Below, in pieces: positions 1 through 64,000 of a stretch of 64,000 nt of DNA; within the stretch, counting starts at the first letter, position 1; every line of letters begins with the position of its first letter. Source of the DNA: Pandoraea pulmonicola (GTDB lineage Bacteria; Pseudomonadota; Gammaproteobacteria; Burkholderiales; Burkholderiaceae); assembly GCF_000815105.2 (NCBI RefSeq), contig NZ_CP010310.2, positions 3,038,001-3,102,000 of the forward strand, given 5' to 3'. A model generated the notes under the pieces. It did no database searches and had not been told where the DNA came from. It saw only the letters and a program-made list of their open reading frames with translations. The position numbers and the translations under genes were made by a program.

Positions 1-2214
1 CTGCAATAACGTACGCGTTTCGCCATGAGCGATCATCGGTAACACGATCGCATTTTCCGCCGCGGCACGGTGGCGCTGCGCCATGCGGTACTCGCGAATG
101 TCGCGATGCTCCGCCCGGCGATACGACAGGCGCACGGGCGCGGATGAAGTCGTTGCGCCGGATGGCGGCGTGAAGCGGTAATACGTGTCGGGCGCGAGAC
201 GCACGACGCCGTACAGGGCGCCATGCCGGTCTCGGTACGTTCCGAAGGGTGCGGCAAGCGTCATGTCGCCCAGCGTCAGGCTCACTCGTCGCCCGGCGAC
301 CGGTCCGTCCGTCGTGGCTTGCTCGTAATAGTTCAGTTCGCCGTCGAGCTCGGGCGGATAGGCGGAGCGCGGCACCCTGGGGGCATCCGCCGGGACGTGA
401 GGCACGCCGTGCTCGTCGAAGCGCCCCAACCGCCCGAAGGCGAAGAACGCCCGATGCCCCTGCGCATCGTCGAATGGCCGCGCATACACCGCCAAACGCA
501 GGCGCACCAGCGGCGAGGCCTCGACGGGTTGATGCTGCGCGACGGTCGCGCCCTGTTCGGTGACGGCGACTTCCCCGTCGCGCTCGGTATGGCATTCCAG
601 ACACATGCCGTCTATGTCGGTCCCGGGCCCGCGCGAGATTCGGCAAAGCGACGAGGGCCCCGTGGCGTGACGGATGTCTTCGAGCGGGCGAAGGTCCGAC
701 GCGTGTCTGCGCGTGCGGGCGACCGTGATGCCGTACAGGACGCCGTCGATGTCGAACACCTGCACGCCGTTCTGCGTGAGATCGGGACGATATTCAACGA
801 AGACGTCCGGCGGCAGCGACCATTGGACGCCGCGGCCCAACGCACTGCTGAACGACTCGCGCCCATAAACCGTGGCGACGGAATCTTCGGCCTGGCGTTC
901 GGGCGCCGCCGGCCAGAGATGTTGCAACAACGCGATCGCGTCGTCGTGGAAGCGGCCGTCGCGCACGACCGCGGCCAGACACTCCAGGCCGGACAACGCG
1001 AGACGGGAGGCCATCGTCCGTCGCACGTCGTGGCCGGCCACCGAGCGCTTTGCTGCGTTGTGCCGGGGGTGGGCCGGGTCGATGTTGCGCAGATCGCCGT
1101 CGGTGCCAAGCGTGGCTCGGCGGTCGCGCGGACGGCGCTTGACCATGGTCTCGACGAGTATTTCGGCGACCTCCGCCATGTCCGGCGATTCGAGCACCGT
1201 TGTGTCGGGCGACGGCCATCCCGCCGCGACGCTCATCGGCGCCTGCGACCACACGACCCGTATCAAGTCGTCCTCGTCGATGCGGGACTCGATCTCGTCC
1301 CATCGCTCGCCCCAGAACACCGGCCCGTATGTCTGCGCCCAGCACCCGGATTCGTAACGGTGACGCGGGCCGCAAGGCCCTACCGGGGTAATCAGCGAGG
1401 GAACGTCGCTCGCCAACGAGAGTGCGAATTCCCGCCACTCGCCCCGATCGTCTTCAAGTCGCAGCAGGAGCGCATAGGGCGCGTGACGCACGACCGGCTC
1501 GGCGGTTCTCCCCATTGCCACCGGCGGCTCGACGATGATCTTCACCCATGCGGGCACGAGCCGCTCGGCGGACTCGAAAGCGGCGCGCGTCCGGGCATCC
1601 GCACTCGCCACCGCTTCGCGGATCATGGCCACGACGACGCGCTGCACGTCTGCCCGATATCTTTCGCGCCCGACTCGCAACGCGTCGTAGCTCTCTTCGG
1701 ACAAGGACGTTTCGCCCAGGCTGCGTGCGTCCGATGTGCGCCGGCATTGCGTCAATACCGGTCCGCCGAGCGCGTCGTAGGGGCGTGCGCGGAGCAATGC
1801 GTGAATGCCGCCGACGGCTGCGGCATGCGGCAACGGTTGCGCGGCGACGGGCGCTGCCCGGCGAACGACGGGGCTCGCGCCGGCTCGCAGGGCCGTCCGA
1901 GTCCCGGCAGCAGGACCGCCCGACATGGCGGCCGCGCCGACCGTGCCTGCCACGGTGAGCAGCATGAGTGCGAACGCCGCCCTGGCGGCATCGCTTCCTC
2001 CCCTTCCACTATCGCCGGTCGCTCCGGCAGGCAGGTGGCGGTCGCGTGCGCGTCGGGTCGCACGGGTGCGCGAATCGTTCTCCTCCCATCGCGCACGTGC
2101 CGTTGCGGCGGAGCGCCAATCGTCGGAGAAGTGCGAACGATGATGCCGGCCATGCGTGGTGTGCGACGTAGGACGATGAGCGTGGTGCGGCGTCAGCCGT
2201 TGCAATCGAGTCAT
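1..2214 (-). CDS. Hypothetical single-pass membrane protein, 3' part beyond window
   Basis: I do not recognise this protein. Reading leftward from the ATG at 2214, the frame stays open for 738 codons to base 1, so the C-terminus lies outside the window. The N-terminus (1-77) is rich in His and Arg. It is followed by one hydrophobic segment at about 78-98, so the topology is probably N-in with the bulk of the protein outside the cytoplasm. The rest looks like ordinary folded protein and contains one Cys-Leu-Glu-Cys-His motif (residues 538-542), the pattern of a c-type haem site, although a single short motif may be chance. A purine-rich GAGAA precedes the ATG. It is divergent from chrA. The 669-codon frame on the opposite strand is its shadow. 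Confidence 0.75.
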   Translation of the reverse strand, partial: MTRLQRLTPHHAHRPTSHTTHGRHHRSHFSDDWRSAATARARWEENDSRTRATRRARDRHLPAGATGDSGRGGSDAARAAFALMLLTVAGTVGAAAMSGGPAAGTRTALRAGASPVVRRAAPVAAQPLPHAAAVGGIHALLRARPYDALGGPVLTQCRRTSDARSLGETSLSEESYDALRVGRERYRADVQRVVVAMIREAVASADARTRAAFESAERLVPAWVKIIVEPPVAMGRTAEPVVRHAPYALLLRLEDDRGEWREFALSLASDVPSLITPVGPCGPRHRYESGCWAQTYGPVFWGERWDEIESRIDEDDLIRVVWSQAPMSVAAGWPSPDTTVLESPDMAEVAEILVETMVKRRPRDRRATLGTDGDLRNIDPAHPRHNAAKRSVAGHDVRRTMASRLALSGLECLAAVVRDGRFHDDAIALLQHLWPAAPERQAEDSVATVYGRESFSSALGRGVQWSLPPDVFVEYRPDLTQNGVQVFDIDGVLYGITVARTRRHASDLRPLEDIRHATGPSSLCRISRGPGTDIDGMCLECHTERDGEVAVTEQGATVAQHQPVEASPLVRLRLAVYARPFDDAQGHRAFFAFGRLGRFDEHGVPHVPADAPRVPRSAYPPELDGELNYYEQATTDGPVAGRRVSLTLGDMTLAAPFGTYRDRHGALYGVVRLAPDTYYRFTPPSGATTSSAPVRLSYRRAEHRDIREYRMAQRHRAAAENAIVLPMIAHGETRTLLQ

Positions 2215-2426
2215 CAGGCATTTCTCTCGTGAATATCGGAGGATCGAAACCTACCGCGCCGCCACGCGCGGCAATGTCGGAAACGCGCGATGAACTATCG
2301 GACTCGCCGTCACCGGCGCCCCTCCGTGAGAGCTCGCACAGGTCCACAGCAAGCGGAGACATTCCCGATGCTCATGTCACCGATGCGTTTAACGAAGACG
2401 AGCCGGGTCTCGCCTGGCAGGCCTTC

Positions 2427-3716
2427 ATGCCGGCGTCACCGGTTCGGCGCTATGCTTCGGGCAATGGCACTCCATCCCTTCTCGCTTTGACTCCGACAAA
2501 AAACAACACGGGAACCGCCCCCGGCAGCCACGGCGTGTTCGATGTCTTCGTCGCCTTTCTCAAGCTGGGCCTGACGAGCTTTGGCGGCCCCGTGGCCCAC
2601 ATCGGGTATTTCCGCCGCGAGTTCGTGCAGCGACGTCGCTGGCTCGACGACGCCACGTTCGCCGATCTGGTCGGCCTCTGCCAGTTCCTGCCCGGACCTG
2701 CGAGCAGCCAGGCCGGCTTCTCCATCGGACTGCTGCGAGCGGGATGGCTCGGTGGTATTGCGGCGTGGTGCGGCTTCACGCTGCCGTCGGTGTTCCTGCT
2801 ACTCGCGTTTGCCGTCCTGATGCCGCGCCTCGGCGGACCGATCGGAGACGGCGTGCTGCACGGCCTCAAGCTCGTGGCCGTTGCCGTGGTGGCGCAGGCG
2901 GTGTGGGAGATGGCGAGACGGCTTTGCCCCGACACGCGACGCGCCGCCATTGCGCTCGCGGCCATCGTCGCGCTTGCATGGATGACCACGGTCTTCGCGC
3001 AACTCGTCGTCATCGGGCTCGGCGCGGCGCTGGGGTACGGCTTGCTCCGCCCGGTCGGCACGGCACCCGCCGCCGCTTCGCCGAGCGGCCCTCCCTTCCC
3101 TGTATCGCGCACCGCCGGTGTGCTCGCGCTGCTCGTCTTCTGCGTGTTGCTCGCCGGTTTGCCGATCGTCGCGTCGCTGACGGGGCTTCGGGCCGTTGCG
3201 ATATTCGACGGTTTTTATCGTTCAGGGGCATTGGTATTTGGCGGCGGCCACGTCGTGCTGCCGCTGCTGCAGGAACAGACGGTCACCACGGGTTGGGTAT
3301 CGGCGGGCGACTTCCTCGCCGGTTATGGCGCGGCGCAGGCGGTTCCCGGACCGTTGTTCACGTTCGCATCGTTCCTGGGGTGGATGGCTGGCGGCCCGGC
3401 ACATGCCGGGCTCGGCGCGGCGCTTGCGACCGTCGGCATCTTTCTTCCCGGGTTGCTGCTCGTGATCGCCGCGCTGCCGCATTGGCAGGCACTGCGCCGG
3501 CGGCCGGCGACGGCCGCGATGCTCGCCGGCGTGAATGCGGCGGTCGTCGGTATCCTGGCCTCGGCGCTCTACTCCCCCGTGTGGACGAGTGCCGTACACC
3601 GCCCCGCCGATTTCGCGGTGGCGGCAGTCGCCTTCGTGCTGCTCACGCGATGGCAAACCCCGCCGCTTGCCGTGGTCGCGCTGTGCGCGATCGCCGGAGC
3701 GGCGGGGCTGGTCTGA
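2427..3716 (+). CDS. chrA: Chromate transporter ChrA (CHR family)
   Basis: An integral-membrane efflux protein of the CHR family, whose studied members expel chromate from the cytoplasm. The two homologous halves are visible. The first carries LGLTSFGGPVAHIGYFRREF with a downstream FLPGPASSQ. The second carries GALVFGGGHVVLPLLQ with AVPGPLFTFASFLGW. Many hydrophobic helices surround them. The frame is open from a GTG at 2229, but codons before about 2430 have weak third-position GC, and ChrA domains normally start near the N-terminus. I therefore take the ATG at 2427; a TTG at 2487 is also possible. The 3' end faces the acylase gene with a 23-bp gap. Chromate itself as the substrate is inferred from the family. 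Confidence 0.88.
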   Translation: MPASPVRRYASGNGTPSLLALTPTKNNTGTAPGSHGVFDVFVAFLKLGLTSFGGPVAHIGYFRREFVQRRRWLDDATFADLVGLCQFLPGPASSQAGFSIGLLRAGWLGGIAAWCGFTLPSVFLLLAFAVLMPRLGGPIGDGVLHGLKLVAVAVVAQAVWEMARRLCPDTRRAAIALAAIVALAWMTTVFAQLVVIGLGAALGYGLLRPVGTAPAAASPSGPPFPVSRTAGVLALLVFCVLLAGLPIVASLTGLRAVAIFDGFYRSGALVFGGGHVVLPLLQEQTVTTGWVSAGDFLAGYGAAQAVPGPLFTFASFLGWMAGGPAHAGLGAALATVGIFLPGLLLVIAALPHWQALRRRPATAAMLAGVNAAVVGILASALYSPVWTSAVHRPADFAVAAVAFVLLTRWQTPPLAVVALCAIAGAAGLV

Positions 3717-3739
3717 GACGCCGACAGCGCCGCCGACGG

Positions 3740-6415
3740 TTACAACCCTTCCGCCGTTCGCTCGATGTGCAGCCGTTCGATCGACTTCGCGGCGCGACTC
3801 ACTTCCGCAGCGTCGTGCCAGAGCGGCTTGCGTCCGAACGATGTGTACATCTCCACCTGATCGGCATAGTGTGGCGACGGTGTGCCATCGGGCGCCACGA
3901 AACCACTCTGCCCCGGCGCGACCACATCGTAGGCCACGACCTTGGCGGACGAGCCTCGCGGGCCGAACACGATCAGGTCGTTCTCCGTGCCGCGGTTCAT
4001 ATATGCCGGCGTACGCACGGCTTCCGCGGCATTCGCCTGCGGCACGCCGAAGAAGTTGTTGGCGCGGAACGTGAGCGGCACCGTCGGCGCACGCCAGCTC
4101 GCCATATCCGGACCCAGCTTCGTTTTGAGGATGGCGATGGCGTCGTCGAGCGCGGCGAGGACCACGTCATCCGGGCGCTTGCCCTCGAAGATGTCGAACG
4201 TTTGCGGCACCCCGGACCTTTCGCCGCGCAGCGCTTCATAGAGCACCTTGCTGCCGTTGCCGATGTTGAGTGAGCCGGTCGGACCGTCCTGCGGGGCGGC
4301 GTAACCGCTTGCCAGGAACCACTTGTCATACGGCGCCGGCACCACTTGTCCGAGCGTGCGCTTGAGCATCGCGCTCAGCCACGCGTCCATGATCGCGGGG
4401 CCTGCCGTGTCGTAGTGACCGGTGTGCTGCGGGTCGCGGCTCAGACCATTCCAGGCTGTGAGTTGCGCCGCCACCTGACGGCGTGCGTCCGTGGCTGGCA
4501 GGTTCGCCGTGGCGCGTTCGATGAACGGCAGGAAATGCGTGCGGTTGACGTCCACCGCGCTGGTGTCCTTGAGGATCTGCCACATGTCGTCGACGCCGAG
4601 CTTGTCGTGCGCTTCGATGCGGCGGTCGATCTCGACCACCCGGTCCGCGCCGCCCCAAAGGAAGGCGAAGAGATCGCTGGCCGGATAGCCCTTCTGCGGC
4701 GAGTTGTTCCAGTTGGCGATCCAGCCTTGCTTCGGGTTGTAGACCTTCGGGTTCGTCGAGAACGGCAGCAGGCCCTTCCAGTCCCACTCGCCCGTCCCCG
4801 GCACCGGCAGGCGCGGATCGTGACCGGGCTGGCGCGACGGGTAGGCGCCGGTGTGGACGTAGCCGATATTGCCTGCGACATCCGCGTAGTACCAGTTGAT
4901 GGTCAGTGCGTGACGTGCTGCCTGCGCCGTCCACGACTTCCAGTCCCGGGCCTGCGCCTGATGCGTCCAGGCGAGCAACGACTGCACCTCGAGTCCGTCC
5001 CATGCGCGGGCCTTGGCGTAGGCGATGGGCTGCTTCGCATCGCGCTGCATGACGATGCCGTGCACCGTGCGATAGACCTCCTGCACGACTGGCGCCCCGC
5101 CCTTCACGCGAATGATCTCCACGCGCTTTTCCATCTCGTGCCATTGCCCCTTGTGGAAATAGCGGTTCGGGTGGGCCGGATCGAGCTTCTCGGCGTAGAT
5201 GTCGATATCGTCGCCGAAGCCGGCCGTCGAACCCCACGACACCTTGCCGTTGTGGCCGAACAGAATGCATGGATAACCAAACGGCGTATTGCCCACGAGA
5301 TCGAAGCCTGCGCCGTGCAGGCCGACGCCGTATGTGTAGGCGGGTGCAAACCAGCCGAACTGGGGGCCGTTGAGCATGATGGCGCGCGCGTCGCGCGCCT
5401 TTTGCCTGCCGACGATCCACATGTTGCTCGTCGTCGGGAAACCTGCGAGGCCGGGCTGCCCCGATTCCGCGAATTGCGCGAGCATCGTGGCCGCGTTGGC
5501 GTCGGCGTCCTGATGGAGCAACGCCCCGTCGCTGCCGCGCGCCAGGCGCGCGAACATCGGCGCCGGGCCAGCGTAGCGGGCAAGCGGTTGCCTCGGCGCT
5601 CCGGAGGCCGGGCCGACCTTGACCGGATATGCTCCTTCCGAGGCGGGCACCGTCGACGGCGCGTCGGGATTCACGATCCATTTCAGCTCGTCGAACAGCG
5701 CCATGCCCTTTTGCGGGCCGTACTTGTCCTTGAGCGCGGTGACCAGCGCGAGGTTGTCGATTTCGCTGGTGGCGTCGGAGAAACGATTGGCCATCGTGCC
5801 GACGAAAACCATCGCGACATCGAATGCATCCCAATTGCCCGGTTGGAAACCGAAGTCGTTGAATGGCTTCGGCATGCGCGTGTGGGGCTGGGCGCGAATC
5901 TGTGCAATCCAGGCGTTCATGCCCGCGGCGTAGCCGTCCAGGATGTCGCGCTCGCGCTGCGGCAGCTCGGCCAGTTGACGACGAATCGACGCCGGCCAAT
6001 AGTTGCCGCGAATCGACCTGTCGAAATCCACGAACTTCTCGCCCAGCACCTCTGCGACGGTGCCTTGCGTGCTGCGCCGGGCCATCTCCATCTGGAAGAG
6101 TCGATCCTGCGCGATCGCATAACCGTAGCCGTAGAAGAGCGCGTAGGTCGTCGATGCATAGATGTGAGGCACGCCGAACTCGTCGCGCTTGATCGTCACG
6201 TCAACGCGGCCCGGCGACTGGCTCGCCGCCTGTGCGGCGGGTACCGAGCCCGATGCGGCCGCGGCGACCGGCGGCGAAGTCAGCGCGGCGCCCAATGCGA
6301 TACTCAGCAGCGATGCAGCCACGCTCGCCGAAATCCGACGGTGCCCGAAAGGCTTCTGCGAGATGCCGGCCGATGCCAATGCCATCGCGCGACGCGAGCG
6401 AGAATTCACAGTCAT
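3740..6415 (-). CDS. pac: Penicillin G acylase precursor (penicillin amidase)
   Basis: A periplasmic N-terminal-nucleophile hydrolase that cleaves phenylacetyl-type amides such as penicillin G; its natural role is unclear. The precursor has 891 residues. The order is a long export signal (about 1-55), an alpha-chain region ([30 protein letters not shown]), a spacer, and a beta chain starting at Ser330 in TTSNMWIVG. The catalytic Ser is followed by NGPQFGW and [20 protein letters not shown], as in the E. coli enzyme. The oxyanion-hole Asn lies in [12 protein letters not shown] beta chain of about 562 residues matches the family. The ATG at 6415 has GGAG seven bases upstream; a TTG one codon earlier is less likely. 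It is divergent from the MerR gene across a region with two operator-like palindromes. Confidence 0.95.
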
Positions 6416-6470
6416 CAATGTCTCCGTTATTTTTTCTGGTGGGGAAGCGCATTGAAGCCTAACACGACAA

Positions 6471-6486
6471 AACCGACCGGTCGGTT
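6471..6486. promoter_or_regulatory. Perfect 16-bp palindrome, TetR-type operator candidate
   Basis: AACCGACCGGTCGGTT is a perfect palindrome between the divergent acylase and MerR genes, 56 bp upstream of the acylase ATG. The ACCGACCGGTCGGT core is the style of site bound by many TetR/AcrR repressors. No TetR gene lies in the window, so the binding protein is unknown. Confidence 0.55.
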
Positions 6487-6533
6487 AATTAATTCGCCGA
6501 CCGTTGATATGTTAACTATCTGCACCGGAGAGG

Positions 6534-6566
6534 TTGACCCGCCCCTTGGGGCCGCCTTGAGGATAG
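6534..6566 (+). promoter_or_regulatory. MerR-type promoter/operator candidate
   Basis: TTGACC (6534-6539) is followed by the perfect palindrome GCCCCTTGGGGC (6541-6552). The likely -10 region lies about 19 bp after the -35, the stretched spacing typical of MerR-controlled promoters. It lies 30-60 bp upstream of the merR ATG, so autoregulation is plausible. The -10 hexamer is not clear. Confidence 0.35.
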
Positions 6567-6595
6567 CGTTACAGGCGAACGAAAAGAGGAAAGCG

Positions 6596-7627
6596 ATGAA
6601 CCGATCCGATAGTGGTCAAGGTGCGTTGAATGCGTCCGATGCGGCGCGTCGATTGGGCGTCTCGGTCAAGGCGTTGCGGCTTTACGAGCAGCAGGGGCTG
6701 CTCAGGCCGAGCCGTACTCCAGCGGGTTACCGTGTCTATCGCGAGTTGGAGATGGCGCGCGCGGCCGAAGTCGTTGCGCTGCGCGCGCTCGGTTTGAGCC
6801 TGGCGCAGGTGAATCGTGTGCTGAACGGAGAACCACAGGCGTTGGCGGCCGCACTGGCCGAACACGAAGACGCGCTCGATGGTGAGATCCGGGCGCAGAT
6901 CCGGCGGCTGGAGAGCGTTCGTCGTTTGCGTGCGGAACTGGCGGCGGGACGCATGCCAGCCGAGGGCACGTTGCCTGAACTGATCGGGCGCGCCGGATCG
7001 AGCATCGCATTCGATTTGCCGTGGCCATGGGGCGGCGAGCGGTTCGAGTTGCGCGACATCCCTGCCCTGACCTACCTCATCGGGCCCTTGGGGAGCGGAA
7101 AGACACGTCTGGCGATGCATCTGGCGAAAGCGCTGCCCAACGCCATCTTCCTCGGACTCGACCGCCTGCAGGCGGGCCGTGCCGACGCGCTTGCGGAGAT
7201 CGATCGCAAGGCATCGCTGCGTCGGAAAGTCGATCGCGCGATGGGATGGTTGCGCGACGAGGGTGCCAGCGATTCCGAAGCGCTCAGCGTGCTGCTCGGT
7301 GCGTTCGAGGCGAATGGCACAGGTGCGGTGGTCGTAGACATGGTCGAGCAGGATCTGCCGCAGCACACCCAGGAGGCCTTGAGTCGCTACTTGCGCCAGC
7401 GTGCGAAGACGCTGACGCGACCGCTCTTCCTGATGACTCGCTCGTCATCCATCCTCGATCTGACGGCGGTCGGCGCTGACGAGGCGATAGTGCTCTGTCC
7501 CGCGAACCATAGCCCGCCGGTGCGGGTGGCGCCCTACCCCGGCTCACCTGGTTACGAGGCTGTCGCCACGTGCCTCGCGACACCCGACGTGCGGGCGCGG
7601 GTGACCGAGCCCCCGCACGCGGCCTGA
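6596..7627 (+). CDS. MerR-family regulator fused to a P-loop NTPase-like domain
   Basis: The N-terminal 75 residues form a MerR winged helix (SDAARRLGVSVKALRLYEQQGLL, then PAGYRVY). A helical dimerisation segment follows to about residue 120. Instead of a short effector domain there is a C-terminal domain of about 200 residues with a Walker A motif, GPLGSGKT (163-170), and a possible Walker B strand (GAVVVDMVEQDL). The frame runs open far upstream, but that part is antisense to the acylase. The ATG at 6596 has AGAGGA just upstream and starts the MerR homology. The regulator may sense a nucleotide or couple ATP binding to promoter control. Its targets are unknown; the divergent acylase is an obvious candidate. 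Confidence 0.85.
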   Translation: MNRSDSGQGALNASDAARRLGVSVKALRLYEQQGLLRPSRTPAGYRVYRELEMARAAEVVALRALGLSLAQVNRVLNGEPQALAAALAEHEDALDGEIRAQIRRLESVRRLRAELAAGRMPAEGTLPELIGRAGSSIAFDLPWPWGGERFELRDIPALTYLIGPLGSGKTRLAMHLAKALPNAIFLGLDRLQAGRADALAEIDRKASLRRKVDRAMGWLRDEGASDSEALSVLLGAFEANGTGAVVVDMVEQDLPQHTQEALSRYLRQRAKTLTRPLFLMTRSSSILDLTAVGADEAIVLCPANHSPPVRVAPYPGSPGYEAVATCLATPDVRARVTEPPHAA

Positions 7628-7675
7628 AGATTGAAAGAAATGCGTGAAAAACGCTGCGTCTTCCACGCCCTGTGT

Positions 7676-8617
7676 TCAGGCGTCGTAATTGTCGCAACCG
7701 GAGACGGGCGGCGAGCCGGCTTCCGTGCGTGAGCGGGCCTGGGTGATGTTGCTGTACGGCGGGACATCCTGCGTGAGCCAGACATTGCCGCCGATGACCG
7801 AGCCTTGTCCGATCGTGACGCGGCCGAGGATCGTGGCGCCGGCGTAGATGACCACGTTGTCCTCGACGATCGGGTGGCGCGGGAGGCCCTTGTGGAGATT
7901 GCCGTCGTCGTCGGCGGGGAAGCGTTTGGCGCCGAGCGTGACGGCTTGATAGACGCGCACGCGTTGTCCCAGGATGGCGGTTTCGCCGATGACCACGCCG
8001 GTACCGTGATCGATGAAGAAGCCGGCCCCGATCTGGGCGCCGGGGTGGATGTCGATGCCTGTATCCGAGTGAGCTTGTTCCGCGATGATGCGCGCGAGCA
8101 GGGGCAATTCCAGTCGATAGAGTTCGTGGGCGATGCGATGGTGGATCATCGCGTGGATGCCTGGGTAGCAGATGAGGACTTCGTCGACGCTGCCGGCTGC
8201 GGGGTCGCCTTGATAGGCGGCGAGGACATCGGCGTCGAGGAGTTCGCGAATTTCCGGGAGTTTGCTGGCGAACTGCTGGATAGCGGAATGGGCGCGTTCG
8301 TCGATGAGGGCGGCGGTGATATCGGCATCGTGGCGGGCTTTGTAGCGCCACTCGAGGCGAGCTTGTTCGGCGAGTCCGTTGAGTGCGCTGGTCAGCGTGT
8401 GGCCGACGTAATAGTTTTCGCCTTGCTGATGAAGGTCGAGGGGTCCGAGTCGCATGGGAAAGAGGACGCCCTTGAGTTGCACGATGATGTCGGCGAGTCG
8501 TTCACGCGACGGAAGGTCGCGGCCGCCGGATTCGAGCAGGCGTCGTTGGCCGTCGCGCCAGCGCAGGCGGGCCGAATGGAGGGAGGAGACGATATCGTCG
8601 ATGTCGAATGCGGCCAA
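7676..8617 (-). CDS. cysE: Serine O-acetyltransferase (CysE/EpsC type)
   Basis: Transfers acetyl from acetyl-CoA to L-serine, the committing step of cysteine synthesis. The C-terminal half shows the left-handed beta-helix hexapeptide repeats and the CysE signature: DIHPGAQIGAGFFIDHGTGV, then GETAILGQRVRVYQAVTLGA, then ILGRVTIGQGSVIGGNVWLT. The His of IDHGTG and the Asp of DIHPGA are the expected catalytic residues. The N-terminal helical domain is about 140 residues. I place the start at a TTG (8617) with GGAG eight bases upstream. The in-frame ATG at 8683 has no ribosome-binding site and would add residues that do not look like protein. It ends 48 bp from the convergent merR gene. Confidence 0.93.
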   Translation of the reverse strand: MAAFDIDDIVSSLHSARLRWRDGQRRLLESGGRDLPSRERLADIIVQLKGVLFPMRLGPLDLHQQGENYYVGHTLTSALNGLAEQARLEWRYKARHDADITAALIDERAHSAIQQFASKLPEIRELLDADVLAAYQGDPAAGSVDEVLICYPGIHAMIHHRIAHELYRLELPLLARIIAEQAHSDTGIDIHPGAQIGAGFFIDHGTGVVIGETAILGQRVRVYQAVTLGAKRFPADDDGNLHKGLPRHPIVEDNVVIYAGATILGRVTIGQGSVIGGNVWLTQDVPPYSNITQARSRTEAGSPPVSGCDNYDA

Positions 8618-8820
8618 GGGAGGGCTCCAAAAAAAGCATAGCGAAGCAGACAACCACCGTCTGCCGGGCAAAAAAGGGGGCATGAATCCGAGCCAATGCG
8701 CAAAGCATAACGTTTTTCGAAATCACCTGCCGCGACGTAGTTTCCGGGACAAGTGGGGAGCGTGACCGACCACGCGAGCGGCGCGAGGGTTGAAAGAGAG
8801 GGACTGATGGCGTGGAGGGG

Positions 8821-8891
8821 GACGGACCGGAGCCCCTTTCCGAATCGAGTTGGGTCTATGTCTGAGAGGCGGAAAGGGGCTTCGGTCCGTC
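8821..8891 (-). repeat. 71-nt hairpin repeat element, copy 1
   Basis: Arms of 22 nt (GACGGACCGGAGCCCCTTTC... on the + strand) pair with one mismatch around a 27-nt loop. The element lies 13 nt past the stop of the mocR gene. Copy 2 is at 36062-36132 in the same orientation relative to its upstream gene. Loop bases CCTCTCAnACA and ACCCAACTCGATT are shared. The stems differ by paired changes. No U-tract follows, so it is not a standard terminator. Confidence 0.85.
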
Positions 8892-8904
8892 TGGGGGGAG
8901 GTTT

Positions 8905-10347
8905 TCAGAGGGCCTGAACCGCAGCCATCAATCGATGACTGAGGGCAAGCGCCGCGGAGGCATCCGGAATGTTGGTGAACCCCATAAGCAGGCCATCCTG
9001 CACGGAGCGGCGGGTTTGCCAGCGGCTGACGGCATGGACGGCAAGACCATGGCGATGAGCGGCGTCGGCGAGCGAGGCGTCCCCATGACGTGCGAGGTTG
9101 TTGCGCAGGTAGGCGAGCGCCTGGATGCCGCCGGCCTGCGGGTGCACAAAGAGATCGTTTCCGAAGACCTGATCGAGCGCATCGACGAGCCATTGCCGGC
9201 GCTGGGCATACAGCGTGCGCATCTTGCGAAGGTGGCGGGCAAAGTGGCCTTGCGCCATGAAGTCGGCGACGGTGGCTTGTACTTGAATCGCGCCTGGGCC
9301 TCCGACATGCCCGGCGGCCTCGGTAAAGCGATCGATATGAGCGACGGGCACGACGAGATAGGCCAGGCGCAGTCCTGGAAACAGCGCCTTGCTGAACGTT
9401 CCCGTATAGAGCACGCGGCCGTCGCCGTCGAGACTTTTCAGCGCGGGCAAGGGGCGTCCGTGATAGCGGAATTCGCTGTCGTAATCGTCTTCGACGATCC
9501 ACGCGTCGTGCCGGCCGGCCCATTCGAGCAATTGAAGGCGTCGCGGCAGCGACAGCGTGGCGCCGGTCGGACTCTGATGTGTCGGCGTGACGACGGCGAA
9601 GCGGGCGTTGGCGGCGTGGCGGATGCCATGGGCGACATCCAGTCCCTCTTCATCCACTGGAACGGCGACGAGCGACATACCGGCACTGCCTAGAAACTGC
9701 CGTGCAAACAGATATCCCGGATCCTCGAACCATCCTTTGTCGCCCGGTTTGAGCAGCGTTCGACGGACCAGATCGAGCGCCCCAAGATAGCCTGCCGTCA
9801 CAAAGACCTGCGACGGCGTGCAGGCAATGCCGCGCGAGATCCCCAGGTAGGTTGCAATCGCGTGCCGCAGTGGCGCATACCCGGCCGGATCGGGGTACGT
9901 CATGGCGGTCGCGTCCATGGCGCGAAGATTCCGACCGGCCAGGCGTACCCAGGTTTTGCGCGGAAAGGCGTCGAGCGCGGGCAATCCCGCTTGAAGCGGT
10001 CGCGGCAGGCCGACAGTGATGCGCCCGTCGGGCGACTCCTGGACAGGTGGCTTGAGCGATGGCATCGACGCGACCTCGCTCACCTTTCCCAACTGTGGCG
10101 AAACGAACGTACCCGCCGGCCCGCGCGAGGAGAAATACCCTTCGCTGGTGAGCATCTGGTACGCCAGTTCAACCGTGCCCCGCGCCAGATTCAACTCGCT
10201 TGCCAGACTGCGCACCGACGGCACCCGGTCGCCGGGCTGCAGCTTTCCCGAGGCGATCGCGTCGCGGTAACGCCGGTACAGTTGCCAGTAAAGCGGTTTG
10301 TCACCACCGTCGCCCGGAACGGCGAGCTTCAGATCGGGAAAGTCCAC
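8905..10347 (-). CDS. MocR-type transcriptional regulator (GntR helix-turn-helix plus aminotransferase fold)
   Basis: A 480-residue chimera. Residues about 15-80 are a GntR winged helix (LYWQLYRRYRDAIASGKLQPGDRVPSVRSLA). From about 110 onward it is a fold-type I aminotransferase-like domain. The PLP lysine lies in YTGTFSKALFPGLRLAYLV, with VEDDYDSEFRYHG upstream. MocR proteins use PLP or an amino-aldehyde as effector; PdxR and GabR are the studied members. It is divergent from an AhpD-like gene, which is its likely target together with itself. No pdx or gab gene is nearby, so the effector is unknown. Confidence 0.93.
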   Translation of the reverse strand: MDFPDLKLAVPGDGGDKPLYWQLYRRYRDAIASGKLQPGDRVPSVRSLASELNLARGTVELAYQMLTSEGYFSSRGPAGTFVSPQLGKVSEVASMPSLKPPVQESPDGRITVGLPRPLQAGLPALDAFPRKTWVRLAGRNLRAMDATAMTYPDPAGYAPLRHAIATYLGISRGIACTPSQVFVTAGYLGALDLVRRTLLKPGDKGWFEDPGYLFARQFLGSAGMSLVAVPVDEEGLDVAHGIRHAANARFAVVTPTHQSPTGATLSLPRRLQLLEWAGRHDAWIVEDDYDSEFRYHGRPLPALKSLDGDGRVLYTGTFSKALFPGLRLAYLVVPVAHIDRFTEAAGHVGGPGAIQVQATVADFMAQGHFARHLRKMRTLYAQRRQWLVDALDQVFGNDLFVHPQAGGIQALAYLRNNLARHGDASLADAAHRHGLAVHAVSRWQTRRSVQDGLLMGFTNIPDASAALALSHRLMAAVQAL

Positions 10348-10484
10348 GCGCGATGTCCCATTGATTTTGTCGATTCTTGCATCTGATCACTGGGACATCA
10401 TTCTCCTAAAGTGGCGAGGTGACGACAAGCACGGGGTATCCCTCCCGGCCACATCCCACTTCCTCGGTATTTCGGAGAACCTGT

Positions 10485-10916
10485 ATGAGCACCCTTCGCC
10501 TGCCCTATTTCAAGCTGTCGCCTGAAGCCTATCAAGGGTTCGGGGCCACCAAGACCGCGCTGCAGTCGAGCAGCCTCGGCAAACCGCTGATCGAGCTGGT
10601 CTATCTGCGGGTATCGCAAATCAATGGCTGCGCGTTCTGCCTCGAGATGCATGCGAAAGCGCTGCGCGCGGACGGCATGCCCGACTTCAAGATCGATAGC
10701 CTCGCCGGATGGCGCGTGAGTTCGCACTACAGCGAGCGCGAACGTGCAGCGCTGGCGTGGACCGAAGCGCTCGTCCATGTCGACCAGACCCACGCGCCCG
10801 ACGAAGTCTACGAGCCCCTTCGCGCCCATTTCACCGACGCCGAAATCTCCGACCTGAGCTTCGCCATCGCGCTGATGAGCGCGTTCAATCGACTGGCGAT
10901 CGGAATGCGGCAGTGA
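10485..10916 (+). CDS. Carboxymuconolactone decarboxylase/AhpD-like protein
   Basis: A 143-residue protein with the AhpD/CMD helical core. The redox pair is in NGCAFCLEMHAKALR (Cys-x-x-Cys with a His three residues later), which points to an alkylhydroperoxidase-like thiol activity rather than lactone decarboxylation. The start is the ATG at 10485, with GGAG seven bases upstream; a frame open from 10419 has no such site. It is divergently paired with the MocR regulator, which presumably controls it, and it ends 15 bp from a convergent LysR gene. Peroxidase activity is inferred from the motif. Confidence 0.88.
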   Translation: MSTLRLPYFKLSPEAYQGFGATKTALQSSSLGKPLIELVYLRVSQINGCAFCLEMHAKALRADGMPDFKIDSLAGWRVSSHYSERERAALAWTEALVHVDQTHAPDEVYEPLRAHFTDAEISDLSFAIALMSAFNRLAIGMRQ

Positions 10917-10931
10917 ACTTTCCGGGCGCGG

Positions 10932-11909
10932 TCAACCGCGGCCTTCCCCCCGTTCTCTCCCTTCGCCGGCTCGCAACGTAATCCCCGTCCAATGCCCGTC
11001 CGCCTGGAGTTCGCGGATCAGATCGGCGATGCACTGCCTCACGGCCAAGGTCGCCGATCCTACCGGCAAGGAGTTCGACCAGCACACGCTGGCCGGTCGG
11101 CGCAGTTCCGGCGAAATCAGGCGCCGCGATGGCGGACGCAACGCCGGATCGCGCGACGCCAATGCCGACGCCGGCAGAATCGAACACGCTTCGCCCGAAC
11201 GGGCAATGTCGATGAGCGTCGGCAACGAGTCGATATCCGCCACGATGTTCAACTCCGCATTCGCTTGCGCAAAACTGCGCTCGATAAGCAGCCGCAAACC
11301 GTTCGACGCACTCGGCGCCACGATCGGCACGTTCGCGAGCCGCGCCAACGGACACGTCGTCCGCACCACGTCCTCATAAATCTCGGGGCAAGCCCGCTGA
11401 CCGCCGAGGACGTACAGCTCCTCATCGAACAACGGCATCACGGAAATGCCGCGCGTCTCCGAATCCCGGAACAACATCGCCAGGTCCAGGCGCCCATTCG
11501 CCAGCAACTCCCCGATGTATCCGCTCATGCTCTCGAAGATCTGCAACCGGATGCCCGGATACTGCTCCCGTACGCGCGCAAACAACGGCACCGCCAGAAT
11601 CGCCGCAATCGTCGTCGGAAAACCCACCGCCACCGGCCCCGCTTCGCTGCCACCGCCTTCGCGTACTTCCTGACGGATCTGCTCCATTTGGCGCAACACC
11701 ACGCGCGCATGACGGTACAGCGCCTTGCCTGCATCCGTCGGCGTCACCCCTTGTGCGCTGCGTACCAGCAACTGCGCCTGGAGTTCGTCCTCGAGCCCGC
11801 GCAACTGCGCGCTCAACGAAGGCTGCGCGATATGCAAGCGCTCCGCCGCCTTCGACACGCTTCCGCTGTCCACGATCGCCACAAAATTCCTGAGCTGTCT
11901 GACGTCCAT
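10932..11909 (-). CDS. LysR-family regulator of the adjacent hydroxy-acid operon
   Basis: 325 residues. The N-terminal helix-turn-helix is typical (MDVRQLRNFVAIVDSGSVSKAAERLHIAQPSLS), followed by an effector domain of about 220 residues (GPVAVGFPTTIAAILAVPLF). I use the ATG at 11909, where the LysR homology begins; the longer open frame to 12053 adds unrelated sequence. It is divergent from the transporter/CoA-transferase/lyase operon across 252 bp that contain CTGC-TATACG-GCAG at the LysR side. By the usual LysR pattern it should activate that operon in response to the substrate or an intermediate. Confidence 0.92.
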   Translation of the reverse strand: MDVRQLRNFVAIVDSGSVSKAAERLHIAQPSLSAQLRGLEDELQAQLLVRSAQGVTPTDAGKALYRHARVVLRQMEQIRQEVREGGGSEAGPVAVGFPTTIAAILAVPLFARVREQYPGIRLQIFESMSGYIGELLANGRLDLAMLFRDSETRGISVMPLFDEELYVLGGQRACPEIYEDVVRTTCPLARLANVPIVAPSASNGLRLLIERSFAQANAELNIVADIDSLPTLIDIARSGEACSILPASALASRDPALRPPSRRLISPELRRPASVCWSNSLPVGSATLAVRQCIADLIRELQADGHWTGITLRAGEGRERGEGRG

Positions 11910-12161
11910 GACCGTACCGAAAGCCGGGCGGCGCTGCCCGGCAAAGTGGGAAAGCCATAGCGTACTGCTATACGGCAGCAAAGAAAAACCACTGCCGCAC
12001 CACGTTCGGCGCCAATTCCCGCGTCCCGGGAACCTCGCTCCACACGCAGCCATAGTTTCACCCTATACCAGCATCCAAAATCAGTATTTCCTGCGACGCG
12101 TCGCTCACGCCTATAGTCCGGTCGACAAACCAATTCCAAACCGCCAGACGGAGACAACACG

Positions 12162-13535
12162 ATGCAAGACGGACTTTCCGCTACCGCCGCGCGCGGCAGC
12201 CAGGGCACACCCCCGGCCGACGCGAGCCGACACCCCCTGCGAGATGCGTGGTGGCGTCTGATGGACATGCGTGTCGGCATCGTGCCGCTGCCGGTGCACC
12301 TCGTGCTGATCGCAGCCATCGTGACGACCGTCATGACGACGGGCAAACTCTCGGCCGAACTCTCGCCCATCATCGCGCTGCTGGCCGTGTGCAGCTTCAC
12401 CTGCATGGAAATCGGTCAGCGGATTCCGATCTTTCGCAGCATCGGCGGGCCGGTGATTCTCGTGACCTTCCTGCCATCGTGGCTGGTCTTCACGCACGCC
12501 CTGCCGCCGTCGGTCGTCACCCCGATCGTCAGCTTCTGGAAGCAAAGCAACTTCCTGTACCTGTTCATCCCCGGCATCATCGTCGGCAGCATTCTGAGCA
12601 TGGACCGCAAAGTCCTGATCGGCGGCTTCCTGCGGATCTTCGTGCCGCTGGCCATCGGCTCCGTCCTCGCCGGCATCGTCGGCACCGCCGTGGGCACGCT
12701 GCTCGGCATGGGACTCTTTCACACCGTGTTCTTCGTCGTCATCCCGGTGATGTCGGGCGGACTCGGCGAAGGCGTCATTCCGCTCACGATCGGCTACTCG
12801 GAAGTCCTGCACGAGAGCGCCGGCGACCTGCTCGCCCAGGCCCTGCCCGCGGTGATGCTCGGCAACGTCTGCGCCATCGTCTTCTCGGGCGTGCTCAACG
12901 CCATCGGCAAACGCTATCCGTCGCTCACCGGCAACGGACAGCTCATGCGCTCGGGCAGCGACGACATCGGTGCGCACGATGTCCACGGCAAACCCGCCGC
13001 GCCGGTCGACGCCACCGACATTGCCGCCGCCGGCATGATCGCCGTGTGCCTGTATTTCGTCGGCATGCTCGCGCAGAACACGCTCGGCCTGCCCGGCCCG
13101 GTCATGATGCTGGTGCTGGCCGTCGCGGCCAAGATCGGCCTCGTCTTCTCGCCGCGGCTCGAAGCCGGCGCCGGCGTCGTCTACAAGTTCTTCGCCACTG
13201 CCGTCACCTATCCGCTGCTGTTTGCCATCGGCGTGGTGATCACGCCCTGGCAGAAGGTCGTGGCATCGTTCAACGTGCCCACGCTGGTGACCATCGTCGC
13301 CACCGTCGTCACACTCATGGCGACCGCGTTCTTCGTCGCACGCCGCATGAACATGCACCCCATCGACGCCGCCATCGTCGTCGGCACCCACAGCGGCATG
13401 GGCGGCACCGGCGACGTGGCCATCCTCACGGCGGCCAATCGGATGCGGCTCATGCCGTTCGCCCAAATCGCCACCCGTATTGGCGGGGCCATCACCATCA
13501 CGCTGAGCCTCATCGTGCTCGCGAAGATCGTCTGA
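12162..13535 (+). CDS. 2-hydroxycarboxylate transporter (2HCT family, CitS/MaeN-like)
   Basis: A 457-residue inner-membrane secondary transporter. The family takes up citrate, malate or other 2-hydroxycarboxylates, usually with Na+ or H+. The two re-entrant-loop signatures are present: SGGLGEGVIPL (residues 198-208) in the first half and GMGGTGDVAILTAANRM near 415 in the second. There are about 11 hydrophobic segments. It is the first gene of a three-gene operon with a CoA-transferase and a CitE-like lyase. The substrate is therefore probably a hydroxy-acid that is activated to a CoA ester and split. Citrate itself seems less likely, since no citrate-lyase alpha or gamma subunits are present. 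Confidence 0.93.
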   Translation: MQDGLSATAARGSQGTPPADASRHPLRDAWWRLMDMRVGIVPLPVHLVLIAAIVTTVMTTGKLSAELSPIIALLAVCSFTCMEIGQRIPIFRSIGGPVILVTFLPSWLVFTHALPPSVVTPIVSFWKQSNFLYLFIPGIIVGSILSMDRKVLIGGFLRIFVPLAIGSVLAGIVGTAVGTLLGMGLFHTVFFVVIPVMSGGLGEGVIPLTIGYSEVLHESAGDLLAQALPAVMLGNVCAIVFSGVLNAIGKRYPSLTGNGQLMRSGSDDIGAHDVHGKPAAPVDATDIAAAGMIAVCLYFVGMLAQNTLGLPGPVMMLVLAVAAKIGLVFSPRLEAGAGVVYKFFATAVTYPLLFAIGVVITPWQKVVASFNVPTLVTIVATVVTLMATAFFVARRMNMHPIDAAIVVGTHSGMGGTGDVAILTAANRMRLMPFAQIATRIGGAITITLSLIVLAKIV

Positions 13536-13570
13536 CCCGGCCCCGCCACCATCTTTTCGGAGACATCGTC

Positions 13571-14758
13571 ATGAGGCCCCTGGACGGCATCAAGGTCATC
13601 GCGCTCGAACACGCCATTGCGGCGCCGTTCTGCACCCGCCAACTGGCCGATCTCGGCGCGCGCGTCATCAAGATCGAACGGCCGGGCGCGGGCGACTTTG
13701 CACGCGCTTACGACGGCCGGGTGAACGGCATGTCGTCGCACTTCGTGTGGACCAACCGTTCGAAGGAAAGCCTCACGCTCGATCTCAAGCAGAACGCCGC
13801 GCAAGCCGTGCTGCACGACCTGCTCGCCGACGCCGATGTGCTCGTGCAGAACCTGGCCCCGGGGGCCGCGGACCGCCTCGGATTGAGCTACGAGGCGTTA
13901 TCCGAGCGCTATCCCCGCATCATCGTCTGCGGCATCTCGGGCTACGGCCCGGACGGTCCTTACCGCGACAAGAAGGCGTACGATCTGCTCATCCAGAGCG
14001 AGTCCGGTTTCCTCTCCGTGACCGGCTCACCCGACGCGTCGGCCAAGGCCGGCTGCTCCATCGCGGACATCGCCGCGGGAATGTACGCCTACACGAACAT
14101 CCTGTCGGCGCTGATTCAGCGCGGCAAGACCGGACGCGGCAGCCGCATCGACATCTCCATGCTCGAGTGCATGGTCGAGTGGATGGGCTTCCCGCTCTAT
14201 TACTCGATCGACGACCAGACGCCGCCGCCGCGCGCCGGCGCCGCCCATGCCACGATCTTCCCGTATGGCCCCTTCGAGACCGGCGACGGCAAGACCGTCA
14301 TGCTCGGCCTTCAGAACGAACGCGAGTGGAAGATATTCTGCGACAAGGTGCTGGAGCAACCGTCGCTTGCCGAGGACGCGCGCTTCGCCTCCAACCCATT
14401 GCGGCTCGAACATCGCGACGCCCTGCGCACAATCATTCGCGACGTGTTCCGGCAACTCGACGCGCCGCAACTGGTGCGCCGCCTCGACGCCGTCGGCATC
14501 GCCAACGCCAACCTCAATACGATGCACGACGTGTGGGAACACGCGCAGTTGGCCGCGCGGCATCGCTGGACCGAAGTGAGCTCGCCGAACGGCAAGATCC
14601 GCGCGCCGATTCCGCCGGGCATGCCCGCGCCCGGCGGCGACTTCACCCCGCGCATGGATCCGATCCCCGCGCTCGGGCAGCACACGGATGCGATCCTCGC
14701 CGAGCTTGGCCGTTCGGCCGCACAGATCGACGCGCTGCATGCAGCGAAGGCAGTGTGA
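13571..14758 (+). CDS. Family III CoA-transferase (CaiB/BaiF)
   Basis: 395 residues of the CaiB/BaiF fold, which moves CoA between carboxylic acids through an Asp-bound anhydride. The catalytic Asp is probably Asp138 in KKAYDLLIQSESG. The N-terminus (LDGIKVIALEHAIAAPFCTRQLADLGARVIKIE) is typical. The ATG at 13571 has GGAG eight bases upstream; the very long frame that contains it is antisense-like over the transporter gene. It lies 35 bp after the transporter and 3 bp before the lyase. Its likely role is to turn the imported hydroxy-acid into its CoA ester. Donor and acceptor cannot be read from sequence. Confidence 0.92.
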   Translation: MRPLDGIKVIALEHAIAAPFCTRQLADLGARVIKIERPGAGDFARAYDGRVNGMSSHFVWTNRSKESLTLDLKQNAAQAVLHDLLADADVLVQNLAPGAADRLGLSYEALSERYPRIIVCGISGYGPDGPYRDKKAYDLLIQSESGFLSVTGSPDASAKAGCSIADIAAGMYAYTNILSALIQRGKTGRGSRIDISMLECMVEWMGFPLYYSIDDQTPPPRAGAAHATIFPYGPFETGDGKTVMLGLQNEREWKIFCDKVLEQPSLAEDARFASNPLRLEHRDALRTIIRDVFRQLDAPQLVRRLDAVGIANANLNTMHDVWEHAQLAARHRWTEVSSPNGKIRAPIPPGMPAPGGDFTPRMDPIPALGQHTDAILAELGRSAAQIDALHAAKAV

Positions 14759-14761
14759 GCC

Positions 14762-15586
14762 ATGGCCGCCTTTCCCATCCGTCGCAGCTGGCTGTTCGTG
14801 CCCGGCAATCGCCCCGAGCGCTTTGACAAGGCGTGTGCGTCCGGCGCCGACGCCGTCATTCTCGATCTCGAAGATGCCGTACCGCCCGACGAAAAACCCA
14901 CCGCGCGCGAACACGTCGCGAACTGGCTTCGCGAGCGGGGGCGTGAGACAACGGTGCCGGTGTATGTGCGCATCAATGCGGCGTCGACGCCATGGTTTGC
15001 CGATGACGTCGCCACCCTCGGTGTGATGCCATCGATCAGCGGCTTCGTCGTCCCCAAGACGGAAGACGCCGCAACGCTGCACCGCGCCGCCATCGGCGCG
15101 TCGGACTCGCTGCGACTGGCGCCGCTCATCGAAACCGCCAAGGCCTTTGCCGCACTTCCGGAAATTGCGGCGGCACCGCGCGTTGAACGCCTGATGTTCG
15201 GCACCATCGACTTTCAGCTCGACATCGGCATCGAAGGCGACGGCGACGAACTGCTCCACTTCCGGTCACAGCTCACGCTCGCGTCGCGCATTGCCGGCAT
15301 CGCGGCGCCTGTCGACGGCGTCACCACCGCGCTCGACGACGCCCCTCGCATCGAAGGTGACGCCCGCCGCGCGCGCTCGCTCGGCTTTCGCGGCAAGCTG
15401 TGCATCCATCCGCGCCAGGTTGCACCGGTGCACGCCGCGTTCGCGTGGCGCGACGATGAACTCGCGTGGGCGCAGCGCGTCGTGGACGCCGCTCAGGCCA
15501 GCCGTGGCGCCGCCGTCGCACTGGACGGCAAGATGATCGATGCGCCCGTCATCGCCAAAGCGCACGAGATTCTGGCAAGCCGCTGA
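14762..15586 (+). CDS. CitE-like CoA-ester lyase (HpcH/HpaI fold)
   Basis: 274 residues of the citrate-lyase beta-subunit family, a TIM barrel that cleaves beta-hydroxyacyl-CoA esters such as citramalyl-CoA or malyl-CoA. It shows the substrate and metal-binding segments RRSWLFVPGNRPERFDKA, DAVILDLEDAVPPDEK, and a Glu/Asp pair in LIETAKAF and MFGTIDFQLD. Because the operon lacks the citrate-lyase alpha chain and acyl carrier, it is probably a stand-alone acyl-CoA lyase. The gene starts 3 bp after the CoA-transferase stop, so the two are translationally linked. Malyl-CoA versus citramalyl-CoA specificity is not resolved. Confidence 0.9.
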   Translation: MAAFPIRRSWLFVPGNRPERFDKACASGADAVILDLEDAVPPDEKPTAREHVANWLRERGRETTVPVYVRINAASTPWFADDVATLGVMPSISGFVVPKTEDAATLHRAAIGASDSLRLAPLIETAKAFAALPEIAAAPRVERLMFGTIDFQLDIGIEGDGDELLHFRSQLTLASRIAGIAAPVDGVTTALDDAPRIEGDARRARSLGFRGKLCIHPRQVAPVHAAFAWRDDELAWAQRVVDAAQASRGAAVALDGKMIDAPVIAKAHEILASR

Positions 15587-15659
15587 GGTCGGCGGCGAAG
15601 GCTGTCAACACTCGCTGACGTTCGCCCACGTTCGCCCACGTTCGAGAGGGCGCCGACCT
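15586..15659. terminator. Inverted repeat between convergent genes
   Basis: Perfect 9-bp arms AGGTCGGCG (15586-15594) and CGCCGACCT (15651-15659) enclose about 56 nt. The enclosed DNA includes two tandem copies of GTTCGCCCAC plus a partial third. The element overlaps both stop regions, so it could end transcription from both sides, but it has no U-tract. Confidence 0.35.
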
Positions 15660-16051
15660 TACTCGAACGCCGGGTCGATCGGCACGCGATAGCCGACGGC
15701 GAGACGATTGGTCTCGTTCGCCATGCCGACGACAGCCAGCAGTTCGCCGAACATCTCGTCGGTCATCCCCGCACGTCGCGCTGCCGCGGTATGGCTCGCC
15801 ACGCAATAGCCGCAGTTGTTCGTCACGCTCACGGCCACGTAGATCAGTTCCTTGATGAGCGGATCGAGCGCGCCAGGCGCCATTACATCCTTGAGGCTGT
15901 CCCACGTACGCGCGAGGGTCGGCGGATGTTGCGCGATGTACTTCCAGAAGTTGTTGACGTCGGGCACGCCGCGCGTGGCCTTGATGTCGTCGAAGACGGC
16001 TTGAACGTCAGGCGTGGCGCAAGCGTATTCGACGGGTTTTTGCTGGCTCAT
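15659..16051 (-). CDS. Carboxymuconolactone decarboxylase/AhpD-family protein
   Basis: 130 residues with the family motif CGYCVASHTAAARRAG: the Cys-x-x-Cys pair and the His two residues after it, typical of AhpD-like peroxidase-related proteins. It begins with the ATG at 16051 and ends against the CitE-like gene in convergent orientation. It is a second, distantly related member of the same family as the protein at 10485. There is no obvious operon partner: the chemoreceptor gene starts far upstream and ends 43 bp away on the same strand. Function is assigned at family level only. Confidence 0.87.
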   Translation of the reverse strand: MSQQKPVEYACATPDVQAVFDDIKATRGVPDVNNFWKYIAQHPPTLARTWDSLKDVMAPGALDPLIKELIYVAVSVTNNCGYCVASHTAAARRAGMTDEMFGELLAVVGMANETNRLAVGYRVPIDPAFE

Positions 16052-16093
16052 GGGACAGGCTGCGCCGCAGGGGCGTAAGTGGGAAGAGAAGCA

Positions 16094-17686
16094 CTAGATT
16101 ACCCGCTTTGCGTCAACGCCGCCGGCGCCGTCGTCGCCTCCGGCCTGCTGCGCCAGACGGAACACGGCCACGGCGTCCTTGAGCGATTCGGCTTGTTCCG
16201 CCAGCGACTGCGCGGCCGCCGACGCCTGCTCCACCAGTGCCGCGTTCTGCTGCGTGACCTCGTCCATTTGCGTGACGGCGCGTGCGACCTGATCGATGCC
16301 GGCCGTCTGCTCTTCCGAGGCCGCCGAAATCTCGGCCATGATGTCGGTCACGCGACGCACGCTCGTGGCAATGCTCTGCATGGCGGCGCCCGCCTCGTCC
16401 ACGATGCGGCTGCCGGCGGCGGAGCGCTCGGCAGATGTCTCGATCAGCGTCTTGATGTCGCGCGCCGCACTCGCCGAGCGTTGTGCCAACGTGCGCACCT
16501 CGCCGGCCACCACGGCAAAGCCGCGTCCCTGCTCGCCGGCCCGGGCGGCTTCGACCGCGGCGTTCAACGCCAGAATATTGGTCTGGAACGCAATGCCGTC
16601 GATAAGCGCGATGATGTCGCGAATCCTGGCCGAACCCGCATCGATGGCGTGCATCGTGTCGGTGACCTGCGCCATGGCGGCGTCTCCCGCCCCGGTCTGA
16701 TCGTTCGCCTGACGCGCCAACTGGTTCGCCTGATGCGCATGCTCCATGTTCTGGCGTACCGTGCTCGTGAGCTGCTCCATGCTCGCCGCCGTTTCCTCGA
16801 GCGAGGCGGCCTGCTGCTCGGTGCGCGACGACAGGTCCAGATTGCCGGCGGCGATCTCCCGCGCGCTCGCGGCGATCGCCTCGCCGCTCTTGCGCACCTT
16901 CGCGACCGTGGCGCTGAGTTGCGCCTTCATGTCGGCGAGCGCCTGCAGCAAGCGCCCCATTTCATTGTGCGACGTCACATGCACGACGCGCCGAAGGTTG
17001 CCGTCCGCGATCTCCTGAAAGTGGCCCAGCACGTCATCGAGCGGTTTGGTGATGGCGCGATTGAGCGAGCGCGCCGTAAGAATCGCCGCGACCACGGCGA
17101 ACACGATCGCGCCCAGCGTCAGGACGAACAGGCGATCGTAGGTATCGACGGCCGAGTCGAAACTCGCCTTGGCACGGCTGTCGTAGAGCTCCTTGAGGGC
17201 GTCGTTGGCCTTCACGTACGCGGTGTAGCGTTTGCCCAGAACGGCGGCCTGCTCGTAGTAAACGTCGGCTTGTCCGGCGGCAATGCTGTTCTGGATAAGC
17301 GAAAACGCGTCCTTGAGTGCCTGACGCGCACTCGTGACCTCCGCTGCAAAACGCTGCTCTTCGGCGTCGGCGGGCAGGCCGAGATAGCGCTGCCAGGCCT
17401 TTTCCGACTCGTTCCAGTATTCGGCGCCCTTCTTCACGTCCTCGGCCTTGATTTCGGCGCTCGGGGCCTGCGGCGCACGCAGCACGACGGCGCGCGCCCG
17501 GCCAATATGAATCTCCGCCTCCCCAAGCAGACGTGTGCTCGCGAGCTCCTTGTCGTAGACCTCGCGCAAACTGCCGACGGTTCCTCTCAAGCCGACCAGC
17601 GCCAGCGCGCCGACCGCCACCACGAGCGCGGCCAGACCAGCCACCGCCACTCGCAACCGCCAACGAATCGTCCAATTCTTCAACAT
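16094..17686 (-). CDS. Methyl-accepting chemotaxis protein
   Basis: A 530-residue transmembrane chemoreceptor. Transmembrane segment 1 is at about 10-33. A periplasmic four-helix ligand domain of about 150 residues follows ([26 protein letters not shown] resembles Tar-type domains). Transmembrane segment 2 is near 190-207, then a HAMP domain ([25 protein letters not shown]). The cytoplasmic hairpin has the highly conserved tip [21 protein letters not shown] and flanking methylation helices. It signals through CheW/CheA, which are not in this window. The ligand is unknown. A possible small Ala-rich tail ends in GGVDAKRVI. Confidence 0.96.
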
Positions 17687-18086
17687 TGCGCTTTCGCCTT
17701 TCCTTTCGCACCATGGCCACCGACACCGGCCGCCATCCGGCGTCGCATGCGCGCAGACCGTGCGCGCACAGCGCCATTACTCGCCTGCAACGGCCACGCA
17801 GCGAAAAACTTGAGCGGCAATGCCTGAATCTCCGCTTTCCTGAGGAATTGGCACCAAATAGGTGCGATATACGACATATATACAGGCGACATACGACCCG
17901 TTCTCACGGCGCGATAGCTCAGGAGCGCGAGTGGCCTCGGTTCGGCGCGACGGTCCGCATTACACCGATTTGTAGGATGTCTCGGCACGGAGGAGGCCAG
18001 TCGCGCCCGCCCGCGCGGCGCATGGCGCGCGCACGGAACTTGCTTTTCCTTGGGCTATCGACAACACGACAAGGAGCGTCCGAAAG
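17687..18086. other. 400-bp intergenic region between divergent genes
   Basis: I see no gene here. The region separates the chemoreceptor from the decarboxylase-like gene and must carry both promoters. It is locally AT-rich near 17860-17900, where ATACGACAT-like segments recur (GATATACGACATATATACAGGCGACATACGAC read in parts). No clear known operator was found. Confidence 0.5.
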
Positions 18087-19343
18087 ATGACGTCGACCGC
18101 CAAGCGTGCCGTCCCGCCCTCCTCGCGCCGCCGTCTGGGGGCGTGGATCACCGAAAACGAAGACGCGATCGCCGAATTCCGCGCCTCGCTCGTGCGCAAG
18201 GCGCGGCAGCGCGGCACCACACAGCCGTTGAGCCCCGCCGTCTCCCGGTTGCGGGCCTGTGTAATCGACGATCCCGTGCGCCGCATGGATCTGAGTCTCG
18301 CCATTGCGCAGGCGCAGGACGAGGGACATCGACTCGGGTTCGGAGACATCGACACCCTCATGACGACCATCGATTACGTGACGACGACCGCACCCGCCTT
18401 CGACAAGGCGAGCCTCATCGTCTGTCCGCTCAACGCATTGCTCGACTGGTTGATGTGCGTGCCGTCAGGCTACGCGTTCTTTTGCGACCCCGAGCTCAAC
18501 CGCTGCCTGCGCGACGTGCTCACGCAATGGTGTCACTTCCTGAGCGGGCCCGACTCGCGCACTTTCCTCAATCGGCGAGCCCCGGACGGATGGCTCAGCG
18601 ACGAGGCCGATGCCAGGCTGAACCTCGACGAGTTCGAGATGGATCGTGACTTGCCGTACGGCGGCTTCGATTCGTGGAACGCCTTCTTCACGCGCCGCTT
18701 CCGGCCCGGCATGCGTCCCGTCGCCTCGCCGGACGATCCGTGGATCATCGTCAACGCCTGCGAAAGTACGCCCTACAACGTGCAGCACCACGCGCACATG
18801 CGCGACACGTTCTGGATCAAGTCGCAGCCCTACTCCCTGCTCGACATGTTCGGCGCCTCGCACAAGGCGCTGGCCGCGCCGTTCGCCGGCGGTACGGTGT
18901 ATCAAGCTTATCTGAGCGCCTACGACTACCATCGATGGCACGCACCGGTCGACGGCACCGTCATCGCCGCCTACCGATTGCCCGGCACCTATTATTCCGA
19001 AGCGCCCTCCGAAGGCGAAGATCAGGCGGGCCTCAACGATTCGCAAGGGTATCTGACGGCCACGGCCACGCGGGCGATCGTGGTGATCAAGGCCGAAGAA
19101 CCGGCGCTGGGCACAGTCGGCTGTCTGTTCGTCGGCATGGGCGACGTGTCGTCATGCATACTGCGCGTCGACCGGGGGCAGCACCTCGGCAAGGGCGACG
19201 AACTGGGGTATTTCCAATACGGCGGATCGACCTACTGCCTGGTCTTCGAGGAAGGCGTGATCGCATCGCTGGCGCCGGACGAGCATTCGCTGCCCGGTGA
19301 CAAGCCGTTGAAGGTCAACGCGGCTCTCGCCCGCGCACGATAG
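18087..19343 (+). CDS. Pyruvoyl decarboxylase of the phosphatidylserine/tryptophan (PsiD-like) decarboxylase family
   Basis: 418 residues in two parts. The N-terminal 190 residues (WITENEDAIAEFRASLVRKA, NALLDWLMCVPSGYAFF) resemble the extra domain of the PsiD-type subgroup. The rest is a phosphatidylserine-decarboxylase-like domain. The self-cleavage serine is Ser381 in YGGSTYCLVFE, corresponding to the LGST motif. The catalytic His lies in YDYHRWHAPVDGTV. There are no membrane segments, unlike true Psd, which argues for a soluble enzyme that decarboxylates an amino acid or related amine precursor. It stands alone between a chemoreceptor and an entericidin gene. The start at 18087 has AAGGAG eleven bases upstream. 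Substrate unknown. Confidence 0.85.
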   Translation: MTSTAKRAVPPSSRRRLGAWITENEDAIAEFRASLVRKARQRGTTQPLSPAVSRLRACVIDDPVRRMDLSLAIAQAQDEGHRLGFGDIDTLMTTIDYVTTTAPAFDKASLIVCPLNALLDWLMCVPSGYAFFCDPELNRCLRDVLTQWCHFLSGPDSRTFLNRRAPDGWLSDEADARLNLDEFEMDRDLPYGGFDSWNAFFTRRFRPGMRPVASPDDPWIIVNACESTPYNVQHHAHMRDTFWIKSQPYSLLDMFGASHKALAAPFAGGTVYQAYLSAYDYHRWHAPVDGTVIAAYRLPGTYYSEAPSEGEDQAGLNDSQGYLTATATRAIVVIKAEEPALGTVGCLFVGMGDVSSCILRVDRGQHLGKGDELGYFQYGGSTYCLVFEEGVIASLAPDEHSLPGDKPLKVNAALARAR

Positions 19344-19483
19344 ACGGCAGTGGCGAATGGACTTCGGGACGTGGGAAGTTGCGGCGCGAGACTGCGCCCA
19401 TGCACGGCGCTCGCCAGGCATGGGCGTCGAGGATGGCAGTGGGCGGCAGACCGCGTGCGCCGCGGCCTGCGGGTACTCAGCGC

Positions 19484-19612
19484 TTACAGCGCCCGCTTGA
19501 CGGTGCGCGCCGCGCCCGAGATGTCCTGCCCCACTCCATCGACCGTATTGCAGGCTGCGAGGGAAAAGAGCGAACCGACCACCAACAACAACGCAACGAA
19601 ACGCGCCAACAT
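19484..19612 (-). CDS. Entericidin-like small lipoprotein
   Basis: A 42-residue peptide with a lipoprotein signal (hydrophobic 6-17, lipobox LAAC with the modified Cys at about 18) and a short mature part, NTVDGVGQDISGAARTVKRAL, which matches the entericidin A/B family of stationary-phase lipoproteins. I take the ATG at 19612, with GAAGAGG just upstream. The same frame is open further upstream to 19738, but that part has no signal-peptide logic. Entericidins form toxin/antidote-like pairs in enteric bacteria; only one copy is visible here. It is convergent with the decarboxylase gene. Confidence 0.87.
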   Translation of the reverse strand: MLARFVALLLVVGSLFSLAACNTVDGVGQDISGAARTVKRAL

Positions 19613-19802
19613 ATCGACCTCTTCGGTACAAAAAAGCACTGAATCAAACGTTTCCGGTGATGGAACCCCCTTCCCGGAAATCGACTTTTGCCAGCCGCGC
19701 GGTCTTCCCCGTGCCACGCTGCCGAAACAGCCCGCCATTGTGCGACAAATTCTGCCTGATCGGCGATGAATTTGATGCCCGACGAATCGTGTCGCGCCCC
19801 GC

Positions 19803-22114
<2,312 letters not shown>

Positions 22115-22189
22115 GAAACGCGCCGCGTGCGGTGCACCGTCGGCGCCGTACGCGGGACGCGCGGACCGCGACCCGAGCACGCCCCGAGG

Positions 22190-23107
22190 TCAGTCGTTGC
22201 GTTGCGGACGCTGGACGTCGCGGAAGATGTACTTCAGCGCGTCGGGCAGCGTGCTCGACCAGACCGGCCATTCGTGCTTGCCGTCGACAATGCGCAACTC
22301 GGCGGGTTGCTTGTTGGCGCGCAGCATCTCATAGAAACGCGTGGCTTCCGCCTCGATGTTGAAGTCGTCATCGTCGCCAGAGTTGATGTACATCGGTACC
22401 TTGACGCCTTTCTTCAGGAATGCATCGAAGAACGCCGGATAGTTGTTCTCCTGCCAGACGCGTGCGCTGTAAGCGCCGTCGGTGTTCGGTTCGGCGAAGA
22501 CCTTCACGAAACGGGCCGACGAGTCCTTCGGCGGTTCCGGGTTGTAGATCGCCGGACTGAGCAATGCCGCCGCCTTGAACTTCTCCGGATACTTGAGCAC
22601 GTAGCGCAGCGCGCCATAGCCGCCCATCGACAGGCCACCGATCAGGCGCCCATCGCGGGTCTTGATCGCACGATAGGTCTTCTCGACGTGCGGAATCAGT
22701 TCACCGAAGAACGCACTCTCCATGCGCTCCTTCAGATCGACATACCAGTTGGTGTTCGCATCGGGCATGATGACGATCGCCGGCGGGATCTCGCCGCGGG
22801 AGATCAGTGTGTCCATCGTCGACTGCATATGGCCCTTGACCACCCAGTCGTTGCGCGCGCCGTCGTTGCCGTGCAGCAGATACAGCACCGGATACGTGGT
22901 CTTGCCGGCAGCATCGTAGCCGGTCGGCAGGTACACGTTGTACGTGAGCGGGCGCGACAGATCCTTGCTGTACACCTCGCTCGAACGTACTTCGCTGGCG
23001 TGCGCCAACTGGCTGCTCAACGCCAGGGCCGCCATCGCTCCCGCGACGAGATGACGCCCCAGCCCTGCCCGACCACGCCCTGCACATTGACGAAGAATCG
23101 CGAACAC
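22190..23107 (-). CDS. Secreted serine esterase (putative esterase family, D-type)
   Basis: 305 residues of alpha/beta-hydrolase fold related to esterase D and feruloyl-esterase-like proteins. The nucleophile lies in RLIGGLSMGGYGALRYVL (Gly-x-Ser-x-Gly). The oxyanion segment is YLLHGNDG. The catalytic His is in DGKHEWPVWS near the C-terminus. A signal peptide (VAGAMAALALSSQLAHA) implies export. I use the GTG at 23107 because AGGAGGG precedes it by a few bases and it gives a clean leader; the longer frame to 23179 is less likely. The natural ester substrate is not known. Confidence 0.88.
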   Translation of the reverse strand: MFAILRQCAGRGRAGLGRHLVAGAMAALALSSQLAHASEVRSSEVYSKDLSRPLTYNVYLPTGYDAAGKTTYPVLYLLHGNDGARNDWVVKGHMQSTMDTLISRGEIPPAIVIMPDANTNWYVDLKERMESAFFGELIPHVEKTYRAIKTRDGRLIGGLSMGGYGALRYVLKYPEKFKAAALLSPAIYNPEPPKDSSARFVKVFAEPNTDGAYSARVWQENNYPAFFDAFLKKGVKVPMYINSGDDDDFNIEAEATRFYEMLRANKQPAELRIVDGKHEWPVWSSTLPDALKYIFRDVQRPQRND

Positions 23108-23423
23108 ATACCCTCCTGATGAAAATCGTTGTCTCGTTGTCCATGAAGCCCTTACGCCCTGAAGCCTTGTCCGACACAAGCGAGCGAAGCGCCGGGATAA
23201 CGGGCGTCCGAGAGATTAACATCTGAAGTGACTGCCGCCCAGCGGGACCTGCCGAAGTGCGCCGCACCGCCCATGCACGGGCGCGGGACCCCTGTCGATT
23301 CCGGGAGCTGCGCACGGCGCTCTCCCCCGCTTCGCGTTACCATGACGGCCATATGCCGCCATCGGTCGCCGCGCGAAGGCTCGCGACGATGGCCCGTAGC
23401 ATCGCGTATTTCCACAGAAAGCC
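23108..23423. other. 316-bp intergenic region between divergent genes
   Basis: No gene is supported here. It separates the esterase from the small hypothetical gene at 23424. The only notable sequence is an imperfect palindrome centred on CATATG at 23342-23362 (GACGGCCATATGCCGCC) upstream of the right-hand gene. I cannot assign a regulator. Confidence 0.4.
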
Positions 23424-23831
23424 ATGAGCGCCCGCCCCTATCTCGATCACGCCGAATTCCTGTCGTTGGCGCAAGCCGCCGACGCCATCGCAACCGCCTG
23501 CACCTGCACCCGAACGCCGCTCGACGGCTGGGCCAGCCTGCCGAACTCCCTGCCCGACGCGCAATTGGAAATCGTCGGCACGCTGGCTGCGGCGGACGAT
23601 GCGCAAGAGCCGACATTCACCGAATATCACCCGGACGGCACGAGCTACTGGGGCGTCGACGCGCCCATCGCCCCGAATTACTTTCCGTATAACCGGGCCA
23701 ACGTCTGCCGCTGCGTCGAGTGTGGGCGCCTTTATCTGCGCTACCAGGAAGGCGGCGGCTACTTCGTGGATCAACGCGTGCGCCATGTCAGCGCCGCGCT
23801 GATCGTCGACGCGCCGGTGCCCACGAACTGA
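23424..23831 (+). CDS. Hypothetical protein with Cys-rich CxCxxCG segment
   Basis: A 135-residue protein that I do not recognise. It is acidic overall and has no signal peptide or membrane segment. A compact cysteine cluster, VCRCVECGRLYLRYQEGGGY, in the C-terminal third could bind a metal such as zinc. An earlier TACTCTRTP also contains two Cys. The composition and third-position GC are those of a real gene. The ATG at 23424 lacks a strong ribosome-binding site. Neighbours (divergent esterase, sulfonate-type binding protein) do not suggest a role. Confidence 0.7.
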   Translation: MSARPYLDHAEFLSLAQAADAIATACTCTRTPLDGWASLPNSLPDAQLEIVGTLAAADDAQEPTFTEYHPDGTSYWGVDAPIAPNYFPYNRANVCRCVECGRLYLRYQEGGGYFVDQRVRHVSAALIVDAPVPTN

Positions 23832-24004
23832 TCGCGTCGCCCCGGCCCTCCCGGGCCTTGCCGTCATCGATTTGCGAATATCGAAAGCACGAACGCTTCG
23901 TTGCCCGCCGGACGCGGGTACGGATAATGGGATCGAAGAGGATCGCGTTGCGCGCCCTCGTTCGTCGACATTCACAGGCTGCTTTCTCGATACGGGCAAG
24001 ACTC

Positions 24005-24985
24005 ATGACGCATTCAGGCCATCCGACCCGCCGCCAATTCCTGTCCCTGCTGGGGGCATGCGCGGCGGCCGGCACCGGGGCATTTTCGCTGTCCGCGCGG
24101 GCGGCGTTCGATCCAGGCAAATTCCGCATCGGCTATCAGAAGGCCGCAAGCACGCTGGTGCTCGCCAAGGCGAGCGGCAGTCTCGAAGCTCGGCTTCGCC
24201 CGCTGGGCGTGGAAGTGACCTGGGCCGAATTCGCCGCCGGTCCGCAGTTGCTCGAAGGACTGAACGTCGGCGCGATCGACTTCGGCTACGTCGGCGAAGC
24301 GCCGCCGGTGTTCGCGCAGGCGGCAGGCGCGGACTTCGTCTACAGCGCCTACGAAGTGCCGACGCCGCTGGCCGAAGGCGTCGTCGTCGCGAACCAGTCG
24401 CCCATCAAGACCGTCGCCGATCTGAAGCGCAGCAAGGTCGCGTTCAACAAGGGCTCGGACGTCCACTGGTTTCTCGTCGCCCTGCTGCGCAAGCACGGTC
24501 TGGACTTCGGCGACATCGAACCGGTTTATCTAGCGCCCGCCGACGCCCGCGCGGCGCTCGAGCGCGGGGCGGTCGACGCCTGGGCGATCTGGGATCCGTT
24601 CCTCAGCGCGGTGCTCGATCAAAGTCCCGTGCGCCTGCTCGCCAACGCGCAAGGGGCCGCGGACCATCATCAGTTTTTTCTGAGCCAGCGGACCTACGCG
24701 CAAAAGCGTGCCGACGTCATCAAGACCACGCTCGAAGTGCTCAGCCAGACCGGGCAGCAGATTCGCGACGACTACGCGGGCGCGGCGGCCAGGCTCGCCC
24801 CGATTCAGGGGCTCGATGCGAAGATCATCGAGAAAGGCCTGCGTCACTACGCCCACGTGTACAAGCCGGTATCCGAGCCAGTACTGCAGGCACAGCAACG
24901 CATCGCCGATGTGTTCCTGCAGCTCAAGCTCATTCCGCGACCGATTCGCGTCGCCGACGCGACATTGCAGACGCGCGTCGGCTGA
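24005..24985 (+). CDS. ssuA: Aliphatic-sulfonate-type ABC substrate-binding protein (SsuA-like)
   Basis: 326 residues. The N-terminal signal (TRRQFLSLLGACAAAGTGAF) contains a twin-Arg start, and the mature domain is typical of SsuA/TauA-type binding proteins: FRIGYQKAASTLVLAKASGSLE, then WAEFAAGPQLLEGLNVGAIDFGYVGEAPPVFAQAAG. Such proteins capture alkanesulfonates in the periplasm for an SsuBC transporter. No permease, ATPase or SsuD/E gene is adjacent, so it is an orphan, or its partners lie elsewhere. The start ATG is at 24005; upstream in-frame sequence is noncoding. Its stop codon abuts that of the convergent LysR gene. The symbol is assigned by family resemblance. Confidence 0.85.
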   Translation: MTHSGHPTRRQFLSLLGACAAAGTGAFSLSARAAFDPGKFRIGYQKAASTLVLAKASGSLEARLRPLGVEVTWAEFAAGPQLLEGLNVGAIDFGYVGEAPPVFAQAAGADFVYSAYEVPTPLAEGVVVANQSPIKTVADLKRSKVAFNKGSDVHWFLVALLRKHGLDFGDIEPVYLAPADARAALERGAVDAWAIWDPFLSAVLDQSPVRLLANAQGAADHHQFFLSQRTYAQKRADVIKTTLEVLSQTGQQIRDDYAGAAARLAPIQGLDAKIIEKGLRHYAHVYKPVSEPVLQAQQRIADVFLQLKLIPRPIRVADATLQTRVG

Positions 24986-25939
24986 TCATGGGCCTGCATG
25001 TTGTGTGCGTCGTGCGGTAGCGGACGCGCCCAACGCGTCATCGAGGAATGCCATCAACGCCTGCAAGCGCGCCGTACGCCCACGGCGCGTGGGTACGAGC
25101 AAGGTCACGGGAGCGCTGTCGAACGCCCAGTCCGCGAGCACCCGTACCAGACGCCCCGCCGCCACCGCTTCACGGGTGTCCCATTCCGAGCGCAGCACGA
25201 TGCCCAGCCCCTGCTCGGCCCACGTCCGCGCGACGCTGCCGTCGTTACTCGTATAGGCGGGCACGACGCGCACGCTGTCGCGCGAAGACGCACGGCGTGA
25301 CGCCGCTGCGGCGGATGACGCCCGTCGGCGAAATCGCCACAGCGACGCGTCCTCGTCGTTCTCCCGAATGCAGATACACCGATGCTGCAACAGCTCGCGC
25401 GGTTCCGCCGGCATGCCGTGGCGTTGCAGATACGCCGGGCTGGCGCACAGCCAGCGCTCGTTCGGCGCCAACGGCCGTGCAATCCACGACGAATCCCTGA
25501 CATTGCCGACATGGACGACGGCGTCGGCGTCGTGCTTGTCCGGCCAAGGCGTCTCGCGCAGATCGAGTTGCAGATGCAGCTCCGGATGCATCTGCGCGAA
25601 ACGTGCCAGCGCCGGCGCGACGTAGTGTCGCCCGTAGCCGAACGGAGCGGCAACGCGCAGCGCGCCGGTCAGGCGCTTGCCGTCGCGACGGAACGATTCC
25701 GGAAGTGCGTCGAGTTGCGCGAGCAGCGCCGAGCCTTCGCGAGCGAACCGCTCGCCTTCGGCCGTCAGGCTCAGCTGTCGCGACGTGCGCGTCGCCAGGG
25801 CCACACCCAGCGCGGCCTCCAGTTTGCGCAGGCGCGCCGACAACGCCGGCGGCGTCACGTTGAGCATGCGCGCCGCCGCACTGAGCGACGCACATTGCGC
25901 CAGCGCTTCGACCAGGCGCAAGTCCTCGATCTGGATCAT
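24986..25939 (-). CDS. LysR-family transcriptional regulator
   Basis: 317 residues. The N-terminal helix-turn-helix is clear (IEDLRLVEALAQCASLSAAARMLNVTPPALSARLRKLEAALG), followed by a LysR effector domain. The last residues are a basic, Ala-rich tail. It is divergent from the HAD/D-threonine-aldolase-like pair across 128 bp, so those genes are its most likely targets. The gap contains GGTTAA and TTAACC half-sites about 19 bp apart. It ends immediately against ssuA. Confidence 0.92.
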   Translation of the reverse strand: MIQIEDLRLVEALAQCASLSAAARMLNVTPPALSARLRKLEAALGVALATRTSRQLSLTAEGERFAREGSALLAQLDALPESFRRDGKRLTGALRVAAPFGYGRHYVAPALARFAQMHPELHLQLDLRETPWPDKHDADAVVHVGNVRDSSWIARPLAPNERWLCASPAYLQRHGMPAEPRELLQHRCICIRENDEDASLWRFRRRASSAAAASRRASSRDSVRVVPAYTSNDGSVARTWAEQGLGIVLRSEWDTREAVAAGRLVRVLADWAFDSAPVTLLVPTRRGRTARLQALMAFLDDALGASATARRTQHAGP

Positions 25940-26067
25940 TCACTTCAGGTTAATGATGGATGTTGCGAGATTTAACCATAAGAAGCGGTTTCCGCTCTAC
26001 ATTGAGCGCTATCGGGAGGAGACACCACCGTCCTCCAACTTCCCCAAATCCATTCTCCGAGGCCGCC

Positions 26068-26733
26068 ATGTCCGACGCATCCGTTCCACACCCAACTCCC
26101 TGGCCGCGCGCCGTCCTGTTCGATCTGCTTACGGCATTGCTCGACTCGTGGACCGTCTGGAATCGCGCCGCCGGCAGCGAGACCGCCGGGCGTACGTGGC
26201 GCGCCGAGTACCTGCGCAGAACCTACGGATGCGGCGCGTATGTGAGCTACGAACAGCTTGTGCGCGAAGCCGCCGAGCATGTGGGCCTGCCGTCGTCGGC
26301 GCCCCAGGCACTCGAAGCCGAATGGCTCACGCTGCCCATCTGGGACGGCGCACGCGAACTGCTCACAGCCCTGCGTCCGCACTGCGGGCTCGCTGTCGTC
26401 ACGAACTGTTCGAAGACGCTGGGACATCAGGCGGCGTCGCTGCTCGGCATCGACTGGGACGTCGTGGTGACGTCTGAGGAAGCCGGGTTCTACAAGCCCG
26501 ATCCCCGCCCCTATCGCCTGGCGCTCGACAGGCTGGGCGTCCCGGCCAGCGAGGCCGCGTTCGTCGCCGGCTCCGGCTACGACCTGTTCGGCACCTCGGC
26601 CGTCGGCCTGCGCACGTTCTGGCACAACCGTGTCAGCCTGTCCCGGCCGGATGGTGCGCCTGCCGCCGAGCGTGAAGCCGCCACACTCGAGCCCGCGCTC
26701 GCGTGGCTTCGGCAATTCCATGCTGCGGCCTGA
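26068..26733 (+). CDS. HAD-superfamily hydrolase (haloacid-dehalogenase-like)
   Basis: 221 residues of HAD fold. Motif I is VLFDLLTALLDS with nucleophile Asp19. The usual second Asp of DxD is replaced by Leu, as in dehalogenase-type members rather than phosphatases. Motif II is VVTNCSKT, motif III the Lys of YKPDPRPY, motif IV AGSGYDLFGTSAVG. The start is the ATG at 26068; the frame open from 25960 includes the promoter region. It lies 11 bp upstream of the D-threonine-aldolase-like gene, so the two are co-transcribed. Substrate unknown. Confidence 0.88.
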   Translation: MSDASVPHPTPWPRAVLFDLLTALLDSWTVWNRAAGSETAGRTWRAEYLRRTYGCGAYVSYEQLVREAAEHVGLPSSAPQALEAEWLTLPIWDGARELLTALRPHCGLAVVTNCSKTLGHQAASLLGIDWDVVVTSEEAGFYKPDPRPYRLALDRLGVPASEAAFVAGSGYDLFGTSAVGLRTFWHNRVSLSRPDGAPAAEREAATLEPALAWLRQFHAAA

Positions 26734-26744
26734 GGACTCTCGCC

Positions 26745-27911
26745 ATGACTTCGATTTCCACGGCCTTGTCCGCCTCGCTTCAAACGCTTCAAACGCTTGA
26801 TACGCCCACCGCCGTGATCGACGTGCCGCGCATGCGGCACAACATCCGCCGCATGCAGGATCGGATGAATGCGCTGGGCGTACGCTTGCGTCCCCACGTC
26901 AAAACCAGCAAGTGCGTTGAGGTCGCACGAGCGCAGGCGGCTGCCGGTGCAGTGGGCATTACCGTCTCGACGCTGAAGGAAGCGAGCCGCTTCTTCGACG
27001 ACGGCGTGACCGACATCCTGTACGCGGTGGGAATGGTGGCGAGCAAGCTGCCCGCGGCGCTGGCCCTACGCCGGCGCGGGTGCGATCTGAAGATCGTCAC
27101 GGACAGCGTGGCGTCGGCCCAGGCGATCGTCGCCTTCGGGGCCGAGTACGGCGAGACCTTCGATGTGTGGATCGAGATCGACACCGACGGTCACCGTTCC
27201 GGCATTCGCCCCGAGGACGACGCGCTGCTCGAGGTCGCTCGCACGCTGCACGAAGGCGGCGCCACACTCGGCGGCGTGATGACGCACGCAGGCTCCAGCT
27301 ACGACTTCGACACTCCCGAAGCGCTCGCGGCCATCGCCGAACAGGAACGCGCCGGGTGCGTGCTGGCGGCTGCGCGACTGCGCGACGCCGGCCTGCCGTG
27401 CCCCGTGGTGAGCGTCGGATCGACGCCCACCGCGCTCGCGGCCACGCATCTCGACGGCGTGACGGAAGTCCGTGCGGGCGTCTACGTGTTCTTCGATCTG
27501 GTCATGCACAACATTGGCGTGTGCACGACCGATGAGCTCGCGCTGAGCGTGCTCACCACCGTCATCGGTCATCAGCCTGACAAAGGCTGGGCCATCGTCG
27601 ACGCGGGATGGATGGCGATGAGCCGCGATCGCGGCACGCAGAAGCAGAAGCACGACTTCGGCTATGGGCAGGTCTGCCGCATCGACGGCAGCGTCGTGCC
27701 GGGCTATGTATTGAGCGGCGCCAACCAGGAACACGGCATTCTGTCGCGCGAAGGCGAACCAGATCGCGACATCGTCACGCGTTTTCCCATCGGCACCCTG
27801 CTGCGCATTCTGCCCAACCACGCTTGCGCGACCGGCGCTCAATTCCCCGAGTACCATGCCGTCGAACCGACAGGCGACATCGCCGTGTGGTCGCGTTTGC
27901 ACGGCTGGTAA
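26745..27911 (+). CDS. D-threonine aldolase/D-serine dehydratase-like PLP enzyme
   Basis: 388 residues with an alanine-racemase-type barrel. The PLP lysine is Lys53 in LRPHVKTSKC. A C-terminal metal site is suggested by LPNHACATGAQFPEYH, like the His/Cys pair of D-threonine aldolases and D-serine dehydratases. Such enzymes cleave D-beta-hydroxy-amino acids to glycine plus an aldehyde, or deaminate D-serine. It is co-transcribed with the HAD gene and probably under the divergent LysR gene. The start at 26745 follows GAGG by about ten bases. Substrate specificity is not resolved. Confidence 0.9.
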   Translation: MTSISTALSASLQTLQTLDTPTAVIDVPRMRHNIRRMQDRMNALGVRLRPHVKTSKCVEVARAQAAAGAVGITVSTLKEASRFFDDGVTDILYAVGMVASKLPAALALRRRGCDLKIVTDSVASAQAIVAFGAEYGETFDVWIEIDTDGHRSGIRPEDDALLEVARTLHEGGATLGGVMTHAGSSYDFDTPEALAAIAEQERAGCVLAAARLRDAGLPCPVVSVGSTPTALAATHLDGVTEVRAGVYVFFDLVMHNIGVCTTDELALSVLTTVIGHQPDKGWAIVDAGWMAMSRDRGTQKQKHDFGYGQVCRIDGSVVPGYVLSGANQEHGILSREGEPDRDIVTRFPIGTLLRILPNHACATGAQFPEYHAVEPTGDIAVWSRLHGW

Positions 27912-27930
27912 AGGGCGCGGCACTGGAAAT

Positions 27931-27965
27931 CGGCGGCGCGAACCGCCTCCGCGCGCTGCTTTTTT
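27931..27965 (+). terminator. Terminator candidate after the aldolase gene
   Basis: A GC-rich stem (GCGCG at 27936-27940 with CGCGC at 27950-27954, alternatively GGCGG/CCGCC) is followed within six bases by a run of T residues (27960-27965). It fits a rho-independent terminator of the HAD-aldolase operon before hutC. Confidence 0.5.
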
Positions 27966-28039
27966 CCCCTGTCCAGCGGACGATTGGCTTATCCTTCAGG
28001 CTTTCCACCCGCTCGCCAGAGTCCGGAGAGGCCAACAAG

Positions 28040-28795
28040 GTGCCACGTCAAACTGCTCAGCCGACTGTCGAAACGCTCAATGAACAAGGGCCCGCGCCCC
28101 GCTATCTGCAGCTCAAGCAGTTCATCTGCCACCAGATCGACAGCGGGGCGTGGCCGCCGCATCATCGCGTGCCTTCGGAGAACGAACTCGTCGAGCTTTC
28201 CGGCGTGAGCCGCATGACGGTCAACCGCGCACTGCGCGAACTCACCGCCGAAGGACGGCTCGTGCGCATGCAGGGCGTCGGCACGTTCGTGGCCGAACCG
28301 AAATCGCACTCGCCGCTGCTCGCCGTCAATAACATCGCCGACGAAATCTCCGAGCACGGTCATCGCCATCGCGCGGAAGTGAAGCTGCTGCGCGAAGAAC
28401 TCGCCGGTCCGGAACGCGCGCTCGCGATGGGACTCCAGGAACGCGAGCCGCTGTTCCATTCCGTCATCGTCCACTACCAGGACAACGTGCCCGTCCAGAT
28501 CGAAGACCGCTACGTCAACCCGGGACTGGCGCCGCGCTACCTCGAGCAGGACTTCACCAAGCTCACGCCGAACGCCTATCTGCAGCGCATCTCGCCGCTC
28601 ACGTCGGGCGAACACGTCGTGGAAGCCGTGACCGCCACGCCCGAGGAAGCGCAGATGCTGCACATCGCACGCACCGAGCCGTGCCTGCTGATCCGCCGCC
28701 GCACGTGGTCGGGCAAGCGCATCGTCTCCGTCGCCCGCCTCCTGCACCCGGGCTCGCGCCATCGCCTCGAAGGCCGTTTCGGCGACAGCCTGTAG
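28040..28795 (+). CDS. hutC: Histidine-utilisation repressor HutC (GntR family)
   Basis: 251 residues. A GntR winged helix spans about 15-85 ([47 protein letters not shown]), followed by a UTRA ligand domain (about 95-245) that in HutC senses urocanate. The start is a GTG at 28040; ATG triplets nearby are out of frame. It is the first gene of the hut cluster and lies just upstream of a palindrome resembling the HutC operator. Repression of hutU onward, relieved by urocanate, is inferred from the family. Confidence 0.93.
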
Positions 28796-28849
28796 CCCGG
28801 GCCGCCACGCCGCCCTCCCCGTCCCCCCGTCCTCCCCCGGTTTTCCAGA

Positions 28850-28871
28850 TTCGTGAAAACCCTAGTTCACG
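28850..28871. repeat. Inverted repeat upstream of hutU
   Basis: TCGTGAA and TTCACGA are perfect 7-bp arms around an 8-nt spacer, just after hutC. It may be a weak stem-loop at the end of hutC or part of the control region. No U-tract is present. Confidence 0.4.
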
Positions 28872-28876
28872 ATTAC

Positions 28877-28888
28877 TTGTATATACAA
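28877..28888. promoter_or_regulatory. HutC operator candidate
   Basis: TTGTATATACAA is a perfect palindrome within CTTGTATATACAAT, 33 bp upstream of the hutU ATG. It agrees with the TGTATATACA-type sites known for HutC repressors. A second half-like TGTACAAG follows at 28892-28899. Confidence 0.75.
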
Positions 28889-28920
28889 TACTGTACAAGC
28901 AATTCCGGCACGCATTTGCC

Positions 28921-30627
<1,707 letters not shown>

Positions 30628-30679
30628 CAGCGTCACCCTGCGAAACACCCCGAACATGTCGAATCAAGGAAATCCGTCC

Positions 30680-32212
30680 ATGTCCCAACTCTTTGTGACG
30701 CCCGGCACACTGACGCTCGCCCAACTGCGCGAGGTCTATCAGACCCAGACAACCGTCACGCTCGATCCCGCCGCCTACGCCGCCATCGACAAGAGCGTGG
30801 CCTGCGTCGAGGGCATCGTGGCAGAGGGTCGCACCGCCTACGGCATCAACACCGGCTTCGGCCTGCTCGCGCAAACGCGCATCGCCCACGAGGACCTCGA
30901 GAACCTGCAGCGCTCGCTCGTGCTCTCGCACGCCGCCGGTGTCGGCGCGCCGCTCGACGACGCGATGGTGCGCCTCATCATGGTGCTCAAGATCAACAGC
31001 CTGGCGCGCGGCCTGTCGGGCATTCGCCGCAAGGTGATCGACGCGCTCGTCACGCTGGTCAATGCCGAAGTCTATCCGCGCATTCCGGTCAAGGGCTCGG
31101 TCGGCGCGTCGGGCGATCTCGCCCCGCTCGCCCATATGTCGCTGCTGTTGCTCGGCGAAGGTCAGGCACGCTATCGCGGCCAGTGGATGAACGCCCGCGA
31201 AGCGCTCGCCATCGCTGGCCTCGAACCGCTCACGCTCGCGGCCAAGGAAGGACTGGCGCTACTCAACGGCACGCAGGTCTCGACCGCCTATGCACTGCGG
31301 GGTCTGTTCGAAGCCGAAGACCTGTACGCCGCGGCAAGCGTGTGCGGTGCCCTGACAGTCGAAGCGATGCTCGGCTCGCGCGCCCCGTTCGATGCGCGCA
31401 TTCACGCGGCGCGCGGCCAGCGCGGTCAGATCGACGCGGCCGCCATGTATCGCCATCTGCTGGGCGAGACGAGCGAAGTCGGCCAGTCGCACGCCAACTG
31501 CGAGAAGGTGCAGGACCCGTATTCGCTGCGCTGTCAGCCGCAAGTGATGGGCGCCTGCCTCACGCAGATCCGCCAGGCGGCGGAGGTGCTGGCGGTCGAG
31601 GCGAACGCCGTGTCGGACAACCCGCTCGTATTCTGGGAGCAGGGCGACGTGATCTCCGGCGGCAACTTCCACGCCGAGCCGGTGGCCATGGCCGCCGACA
31701 ACCTCGCCCTGGCGCTGGCCGAGATCGGCGCCCTCAGCGAGCGTCGCATTTCGCTGATGATGGACAAACATATGTCGCAGTTGCCCGCATTTCTCGTGGC
31801 CAACGGCGGCGTCAACTCCGGGTTCATGATCGCGCAGGTGACCGCGGCTGCCCTGGCATCCGAGAATAAGGCCTTGGCACATCCGTCCAGCGTTGATAGT
31901 CTCCCGACCTCGGCCAACCAGGAAGACCATGTGTCGATGGCCCCGAATGCCGGCAAACGGCTTTGGGAGATGGCCGATAACGTCGAGGGCATCCTGGCGA
32001 TCGAATGGCTCGGCGCCTGCCAGGGGCTGGACTTCCGCGAAGGTGTCAAGACGACGCCTGCGCTCGAGCGCGCTCGCGCGCTGCTGCGTCAATCGGTTCC
32101 GTTCTACGATAAGGATCGCTATTTCGCGCCGGACATCGAGGAAGCCAGCGCCCTGATCGCGCAACGCCAACTGAGCACGCTGGTGCCGTCCGGCATGCTG
32201 CCGAGCCTCTGA
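30680..32212 (+). CDS. hutH: Histidine ammonia-lyase
   Basis: 510 residues. Deaminates histidine to urocanate. The autocatalytic MIO cofactor forms from Ala143-Ser144-Gly145 in [13 protein letters not shown], the position seen in characterised enzymes. The start at 30680 has AAGGA nine bases upstream; an in-frame ATG at 30656 has no such site. Other landmarks are YGINTGFG near the N-terminus and [22 protein letters not shown] in the core. It lies 52 bp after hutU and is transcribed with it. Confidence 0.97.
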
Positions 32213-32227
32213 TTCGCCATTGATGTC

Positions 32228-32244
32228 ACGCCCCGCCGGGGCGT
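32228..32244 (+). terminator. Stem-loop between hutH and the permease gene
   Basis: ACGCCCC and GGGGCGT form a perfect 7-bp stem with a 3-nt loop, 16 nt after hutH. No U-tract follows, so it may attenuate or stabilise the mRNA rather than end it. Confidence 0.45.
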
Positions 32245-32375
32245 AACGAACAGCGATTCGTGCTCCGGCGTTCCCGCGTGCCGGGTTGCCTTCGTCCGTC
32301 AATCGGCCGGAGACAACCCGCACTCTTTCGCCGCCCGCTCGCGCGGGCTGGCGCATCACGCCTTCAGGAGACAAC

Positions 32376-33758
32376 TTGAAAAACCTGCAACGCAATCTGA
32401 GCGCACGGCACATCCGCTTTCTGGCACTCGGCTCGGCCATCGGCACGGGCCTGTTCTACGGTTCGGCTTCGGCCATCCAACTCGCCGGCCCGGCGGTCAT
32501 CCTCGCCTACATCCTGGGCGGCGCCGCCGTCTACATGGTCATGCGCGCGCTCGGCGAAATGGTCGTGCGCCAGCCCGTGTCCGGCTCTTTCGGCCGCTAT
32601 GCGCGTGACAATCTGGGCCCGCTCGCCGGCTTCCTCACCGGATGGACCTACATCCTCGAGATGGCGATCGTGTGCCTGGCGGACGTCACCGCGTTCGGCA
32701 TCTACATGGGCTTCTGGTTTCCGGACGTGCCGCAGTGGATCTGGGTGCTCGGCATCGTGATGCTCATCTGCGGGTTGAACCTGTGCAACGTGAAGGTGTA
32801 CGGGGAAATGGAGTTCTGGCTGGCGCTGGTGAAGATTCTCGCCATCGTGGCCATGATCGTGGGCGGTGCGGTGATTCTCTTCACCGGCATACAACTGCAC
32901 GGCGAGCACGCGCCGGCGGTGAACAATCTGTGGGCGCACGGCGGCTTCCTGCCCAATGGCTGGGGCGGTCTGGTGGCATCGCTTGCCGTGGTGATGTTCG
33001 CCTACGGCGGCATCGAGATCATCGGCATCACCGGCGGTGAGGCGAAGAATCCGGAGACGGTGATTCCGCGCGCCATCAACGCGGTGCCGACGCGCATTCT
33101 GCTGTTCTACGTGCTCACGATGGTCGTGCTCATGGCGATCTTCCCGTGGACGGGCATCGGCAGCCAGGGCAGCCCGTTCGTGCAGATCTTCTCGGGGCTG
33201 GGCATCAAGTCGGCGGCCGCGATACTGAACCTGATCGTGATTTCGGCGGCCGTCTCCGCGATCAACAGCAACATCTTCGGTTCCGGTCGCATGATGTTCG
33301 GCATGGCCGAGCACGGTCAGGCGCCGGCCGCCTTCACGGCCACGTCGCGCCACGGCGTGCCCTGGGTGACGGTGCTCGTGATGACGATTGCCCTGCTCGT
33401 CGGCGTGGTGCTCAACTATCTGATTCCCGAAGGCGTGTTCCTGATCATCGCGTCGATCGCCACGTTCGCGACGGTCTGGGTGTGGCTGATGATCCTGCTC
33501 TCGCAGGTTGCCATGCGCCGCCGTCTGTCGGCCGAGGAAGTCGCGGCGCTCAAGTTCAAGGTGCCGCTGTGGCCGGTCGGCCCGGCACTGGCGATCGCCT
33601 TCATGCTGTTCGTGATCGGCGTGCTCGGCTACATGGAAGACACCCGTATCGCGCTGTATGTCGGCGCAGGCTGGATCGTGCTGATGTCGGTGGCTTATCA
33701 CTTCGGCGTCAAACCCAAGCAGGCGCAGGCATTGCGCAGCCAGATGAGTCTGGAATGA
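32376..33758 (+). CDS. Amino-acid permease of the hut cluster (probable histidine transporter)
   Basis: 460 residues, twelve predicted membrane segments, amino-acid/polyamine/organocation superfamily (AAT subgroup, like ProY and HutT). Typical landmarks are [17 protein letters not shown] in the first helix, [17 protein letters not shown], and [32 protein letters not shown] place the start at TTG 32376, where AGGAG lies five bases upstream and the family homology begins; the frame is open from 32286. It sits between hutH and hutI with only 7 bp to hutI, so histidine (or urocanate) import is inferred. Confidence 0.9.
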
Positions 33759-33765
33759 GCTCGCT

Positions 33766-34983
33766 ATGAAACGTACCTACTGGAAGCACTGCCACGTCGC
33801 CACCATGCGCGACGGCCGGTACCACGCGATCGAGGATGCCGTCATCGTGACGAACGGCAAGCTGATCGAATGGGTCGGACCGCGCAGCGAGCGGCCGGCG
33901 CCCGCCGCGCACGACTGCATCGATCTGCAAGGCGCATGGGTCACGCCCGGCCTGATCGACTGCCACACGCATCTGGTGTTCGGCGGCAATCGCAGCCTGG
34001 AGTTCGAGCAGCGGCTGCAAGGCGTGAGCTACGCGGAGATTTCCGCCGCCGGCGGTGGCATCAAGTACACGGTGCGGCACACGCGCGACGCCACGGAAGA
34101 CGCCCTGTTCGAATCGGCGCGCAAGCGACTGCTGGCGCTCATGCGCGACGGGGTGACGACTGTCGAAATCAAGTCGGGTTATGGCCTCGATCTGAACAGC
34201 GAACGCAAGATGCTGCGCGTGGCGCGTCGTCTCGGTGAAGTGCTTCCGGTCACGGTCAAGACGACGTGCCTGGCCGCGCACACGGTGCCATCGGAGTTCG
34301 CGGGCAAGGCGGACGAATATGTGAATTATGTCTGCGCCGAGGTCCTGCCGACGCTGGCCGAAGAGCGTTTGATCGACGCCGTCGATGCCTTCTGCGAGAC
34401 GATCGCGTTTTCGCCCGCGCAGGTCATGCGCGTCCTGCGGCGCGCACAGAAGCTCAAACTCCCGGTCAAGCTGCATGCCGAGCAACTGTCGCCGCTCGGC
34501 GGCTCGAGCCTGGCCGCGGAGCTCGGCGCGCTGTCGGCCGACCACCTCGAGTACATGACGCCGGAAGACGCGGCCGCGATGGCGCGGGCAGGCACGGTCG
34601 CGGTACTGCTGCCGGGCGCCTTTCACATGCTGCAGGAAACGCGCCGGCCGCCGGTCGATCTGCTGCGTCGGCATGGCGTGGACATTGCGGTGGCGTCGGA
34701 TCTGAATCCCGGCACCTCGCCCGCGCTCTCGCTGCGGCTCATGCTCAACATGGCCTGCACGCTCTTCGGCCTCACACCGGAGGAAGCGCTCGCCGGTGTA
34801 ACGCGCAACGCCGCCAAGGCGCTCGGCATGCTCGACACGCATGGCACGCTCGAAGCCGGGAAAACGGCGGATTTCGTGGCATGGGAAATCGAGCGGCCGG
34901 CCGAACTGGCGTATTGGCTCGGCGGCGACCTGCCCTCGCGGACGGTGCGCCACGGCCAGTGGCGCGATCTCGCGACCGCATAA
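33766..34983 (+). CDS. hutI: Imidazolonepropionase
   Basis: 405 residues of the amidohydrolase family. Opens the ring of imidazolone-propionate to N-formimidoyl-L-glutamate. The metal-binding [12 protein letters not shown] is at about 65, followed by [51 protein letters not shown], and [12 protein letters not shown], all diagnostic. The ATG at 33766 lies 7 bp after the permease stop. It is followed 27 bp later by hutG. Confidence 0.97.
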
Positions 34984-35010
34984 ACCATCAGACCAACAGG
35001 AGACGCCGTC

Positions 35011-35973
35011 ATGGCAACGCAACTCCAGTCCCTCCCCGCGGACGCCACGATCTGGCGCGGCCGTACGGATACGGGCGAGCGCGGCGACACCCGCCGTCTG
35101 TTCAACGTGGTACGCGAAATCGATCCGCGTATCGAGGCAGCGACCGGCGGTGCGCCGGTCATCATCGGCTTCGCTTGCGACGCCGGCGTCAAGCGCAATC
35201 AGGGACGCGTCGGCGCCGCCGAAGGTCCGCTCGCGATCCGGCGCGCGCTGGCGAATCTGCCGGCGCACACCATTGACTGTCTGTTCGACGCGGGCGACGT
35301 GTCATGCGAAGGCGATGCGCTCGAAGTCGCGCAAGCAGCGCTCGCGGCGCAGGTGCGGCGCCAGCTCGACGCCGGCGCACAGCCGGTGGTGTTCGGCGGC
35401 GGTCACGAAATCGCCTGGGGCACGTGGCAAGGCCTGCGCGCACATCTCGATGCCCTCGGCGACCGCTCGCGCGTTCTGATTCTCAACCTCGACGCACACT
35501 TCGATCTGCGCACGGCACGCCCCGGCACCTCGGGCACGCCCTTCGACCAGATCGCCGAAGCATGCGCGACGGCGGGACTGCCGTTCGACTACGCGTGCCT
35601 CGGCGTAAGCCGACTGAGCAATACTGCGTCGCTGTTCGAGCGCGCTCGCGAGCTGAACGTGACGTACGTGGAAGACGTCGATATGCAGGAGCACGACCTC
35701 GCCGCACGCCTCGCGGACATCGATGCGCTGATCGCCGATGTCGCTCACGTCTACCTGACGATCGATCTCGACGTGCTGCCCGCCCCCGTCATGCCGGGCG
35801 TTTCCGCGCCTGCCGCCTATGGCGTGCCGATGCCAGTGATCGAGGCCATCGTCACGCACGTGCGACGCTCAGGCAAGCTCCGAGTGGCCGATCTCGCCGA
35901 ATACAACCCGCTATTCGACGGGCAAGGCACAGGCGCGCGCGTGGCTGCCCGGCTTGCTTATCGGCTGCTCTGA
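35011..35973 (+). CDS. hutG: Formimidoylglutamase
   Basis: 320 residues of the arginase/agmatinase fold. Hydrolyses N-formimidoyl-glutamate to glutamate and formamide, so this strain uses the one-step route; no deiminase/deformylase pair is present in the window. Binuclear manganese ligands are visible in [21 protein letters not shown] and [19 protein letters not shown]. The start has AGGAG eight bases upstream. It is the last gene of the cluster and is followed at 36062 by hairpin repeat copy 2. Confidence 0.96.
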
Positions 35974-36061
35974 TCCTCAGTCGGGACATCATTCTGCGTC
36001 CCGATAGTTCCGCTTCTCGCTTCTCGCTCCCCGCCTCACCCACTTCCCACCCCCGCAGTCA

Positions 36062-36132
36062 GACGGAGCGGGGACCCTTTCCGCCTCTCAAACAGTAACC
36101 CAACTCGATTCGGAAAGGGCCCCCGCTCCGTC
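36062..36132 (+). repeat. 71-nt hairpin repeat element, copy 2
   Basis: Same length and plan as the element at 8821-8891: 22-nt arms (GACGGAGCGGGGACCCTTTC...) with one mismatch and a 27-nt loop sharing CCTCTCAnACA and ACCCAACTCGATT. It lies 88 nt past hutG and points the same way relative to the upstream gene. Similarity continues a few bases past the 3' arm (CCyCTCCAC). Confidence 0.85.
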
Positions 36133-36190
36133 CCTCTCCACTCCCTATGTACCTCCCAGCAACACCTCCTCCCCCTCGCATTTCAACCGC

Positions 36191-36209
36191 CAAGACATAC
36201 ATCGTCTTG
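36191..36209. repeat. Short inverted repeat
   Basis: CAAGAC and GTCTTG are perfect arms around the 7-nt ATACATC, upstream of the LysR gene at 36393. It could be a small operator or stem. No known match. Confidence 0.35.
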
Positions 36210-36240
36210 CAGGCGATTATCTCGGTCGAATTCTCGCGCT

Positions 36241-36257
36241 CTAATACAAAGTATTAG
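36241..36257. promoter_or_regulatory. Perfect 7-3-7 palindrome, LysR-type operator candidate
   Basis: CTAATACAAAGTATTAG has perfect 7-bp arms and contains the T-N11-A core expected of LysR sites. It lies 136 bp upstream of the LysR gene at 36393 in a locally AT-rich stretch. Autoregulation is plausible. Confidence 0.5.
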
Positions 36258-36392
36258 TTTTTCTTAATTTGTTTTCGTTTTTGGCACTTCCATCCCTACA
36301 ATTCACGGAAATTCTTATATCGATACTTCGCAACGACGCAGGGAAGCGATTTTCACTACCTGACACGCGTTGCCAGGACCGGAGACAGGCCG

Positions 36393-37355
36393 ATGAAAAA
36401 ACGCGCAGACCTCGACGTCCGATCGCTACGGATCTTCGAGGCCGTGGCGTCCGCAGGCAGCCTGTCCGGCGCAGCCGAAGCGCTCGGCGTCACCCAGTCA
36501 GCCATCTCGCAAGCCATCGCCCAGATTGAACAGACGGTCGGCACGCGCGTCCTCGATCGCACGCGACGACCACTCAAACTCACCCCCGCCGGACTCGCCC
36601 TATCTCGCCACGCACGCCAGATCGTGGACGACATGGACCGCCTCATCGCCCAAGTGCAAGACGCCGATGTCGCCAGCCGCGCCGCCGTGCGCGTCGGCAT
36701 GATCGATTCCTTCGCCGCCACCGTGGGACCGTCGATCGTGCGACAGATGTCCGACAGCACCAGCGAACTGCTGCTCTGGTCGGGTCTGGCAAACGGCCAC
36801 GCACAAGCACTGCTCGCCCGCCAACTCGACCTGATCGTCACCAGCGACCCCATGCACGACATGGAACGCCTGGTGCGCCGGCCGATCTTCACCGAACCAT
36901 TCATCGTCGTCGTGCCCAAGGCGCGCGAAGCCGAACTCGCACAGGCCGATCTGAGCGAACTGATTCGCTCGATACCGCTCATCCGCTTCTCAGGCCGCTC
37001 GCACTTCGGCGCCGTGATCGAACGACATCTGCGCCGCACCGGCCACTCGCCGCGCATGCATCTGGAGATCGACACGTCGGACGTGGTGATGTCGATGGTG
37101 GCCGCCGACCTCGGCTTCACGATCGCCACGCCACTGTGTCTGTTGCAAGGGCGCGCCTCGCTGCCGCAGGTGGCAGCGCTACCGCTGCCCGGCCCCGCAC
37201 TGTCACGCACGATCTACCAGGTCTCGCGCGAAGGCGAAATCTCGGAGATGGCGTCGCAGTGCTTTCTCGCCGGACGACTGGCACTGGCGCAGGAAGCCTT
37301 TCCGGAGCTGCGCCGCCTCATGCCGTGGCTCGGCGAGCGGCTCGCACTGTGCTGA
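36393..37355 (+). CDS. LysR-family regulator upstream of the ABC/oxidase operon
   Basis: 320 residues. Helix-turn-helix LRIFEAVASAGSLSGAAEALGVTQSAISQAIAQIEQTVGTRVLDRT, then a LysR effector domain with normal length. It is co-directional with the ABC importer and oxidase genes, whose first gene starts 148 bp later, so it may regulate them or be transcribed into them. The ATG at 36393 starts the homology. An AT-rich leader with a perfect palindrome precedes it. Confidence 0.92.
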   Translation: MKKRADLDVRSLRIFEAVASAGSLSGAAEALGVTQSAISQAIAQIEQTVGTRVLDRTRRPLKLTPAGLALSRHARQIVDDMDRLIAQVQDADVASRAAVRVGMIDSFAATVGPSIVRQMSDSTSELLLWSGLANGHAQALLARQLDLIVTSDPMHDMERLVRRPIFTEPFIVVVPKAREAELAQADLSELIRSIPLIRFSGRSHFGAVIERHLRRTGHSPRMHLEIDTSDVVMSMVAADLGFTIATPLCLLQGRASLPQVAALPLPGPALSRTIYQVSREGEISEMASQCFLAGRLALAQEAFPELRRLMPWLGERLALC

Positions 37356-37503
37356 GTCCCCGCCACCTCGGCGATTCCCGAATTCGTCTGGCCATCACCG
37401 ATCGATTGCCAGATCCCTGCCCCGGGCGCAGGGCCAGATGAGCCTCACCCGAAGCGCGCCCAATGTTCCAAGCAAATAACACAGAGCCAACCAGGAGACA
37501 CGC

Positions 37504-38508
37504 ATGAACCTTTCTCGACGCCAATTCCTCCACACCAGCGCCGCCATGTCGGCCATCGCCGCCGCCAGCGGCCTGTCGCTGCCGGGCATCGCCCGCGCCG
37601 CCGATGCCACCACGGTGCAGTACGGCGGCTCGGCATGGCTGGGCCACTATCCGGCCTATCTCGCCATGAAGTCGGGCGCTTTCACCGCCGCCGGCATCGA
37701 CCAGCAGTGGCAGTCGTTCGGCACGTCGTCCGCACGGATGAGCGCCGTGCTCTCGGGCGGCATCGATATCGCCTGCACGGGCATCGTCTCGGCACTCGCA
37801 TTGATGGCGCGCGGCTCCAAGCATTTTTCGATCGTGGCTGTGCCGGAGAGCTTCGGCCGCGTGGAAGGCCTCTTCGTGCGCGAAGGCGTGAACTCGCTGC
37901 AGGATCTCAAAGGCAAGAAGCTGGGCGTGACGTTCGCCTCGAGCGCGCATCTGCTGGTGCTCGACCTGCTCGGCAACGCCGGCCTGTCGAACGACGTGAC
38001 CGTGCTGAACGTGCCCGCTCCGGAACTGCCCGGCGCCATCCAGTCGGGCCAGATCGACGCGGCCGCCGCCTGGACGCCGCAATTCAACCGGATCCGCGCG
38101 ATGTCGGGCATGAAGCTGCTCGCCGACGACACGCAGTTCTCGCTGTACAAGAAGTACAACGTCACGCCGGGTCCGGACGTGCTGATCGTGCGCAACGCCT
38201 GGGCGGAGAAGAACGGCGACGCGGTGCGCAAGTACCTGAAGGTGTATTTCGACGCTTGCCAGACGCTGCGCGACAAACCGGATGAAGCCGCGCGCACGCT
38301 GATCGCACTCACGGGCATGTCGGCCCTCGACCAGATCGAAACGATCAAGGGCGCCGAATGGTACAGCCTCGCGCAACAGACGCAACTGCTCAAGTCGCCC
38401 GGCAGCTATGTCGATGGCCTGCAGCGTCTCGCGGAAATGCTGGTGACGTACAAGCAGATCGACAAGGCGCCGGCAGTGCGTCAATGGATCAACACGTCGT
38501 ATCTGTAA
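37504..38508 (+). CDS. ABC importer substrate-binding protein (nitrate/sulfonate/taurine family)
   Basis: 334 residues. The leader (LSRRQFLHTSAAMSAIAAASGLSLPGIARA) has a Tat-like Arg-Arg. The mature NMT1/SsuA-type domain reads VQYGGSAWLGHYPAYLAMKSGAFTAAGI and SGGIDIACTGIVSALALMARGS. The ATG has AGGAG seven bases upstream. It is followed by a permease, an ATPase and a FAD oxidase in the same direction. The substrate could be an amine, amino acid, thiamine precursor or sulfonate; I cannot choose. A 9-bp tandem repeat separates it from the permease gene. Confidence 0.9.
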   Translation: MNLSRRQFLHTSAAMSAIAAASGLSLPGIARAADATTVQYGGSAWLGHYPAYLAMKSGAFTAAGIDQQWQSFGTSSARMSAVLSGGIDIACTGIVSALALMARGSKHFSIVAVPESFGRVEGLFVREGVNSLQDLKGKKLGVTFASSAHLLVLDLLGNAGLSNDVTVLNVPAPELPGAIQSGQIDAAAAWTPQFNRIRAMSGMKLLADDTQFSLYKKYNVTPGPDVLIVRNAWAEKNGDAVRKYLKVYFDACQTLRDKPDEAARTLIALTGMSALDQIETIKGAEWYSLAQQTQLLKSPGSYVDGLQRLAEMLVTYKQIDKAPAVRQWINTSYL

Positions 38509-39417
<909 letters not shown>

Positions 39418-39421
<4 letters not shown>

Positions 39422-40248
39422 ACGATCGCATCGAGTCGCACGTGGGCGTGCAGTCCGCGGCGCAAGGCAAGGCTGAAACGATGATCGCCATCGACGGCGT
39501 GTCGAAGCGCTACGGCGATTTTCAGGCGCTAGAGCGCGTGGACATGAACATCGCGCGCGGCGAATTCGTGGTGCTGCTGGGCGCTTCGGGTTGCGGCAAA
39601 TCGACGCTGCTCAACCTGATCACGGGCTTCGACGAACCCACCACGGGCCGCATTCGCGTGAATGGCCGCGAGGTGAAGGGCATCGACCCGCACTGCGGCA
39701 TGGTCTTCCAGCAGTACGCGCTGTTTCCCTGGCTGAGCGTGCTCGATAACGTGGCGTTCGGCCTGAAGATGAAAGGCGTGGACAAGCCCACGCGCTATGC
39801 CACCGCACGACGCTATATCGAGATGGTCGGGCTGAAGGGCTTCGAGGATCGGTACCCGAAGGCGCTCTCCGGCGGCATGCGCCAGCGCGTCTCGATTGCC
39901 CGCGTGCTGGCCAATGACCCGGATGTGATTCTGCTCGACGAACCCTTCGCCGCGCTCGACGCCATGACGCGTCAGGTGCTGCAGGAAGAACTGCTGCAGA
40001 TCTATCAGAAGAGCGGCAAGACGATCGTCTTCATTACGCACTCCATCGACGAAGCCCTGATGCTGTCGACGCGCATGGTGATCATGAGCGCGCGCCCGGG
40101 CCGCGTCGCGTGCGATCTGCCGAACGATCTGCCCATGCCGCGCGACGCACAGGTCCAGCTCTCGCCGCGCTACAACGAACTCAAGTCGCAAATCTGGAAC
40201 ACCGTGCAGACCGAAGTGATGCGCAGCCTGGAGAACCAGGCCGCCTGA
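39418..40248 (+). CDS. ABC importer ATPase (SsuB/TauB family)
   Basis: 276 residues with all the motor motifs: Walker A GASGCGKST (55-63), Q-loop FQQYALFPWLSV, signature LSGGMRQR, Walker B VILLDEPFAALDAM, and the switch His in FITHSIDEAL. It energises the adjacent permease. The ATG at 39418 overlaps the permease stop as ATGA. A FAD oxidase gene starts 73 bp later, which suggests that the imported compound is oxidised directly. Confidence 0.95.
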
Positions 40249-40321
40249 CGCTCGCCATGCCGGCAACGCCGGCGATCGGTGTCGCATCACCGAGCGCGCC
40301 CACGCCCTGCAATTCAACATC

Positions 40322-41650
40322 ATGTCCAATCAAGTCACCTCTTCCCGCCCCGTGCGGGACACTTTCCCCGTGTATCAGGCGGGGGCCGGCTGGAACGCCC
40401 TGCTGCCGCCCCGCGTGCCGCACACGAAGGCGCCGTTGGCGCGCAGTTTCGACGTCATCGTCATCGGCGCGGGGTTCACCGGCCTGGCGGCCGCCCGCCG
40501 GGTGGCAGAGCTACGCCCCGAAACGAACGTGCTGGTGATCGATGCGACCACGGTCGGCAACGGCTCGGCCGGGCGCAATTCGGGCTTCCTCATCAACCTG
40601 CCTCACAACACCGGCATGGGCGGCCACGGCAGTCCGGTGGAAGTCGCGCGCAAGCAGATCCATCTCTATGACCTCGGCCTGAAGTGGTTGCATGAACTCG
40701 TGCGGACACACGGGATCGATTGCGGCTGGAACCCGGTCGGCAAGTATCACGCGGCAGCCACCCGCGACGGAGAGCAACGCCTGCGCGACACGCTCGCGCA
40801 ATATCGCGAGTGGGGCGTGACCTATCGGGAACTATCGCGCGACGCACTGCAAAGCGAGATCGGCACGGACTACTACGGCTACGGGTATCACTCGGACAAC
40901 AACGTGTTCGTGCAGCCGGCCGCGCTCGTGCGCGGGCTGGCCGACACGCTGCCGGCCAATGTCCGCCTGTGGGAGGACGAGCCGGTACTCTCGCTCGACG
41001 GCACGGGACCATTCACCGTAACGACGCCCAACGCCACGTTGAGCGCCCCGCAGGTGATCGTCGCCAACAACGGCTTCGCCCGCAAGCTCGGCCTCGCACG
41101 CGATCGCGTGTTCACGATCTACACTTACGCGGCAATGACGCCGGTGCTGGCCGCCGAGGAACTCGCCAAGCTCGGTCCCGCGCGCGAATGGGGCGTGATT
41201 CCCGCCAACCGGCTCGGCACTACGCTGCGCAAGACGCTCGGCGGACGCTTCGTCGTTCGCAGCGCGTATTCGTATGAGAAGGAACGCCCGATGGCCGACG
41301 TCGACGCCATGTTGACGGACGCGTACCGCCGCCGTTACCCGCACATGGCAACGCACAGATTCGAGCATGTCTGGGGCGGAGTCACCGCCCTCACGCGCAA
41401 TGGCGCACTGTACTTCGGCGAAATTCGCCGAGGGCTGTTCGCGTCGCTGGGCTGCAACGGCGCCGGCGTACTCAAGGGCAGCATGTTCGGCAAGTTGCTC
41501 GGCGAGATGGCATGCGGACAGCAGTCCCCGGAACTGGCCGACGCGCTGGGCTTCGAGCGCCCAACCTGGCTGCCGCCGGAGCCGATCCGGCGCCTGGCCA
41601 TCGTGTCCGCGATCCAGTATCAGAAGCATCGCGCCGGGCTGGAACGGTAA
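40322..41650 (+). CDS. FAD-dependent amine/amino-acid oxidase (DAO family)
   Basis: 442 residues. The FAD-binding dinucleotide fold starts at about 40 (FDVIVIGAGFTGLAAARRVAEL), with a second conserved block GNGSAGRNSGFLINLPH, as in PuuB/OrdL-type oxidases, and a C-terminal FAD contact LFASLGCNGAGVLKGSMFGKLLGEM. It is the last gene of the importer operon. It is probably a cytoplasmic oxidase of the imported amine or N-methyl compound. The start has no good ribosome-binding site. Confidence 0.9.
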   Translation: MSNQVTSSRPVRDTFPVYQAGAGWNALLPPRVPHTKAPLARSFDVIVIGAGFTGLAAARRVAELRPETNVLVIDATTVGNGSAGRNSGFLINLPHNTGMGGHGSPVEVARKQIHLYDLGLKWLHELVRTHGIDCGWNPVGKYHAAATRDGEQRLRDTLAQYREWGVTYRELSRDALQSEIGTDYYGYGYHSDNNVFVQPAALVRGLADTLPANVRLWEDEPVLSLDGTGPFTVTTPNATLSAPQVIVANNGFARKLGLARDRVFTIYTYAAMTPVLAAEELAKLGPAREWGVIPANRLGTTLRKTLGGRFVVRSAYSYEKERPMADVDAMLTDAYRRRYPHMATHRFEHVWGGVTALTRNGALYFGEIRRGLFASLGCNGAGVLKGSMFGKLLGEMACGQQSPELADALGFERPTWLPPEPIRRLAIVSAIQYQKHRAGLER

Positions 41651-41726
41651 GCGGCAAGCTCGAACCGGCGCGCAAAGGGGGGCCGCGGCGCGCCACGGAC
41701 AAGTGGGCCAGCGGCGTCTCCTCGAC

Positions 41727-43091
41727 TCACAGCGACATCAGGAATCGCAGAAGATCCGCGCGCGCCTGCGGCGACATGGCACGAAAGCGTTCGCGCGAAA
41801 CGCGTGCTTCGCCGCCGTGCCAGAGAATCGCTTCCTGCAGCGTGCGCGCGCGGCCATCGTGCAGAAACGTTGCGTCGGGATTGACGTGCACCGCGAGCCC
41901 CAAACCCCACAGCGGCGGCGTGCGCCAGTCGCGCGGTCCGGCAAGGAAGTCGGGACGACCATCGGCGAGTCCCGTCCCCATGTCGTGCAACAGCATGTCC
42001 GTGTAAGGCGCAATGTCGCGATTCGCCATCGCCGCCAGCGGCGGGAACGCGCCTGTCCGCAACACTGACACATGGCACGCGGCACATCCAGCCTGCGCAA
42101 ATCCGCGCTCGCCGCGCATGACCCGAGGGTCGTCGACGTCGCGACGCGCAGGAACCTCGAGTGTTCTCTGGAAATACTCGACGGCGTCGAGTTGAGCGTC
42201 CGTCAGATCGGGTTGGCCGTCGGTGGGCGCGGCGCGGCATGCCGTCTGTACCGCCGGACAGGATTTTGTCGGATAGACCGTCGACGTGACGCCCAGATCG
42301 CCCACGAACGCACTGGCGATCTGCTGCCGTATCGTCGGCTGGTTCGCCTTCCAGCCGAAGCGTCCGACGACCTGACGTTTCGCCGTCGCGTCCCATACGC
42401 GGTTGACCTTGCCACGCACGCCGTCGGGCAGGCGTCGAGCGGCCAGCGCATGCAGCGTGCCGTCGTCCACGGCTTCCAGCCAGCCAAGGCCATACACCGG
42501 CGAACCAACGCGCGCCGAGGTCATCGTGCCGTGTCCCAGCGAGCCGAAGGCCAGATCGGTAAAGCGCAATTGCGGCACCCGCAGCGTGACGATCTCGCCG
42601 CCGGCGAGGCTCTCGCTGCGCGTCGTGTAATGCACGCGCACCTGCCCTTCGGCGGGCACGCCGGGAATGGCCTTGTCGCCCAACTGATCGCCGTAGTCGG
42701 GATGCTCGCGCGGCGCACCTGTGGCCGTCTTGCCCGGCACGCTCAGGCGCACCAGTAACCCGTGCGGCGCCTCGTCCGGCCCTACCGGTGCGTTGCCGCG
42801 CCCGAACTTCACGTGACAAGCGATGCAGGAAATCTGGTTGTAGACGGGGCCCAGCCCCGCGATCCGACGCTCGGATGACGGGTAGACCACCCAACTCTGA
42901 CGAAAGAGCGCTCGCCCCTCGGCAAACTGCGTGAGAGACGCGCCCTCCTCACTCGCGAACGCCATCGGCTGGCCGAATGCCTCGCGCGTCACCGGCACAC
43001 CCGCCGTCTGCGCGCCTGCGTGAGACGACAGCATGCCACTTAGCAGCGCTGCGCCCAGACGGGTGCGCCATCGCACGCTCAATCCAGACAT
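41727..43091 (-). CDS. Di-heme c-type protein (DUF1111, di-heme oxidoreductase family)
   Basis: 454 residues with a short signal peptide. It has two haem-attachment motifs: CIACH at 89-93 and CAACH at 336-340. The long region between them fits the family distantly related to di-haem peroxidases. The second motif is followed by WRTPPLWGLGLAVH, typical of DUF1111 proteins. I use the ATG at 43091, which lies inside the last codons of the upstream binding-protein gene (13-nt overlap) and has GAGGCG before it. It is the third gene of an operon with a TonB receptor and a binding protein. The electron donor and substrate are unknown. Confidence 0.9.
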   Translation of the reverse strand: MSGLSVRWRTRLGAALLSGMLSSHAGAQTAGVPVTREAFGQPMAFASEEGASLTQFAEGRALFRQSWVVYPSSERRIAGLGPVYNQISCIACHVKFGRGNAPVGPDEAPHGLLVRLSVPGKTATGAPREHPDYGDQLGDKAIPGVPAEGQVRVHYTTRSESLAGGEIVTLRVPQLRFTDLAFGSLGHGTMTSARVGSPVYGLGWLEAVDDGTLHALAARRLPDGVRGKVNRVWDATAKRQVVGRFGWKANQPTIRQQIASAFVGDLGVTSTVYPTKSCPAVQTACRAAPTDGQPDLTDAQLDAVEYFQRTLEVPARRDVDDPRVMRGERGFAQAGCAACHVSVLRTGAFPPLAAMANRDIAPYTDMLLHDMGTGLADGRPDFLAGPRDWRTPPLWGLGLAVHVNPDATFLHDGRARTLQEAILWHGGEARVSRERFRAMSPQARADLLRFLMSL

Positions 43092-44440
43092 GTCGCCTCT
43101 TCGGAAAGCCACTGCCGCACCTGCGACGTCCGCGCCTCGAGCGCCGACGCCCAAACGGCTTCGTACGCGTCGGCTCGCGCACCGGCCTCGGCGTCATTGC
43201 GTCGCCGGTCGAATGTCTTGCGCAACGAGATATCGGATGCCGTCGCGGCGTCGATCGGCGCCTGCGTCAGCAACGCGCGAGCCTTTGCGAGACAACGACC
43301 GTCCGCCGCCTGTGTTGCCTGGCGATCGTTCAATTCGTGCCAGCGCGTCCAGAGCGCCGTCAGTTCGGCCTTGCGTTGCGTCACGAAGACGTCGAAGAGC
43401 GCGTTGTCCAATGCGTAGCGAGACAGCCCGAGCGTTTCCTCGTATGTGGCGCCCGCCGTCGCGGCGTTGGCGGCAAATGGGTCGTGAGTCCCCCTGGGCG
43501 CATCGCGATAGACACTCGGGCGCACTGGCAACTTGCGCACATCGGGCGCAAACAGCAGCCGCTGCCCCTCGTCGGAGAGCACGAACGCGACGAACGAGCG
43601 GGCAGCGTCGAGATGCCGGGTATCGCGCAGGATGCCGATGTGTGCCGGCGAGTAGCCCGTGCCCGGCGGGTAGAGGAAGGCGAGCGGCGCACCGTTGGCG
43701 ATGGCCGAGCTGGCGAAGAAATCGATCGTTACCGCTATCGAGAGCGGCGCCCGCATGCCTTGCGACAGACTCGCGAACGCCCCGCCCGTCTGTGCGAACA
43801 CAAAGTTCGCCCCGGCCTCGGAGAGCAACGCCCATCCGCTGTCCCACCCCTCGGACTGCAATATCACGTCGAGCAATGTCGGTGCGAAACCGACGCGGCT
43901 CGGCACGGGAAACAGCACGTGGCCGCGATAGCGCGGATGCGTCAGGTCCTGCCACGTCCGCGGCGCAGGCAGCCCTTGCCGGGCCAGTGTGGCAGGGTCG
44001 ATCATGAAGCCGAACCCCGCAATCTCGGAGGCGACGAAGCGCCCCTCGGGGTCGGAGATCCGAAACTTGCCCACATGCGACGGCAATCCGCTCAGATCGA
44101 CGTCGAGCTTGCGCAGCGAGCCCTCTTGCGCCAGATCCGCGAAGTTGCGCACGGCAGGCGACCAATACACATCGACGCCGCCTTGCGCGGGACCTTGCAG
44201 GAAATCGTAGGCGTCCCGATGCTGCCGCCAGAGAACCTGCAGGGCGATCTCGGGATGCCTGCGCTCGAACGCCCGCTCGAACGTCGCCACCACCTCCTCG
44301 GGGTAACTCGTCAACACGGTCAGCGTTTCGCGTGGCGCCGATACCGCCGCACCGGACATTGCCGCCAATACCCACGCGGCGGCGGCATGGCGGACGAAAC
44401 GAGTCCACTTTCCCCACCCCTTCATGGCTTGTGCTCGCAT
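43079..44440 (-). CDS. Periplasmic substrate-binding protein of a metal-type ABC importer
   Basis: 453 residues. A signal peptide ends near 35 (VLAAMSGAAVSA), followed by a binding-protein fold of the ferric-iron/spermidine class: ETLTVLTSYPEEVVATFERAFERRHPEIALQVLW, then VDVYWSPAVRNFADLAQEGSL and LTHPRYRGHVLFPVPSRVG. The C-terminal 100 residues are helical and charged, longer than usual. No permease or ATPase is next to it; the gene lies between a TonB receptor (12 bp before) and a di-heme protein (overlapping). The start has GGAG seven bases upstream. The ligand could be iron or another metal complex. Confidence 0.87.
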   Translation of the reverse strand: MRAQAMKGWGKWTRFVRHAAAAWVLAAMSGAAVSAPRETLTVLTSYPEEVVATFERAFERRHPEIALQVLWRQHRDAYDFLQGPAQGGVDVYWSPAVRNFADLAQEGSLRKLDVDLSGLPSHVGKFRISDPEGRFVASEIAGFGFMIDPATLARQGLPAPRTWQDLTHPRYRGHVLFPVPSRVGFAPTLLDVILQSEGWDSGWALLSEAGANFVFAQTGGAFASLSQGMRAPLSIAVTIDFFASSAIANGAPLAFLYPPGTGYSPAHIGILRDTRHLDAARSFVAFVLSDEGQRLLFAPDVRKLPVRPSVYRDAPRGTHDPFAANAATAGATYEETLGLSRYALDNALFDVFVTQRKAELTALWTRWHELNDRQATQAADGRCLAKARALLTQAPIDAATASDISLRKTFDRRRNDAEAGARADAYEAVWASALEARTSQVRQWLSEEATCLD

Positions 44441-44452
44441 CGCTTGTCTCCG

Positions 44453-46459
44453 TCAGAACGCATAGTTCACGTTGACGTAATAGTTGCGCCCCGCCTCCGG
44501 ATACCCTTCGGTGTAAGCGTAGTTGCGGTCGAAGATGTTGCGCACGCCAAACTCGGCCGTCACGTTGCGCACAACCTTCCACGCGAGCTTCGCGTTGGCG
44601 ATGCCGAAACCGGCGGCAACGCGACGGCCGTCGCTCGAACTCACGCGCGACGAGGTGAACTCGGTGTCGCCGCTCAACGCCACCGCCGACGTGATACTCC
44701 ACTTGCCATAGAGGAAAAGCTTGTGACGGGGTGCGTCGGTCAGCACGATCGACGGATCACTGCGGTTCTGCCGGTTCAGGTACGTGTAATTGCCGCCGAC
44801 TTCCACGCTGTCGCCGATCTGGCTGTTGAGCGAAACCTCGACCCCCTGCGCCACCACATGGCCCACGTTCTGCATCTGCGTGCACGGCGGGTTGCTGCAT
44901 GCACTCGCCGGAATCGATGCGCCCTGAATCAGATTGCGGATATCGCTGTAGAACAGGTTCACGGTCCCGGTGGTGCCCGGTGCGATGCTTTCGCTGTAGC
45001 CGAGCTCGACGTTGGTCGCGCGCTCTGGCTTGAGGCCGGCGTTCGGAATGGCGGTCCCCATGCGGTACGAATAGCGGTCCTTGATCGTCGGAAAACGGCT
45101 CTTCTCCGCCACGCCCAGGTGCACCTTGCCAGTAGGCGACGTCTTGTAGACGAAGCCGATCTGCGGATTCCAGGCGTCGACGTTGTCCTTCGGGAAATCG
45201 ATGAGCTGGTTGGACGCGCTCACGTTTTCGGCGCGGCGCGCGATGCGCCGGTCGTAGCTCACCCCCGCCTGCGCGGAGAACCGGTCGGTGAACTCGTGCG
45301 TGTCTTCGAGACCGAACGACAGCGTCGTGTCCTCGAAATGCTGGTCCGGCTTGCCTGGATTGATCTCGTGATGGAAATCGTTCTTCACATGGGCGGCGAA
45401 TTTCAGCGTATTGGCGCTGAAGAGCTTCGTACCGACTTCGGCGCTCGCGCCCCACGTATGGTCGTCATAGGACGAGTTCGACGAAGTCTTCTTCAACTGG
45501 GTCGAATACGTCGCATCGTCGTACATGCTCAGGGCATTCTTGTACCGATCGTAGTAAGCGCGCAGCTTCACGTAGCTGTCGTCGCCCAGTTGGGTACGCG
45601 AGATGTAATACACGCTCTCCTTGTCCCAGTACGGCCAGCGCCAGTAGCGTGCGGTCTGGGTCGGGTCGGTGCCCGCGTACGGCGGGTTGCCCTTCGTGCC
45701 CTGCTGGTTGATGTAGTTCAGCGAGTACTCGTCCGTGGCGTTCGGCGTCAAACCGATCTTGAGGTTGATCTTGCGATCGCGATGGCTCGAATTGTTGCGA
45801 CGGCCCGGCGCCTGCCCCGGCACACCCCTGAACGCGTCGGACAGCGTGTAGAAGTCGCGCTCCAGGTACGATCCGCTCGCCTGGATGTACCACATGCCCC
45901 GATTGCTGCCGAGGTTGAAGTTCCCCTGGTAGCCGTTGTTGGCGAACCGCCGGTCGAACATCAGGCCGCCGCCGATATTGCCTTCGAACTCGCTTTGCGG
46001 ACGACGGCTCACCAGGTTCACCACGCCGCCCAGCGTGTTCGGCCCGGCGAGCACCGTGCTGTAGCCCTTCTGAACGTCGATGGCGCCGAGGTCGAACGTC
46101 GTGAAGCGCCCGAGGTCGACATAACCGTCGTACGACACGTACACCGGAATACCGTCGATGAGCAGCGGCACCTGGCGCATGTCGAAGCCGCGCACGTAGA
46201 CCATCTCCTCGTTACGCGGGCCGACTTTCGAAATATTCACGCCGGGCAGCATGTCGAGCGCGGCGCCCACCGTCAACCGGCTCGCCTGCTCGATCTGTTC
46301 GGCGTCGAGCGTCTCCGTTCCGGCCGGGATTCGCTCGCCCCTGGCCGTCACGTCCACACGTCCCAGCTCAAACACAGGCTCTTCGGCGGCATAACCCGCC
46401 GTCGACGACACGGCGGCCGCCAACATCCACGGAAGCTTTCGCTTCGAAATCCGACTCAT
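44453..46459 (-). CDS. TonB-dependent outer-membrane receptor
   Basis: 668 residues. Signal peptide (MSRISKRKLPWMLAAAVSSTAGYA), then a plug domain with VGAALDMLPGVNISKVG, EEMVYVRGFDMRQVPLLIDGIPVY, GAIDVQKGYSTVLAGPNTLGGVVNLVSRRP, and a beta-barrel ending in Phe. Such receptors import metal chelates or cobalamin using TonB energy. The ATG at 46459 gives a clean signal; a GTG four codons upstream is possible. A Mo-box-like palindrome lies 58-81 bp upstream, so molybdenum control is likely. It heads the operon with the binding protein and the di-heme protein. Confidence 0.93.
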   Translation of the reverse strand: MSRISKRKLPWMLAAAVSSTAGYAAEEPVFELGRVDVTARGERIPAGTETLDAEQIEQASRLTVGAALDMLPGVNISKVGPRNEEMVYVRGFDMRQVPLLIDGIPVYVSYDGYVDLGRFTTFDLGAIDVQKGYSTVLAGPNTLGGVVNLVSRRPQSEFEGNIGGGLMFDRRFANNGYQGNFNLGSNRGMWYIQASGSYLERDFYTLSDAFRGVPGQAPGRRNNSSHRDRKINLKIGLTPNATDEYSLNYINQQGTKGNPPYAGTDPTQTARYWRWPYWDKESVYYISRTQLGDDSYVKLRAYYDRYKNALSMYDDATYSTQLKKTSSNSSYDDHTWGASAEVGTKLFSANTLKFAAHVKNDFHHEINPGKPDQHFEDTTLSFGLEDTHEFTDRFSAQAGVSYDRRIARRAENVSASNQLIDFPKDNVDAWNPQIGFVYKTSPTGKVHLGVAEKSRFPTIKDRYSYRMGTAIPNAGLKPERATNVELGYSESIAPGTTGTVNLFYSDIRNLIQGASIPASACSNPPCTQMQNVGHVVAQGVEVSLNSQIGDSVEVGGNYTYLNRQNRSDPSIVLTDAPRHKLFLYGKWSITSAVALSGDTEFTSSRVSSSDGRRVAAGFGIANAKLAWKVVRNVTAEFGVRNIFDRNYAYTEGYPEAGRNYYVNVNYAF

Positions 46460-46516
46460 CGTACTGCGCACGGCTCCTGTCCCCTCTCAATCTTGTTGTT
46501 CGCTTCAATTTCCCAA

Positions 46517-46540
46517 CGTTATATATTTATCTATATAACG
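46517..46540. promoter_or_regulatory. Mo-box-like palindrome (ModE operator candidate)
   Basis: Perfect 9-bp arms CGTTATATA and TATATAACG around the 6-bp TTTATC. It matches the ModE recognition pattern, CGnTATATA-N6-TATATAACG as I recall it, and continues into CGAT on one side. It lies 58-81 bp upstream of the TonB receptor ATG, over the expected promoter. Such AT-rich symmetry is rare in this GC-rich DNA. Confidence 0.72.
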
Positions 46541-46772
46541 ATATCCGCACCAAATGCCTTACGCGACAAGGCGTTACAGAACCCTTCCGGGTCTGGGGCG
46601 GCAATCAGGGAACGATTTGCGTGAAACGCGGCTGCGCCGTTCGAAACAGACAACGGCGCAGCGAGTGTAGGGGAAAGTGAACGGCGTGGGAAGTCGATCG
46701 CGGCCTATGACGAACATTCAACAGCAGTGATACCACTTTTCGGGACAGTGGTCAGTGCTACGAAGCAATGTC

Positions 46773-46849
46773 TGTATCCCAGTGTATCCAGCGCGATGTC
46801 CGACAACCTCTGTTACCGGCGCCCCCCGGATCAGACACATCCGGGATAC
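46773..46849 (+). promoter_or_regulatory. TGTATC repeats and GGATAC element upstream of ohr
   Basis: TGTATCCCAGTGTATCC (46773-46789) holds two TGTATC copies one helical turn apart. ACACATCCGGGATAC (46835-46849) ends in the reverse complement of GTATCC. The same two elements, 15/17 and 13/15 identical, lie at 50129-50205 before the TlpA-like gene. A common regulator or alternative sigma factor is implied. Confidence 0.6.
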
Positions 46850-46955
46850 CTCCGCACGGTCAAATGCAGGAAGTCGATGCCACACCCGCCGGACTCCCCG
46901 GCACGGACATCGGTCAGCGCCGGCAGTCGGCGCATCTCACTGACAGAGGCTTCTC

Positions 46956-47375
46956 ATGACCCAACTCGACAAGGTTCTTTACACCGGCCGCACCCACACC
47001 ACCTCCGGCGGTCGCGACGGCACTGCGCGCAGCAACGACGGACGGCTCGACATCACCCTCTCCTCACCCGGCACGAGCGGCAGCGGCACAAACCCGGAGC
47101 AGTTGTCCGCCGCCGGCTGGTCGGCCTGTTTCATCGGCGCCATGGGACTGGCCGCGCAGGCGGGCAAGATCGCACTGCCCAAAGACCTGTCGGTCGATGC
47201 CGAAGTCGATCTCGGTCGCAATGAAGGCGGCTATGCGCTGCAGGCCCGTCTCTTCGTGAACCTGCCCGGCGTGCCGCACGACGTCGCACAAAGCCTCATC
47301 GATACGGCGCACGCCACCTGCCCGTACTCGAAGATGACGCGCGGCAATATCGGCGTGACCATCACGCTGGTCTGA
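46956..47375 (+). CDS. ohr: Organic hydroperoxide resistance protein (Ohr/OsmC family)
   Basis: 139 residues. A thiol peroxidase that reduces organic and lipid hydroperoxides. The two redox cysteines are Cys58 in WSACFIGAM and Cys122 in HATCPYSK, with Arg and Glu positions of the Ohr type. It is soluble and cytoplasmic. AGAGG lies seven bases before the ATG. No OhrR repressor is adjacent. The upstream region carries repeats shared with the TlpA-like gene, so both may belong to one oxidative-stress regulon. Confidence 0.93.
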   Translation: MTQLDKVLYTGRTHTTSGGRDGTARSNDGRLDITLSSPGTSGSGTNPEQLSAAGWSACFIGAMGLAAQAGKIALPKDLSVDAEVDLGRNEGGYALQARLFVNLPGVPHDVAQSLIDTAHATCPYSKMTRGNIGVTITLV

Positions 47376-47386
47376 AGCCGCTGCAC

Positions 47387-47408
47387 GGCCGGCCCTTCGG
47401 GGCCGGTT
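47387..47408. terminator. Bidirectional terminator candidate with UUCG loop
   Basis: CCGGCCC and GGGCCGG form a perfect 7-bp stem around a TTCG tetraloop, extended by G-U pairs, between the convergent ohr and sensor-kinase genes. It is a very stable hairpin with no long U-tract. Confidence 0.6.
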
Positions 47409-47435
47409 CCGGTCCCCGGTCCATCACTTCTCGCC

Positions 47436-48785
47436 TCACGCCTTGAGCGTAAGCCGCGCCTCCAGTCCGCCCGCATCGCGATTGCGCAACGTGAGCGTGG
47501 CGTCCATCGCCTGCGCCAACTGTCGCGCAATGGCCAGCCCCAGCCCGGTACCGCCGGTATGACGATTGCGCGACGCTTCCAGCCGAACGAATGGCGCGAA
47601 AACCGCTTCGAGCATGTCGTCCGGGATGCCCGGTCCACCATCGCATACGATCACTTCGATGCCGCCCGGCGCTTGCGAGACCGTCACCCGCGCGTCGTCG
47701 CCATACTTGAGCGCGTTGTCGACGAGATTCCCGACGATGCGCCGCAGTGCCTGCGGGCGCGTCACGATGGGATGCCCGACCTTTCCCGTCAGCGCCACCG
47801 GCGAGCCCGCGTCCACATAGTCGCAGACGAGACTGTCGAGCAACGCATCGAGATCCACCTTGCGCGGCGCTTCGGACGTGCCATGCAGCGTGCGGGCGTA
47901 CGTCACCCCCTCCTTGACGAGCGCCTCCATCTCGCGCAGATCCTGCTGCAGCCGCACCGCCGATGTCTGATCGTCCATCGTGTCGACGCGCAGACGCATC
48001 CGTGTGATGGGCGTCTGCAGATCGTGCGAAATGGCCGCCAGAATCTGCATGCGCTCGGCCATGTAACTACCGATGCGGTCCTGCATCGCGTTGAACGCCC
48101 GCGCGGCTCGAGCCACCTCCGACGGCCCGTCTTCGCGCAGTCGCTCCGCGCGCAGATCCGGACCCAACGTATCCGCGGCCTTCGCCAGCGCATCGAGCGG
48201 ACGCGTCGCCACACGCACCGCGAGCCAGCAGCAAGCGCCGATGAGCAGCAATTGCACGACCAGCAAGGCTGGCAGCCAGCCCGAGAGCGGCAGCGTCGGT
48301 GTGGGGAAGACGTCGATGGTCAGCGGCGAGCCGTCGGTGAGGCGCAGATGCACCTGCAGGCGGTCGGGATCGTTCGGCACACTGTTGACCGTCAGCGGGT
48401 ACGACACACCGATGGCGTCCTCGATGACGCGCGCGACCTGCGCGGCCAGGCCGGCGTCGGGATGGCCGCCGCTCACGCCCGATCCCAACTCGAAGCGATA
48501 GCTGCGACGCGCCAGCCGCGGCAGCCATTGCGCACGCTCGACCGCCGGAAGATGGTCGAGCAGCGCCACGGAGCTGGCCACTTCGCTCTCGATGTAGACG
48601 CTCATCATGTTCGACGTCACGCGGTTGCGCTCGGTCATCGTGAGCCAGAACGACAGCCCTTGCGCGAGCGCCAGCCCCAGAAAGAGGATCAGCGCCAGCC
48701 GGGCGAACAGCGAACGCGGCCAGCGCCAGCGTGAGGACCGCGGCGGTGCGGCATCCGCCGGCGTGGGCGTCCGGTTGGCCGTCAT
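47436..48785 (-). CDS. Two-component sensor histidine kinase (OmpR/EnvZ type)
   Basis: 449 residues. Transmembrane segment 1 is at 28-48, the periplasmic sensor region at about 50-168, and segment 2 at about 170-192. A HAMP domain (VRVATRPLDALAKAADTLG) comes next. The dimerisation/phosphotransfer helix has His254 in ILAAISHDLQTPITRMRLR. The ATPase domain has the N-box LRRIVGNLVDNALKYG, G1 VCDGGPGIPDD and G2 GGTGLGLAIARQLA. The gene overlaps the response-regulator stop by four bases. The signal is unknown. Confidence 0.95.
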   Translation of the reverse strand: MTANRTPTPADAAPPRSSRWRWPRSLFARLALILFLGLALAQGLSFWLTMTERNRVTSNMMSVYIESEVASSVALLDHLPAVERAQWLPRLARRSYRFELGSGVSGGHPDAGLAAQVARVIEDAIGVSYPLTVNSVPNDPDRLQVHLRLTDGSPLTIDVFPTPTLPLSGWLPALLVVQLLLIGACCWLAVRVATRPLDALAKAADTLGPDLRAERLREDGPSEVARAARAFNAMQDRIGSYMAERMQILAAISHDLQTPITRMRLRVDTMDDQTSAVRLQQDLREMEALVKEGVTYARTLHGTSEAPRKVDLDALLDSLVCDYVDAGSPVALTGKVGHPIVTRPQALRRIVGNLVDNALKYGDDARVTVSQAPGGIEVIVCDGGPGIPDDMLEAVFAPFVRLEASRNRHTGGTGLGLAIARQLAQAMDATLTLRNRDAGGLEARLTLKA

Positions 48786-49522
48786 TGCGGCGCCGCCACC
48801 ACGGTGACCGCCGCGCAGAAGACATAGCCCTCGTTGCGCAGCGTCTTGATGTAGCGCGGCTCGCGCGCGCCGTCGCCCAACCGTTGACGCAGGCGGCTCA
48901 CGAGCAGATCGATCGAGCGATCAAAGGCGTCGGCCTGGCGGCCTTGCGTGAGGTTGAGCAACTGATCGCGCGTGAGCACGCGTTGCGGATGATCGAGCAG
49001 CACGCGCAGCAGCCGGTATTCGGCGCCGCTCAGCGCCACCTGCGTTCCCTCGCCATCAAGTAGATGCCGCGCCGTGGTATCGAGCTGCCATTCGCCGAAC
49101 GCCAGAATCTCGGCGGTTTCGGTGATCTGCATGCCCGGCGGCAGCATGCGCGTGCGGCGCAGCACGGACTTGATGCGGGCGAGCAACTCACGCACCGCGA
49201 ACGGCTTGGCGAGGTAATCGTCCGCCCCCATCTCCAGGCCGACGATACGATCGGTCTCCTCGCCGCGCGCGGTCAGCATGAGCACCGGCACCGCGCGGAA
49301 CTTGCCCGCGCGCAACTCGCGGCACAGCACCAGGCCGTCGCCGCCGGGCAGCATCAGGTCGAGCACGATGAGGTCGGGCGCGCCGTCGGCCAGTACCGAT
49401 CGCATCTCGCGGCCGTTCGCGGCCACGCTCACGCGCATGCCGTTCTTCTCGAGATAGTTGGCGAGCAGTTCCCGAATGCCGCGATCGTCGTCGACGATCA
49501 GCACATGATCGATTTTTTCCAT
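48782..49522 (-). CDS. OmpR-family response regulator
   Basis: 246 residues. The receiver domain has the acidic pocket VDDD (10-13), phospho-acceptor Asp55 in VLDLMLPGGDGL and Lys in YLAKPF. The C-terminal winged helix (VALSGAEYRLLRVLLDHPQRVLTRDQLLN, then RSIDLLVSRLRQRLGD and YIKTLRNEGYVF) binds DNA. The ATG at 49522 starts the homology; the frame is open to 49741 but that part is noncoding. It is coupled to the kinase through an ATGA overlap. Targets are unknown. Confidence 0.96.
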   Translation of the reverse strand: MEKIDHVLIVDDDRGIRELLANYLEKNGMRVSVAANGREMRSVLADGAPDLIVLDLMLPGGDGLVLCRELRAGKFRAVPVLMLTARGEETDRIVGLEMGADDYLAKPFAVRELLARIKSVLRRTRMLPPGMQITETAEILAFGEWQLDTTARHLLDGEGTQVALSGAEYRLLRVLLDHPQRVLTRDQLLNLTQGRQADAFDRSIDLLVSRLRQRLGDGAREPRYIKTLRNEGYVFCAAVTVVAAPQ

Positions 49523-49682
49523 GCGGACGATTATAGCGACGAGCGTTGCGACAAGCGGCCTCGCGAGCGTTCCGGCAACGAGGCGGCACGGCGTGCGGCA
49601 GGTACGAGCTCGCACTGCAGCGGATGCACGGCTTCCGCGCAAACCCCGCCCGCCAGAAAGGCGAGCAAACCCAGCAGGCGTC

Positions 49683-50054
49683 TCATGCCTCCTCCACGAC
49701 GGAGAGTTGCCGACCGTCGGCGACCGTGGCCGGGAGCGCATACGGGTCGATCCCGTCGAGGCATCCGAGGTTCACCCGCCACATGCCGGGCGACGTGCGC
49801 GTGCCATGGAACGTATAGATGCCGCAGTGCCTGCAGAAATAGTGCCGCGCTACGCGGGTGTTGAACTGGTAGCAGGTCAACTCGTCCTGCCCCGACAGGA
49901 TGCGCAGGTCGGCCTCGGGGAACGCGGGCGACATCAACGCACCTTTGCGGCGGCAAAGGCTGCAGTTGCAGCGGCTGGCCGGTTCCACGGGCGTTTTCAC
50001 TTCGAAACGCACGGCCCCGCAGTGACAGGATCCTTGCAGCATGTCTGATGGCAT
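49683..50054 (-). CDS. GFA-family (glutathione-dependent formaldehyde-activating-like) protein
   Basis: 123 residues with the seven conserved cysteines of the GFA family as two zinc clusters: LQGSCHCGAVRFEV, CNCSLCRRKGALMS and HYFCRHCGIYTFH. Members bind zinc and sometimes glutathione-formaldehyde adducts, though many are of unknown function. I use the ATG at 50054, with GGAG eight bases upstream; the frame is open to 50114. It is divergent from the TlpA-like gene, and the TGTATC repeats at 50129 lie about 75 bp upstream of it, so it may share that control. Confidence 0.9.
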   Translation of the reverse strand: MPSDMLQGSCHCGAVRFEVKTPVEPASRCNCSLCRRKGALMSPAFPEADLRILSGQDELTCYQFNTRVARHYFCRHCGIYTFHGTRTSPGMWRVNLGCLDGIDPYALPATVADGRQLSVVEEA

Positions 50055-50128
50055 TGGCGACTCCCGAGGTGTCTTCGCGCCGATGGCGCGATCGATGTCT
50101 GCTTTATAGCCCAAGTCGCCGGCACGTT

Positions 50129-50205
50129 TGTATCACCGTGTATCCGGCTCCCCCGGAGATACACAACGTTGCCGAAATGGGGGCTGGCACACACATGCCG
50201 GATAC
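50129..50205 (+). promoter_or_regulatory. TGTATC repeats and GGATAC element upstream of the TlpA-like gene
   Basis: TGTATCACCGTGTATCC (50129-50145), GATACA (50158-50163) and ACACATGCCGGATAC (50191-50205). This is the counterpart of the ohr region at 46773-46849. The elements lie 92-168 bp before the TlpA-like ATG and close to the divergent GFA gene. Confidence 0.6.
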
Positions 50206-50296
50206 GCGTAGGCGGTGCAATACGAGCACGCACTCATTCGTCGTGCTCGTTCGTGATCATGCGTGATCACTTTGCTCACTCAAGGAGAACACTGCC

Positions 50297-50824
50297 ATGC
50301 TGCCTCTGCTCAGAAGCGCCTTCGTCGCCCTCGCCCTCACCGGCCTTGCCGCCTGCACGCCGTCACAGGCCCGGCCGGCCAGCGGCGGCACGGCGCCGGA
50401 GTTCACCGGCATCGACACCTGGCTCAACAGTCCTCCGCTCACCCTGCAGCAACTGCGCGGCAAGGTCGTGCTGGTCGACTTCTGGACATACTCATGCATC
50501 AACTGCATCCACACGCTGCCACAGGTTCAGCGGTGGTATCAGAAGTACAAGGATCAGGGACTGGTCGTGGTGGGCGTGCATACGCCGGAGTACGCCTTCG
50601 AGCGCGACACCGGCAACGTGCGCGATGCGATCCGCCGCTTCGGCCTGACCTATCCGGTCGCGCAGGACAACCGCTACGCCACGTGGAAGGCTTACGGCAA
50701 CCTCTACTGGCCGGCGTTCTACCTGGTCGACAAGTCGGGCAGGATCGTCTACACGCACTTCGGCGAAGGCGACTACGACAAGACCGAGGCCGCCATCAAG
50801 GCGCAACTGACCACCATGCCGTAG
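50297..50824 (+). CDS. Thioredoxin-like lipoprotein (TlpA/ResA type)
   Basis: 175 residues. The N-terminal lipobox (LTGLAAC, modified Cys20) anchors it to a membrane, probably facing the periplasm. The thioredoxin fold has the active-site Cys-Ile-Asn-Cys at 67-70 (FWTYSCINCIHTLPQVQRW), a cis-Pro region YWPAFYLVDKSGRIVYTHFGEGDYD, and the family's usual length. AAGGAG lies nine bases before the ATG. It may reduce periplasmic disulfides or take part in redox defence. It shares upstream elements with ohr. Confidence 0.92.
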   Translation: MLPLLRSAFVALALTGLAACTPSQARPASGGTAPEFTGIDTWLNSPPLTLQQLRGKVVLVDFWTYSCINCIHTLPQVQRWYQKYKDQGLVVVGVHTPEYAFERDTGNVRDAIRRFGLTYPVAQDNRYATWKAYGNLYWPAFYLVDKSGRIVYTHFGEGDYDKTEAAIKAQLTTMP

Positions 50825-50842
50825 TTCGCACCGGCAGCGCGA

Positions 50843-51283
50843 TCACACCGCCGTCGCCGGGTGCCGGCACAGGGCGTCGAAGCGCTGCGCGAGGTCGGCC
50901 AGCGAAATCGCGCCCAGGCGGGCGATCAACAACGCCTCGGCCTCTTGCAGCGCGTCCTCGAGCACGGCGTTGACCGCTCGTTCGACGGCGCATTCGGGGT
51001 TGTCGCTCTCGACGCCAATGGCAAAGAGGTGCGGACCGCCCACGGCGCGATGGATGTCGAGCAACGTCACCGCGCGCAGATCACAAGCGATCGACCAGCC
51101 GCCGCCGTGTCCCTTGTCGGAACGCACATAGCCAGCGTCGCGCAGACCGGCCATCGTGCGCCGCACGACCACGGCGTTGGTGCACAGCATCTGCGCGAGT
51201 TGTTCCGACGTAAACGGTGCGTCGTGCCGCGCCATGTGCAGCAGCACGTGCAGCATGCGCGAGAGACGGCTGTCGCTTCGCAT
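50843..51283 (-). CDS. Rrf2-family transcriptional regulator
   Basis: 146 residues. Rrf2 winged helix (RLSRMLHVLLHMARHDAPFTSEQLAQMLCTNAVVVRRTMAGL, then GYVRSDKGHGGGWSIACDLRAVTLLDIHRAVGG). Rrf2 proteins often sense redox or iron-sulfur status. Here only two cysteines (NPECAVE, ALCRHP) lie in the effector part, so cluster ligation is uncertain. It starts 7 bp after the methyltransferase stop and is in its operon. It is a candidate regulator of the palindrome at 52007 and, possibly, of the nearby redox genes. Confidence 0.92.
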   Translation of the reverse strand: MRSDSRLSRMLHVLLHMARHDAPFTSEQLAQMLCTNAVVVRRTMAGLRDAGYVRSDKGHGGGWSIACDLRAVTLLDIHRAVGGPHLFAIGVESDNPECAVERAVNAVLEDALQEAEALLIARLGAISLADLAQRFDALCRHPATAV

Positions 51284-51290
51284 CGCTATC

Positions 51291-51983
51291 TCAATCTCCG
51301 CGCGTCGCGCGGGTGAACCACGCGTGGATCAGACCGCTCTGGAAGCAGCGGATCGGGGTCTCGAAACCGCCCGCCGCGATGAGCGCTTCCACCGATTCCG
51401 GCGGCACCACCGCGACCTGCTCGCCATAGATGCTCCTCGCGCGCTCCCGCGCCTCGGGCGAGACCGACATCAGTTCGAACCAGAGCTCCAGCAAGCGACT
51501 TCCCGACGCCGACGTCATATCGCATGCGAGATCGGCGCTCACCAGATGACCGCCCGGGCGAAGTCGTCGAGCCATGTCGAGGAAGAAGCCCTGACGTGCC
51601 ACGGGATCGGTAACGAACTGCGAGACGAGAATCGACGTCGCCCCATCGAACGGCGTCGACATGGGTAACGACGCAAGATAGCCGTGGTGAAACGTGCAGC
51701 GCGATGCAATACCCTGCGCCTCGGCCTTGGCCCGGAGTACGTCGAGCATGGCGCCCGACGGGTCCACGGCCGTGAAGCGCCAGCCGGGATGCCGCTGGGC
51801 GAGCGGGAGAATTTCCGCGCCAGTGCCCGCGCCCACGCATAGCACGCTGGCGCCGGCCGGCAGCGCCGCGAACGCCGCGTCGAGCACCAGCTGCAACGCC
51901 TCGCGCAACGGCGCAAGGCTGCGCCACGTCTCGTCATACGTGGCGGCTTGCTGATCGAACATCGCAATCGTGTCCTGAGTCAT
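51291..51983 (-). CDS. SAM-dependent methyltransferase (class I)
   Basis: 230 residues of Rossmann-type methyltransferase fold. SAM motif I is VLCVGAGTGAEILPLA; motif II has the acidic residue of FTAVDPSGAMLDVL; motif III is FDGATSILVSQF. The start is the ATG at 51983, with GGAG nine bases upstream. It is the first gene of a two-gene operon with the Rrf2 regulator, a common pairing. The substrate is unknown. A 13-bp perfect palindrome lies just upstream. Confidence 0.9.
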   Translation of the reverse strand: MTQDTIAMFDQQAATYDETWRSLAPLREALQLVLDAAFAALPAGASVLCVGAGTGAEILPLAQRHPGWRFTAVDPSGAMLDVLRAKAEAQGIASRCTFHHGYLASLPMSTPFDGATSILVSQFVTDPVARQGFFLDMARRLRPGGHLVSADLACDMTSASGSRLLELWFELMSVSPEARERARSIYGEQVAVVPPESVEALIAAGGFETPIRCFQSGLIHAWFTRATRGD

Positions 51984-52006
51984 TCGGCGCATCTCCGATT
52001 TCTTGT

Positions 52007-52019
52007 AACTTTAAAAGTT
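52007..52019. promoter_or_regulatory. Perfect palindrome upstream of methyltransferase-Rrf2 operon
   Basis: AACTTTAAAAGTT, symmetric about a central A, lies 24 bp upstream of the methyltransferase ATG in GC-rich DNA. It is a good candidate for the Rrf2 autoregulatory operator. Confidence 0.5.
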
Positions 52020-52197
52020 TCATGATGACACGATGCATCGGTGTCCTGCAAGTGCGGCTGCGCCGGCACGCCGCGGACCCGCGTGTCCTATCGAAACTGA
52101 CAGGGGTTGTTAAACATTGGCGTCTGACTGTCGTTAATGAAAGGAGTCGCCCGTAAATCCTTACCGGGCCTTTCCTCGCCAGACGACACGCCCCCCG

Positions 52198-53820
52198 ATG
52201 ACGTCCATCAACACCTTGTCGAACCTGCTCGCGGCCACGGCCGGCGGCATCGGTGCGAAGACCGCGCCGCTCGATACCCTGCCGCAGACCACACCGACGG
52301 CACAGACCACACAGGGCGTGCCCTCGAGCCCCCCGTCGTCCACCGTCGTTACGCTTTCGCAGACGCCCTCCGTCGCGAACTGGCCGACGTACAACCAGCC
52401 CCTCGCCAATGGCGCCACCTTGCTGTGGCAACAGGCACCGTCCGATCCACTGTCACTGCTGATGACGGGCAATGTCTCGACATCGGCATTGGGCAACCGT
52501 ATCGAACAACTCGGCGCGCGACTGCTGAAAGCGATCGCCGGCGGCGCCACCTCGTATTCTCAAAGCGTGCTCCGTTCGACCTCGGCGACGCCGTCGTCGA
52601 GCACGGAACTCGCGGCACAGCAAACGCGCTTGCAGACGGCCGCCGACAACCAGTTCTCGCTGACGATCTCGACGGCAAGCGGCGCCCGGGTCAGTCTTCG
52701 CCTCGGCAGCAGCGACGACGGGCTGTCCGCACAGTTCGACGTCACGAAGGGCACGCTCACCGATGCCGAGCGCAGCGAACTGGGCAAGCTGGCCGGCGCG
52801 TTCCAGAGCGCCGTCGACGGCCTGGCCAAACAGCCGCCCGTGGTGGACTTCGGCGCGCTGAGCGGATTCGACACGGGCGTACTCACCTCCGTCGATATGT
52901 CGGCAACGCTCGGCGCCAACGGGAAGACGTCGCAGAGCATTTCGTTCCACGCCGACGCGACACAGCGTTCGATGTACGTCGACGGTGCGACAGGCAAGTT
53001 CGATGTGGCCGTCGATCTGACGAACCTCCAGGCAATCGGCAGCGCCAAGGCACAAGCCGACGCGCTCGACGCCTGGCTCACGCGCTTCGATACGGCGCAG
53101 ACGCGAGGCAACGGCGACGCCAGTCTCATAGCGATGTTCAAAGGCGCGTTCACCGGCTTGAACAGCCATTATCCGAGTGCCCCGGCACTGCCACGCATCG
53201 CGCTGAACGCCGCGGACCGTTCGGTGCTGAGCGGGCTCGCGGATTTCAGTGCATCGATCGCGCAAACGCCGAAAGCGCCCAACCCGCTGCGGCCGAACGA
53301 GACCGACACCTTCTCGTACCGGATCTCGCAGCAAACGAAGATCGACGGCAAGGACCTCCTCAACCGCACCGTGCAGCAGGACACTCAGGCGACGCTGAGC
53401 GCAAGCTACCATCGTTCGCTGTGGGCAGGCGTGCCGCTCGAGCTCACGACGGATCCGAAGTCGCAGAACTACGAATTCCTGAAGGTGCAGGACACCGCGC
53501 GGAGCCATGTCGACATCGGCTATCGCGACGGTCTGCTCTCCCACGCCGTGTCCCGGCGCTCGGCCAGCCAGTCGACACAGGTCATGCGCTATGAGATGAA
53601 CCGGCTGGTGAGCGACGTGACGACGCCCGCCAGCGCGTCGCAGACCGTCAACCTGATGGCGCTCCTGACTTCCGTGATGCGCAACGCCCCACCGGGCAAC
53701 GCGAACGATGGCAACGACGACAGCATCGATGACTTCACTCGCAACGAGATCCGCCGACGCTCGGCGTTCGACATCGATCCAACGCATCTGAACGGCGGGA
53801 AGCAAACGGCGGCGGCCTGA
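52198..53820 (+). CDS. Hypothetical 540-residue protein with Ser/Thr/Gln-rich N-terminus
   Basis: I do not recognise this family. Residues 1-80 are low-complexity Ser/Thr/Pro/Gln with no signal peptide or membrane segment. The middle (about 150-330) looks like a globular alpha/beta domain (NQFSLTISTASGARVSLRLGSSDDG, ATQRSMYVDGATGKFDVAVDLTNL). The C-terminal part is helical. The composition resembles substrates of specialised secretion systems, but no secretion gene is nearby. It stands alone. The ATG at 52198 has no strong ribosome-binding site. Third-position GC is that of a real gene, and the frames on both strands over it are shadows. Confidence 0.8.
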   Translation: MTSINTLSNLLAATAGGIGAKTAPLDTLPQTTPTAQTTQGVPSSPPSSTVVTLSQTPSVANWPTYNQPLANGATLLWQQAPSDPLSLLMTGNVSTSALGNRIEQLGARLLKAIAGGATSYSQSVLRSTSATPSSSTELAAQQTRLQTAADNQFSLTISTASGARVSLRLGSSDDGLSAQFDVTKGTLTDAERSELGKLAGAFQSAVDGLAKQPPVVDFGALSGFDTGVLTSVDMSATLGANGKTSQSISFHADATQRSMYVDGATGKFDVAVDLTNLQAIGSAKAQADALDAWLTRFDTAQTRGNGDASLIAMFKGAFTGLNSHYPSAPALPRIALNAADRSVLSGLADFSASIAQTPKAPNPLRPNETDTFSYRISQQTKIDGKDLLNRTVQQDTQATLSASYHRSLWAGVPLELTTDPKSQNYEFLKVQDTARSHVDIGYRDGLLSHAVSRRSASQSTQVMRYEMNRLVSDVTTPASASQTVNLMALLTSVMRNAPPGNANDGNDDSIDDFTRNEIRRRSAFDIDPTHLNGGKQTAAA

Positions 53821-54296
53821 GTCGCAGCGGGCCGGGGCGTTGCCGCAGAACGAGGCTCGCTCGAATCGGTGGCCGCGTCGCCGTCCTCGGCACGGCCCGA
53901 TAGTCACGTACGGCAAGGCACGCAGCCCCCGAAAGTCGCATATGACACCGGTCGTGCCGAGCGCGAGTAACGCGCCGCCGATACCGCGCCAGGTTAGTGC
54001 CTTGGCTCCAATTTCCCGCTTGGTGCACCCCTCGCACTCCTTGCAACGTCAAGCCCTGCACGGCCTGGACCGGTGATGTCACCGATAGCGCGCCATCCTC
54101 GTGAGGTTGCCCCTCGTCTATCCACTTCCTAGGCTCGATCGGTGAAACGCGCTACGGCGTTTCACTCGCGGCCGGCATGGGTTATCGCCCGCGACTCCGG
54201 TGAAACGCCGGACGCTCGCGACGCTGGCAAGCCGCTGCCCCGGGGCCGTCGCATCCATGAACGACGGCATTCCATTCAGCCTTTGTGGAGAAACAC
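53821..54296. other. 476-bp region between unknown gene and AidA-like gene
   Basis: No gene with convincing codon use. The right half holds the inverted repeat described at 54142-54165, with a third copy of the half-site CGGTGAAACGC at 54198-54208. The first 300 bp show nothing I can name. Confidence 0.5.
54142..54165. promoter_or_regulatory. Inverted repeat upstream of the AidA-like operon
   Basis: Perfect arms GTGAAACGC and GCGTTTCAC around the 6-bp GCTACG, 130 bp upstream of the AidA-like ATG. CGGTGAAACGC recurs 33 bp further on (54198-54208). It could be a repressor operator or a stem-loop. It does not resemble a lux box. Confidence 0.5.
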
Positions 54297-54800
54297 ATGT
54301 CGCAAATCACCGATGTACTGGTCAGCATCGATACGAAGACGATTGTCGACCGGTACGGCAAGAACCAGAGTCTGGCCAATCCGCCGCTCATCGACTTCAA
54401 GCATGTCTTCATGATCGTGACGCAGGACAATGTGGTCAGCGGCCAGGCGGGCGGCGAGCTTGACGTGGCCGCGGCCGTCGGCGACGTGATCCGGTGGCGG
54501 GAATGCTCGCTGTCGCTCGGCTTCGAGCAGTCGTGCATCTTCTACAAATTCATCGGCAACCAGGGCAACGACCTGATCTCGCCGCCCTCGCCCCGTGAAG
54601 CGGAAGTCACGATCCCGGTGCCGAATCCGCCCGATCCGACGAAACCGAAAAAGCAGATGTGCTCGAACTACTTCTGGTCGTGCGAGACGCTCAAGACCGG
54701 GCGCGTCACCTACCACTTCCAGTTCATGATCCTGGATCGCAAGGGGCAGTTGTGCGGCTGCTACCAGTGGGATCCGTTCATCACCATCCGCAACCACTGA
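54297..54800 (+). CDS. aidA: AidA/PixA-family inclusion-body protein
   Basis: 167 residues. It matches the PixA/AidA family: ITDVLVSIDTKTIVDRYGKNQSLANPPLIDFKHVFMIVTQDNVVSGQAGGELDVAAAVGD. In Ralstonia and Burkholderia, AidA is an abundant secreted or inclusion-forming protein induced by acyl-homoserine lactones; its molecular role is not settled. I use the ATG at 54297 with GGAG six bases upstream; the frame is open four codons further. It has no signal peptide. A second family member follows 75 bp later, so the two form an operon. Confidence 0.88.
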   Translation: MSQITDVLVSIDTKTIVDRYGKNQSLANPPLIDFKHVFMIVTQDNVVSGQAGGELDVAAAVGDVIRWRECSLSLGFEQSCIFYKFIGNQGNDLISPPSPREAEVTIPVPNPPDPTKPKKQMCSNYFWSCETLKTGRVTYHFQFMILDRKGQLCGCYQWDPFITIRNH

Positions 54801-54875
54801 CCTCTCCGCGCCGCGATCCGGCCTCTGTGTCATCCCCGCGATCGCGGCGGCACCTGCCCACGGCAAGGACCTCTC

Positions 54876-55427
54876 ATGGCTCACGCACACACTTGCGGCG
54901 CACAACCGGGGAGCGCCCCCGCTGTCGACATTCTGCTCGCGCTCGACACCATGACCTGGCTGGATCGCCACCCTCACGGCGACCCGGCGAGCACGCCTGT
55001 CGACGTCGAGCCGGACGCCTGCTACGGCCTCGCTTCCGGCAGCGGCCCCGAAGCTCCCCTGCGCGCCGGGAAGGCCGCGCATGTGCACGTCGACGCGCGA
55101 CCGGGAGCGCGTCTACGACTGCGCTGGACACCGCTCGCGCTGCGCGGCGAGCACGCCGTCCTGCTTCAGCTTTCGCTGGGCGACGACGCCACGCTCGCCG
55201 ATCTGCAATTGCACATCGACGAGCACGCCACGCGCTACGCGCCGCAAGCAGGCACGCCCGAGCGACCTGCATCGCGGCAAGCGCCGGACGCCTTCTGGCA
55301 AGCCGATGTCGTCGCTCCCGGCACCGTGTCCGTCGACGCCGAAGCGACCGTCACCGATCGCGACGCCCAGGTCATCGCCCGCTTCCGGTGGCCGCTGCGC
55401 ATCGAGGTCGTCACCCCATCCATTTGA
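54876..55427 (+). CDS. Second AidA/PixA-family protein
   Basis: 183 residues. The N-terminus (VDILLALDTMTWLDRHP) and the C-terminal strands (FWQADVVAPGTVSVDAEATVTDRDAQVIARFRWPLRIEV) resemble the same inclusion-body family, though more diverged than the neighbour and with an Ala-rich middle. AAGGA lies six bases before the ATG. It is transcribed with the AidA-like gene; aidA-aidB pairs are known in Burkholderia. It is otherwise of unknown function. Confidence 0.75.
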   Translation: MAHAHTCGAQPGSAPAVDILLALDTMTWLDRHPHGDPASTPVDVEPDACYGLASGSGPEAPLRAGKAAHVHVDARPGARLRLRWTPLALRGEHAVLLQLSLGDDATLADLQLHIDEHATRYAPQAGTPERPASRQAPDAFWQADVVAPGTVSVDAEATVTDRDAQVIARFRWPLRIEVVTPSI

Positions 55428-55438
55428 AAATCGAATGA

Positions 55439-55471
55439 CATGCATTTTGATATTTAATTTGTCGATGCATG
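55439..55471. promoter_or_regulatory. AT-rich inverted repeat after the AidA pair
   Basis: Perfect 7-bp arms CATGCAT and ATGCATG are 19 bp apart in an AT-rich stretch upstream of the small gene at 55596. It is probably promoter-associated. No known match. Confidence 0.4.
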
Positions 55472-55595
55472 ATCGGTTCGCTATCTTGTAGGTCGTTCCC
55501 CGCCGTTTCATCCCTTACGAGACCCTGTGGCGCGGCTGCGCCCCCACGACGAAGGGCAGCGTCGACGGGGCCCCAGGGAGCACGGAGGCCGTTTC

Positions 55596-55802
55596 ATGAC
55601 TCACCGCGTTTCCGTTGGCGCCGTCGGTGCCGACGGCAGCCCCAGGCATCTGGACAAGAGTTTCGTGGCGTTCGACGCACCGGACGCGGCCACTGCCGTT
55701 GCGGCAGCACCCGCAGCCCGCGCCGTCATCCGCCATGGACGTTATTGGGGCGGTCCGAACGCCGCCCTGCTTCAGGACACAGCAGGGGCCACCCCGACCT
55801 GA
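55596..55802 (+). CDS. Small hypothetical protein downstream of the AidA pair
   Basis: 68 residues (THRVSVGAVGADGSPRHLD, DAATAVAAAPAARAVIRHGRYWGG). GGAGG lies eight bases before the ATG and third-position GC is good, so I think it is real. There is no signal peptide or membrane segment and no recognised family. It lies between the AidA pair and the ureidoglycine aminohydrolase gene and may be part of either unit. Longer in-frame starts to 55527 have no ribosome-binding site. Confidence 0.5.
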   Translation: MTHRVSVGAVGADGSPRHLDKSFVAFDAPDAATAVAAAPAARAVIRHGRYWGGPNAALLQDTAGATPT

Positions 55803-55967
55803 CTGTCATGCACGACGCCGGCCGTCTGCGCGAGACGACCGGCGCCGTTCTCGTTTGTCGCGCCGTGGAGGAGCCGTCTGCGCGCGCCCCCAAGTGCAGG
55901 TGGCGGCCAAGACACCCGGCGGCGAACGATGGGGAGAAAAATCAGAATGACTCAGGAGCAATCAACC

Positions 55968-56807
55968 ATGTCGAAGACTACGTATTACGCGCCGCATGGC
56001 GGGCATCCGGGCCAGACCGAGCTGCTCACCGACCGCGCCATGTTCACCGAGGCATACGCCGTCATTCCGAAGGGTGTGATGCGCGACATCGTGACCAGCC
56101 ATCTGCCGTTCTGGGACAACACGCGCCTGTGGGTGCTCGCGCGACCGCTATCGGGCTTTGCCGAGACGTTCGCGCAGTACATCATGGAAGTGGGCGTCGG
56201 CGGCGGCAGCGACAAGCCGGAGCAGGACGAGAAGGCGGAAGGCGTGCTGTTCGTGGTCGAAGGCGAGATCACCGTGACGATCCATGGCAAGGCCAACCAG
56301 CTCACCCCGGGCGGCTACGCGTTCATTCCGCCCAAGACCGACTGGCAATTGCGCAACAACAGCCAGGGCACGGCGCGCTTCCACTGGATTCGCAAGCACT
56401 ATCAAGCCGTGGAAGGCCTGCCGTATCCGGAGCCGTTCGTGAAGCACGAGCAGGACGTCGAGCCGATCCCGATGCCGGGCACCGAAGGCCGCTGGGTGAC
56501 GACGCGTTTCGTCGACATCCAGGACATGCGCCACGACATGCACGTGAATATCGTGACGTTCCAGCCCGGTGGCGTGATTCCGTTCGCGGAAACACACGTG
56601 ATGGAACACGGTCTGTACGTGCTCGAAGGCAAGGCGGTCTATCGTCTGAACCAAGACTGGGTGGAAGTCGAAGCCGGCGACTTCATGTGGCTGCGTGCCT
56701 TCTGCCCGCAAGCGTGCTACGCCGGCGGCCCCGGCCCGTTCCGTTACCTGCTGTACAAGGACGTCAACCGTCACATGAACCTGACGCTGGGTGCACAACC
56801 GAAGTAA
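55968..56807 (+). CDS. allE: (S)-Ureidoglycine aminohydrolase
   Basis: 279 residues of the bicupin family (UGHY/AllE) that releases ammonia from (S)-ureidoglycine in allantoin breakdown. Two cupin domains are seen. The second has the likely metal ligands in PFAETHVMEHGLYVLEGKAVYRLNQDW and DFMWLRAFCPQACYAGG. I use the ATG at 55968 with GGAG nine bases upstream; the frame is open from 55929. It is the only allantoin-pathway gene in the window and is convergent with a LysR gene. Specificity is inferred from the family. Confidence 0.92.
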   Translation: MSKTTYYAPHGGHPGQTELLTDRAMFTEAYAVIPKGVMRDIVTSHLPFWDNTRLWVLARPLSGFAETFAQYIMEVGVGGGSDKPEQDEKAEGVLFVVEGEITVTIHGKANQLTPGGYAFIPPKTDWQLRNNSQGTARFHWIRKHYQAVEGLPYPEPFVKHEQDVEPIPMPGTEGRWVTTRFVDIQDMRHDMHVNIVTFQPGGVIPFAETHVMEHGLYVLEGKAVYRLNQDWVEVEAGDFMWLRAFCPQACYAGGPGPFRYLLYKDVNRHMNLTLGAQPK

Positions 56808-56864
56808 GGCGCCCCGCTCGCCTGCACGGTCATTCGACGGTGCGGGCGTCGCTGCGCGCGGACG

Positions 56865-57755
56865 TCATTTTGCCGCGCGCGGCTTCGATCCCAGCATCCC
56901 CACGAGCACCTTGGCGAGCGCGCCGACCATCGGATCGGCCGTCGGGCGATGAAAGATCGCCAGCTCGAACGTGTCGATGGCCGGCAGCCCCTGCGCCCGG
57001 CCCAGCACCACGTGCCCGGGCAGCACGGCGCGTGGCGGCACCAGACTGATCCCCATCCCGTCGGCGACCGCACCCTGAATACCGCTCAGGCTCGAACTGG
57101 TGAAGCTGATGCGCCAGTTACGCCCCATCGCTTCGAGCGCGTTGATCATGTCGTCGCGATAGAGTCCGCGCGTCGGGAACGTCACGAGCGGTACGGGATC
57201 GCGTTCGAACGCCGGATGTTTCGCGCTATCGATCCACGCCAGCTTCTCGGGACGGGAAGCGACCGATTCGCGGCTATTGCGGCGCTGCTTGACGAGCACC
57301 AGATCGAGCTCGCCGCGATCGTAGCTGCTCATCAGGTCGCGGCTCAGGCCGCTCGTCACTTCGAGCTTGACTTGCGGATACTGCCGATTGAAACGGGCAA
57401 GCACCTGCGTGGTCGCGCCCGTCGCGAAGTCCTCCGGCACCCCCAGGCGCACCGTCACCGCCACGACCGCGCCCGACAGCGCCTCGAACATCTGATCGTT
57501 GAGCGCGAGCATCTGTCGCGCATACCCCAGCAACAACTCGCCTGCATCGGTCGCGTGGACTTCCCGGTTGCCCCGATCGAGCAGCTTGTGCCCCACCATG
57601 TCCTCGAGTCGCCGGATCTTCTGACTCACGGTCGATTGCGTGGAGTGAAGGCGCGCCGCGGCCGTGGTGAAGCTGCCGCAGTCGGCCACCATGATGATCG
57701 CACGCAACAGGTCCAGATCGAACAGCGGACGATTCGATTTTGCACTGCCAGCCAT
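56865..57755 (-). CDS. LysR-family transcriptional regulator
   Basis: 296 residues. Helix-turn-helix LDLLRAIIMVADCGSFTTAAARLHSTQSTVSQKIRRLEDMVGHKLLDRG, then a LysR effector domain. It is convergent with the ureidoglycine aminohydrolase gene and separated from the AAA+ gene by 274 bp, so its target is not obvious. The start at 57755 gives the normal LysR N-terminus. Effector unknown. Confidence 0.93.
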   Translation of the reverse strand: MAGSAKSNRPLFDLDLLRAIIMVADCGSFTTAAARLHSTQSTVSQKIRRLEDMVGHKLLDRGNREVHATDAGELLLGYARQMLALNDQMFEALSGAVVAVTVRLGVPEDFATGATTQVLARFNRQYPQVKLEVTSGLSRDLMSSYDRGELDLVLVKQRRNSRESVASRPEKLAWIDSAKHPAFERDPVPLVTFPTRGLYRDDMINALEAMGRNWRISFTSSSLSGIQGAVADGMGISLVPPRAVLPGHVVLGRAQGLPAIDTFELAIFHRPTADPMVGALAKVLVGMLGSKPRAAK

Positions 57756-58029
57756 GAGTCATATTTATTTTTTCAATGGATGGCCAAACTTGTATCACGC
57801 ACGACGAACGCCCGGCAACCGGGGCTTTCACGGGCACGGCAAGGCATCGTTCCGAACGCGCGATGGCGCGATCGGTCACCAGATAGACGCGTCCCCACTC
57901 GGAAGACCAGACGCGCCTGGCCCGGGCTGGAAGGACTGTGGCAGCCCCAAGGACGTCTTTACCGATCGGTGCATCTCTGGACGTCTGAGGCAATATTCAT
58001 CGGCAACGAAAATCGAATCTGGATTCGTA

Positions 58030-59655
58030 CTACGCGTCGTAACCACGGAACAATCCGCACAGACGGAACACGTCTTCCGTGTACGGCATGTCCTTCACCT
58101 TGCAGTAGCGGCTCGCCAGCTTCATCAACTCCTTGATGTCGCGCCCGCTCGCGTTCGGATAGCGATCCGCGAGCGTTTCGATCAGCGCATCGTCGAGATA
58201 CGCGCCGACCTGCTCGGCCTGCATGCGCCACAATCGTCGCGCGTCGGCCGGCGACGGCGTCTCGTAATGAATCGTCGCAATGCAGCGCGAGAGAATCGCA
58301 TCGTCCACGTCGCCGATGCGATTGGTCGTCATGAACAGCAAGCCGTGGAAATACTCCAGCGAGCGCAGGAATTCCGCCACGATGGCGTTGTGCTCGAGAT
58401 CGTTGTCGCGGCGCCGGATGTACACGTCCGCTTCGTCGAGCAACAGGATCGCATTCCAGCGCATGGCGCGACGCAGGATGCTCATGAGCGTGGCGCCGAC
58501 CGACGCCGCCGTCGTGCCCAATTGCCCCGAATGCACGCGGTACAGCGGCTTGCCCACGACTTCCGAATAGATTTCCGCGGTCAGCGTCTTGCCGAGCCCC
58601 GGCGCGCCCTGACACAGAATCGTCGCGCCCCCCGATTTACCCGGCACGAAGTCCGGCATCATCACGTCCATGTTCGACGTCAGAATGTCGATCAGATCGT
58701 GATGGTGCGCCGGGAGCACCAGTTTGTCCCGCAACCCCGGCTGGTACTCGTACTCGGTCATGTTCTGCACATGCACCCAGAGGTTGCGGTGCCAGTCCAG
58801 ATGGAACACGTGAACGTAGCAATGCAGCGGGATCGTCTCGAACGCCTGGTCGATTTGCGCGTTGCGCCAGAAGTCCGCGTCGCACGCCATCTCGAAGTTG
58901 CGCTCCAGGCGCTCCTCGTCGTTCACGCATTTGGCCGCCGCCCCGTCCACCACGCGAATGAGCTCGGTCGCGCCCTTCGGGTCCACCGAGAACACCGCGC
59001 GGCGGATCACGAACTGCGCACCGAACGCGCGCTGCACGCGCAGAAACCGCTGTGCATGCTGCTCATACTCGCGCTTGAACTCCGCGCATTCCTTGTAGAA
59101 ACCGAATTCGGCGAGCAGCTCCGGAATCGTGCGGTTGGCAATGTCGTCGCGCGTGAAGACGAGCGACGTGGTCATGCCCGAACGGCGCAGGCGGTGCTCC
59201 GTCAGATTCGAATTGGCCGACTGCATGGTGTTCGCGAGCATGTCCATCACGACATACGGCGAGCCCTGCTCCGGTTCGACGTAACGCAGGCGACGCACCA
59301 GCCACGGCAGCAACGCGCCGTCCCGATGACGCTGATACAGCCACCCGTCGATGGCATCGCGCGCCAGGTAGGCCACGAGGCCGGGCACCAGCTTGTCGAG
59401 ACTCGGAATCACGCGCGCCTGCGGTGCGTTGTAGACGTTATCGAGCGCGAGCATCTGGAACATCAACGCGCGCTCGTTCTGCGTCTTGCACAACACGTAC
59501 AGCGTGTTGAGCGACTTGGCGTCGAACCACTCGCTCGACACCGTCATGTTGCCCCGGCACACGCCATAGGCCGTCAATTGTTTGCCCAGCGGCGAATCGC
59601 TGCCGATCAACTGCAGCAGCGGATGAATCAGCGACTCGGGAATCTCGAAATCCAT
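58030..59655 (-). CDS. AAA+ ATPase with large unknown N-terminal domain
   Basis: 541 residues. The C-terminal third is an AAA+ module: Walker A GAPGLGKT (350-357), Walker B ILLLDEAD (403-410), sensor-1 LLFMTTNRIGDVDDAILSRC, and an Arg in SRC as a possible finger. The N-terminal 330 residues have no recognised domain and are mostly alpha/beta (FDAKSLNTLYVLCKTQNERALMFQ, GWLYQRHRDGALLPWLVRRLRY). GGGGGAG lies eight bases before the ATG. It follows the alpha/beta hydrolase gene by 62 bp on the same strand. A remodelling or chaperone role is possible but unproven. Confidence 0.9.
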   Translation of the reverse strand: MDFEIPESLIHPLLQLIGSDSPLGKQLTAYGVCRGNMTVSSEWFDAKSLNTLYVLCKTQNERALMFQMLALDNVYNAPQARVIPSLDKLVPGLVAYLARDAIDGWLYQRHRDGALLPWLVRRLRYVEPEQGSPYVVMDMLANTMQSANSNLTEHRLRRSGMTTSLVFTRDDIANRTIPELLAEFGFYKECAEFKREYEQHAQRFLRVQRAFGAQFVIRRAVFSVDPKGATELIRVVDGAAAKCVNDEERLERNFEMACDADFWRNAQIDQAFETIPLHCYVHVFHLDWHRNLWVHVQNMTEYEYQPGLRDKLVLPAHHHDLIDILTSNMDVMMPDFVPGKSGGATILCQGAPGLGKTLTAEIYSEVVGKPLYRVHSGQLGTTAASVGATLMSILRRAMRWNAILLLDEADVYIRRRDNDLEHNAIVAEFLRSLEYFHGLLFMTTNRIGDVDDAILSRCIATIHYETPSPADARRLWRMQAEQVGAYLDDALIETLADRYPNASGRDIKELMKLASRYCKVKDMPYTEDVFRLCGLFRGYDA

Positions 59656-59717
59656 GTGCGGTACTCCCCCGTATGGCGTATGACCGTGTGCGTCGTGCCG
59701 CCGTCGCGGCAGCGACG

Positions 59718-60509
59718 TCAGGCGAGGAAAAAGTCGATGGCGCGGGCGACGACGCCCGGCTCGATGATGTGCAGGCCGTCGAACTCGACGTATTCGACTT
59801 CGTAGCCTGCCGCCTTGAGCTTGTTCGCGTTCTGGCGCCCGCTCGTGGCGATGGGCAACTGCTCGTCGATCAGGCCGTGTGCGATGAAGATGCGGGGCGT
59901 GCCCTCCTGCACGAAGATCGACATGAAGCCGCCCGAGAAGGCGATGACATGGCTCGCGATGTCGCCATTGGTCACGCCGATGGACAACGCATAGCTGGCG
60001 CCGTCGGAGAAACCGGCAAACGCCACGCGCCGCGGATCGATCCGGTATTGCGCCGCTACCTTGGCGAGCGCAAGTTGCAGACGCTCGAGGTCGGGCCCGT
60101 TGCCACCGATCACGATGTCCCAGGTCGGGAAGGTGGAGTGCGGCGCGAGCACCAGGAATTTGTGGCGCTCGGCGTGCGGTTCGATGAACGGCAGCACCTT
60201 CTCCGGGAATCCCCCCGCGCCGTGGAACATCACGAATAGCGGGACCGGCCTGTCCTCGGGTAAATCGGTCGGGACGTAAAGCACCGCGTCGCGCGCTTCG
60301 CTGAGGCCCAGCGAGTGTCGGCCGGGGGGCAACGGGGAAACCGGGAAGATCGAGGAGATCGGGGAAGCAGCCGCGTCAGCGGCAGATGTGGCGTCGGCGG
60401 AAGTCTCCATCGAAGCCCCGACAGCAGCGCGGGCGGAAGCACGCACGGACGCGGAGGCTGCAGCCATAACGTCCGGTGGCATGCGTCCGAACAAAGCGGG
60501 ATCGAACAT
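59718..60509 (-). CDS. Alpha/beta hydrolase (phospholipase/carboxylesterase or PHB-depolymerase-like)
   Basis: 263 residues. The N-terminal 60 residues are Ala/Ser-rich. The hydrolase domain shows the oxyanion segment LFVMFHGAGGFPEK, nucleophile Ser in VAFAGFSDGASYALSIG, a catalytic Asp near FIAHGLIDEQLPI and His in DGLHIIEPGVVARAIDFFL. It resembles the LpqC/carboxylesterase group. A perfect palindrome (60544-60560) sits 35 bp upstream. The AAA+ gene follows. Substrate unknown. Confidence 0.87.
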   Translation of the reverse strand: MFDPALFGRMPPDVMAAASASVRASARAAVGASMETSADATSAADAAASPISSIFPVSPLPPGRHSLGLSEARDAVLYVPTDLPEDRPVPLFVMFHGAGGFPEKVLPFIEPHAERHKFLVLAPHSTFPTWDIVIGGNGPDLERLQLALAKVAAQYRIDPRRVAFAGFSDGASYALSIGVTNGDIASHVIAFSGGFMSIFVQEGTPRIFIAHGLIDEQLPIATSGRQNANKLKAAGYEVEYVEFDGLHIIEPGVVARAIDFFLA

Positions 60510-60543
60510 GGCGCGGTGTTTGTCTCGTCATCGTTGATGTTAT

Positions 60544-60560
60544 TGATATATTGTATATCA
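60544..60560. promoter_or_regulatory. Perfect 7-3-7 palindrome upstream of the hydrolase
   Basis: TGATATA and TATATCA arms around TTG, 35-51 bp upstream of the hydrolase ATG, in the same direction of transcription as the AAA+ gene. It is a strong operator candidate. The binding protein is unknown; the LysR gene next to it is a possible candidate. Confidence 0.55.
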
Positions 60561-60602
60561 TGAGATTCACTGCTGACATCCTCTATTTGTCGACAGGCCA
60601 CC

Positions 60603-61493
60603 TTATTCGGCCATGTACGCGGTCAATCCGGCCACGAGCGCGTCGAATGTGATTTTGCAGCGGGGATTGGCGCGCAAGTCCTCATGCATCGTCACCCACG
60701 TGGCGAGCTTGAAGCGGAACGCCGCGGGCAGCACGCGCGTGAGTCGCGCATCGCGACGCGCAAGCGGCACCTGACAGCCGCCGATGCCATACCCTGCCCG
60801 GATCATCGCCAGTTGGGCGAGATCGCTGTCGGCGCGAAACGCGAATGCGTCGCGTGTCCAGACCGTCGATCCGCGCGTGGCGTCGCGCAGGAACGGCGTC
60901 ATCCGGTCAAAACCGATCAAGGTGTGATGCGCGAGATCCGCCAACGTCGACGGCATGCCGTAGCGCGCCAGATAGTCGTCGCGCGCATGCAGGCCGACGT
61001 CGATGCTGCCCACGCGCCGTGCGATGAGCGCCTCCTGCTGTGGTACCGCCATGCGCACGGCGATATCCACTTCCCGATGCAACAAGTCCTGAATCCGATT
61101 GGTCGGCACCAGTTCGATCGTCAGTTGCGGATGGGTGCGACGCAATGCCGTCAGGATCGGCGGCAGCACCTCCACGCCCACGACTTCGCTCGCGGAAACG
61201 CGCACCACACCATTGATCCCGTCGCCTTGGCTCGCCGCCGCGCGCTCGAACGCCAACGCCGTATGCTGCATCGCCTGTGCATGCGTACGCAGGGCCTGGG
61301 CCGCATCCGTCGGCAGCAAGCCCGTTTGCGAACGCGTAAACAGCGTCTGCCCCAGCGCCGCCTCGAGTGTCGCAATGTGCCGGCCCGCCGTCGGCTGCGT
61401 GATGCCCAGCGCACGCGCCGCTCCCGAGAGGGAGCCTTCCGTCAGCGCGGCGAGAAACGTCCGGTAAAGATCCCAGCTCAGATTCGCAGCCAT
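60603..61493 (-). CDS. LysR-family transcriptional regulator
   Basis: 296 residues. Helix-turn-helix WDLYRTFLAALTEGSLSGAARALGITQPTAGRHIATLEAALGQTLFTR and a normal effector domain. The ATG at 61493 starts the homology; the frame is open to 61634 but unlikely to be used. It is divergent from the epimerase gene across 95 bp, so that gene is its likely target, and it is upstream of the hydrolase/AAA+ genes on the same strand. Confidence 0.93.
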   Translation of the reverse strand: MAANLSWDLYRTFLAALTEGSLSGAARALGITQPTAGRHIATLEAALGQTLFTRSQTGLLPTDAAQALRTHAQAMQHTALAFERAAASQGDGINGVVRVSASEVVGVEVLPPILTALRRTHPQLTIELVPTNRIQDLLHREVDIAVRMAVPQQEALIARRVGSIDVGLHARDDYLARYGMPSTLADLAHHTLIGFDRMTPFLRDATRGSTVWTRDAFAFRADSDLAQLAMIRAGYGIGGCQVPLARRDARLTRVLPAAFRFKLATWVTMHEDLRANPRCKITFDALVAGLTAYMAE

Positions 61494-61588
61494 ACAAAAA
61501 TGAATAGCCGATAGTTGAATTTCAGCAATTTTATTCCAACTGTCCCGCGCGGAGAATTGCCCCATCGACAACCTTCGCGAAACACGAC

Positions 61589-62623
61589 ATGGCACACGAA
61601 TCTCCCCTTCCCTGCGCCCCGGCATCGGCGACACCCCGTGCGTTGGTACTCGGCGCCACGGGCGGCATCGGCGGCGAAGTCGCCCGACAACTCGTCGACG
61701 CCGGCTGGCAAGTCATCGCGCTGCGTCGCGGCGGCGCACCTCGCGCCGACGCGTCGGACAGCGGCCTGCAGTGGATCGACGGCGACGCCATGCGCACGGA
61801 CGACGTGCTCGACGCCGCGCGCGGCTGCAGCGTCATCGTGCACGCCGTCAATCCGCCCGGATATCGCAACTGGCACACGCAAGTGCTGCCAATGCTCGAC
61901 AACACCATCGCAGCCGCGACATTGCACGGCGCGACGATCGTCTTGCCCGGCACCCTCTACAACTACGGGCCGGAAACGTTCCCGGAAGTCCACGAGGACA
62001 CACCGCAGCGACCTCGCACCCGCAAGGGAGCGATTCGCGCGACGATGGAAAGCCGTCTCCACGATGCGAGCCGCAATGGCGTGCAGACGATCATCGTGCG
62101 CGCCGGCGATTTCTTCGGACCGCAGACGCGCAACAGCTGGTTTGCCCAGGGATTGTTGAAGCCCGGTCGAACGACGCGCCTGGTTCACGTGCCCAACGCG
62201 CCGGGCGTCGGCCATCAGTGGTCGTATCTTCCCGATGTGGCGAAGACGATGGTCATGCTCGTCGAACGACGCCACACGCTGCCCGCCTTCAACAACTTTC
62301 ACATGGCGGGCCACTGGGACGCAGACGGTACGCAACTCGCAGCAGCCATTGCGCGCGTGATGTCGCGCCACGGCGTAACGGTTCGCACGCAGCGCTTCGG
62401 ATGGTGGATGGTATGGGCCGGCGCGCCGTTCGTGACGACGCTGCGCGAACTGCTGGAGATGCGCTACCTGTGGCAACAGCCCGTGCGGCTGAACAACGCG
62501 CGGCTCGTCGACGTACTCGGCCACGAACCGCACACGCCGCTCGACGACGCCGTGCAAGCCACGCTGGAAGGCCTCGGCTGCCTGCCCGGCAAACCGGGCG
62601 GGAAGGCTCTCGCATACCGCTGA
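61589..62623 (+). CDS. NAD(P)-dependent epimerase/reductase-like protein (extended SDR)
   Basis: 344 residues. The Rossmann nucleotide-binding motif is ALVLGATGGIGGEVARQLVDAGW (Gly-x-x-Gly-x-x-Gly) near the N-terminus, then GCSVIVHAVNPPGYRNW and ATIVLPGTLYNYGP, which takes the place of the YxxxK segment. It is an atypical SDR of the NAD-dependent epimerase group; the substrate is not known. It is divergent from the LysR gene at 61493. The ATG at 61589 lacks a clear ribosome-binding site. Confidence 0.85.
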   Translation: MAHESPLPCAPASATPRALVLGATGGIGGEVARQLVDAGWQVIALRRGGAPRADASDSGLQWIDGDAMRTDDVLDAARGCSVIVHAVNPPGYRNWHTQVLPMLDNTIAAATLHGATIVLPGTLYNYGPETFPEVHEDTPQRPRTRKGAIRATMESRLHDASRNGVQTIIVRAGDFFGPQTRNSWFAQGLLKPGRTTRLVHVPNAPGVGHQWSYLPDVAKTMVMLVERRHTLPAFNNFHMAGHWDADGTQLAAAIARVMSRHGVTVRTQRFGWWMVWAGAPFVTTLRELLEMRYLWQQPVRLNNARLVDVLGHEPHTPLDDAVQATLEGLGCLPGKPGGKALAYR

Positions 62624-62671
62624 CTTATCATCGGCTCGGCGGCTCGCGTTACTGCGAACCTTCGTCGTCGG

Positions 62672-63532
62672 TCACTCCGCGCGAGCGCCGCCGAGCAACC
62701 GCGAGATGCGACGTGCCGCGTCGGTGAGCGCCGCGACCGTCTGCGGATTCGGATGCGCGGGCAGATAGTGGATCGAGCCGACGATGGCGAGTGTGCCGAA
62801 GAGCGAGCCGTCGTCCTGGACGATGGGCGCGGCAAGCGCGTTCACGCCGAGAAACACTTCCTCGGGCGCGTCGGCCCAACCGCGCTCGCGCACGAGTGCA
62901 AGTTCATGCGACAGACGCATCGCGTCGGTGATGGTATGCGGCGTGCAGGCATCGAGTGGGCCGGCAAGCACCGCCTCGCGCCGTTCCGGCGCGCCGAACG
63001 CGAGCGCGATCTTGCCCTGCGCCACGCTGTGCAGCTTGAACTGAGTGCCGGGGTGCAGCAGGATTTCGAGCGGACTGCGCCCACGCATGACGTCCAGCAC
63101 GACGACATCGGTTTCGGTAAACGAACTGATGACGATGGTCTGCCCTACGGCATCGCGCAGCTCTTCCATCACAGGGCGCGCCAGCCCGACCACGTCGAAC
63201 TGCTTGACGAGCTTCTGCCCGAGCAGGAAAAGCCGCCAGCCGATGCGATACCGGCTCGTGCGCGGATTCTGCACGACATAGCCTTCGTGCCGAAGCGCCG
63301 TGAGGTGCCGGTGCACGCGCGCCTTGGGCACGCCGAGCGCTTCCGCCAGATGCGTGACGCCGCATTCGGCGTTGCGCTCGGCCAGCAACTCCAGAATGCG
63401 CAGTGAAATGACCGAAGTCGACGACGTGTTGAGTTCGTCGCTGCCCGTGACGGTGGTCGCCGAGTCGTGATGTGCAGCCGCGAGGCCCGCGCCGCGGGTG
63501 CCGTCGTTCGGGTTGTCCTTCGATCGTTTCAC
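62672..63532 (-). CDS. IclR-family transcriptional regulator
   Basis: 286 residues. N-terminal winged helix (SLRILELLAERNAECGVTHLAEALGVPKARVHRHLTALRHEGYV) and a GAF-like IclR effector domain (LARPVMEELRDAVGQTIVISSFTETDVVVLDVMRG). The start is a GTG at 63532 with AAAGGA six bases upstream. It lies 33 bp after the cupin gene in the same operon. Such pairs often serve aromatic or sugar-acid catabolism, but the target is not seen here. Confidence 0.93.
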   Translation of the reverse strand: MKRSKDNPNDGTRGAGLAAAHHDSATTVTGSDELNTSSTSVISLRILELLAERNAECGVTHLAEALGVPKARVHRHLTALRHEGYVVQNPRTSRYRIGWRLFLLGQKLVKQFDVVGLARPVMEELRDAVGQTIVISSFTETDVVVLDVMRGRSPLEILLHPGTQFKLHSVAQGKIALAFGAPERREAVLAGPLDACTPHTITDAMRLSHELALVRERGWADAPEEVFLGVNALAAPIVQDDGSLFGTLAIVGSIHYLPAHPNPQTVAALTDAARRISRLLGGARAE

Positions 63533-63565
63533 TGAGTGTCCTTTGTCACTGTCGCCGCCATGCGA

Positions 63566-64000
63566 CTACTGCGCGTCGAGCGAGATGAAACGCTCGCCGA
63601 ACACGTGGTAGCGCTGCGGCTTGTTCTTGTCGCCATCCTCGGCGCGCACGTAGCGAATCGAGCTGCGATTGCGACACGCCCGCGGCAGAATGAAACAGCG
63701 GATGAATGTGGTGTCGCGCGCCTCGGTCGTCGGTGCAAGCACCGGGGCGTATCCGAGTTCGAGCCACGCCTGCCCGGGACCGTGGGTGTGCGAAGCGCCC
63801 AGCGTCTCGATCGTGATCTCGCCTTCGAGCGTGCAACGCACGCCGGGCCCCTGATGCACGTGCAGATGCGCCACGCCGCCGGGGGGGAATTGTACCTTGT
63901 CGCACCGCATGAGCCAGCGTTGGCGCGGGTCCAGCTCGATCGGCGCCGCGAGCTTGAGCGTCGACGACGCGCCCGGCGCCGAGGTGATTTCGCCCGGCGT
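63566..64000 (-). CDS. Cupin-domain protein, 5' part beyond window
   Basis: The frame is open from the right edge: residues upstream of an internal ATG at 63910 read TPGEITSAPGASSTLKLAAPIELD, so the gene starts outside the window. The visible 144 residues form a cupin barrel with HLHVHQGPGVRCTLEGEITIETLG and a second strand set HTHGPGQAWLELGYAPVLA. It is followed by the IclR gene and probably forms an operon with it. It could bind a metal and a small organic acid or sugar. Function unknown. Confidence 0.75.
   Translation of the reverse strand, partial: TPGEITSAPGASSTLKLAAPIELDPRQRWLMRCDKVQFPPGGVAHLHVHQGPGVRCTLEGEITIETLGASHTHGPGQAWLELGYAPVLAPTTEARDTTFIRCFILPRACRNRSSIRYVRAEDGDKNKPQRYHVFGERFISLDAQ

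Follow-up and report, generated by a model that had tools for sequence, protein, structure and literature searches.

A putative ModE operator before a TonB-dependent receptor operon in Pandoraea pulmonicola and its probable link to molybdenum uptake

Described systems closest to the locus

Molybdate is usually thought to reach the periplasm passively through porins, and ModE loaded with molybdate represses modABC. To our knowledge, how Mo-catechol complexes enter the cell is an open question. The E. coli ModE consensus has been printed as ATCGNTATATA-N6-TATATANCGAT (PMC545781). Here we describe a site of this type in a 64,000-nucleotide stretch of the Pandoraea pulmonicola genome (contig NZ_CP010310.2, positions 3,038,001 to 3,102,000 of the forward strand; referred to below as the window). 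With the ModE regulon as presented in that source (PMC545781), the Pandoraea regulon has in common the sequence and spacing of the site, ModE itself and, within one genome, the modABC promoter; an operon for an outer-membrane TonB receptor would be its addition.

TonB-dependent receptors have been tied to other metals, through NikR-like sites (PMC5317091) and, for copper and manganese, in the cases of OprC and MnoT (PMC8602904). As these sources present them, the likeness lies in control by the supply of a metal that is imported or thought to be imported (PMC5317091, PMC8602904); whereas those receptors concern nickel, copper and manganese, the regulator and the probable cargo here point to molybdenum. 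The T6SS-ModA-IcmP system of Pseudomonas aeruginosa has been proposed to deliver molybdate at the cell's outer membrane; among the literature searched it is the single such route described for molybdate, and the available part of the source does not present it as a TonB receptor (PMC8602904). MolBC-A of Haemophilus influenzae imports molybdate, and HI1471 and HI1472 have relatives among the genes that adjoin the receptor in deltaproteobacteria; it differs in being an inner-membrane system, and a term search of the available text did not find the word TonB (PMC4031551). In Acidithiobacillus ferrooxidans, a cluster that combines siderophore receptors with a TonB system and a ModA-like protein was tied to nitrogenase, an earlier form of the idea that one receptor cluster may serve Fe and Mo; the legend marks a Fur box, a ModE site is not mentioned in the part of the paper available, and its receptors are set beside ours by description only (PMC2631029).

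In the open-licence literature searched, no Mo-regulated TonB receptor was found described; such a regulon may nevertheless have been predicted before. The terms molybd-, tungst- and oxyanion do not occur in a review of the substrates of TonB-dependent transport from 2024 (PMC11658791), which is weak evidence of novelty because nickel and copper are absent from that review too. The receptor fold and the regulator are known, and the site together with ModE is textbook; it is the combination, and the probable class of cargo, that the same literature was not found to describe.

The Mo-box, its regulator and the receptor operon

An earlier note on this DNA had reported a perfect inverted repeat before a TonB receptor gene and had likened it to the ModE recognition pattern. 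Both statements stand, in position as well as in sequence: in CGTTATATA-TTTATC-TATATAACG (Table 1), two 9-bp arms form a perfect inverted repeat around a 6-bp spacer. The receptor gene is on the minus strand, and the palindrome occupies the stretch 58-81 bp upstream of its ATG (46459). At every defined position, the arms CGTTATATA-N6-TATATAACG agree with the core of the printed E. coli consensus for ModE (PMC545781). Expressed as the palindrome CGnTATATA-N6-TATATAnCG, the pattern is matched at 18/18 arm positions. The receptor may start not at this ATG but at GTG 46471 (codon 46469-46471), as suggested by GAGGGG about 8 nt before the GTG in the aligned upstream regions of relatives; with this start, the Mo-box would stand 46-69 bp upstream. 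Scanning the surroundings of the Mo-box for the sigma-70 consensus gave no promoter.

With up to 3 mismatches allowed, the pattern occurs at just two places in the 5,867,621-base genome (one contig), and the reversed control pattern has zero occurrences in the same whole-genome scan. The second site, with 2 mismatches, lies directly before modA, which is followed by modB and modC; i.e. a Mo-box-type element precedes the molybdate transport operon of the same genome. As the list holds these two sites only, none of the other receptor genes has one.

The genome also encodes a full-length ModE (L003; 283 aa), with an HTH DNA-binding domain and two Mop domains, which scores 107.8 bits against TIGR00637 (curated cut-off 98.5) and has E. 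coli ModE as its best PDB match (1b9m, 8.2e-46). A further ModE-like protein of 169 aa, at 4,353,176 (4353176-4353427; L004, L149), is HTH-only, falls below the TIGR00637 cut-off and is without molybdate-binding domains; its gene is near modABC, with neighbours that by eye resemble a formate dehydrogenase gamma subunit and a CoxG-like protein. The absence of mod genes from the window, noticed before, agrees with our annotation, which covered part of it; modABC and the two ModE-type genes have other locations on the contig.

Table 1. Coordinates of the Mo-box, of the receptor operon and its convergent neighbour (window positions), and of formate dehydrogenase genes in two other genomes (locus positions)
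Feature	Position	Strand	Basis
Mo-box, proposed ModE operator of the receptor operon	46517..46540	.	sequence, rarity, conservation
TonB-dependent outer-membrane receptor (plug and beta-barrel)	44453..46459 (ATG) or ..46471 (GTG)	-	PF07715 and PF00593 over cut-off
Periplasmic substrate-binding protein, AfuA/MctA/FbpA structural group, extra helical C-terminal part	43079..44425	-	Pfam PF13343 best
Di-haem oxidoreductase (DHOR), last operon gene	41727..43091	-	PF06537 8.1e-86; start read from translation
FAD oxidoreductase gene, convergent, after the operon	40322-41650	+	ORF and Pfam
NAD-dependent formate dehydrogenase genes (Mo-box at 1501 of each locus)	L028:54-1376; L032:19-1233	-; -	PRK07574 over cut-off

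The receptor (668 aa from the ATG, 672 aa from the GTG) is one of 16 plug-domain matches in the genome, where TonB_C matches exist too. Its architecture, an N-terminal plug and a beta-barrel, is confirmed by the Pfam domains, by an AlphaFold2 model (pLDDT 82.7) and by the best structural matches of that model, BtuB, OprC and FecA. Compared as a profile with PDB sequences, it matched the colicin I receptor and iron-siderophore receptors most strongly. Assignment as a haem, siderophore, B12 or copper receptor was rejected, since 0/25 matching NCBIfam families reach their own curated cut-off; the best score was 156.1 bits for TonB-hemin against a cut-off of 316.85.

The binding protein has a weaker match, also over cut-off, to PF13531, a Pfam family matched by ModA proteins as well. 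It was nonetheless rejected as a ModA: TIGR01256 is unmatched, and only three phosphonate-type models match, all below cut-off. The ligands of its structural relatives are ferric iron, sugar phosphates or metal-citrate. All three operon genes are tightly packed, with a 13-bp overlap where the binding-protein gene ends and the DHOR gene starts. Di-haem proteins may be linked to imelysin/IcmP operons. Comparison with the PDB found no solved relative of this DHOR by sequence. The operon in the window does not include a gene for an inner-membrane transporter, nor was a Mo gene seen beside it.

Conservation of the site and of molybdenum genes across receptor loci

To survey close relatives, 299 genomes of the same family were drawn evenly from a larger group, with a receptor threshold of E ≤ 1e-100. 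The receptor is rare among them (8/299, own genome included), and a Mo-box with 0-1 mismatches lies shortly before the gene in 8/8 of the orthologues found, one of which, in another genus and at 49% protein identity, has an extra second site with 2 mismatches. In an alignment of the 8 receptor upstream regions, the Mo-box is the densest conserved stretch. Within Pandoraea, at least two sites with up to 2 mismatches were found in 7/7 receptor-bearing genomes versus 7/25 without the receptor. When sites were collected in the family genomes by the bare pattern, 18 of the 30 loci fetched had ModA, ModB or ModE alongside and 12 had no mod gene within about 1.5 kb.

Two genomes from another genus of the family have a Mo-box about 125 and about 270 bp before a gene for NAD-dependent formate dehydrogenase (Table 1). 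This kind of formate dehydrogenase needs no metal and no molybdenum, and the Mo-box there may therefore be a molybdenum-sparing switch.

For distant relatives, a homologue search scored 7997 candidates, of which 2391 had E ≤ 1e-80; the best 120 of the 2391 were listed. A 24-sequence alignment then gave 530 related loci (one genome per species), and the best 80 of the 530 were used. Five Pandoraea loci are excluded from the counts (n = 75), and L119, whose upstream region is too short, from the site counts as well (n = 74). A site within 400 bp upstream of the receptor match was present in 3, 18, 25 and 36 of the 74 loci at ≤1, 2, 3 and 4 mismatches, respectively, the loci being interdependent in that several are congeners. 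With 500 permuted palindromes on the same 74 loci, the maxima were 0, 0, 2 and 6 and the means 0, 0, 0.024 and 0.37. Across all 80 loci (1.32 Mb, the 5 Pandoraea included), 46 sites at ≤3 mismatches were found versus 0-4 for 26 permuted controls.

Sites span receptor loci of the beta-, gamma- and deltaproteobacteria and the Bacteroidota. At ≤3 mismatches they include Solimonas, Oryzomicrobium, Rugamonas, Methylobacter, Thiomargarita and deltaproteobacterial genomes and, in the Bacteroidota, Larkinella, Spirosoma, Runella and Fibrisoma. No site at this threshold was found within 400 bp upstream in 49/74 distant loci, the Flavobacterium loci among them; in L058, L080, L084 and L088 a site with 1-3 mismatches lies further upstream than 400 bp. 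The earlier note had looked to a modE gene, to further copies of the site and to conservation before orthologous receptors, and all three were found: a ModE above its family cut-off, one more site, directly upstream of modABC, and a palindrome kept in 8/8 orthologues within the family and, at ≤3 mismatches, in 25/74 distant loci. Its interpretation of the palindrome as a ModE site gains accordingly, and on computational grounds a ModE operator controlling the receptor operon is well supported.

A different kind of element was found at two deltaproteobacterial receptor operons without a site near the receptor (L089 and L068). Each is preceded by a Moco-II RNA (RF01713; 61.3 and 56.5 bits, gathering score 35), followed by a methyltransferase gene and the receptor and then by FecCD-type importer genes; L089 also has a 1-mismatch site at 13632, after the FmdE gene. 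Moco-II matched in 3/50 genomes, with 10 matches in all, 2 of them placed at receptor operons (the two whose surroundings were examined); full Rfam scans covered 16/80 loci. If Moco-II senses the cofactor, as its Rfam name suggests, one receptor family is under two unrelated kinds of Mo-linked control, which would be strong independent support for the link to molybdenum.

Two other signals were set aside. The classical Moco riboswitch (RF01055) matched in 5/50 genomes, with none tied to a receptor operon. The Desulfovibrio-type signal, given in its source as CGGTCACG-N14-CGTGACCG (PMC545781), gave scattered 2-3-mismatch matches in 17/80 loci, none of them just before the receptor.

The genes around the receptor were counted in the 75 non-Pandoraea loci, using score thresholds that we set ourselves. 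ModE/Mop was found in 31, ModA in 17, ModB in 11 and TupA in 3 (before the receptor, all in Methylophaga), with at least one of these in 34; linkage to Mo/W genes is thus seen across the receptor family, not inside the window. The 31/75 loci with ModE/Mop are far from chance because a gene with one or two copies per genome would lie within a given 18-kb stretch about 1% of the time, a figure that we estimated rather than counted in a control receptor family. Ten ModE-type matches were checked, of which 7 were HTH-only, 2 full length and 1 Mop-only; among the ten is L111, below the threshold used for the 31. Further neighbours were FmdE (18), Peripla_BP_2 together with a FecCD permease (15) and small Oxidored_molyb proteins (26), and the binding protein occurs in 31/75 loci, DHOR in 32/75 and both in 30/75. 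Even when the more distant upstream sites and L111's ModE are counted, 16/75 loci show no site, no ModE, ModA, ModB or TupA and no Moco-II.

Three gene orders recur: modE-modABC-receptor-SBP-DHOR (e.g. L055, L069, L087); receptor-FmdE-PBP2-FecCD-ATPase (L073, L105, L106, L123); and HTH-only modE-receptor-Oxidored_molyb (L112, L120, L126, L107). The best PDB match of one neighbouring FecCD permease was HI1471 (1.9e-62); for one neighbouring PBP2 it was 4pag (1.9e-73; a periplasmic binding protein, function not stated), with HI1472 third (3.6e-15). HI1471 is the MolBC-A permease and HI1472 its binding protein.

FmdE-type proteins accompany the receptor and FecCD-type importer genes in deltaproteobacterial loci (L100, L089, L123 and others), and in L100 the protein is fused to a methyltransferase domain. 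Small Oxidored_molyb proteins (PF00174) follow the receptor in Bacteroidota loci (e.g. L077, L096, L101, L112) and in L111 (Prosthecobacter), two of them checked against Pfam; a molybdenum compound may be their periplasmic ligand.

Proposed route and competing explanations

A putative molybdenum switch stands before genes for outer-membrane import, a pairing that is seen again in distantly related bacteria; the operon is therefore probably an overlooked route of molybdenum uptake. We consider it highly probable that this is a ModE-controlled, TonB-dependent operon that imports molybdenum, as molybdate, tungstate or a chelate, under scarcity, the substrate being read from regulation and gene context. 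When molybdenum is replete, molybdate-loaded ModE would bind the palindrome and repress the receptor operon together with modABC; when it is short, ModE would leave and the operon would be expressed. The receptor would use the proton motive force (TonB-ExbBD) to bring a molybdenum species across the outer membrane, presumably molybdate, perhaps tungstate, or a chelate. The periplasmic binding protein would capture the cargo or hand it on, the di-haem protein might, at a guess, run a redox step that strips the metal of its ligand, after which molybdate in free form would enter through ModABC. Deltaproteobacterial receptors would pass their cargo straight to a Mol-type ABC importer. For the Pandoraea lineage our guess is a chelate rather than naked molybdate, because a binding protein of metal-citrate/ferric type accompanies a redox protein.

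One alternative is that ModE truly controls the operon and the cargo is something other than Mo or W that is wanted when molybdenum is short, e.g. chelated iron or a cofactor needed by backup enzymes that work without Mo. The ligands known for relatives of the binding protein and the siderophore-receptor matches of the receptor profile would suit such a cargo, and ModE-type sites do precede non-transporters, such as the formate dehydrogenase in two family genomes; however, ModE, ModA, ModB or TupA in 34/75 loci, and FecCD permease and Peripla_BP_2 in 15/75, make this explanation unlikely. We give somewhat less credence to a cargo of tungstate or a molybdenum-cofactor-like compound instead of molybdate, a proposal that partly overlaps the preferred, tungstate-allowing one. 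ModA is a far commoner neighbour than TupA (17 versus 3 of 75), and ModE senses the oxyanion, not the cofactor, against which stand the Methylophaga TupA loci, the small stand-alone Oxidored_molyb proteins adjoining the receptor in Bacteroidota and the Moco-II leader on two operons. That this is an ordinary ferric-siderophore receptor operon with a coincidental likeness to a Mo-box is very improbable: the fold is common to iron receptors and some homologues carry the source name 'iron complex outermembrane receptor', but the site is conserved far above permuted controls, the only other site in the genome precedes modABC, and the receptor loci are linked to Mo genes.

The Azotobacter vinelandii member of the family (L116; 47% identity) has the same binding-protein and di-haem genes. 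Upstream of it is the exact core TATATA-N6-TATATA, though the full site is matched with 5 mismatches, and its neighbourhood yielded no Mo gene. As a Mo-controlled case it is thus suggestive only, and weaker than the others. We offer a broader proposal tentatively, and lean somewhat against it: that there is a widespread, unnamed TonB receptor family dedicated to Mo (or W) and wired to a ModE box or a Moco-II RNA, working with the binding protein and di-haem oxidoreductase in beta- and gammaproteobacteria and with FmdE and a Mol-type ABC importer in deltaproteobacteria; that a Mo chelate would be opened in the periplasm; and that the Azotobacter vinelandii member might be the missing Mo-siderophore receptor.

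If a conserved Mo-regulated TonB family does exist, many bacteria would spend energy on moving molybdenum across the outer membrane, which would be most relevant where molybdenum limits nitrogen fixation or nitrate respiration. The family would supply candidate genes for the entry of Mo-catechol complexes, one of them in a model nitrogen fixer; with Azotobacter vinelandii among its members, the question of an outer-membrane receptor for Mo complexes becomes testable. The surprise for specialists would lie less in the Mo-box itself than in its breadth before one receptor family, in at least two phyla.

A minor observation concerns the periplasmic partners. In L053, a second pair of binding-protein and DHOR genes (L053:4435-7247) lies upstream of the receptor operon, with a Mo-box (2 mismatches) at 2079; the binding protein and DHOR can therefore exist without a receptor of their own.
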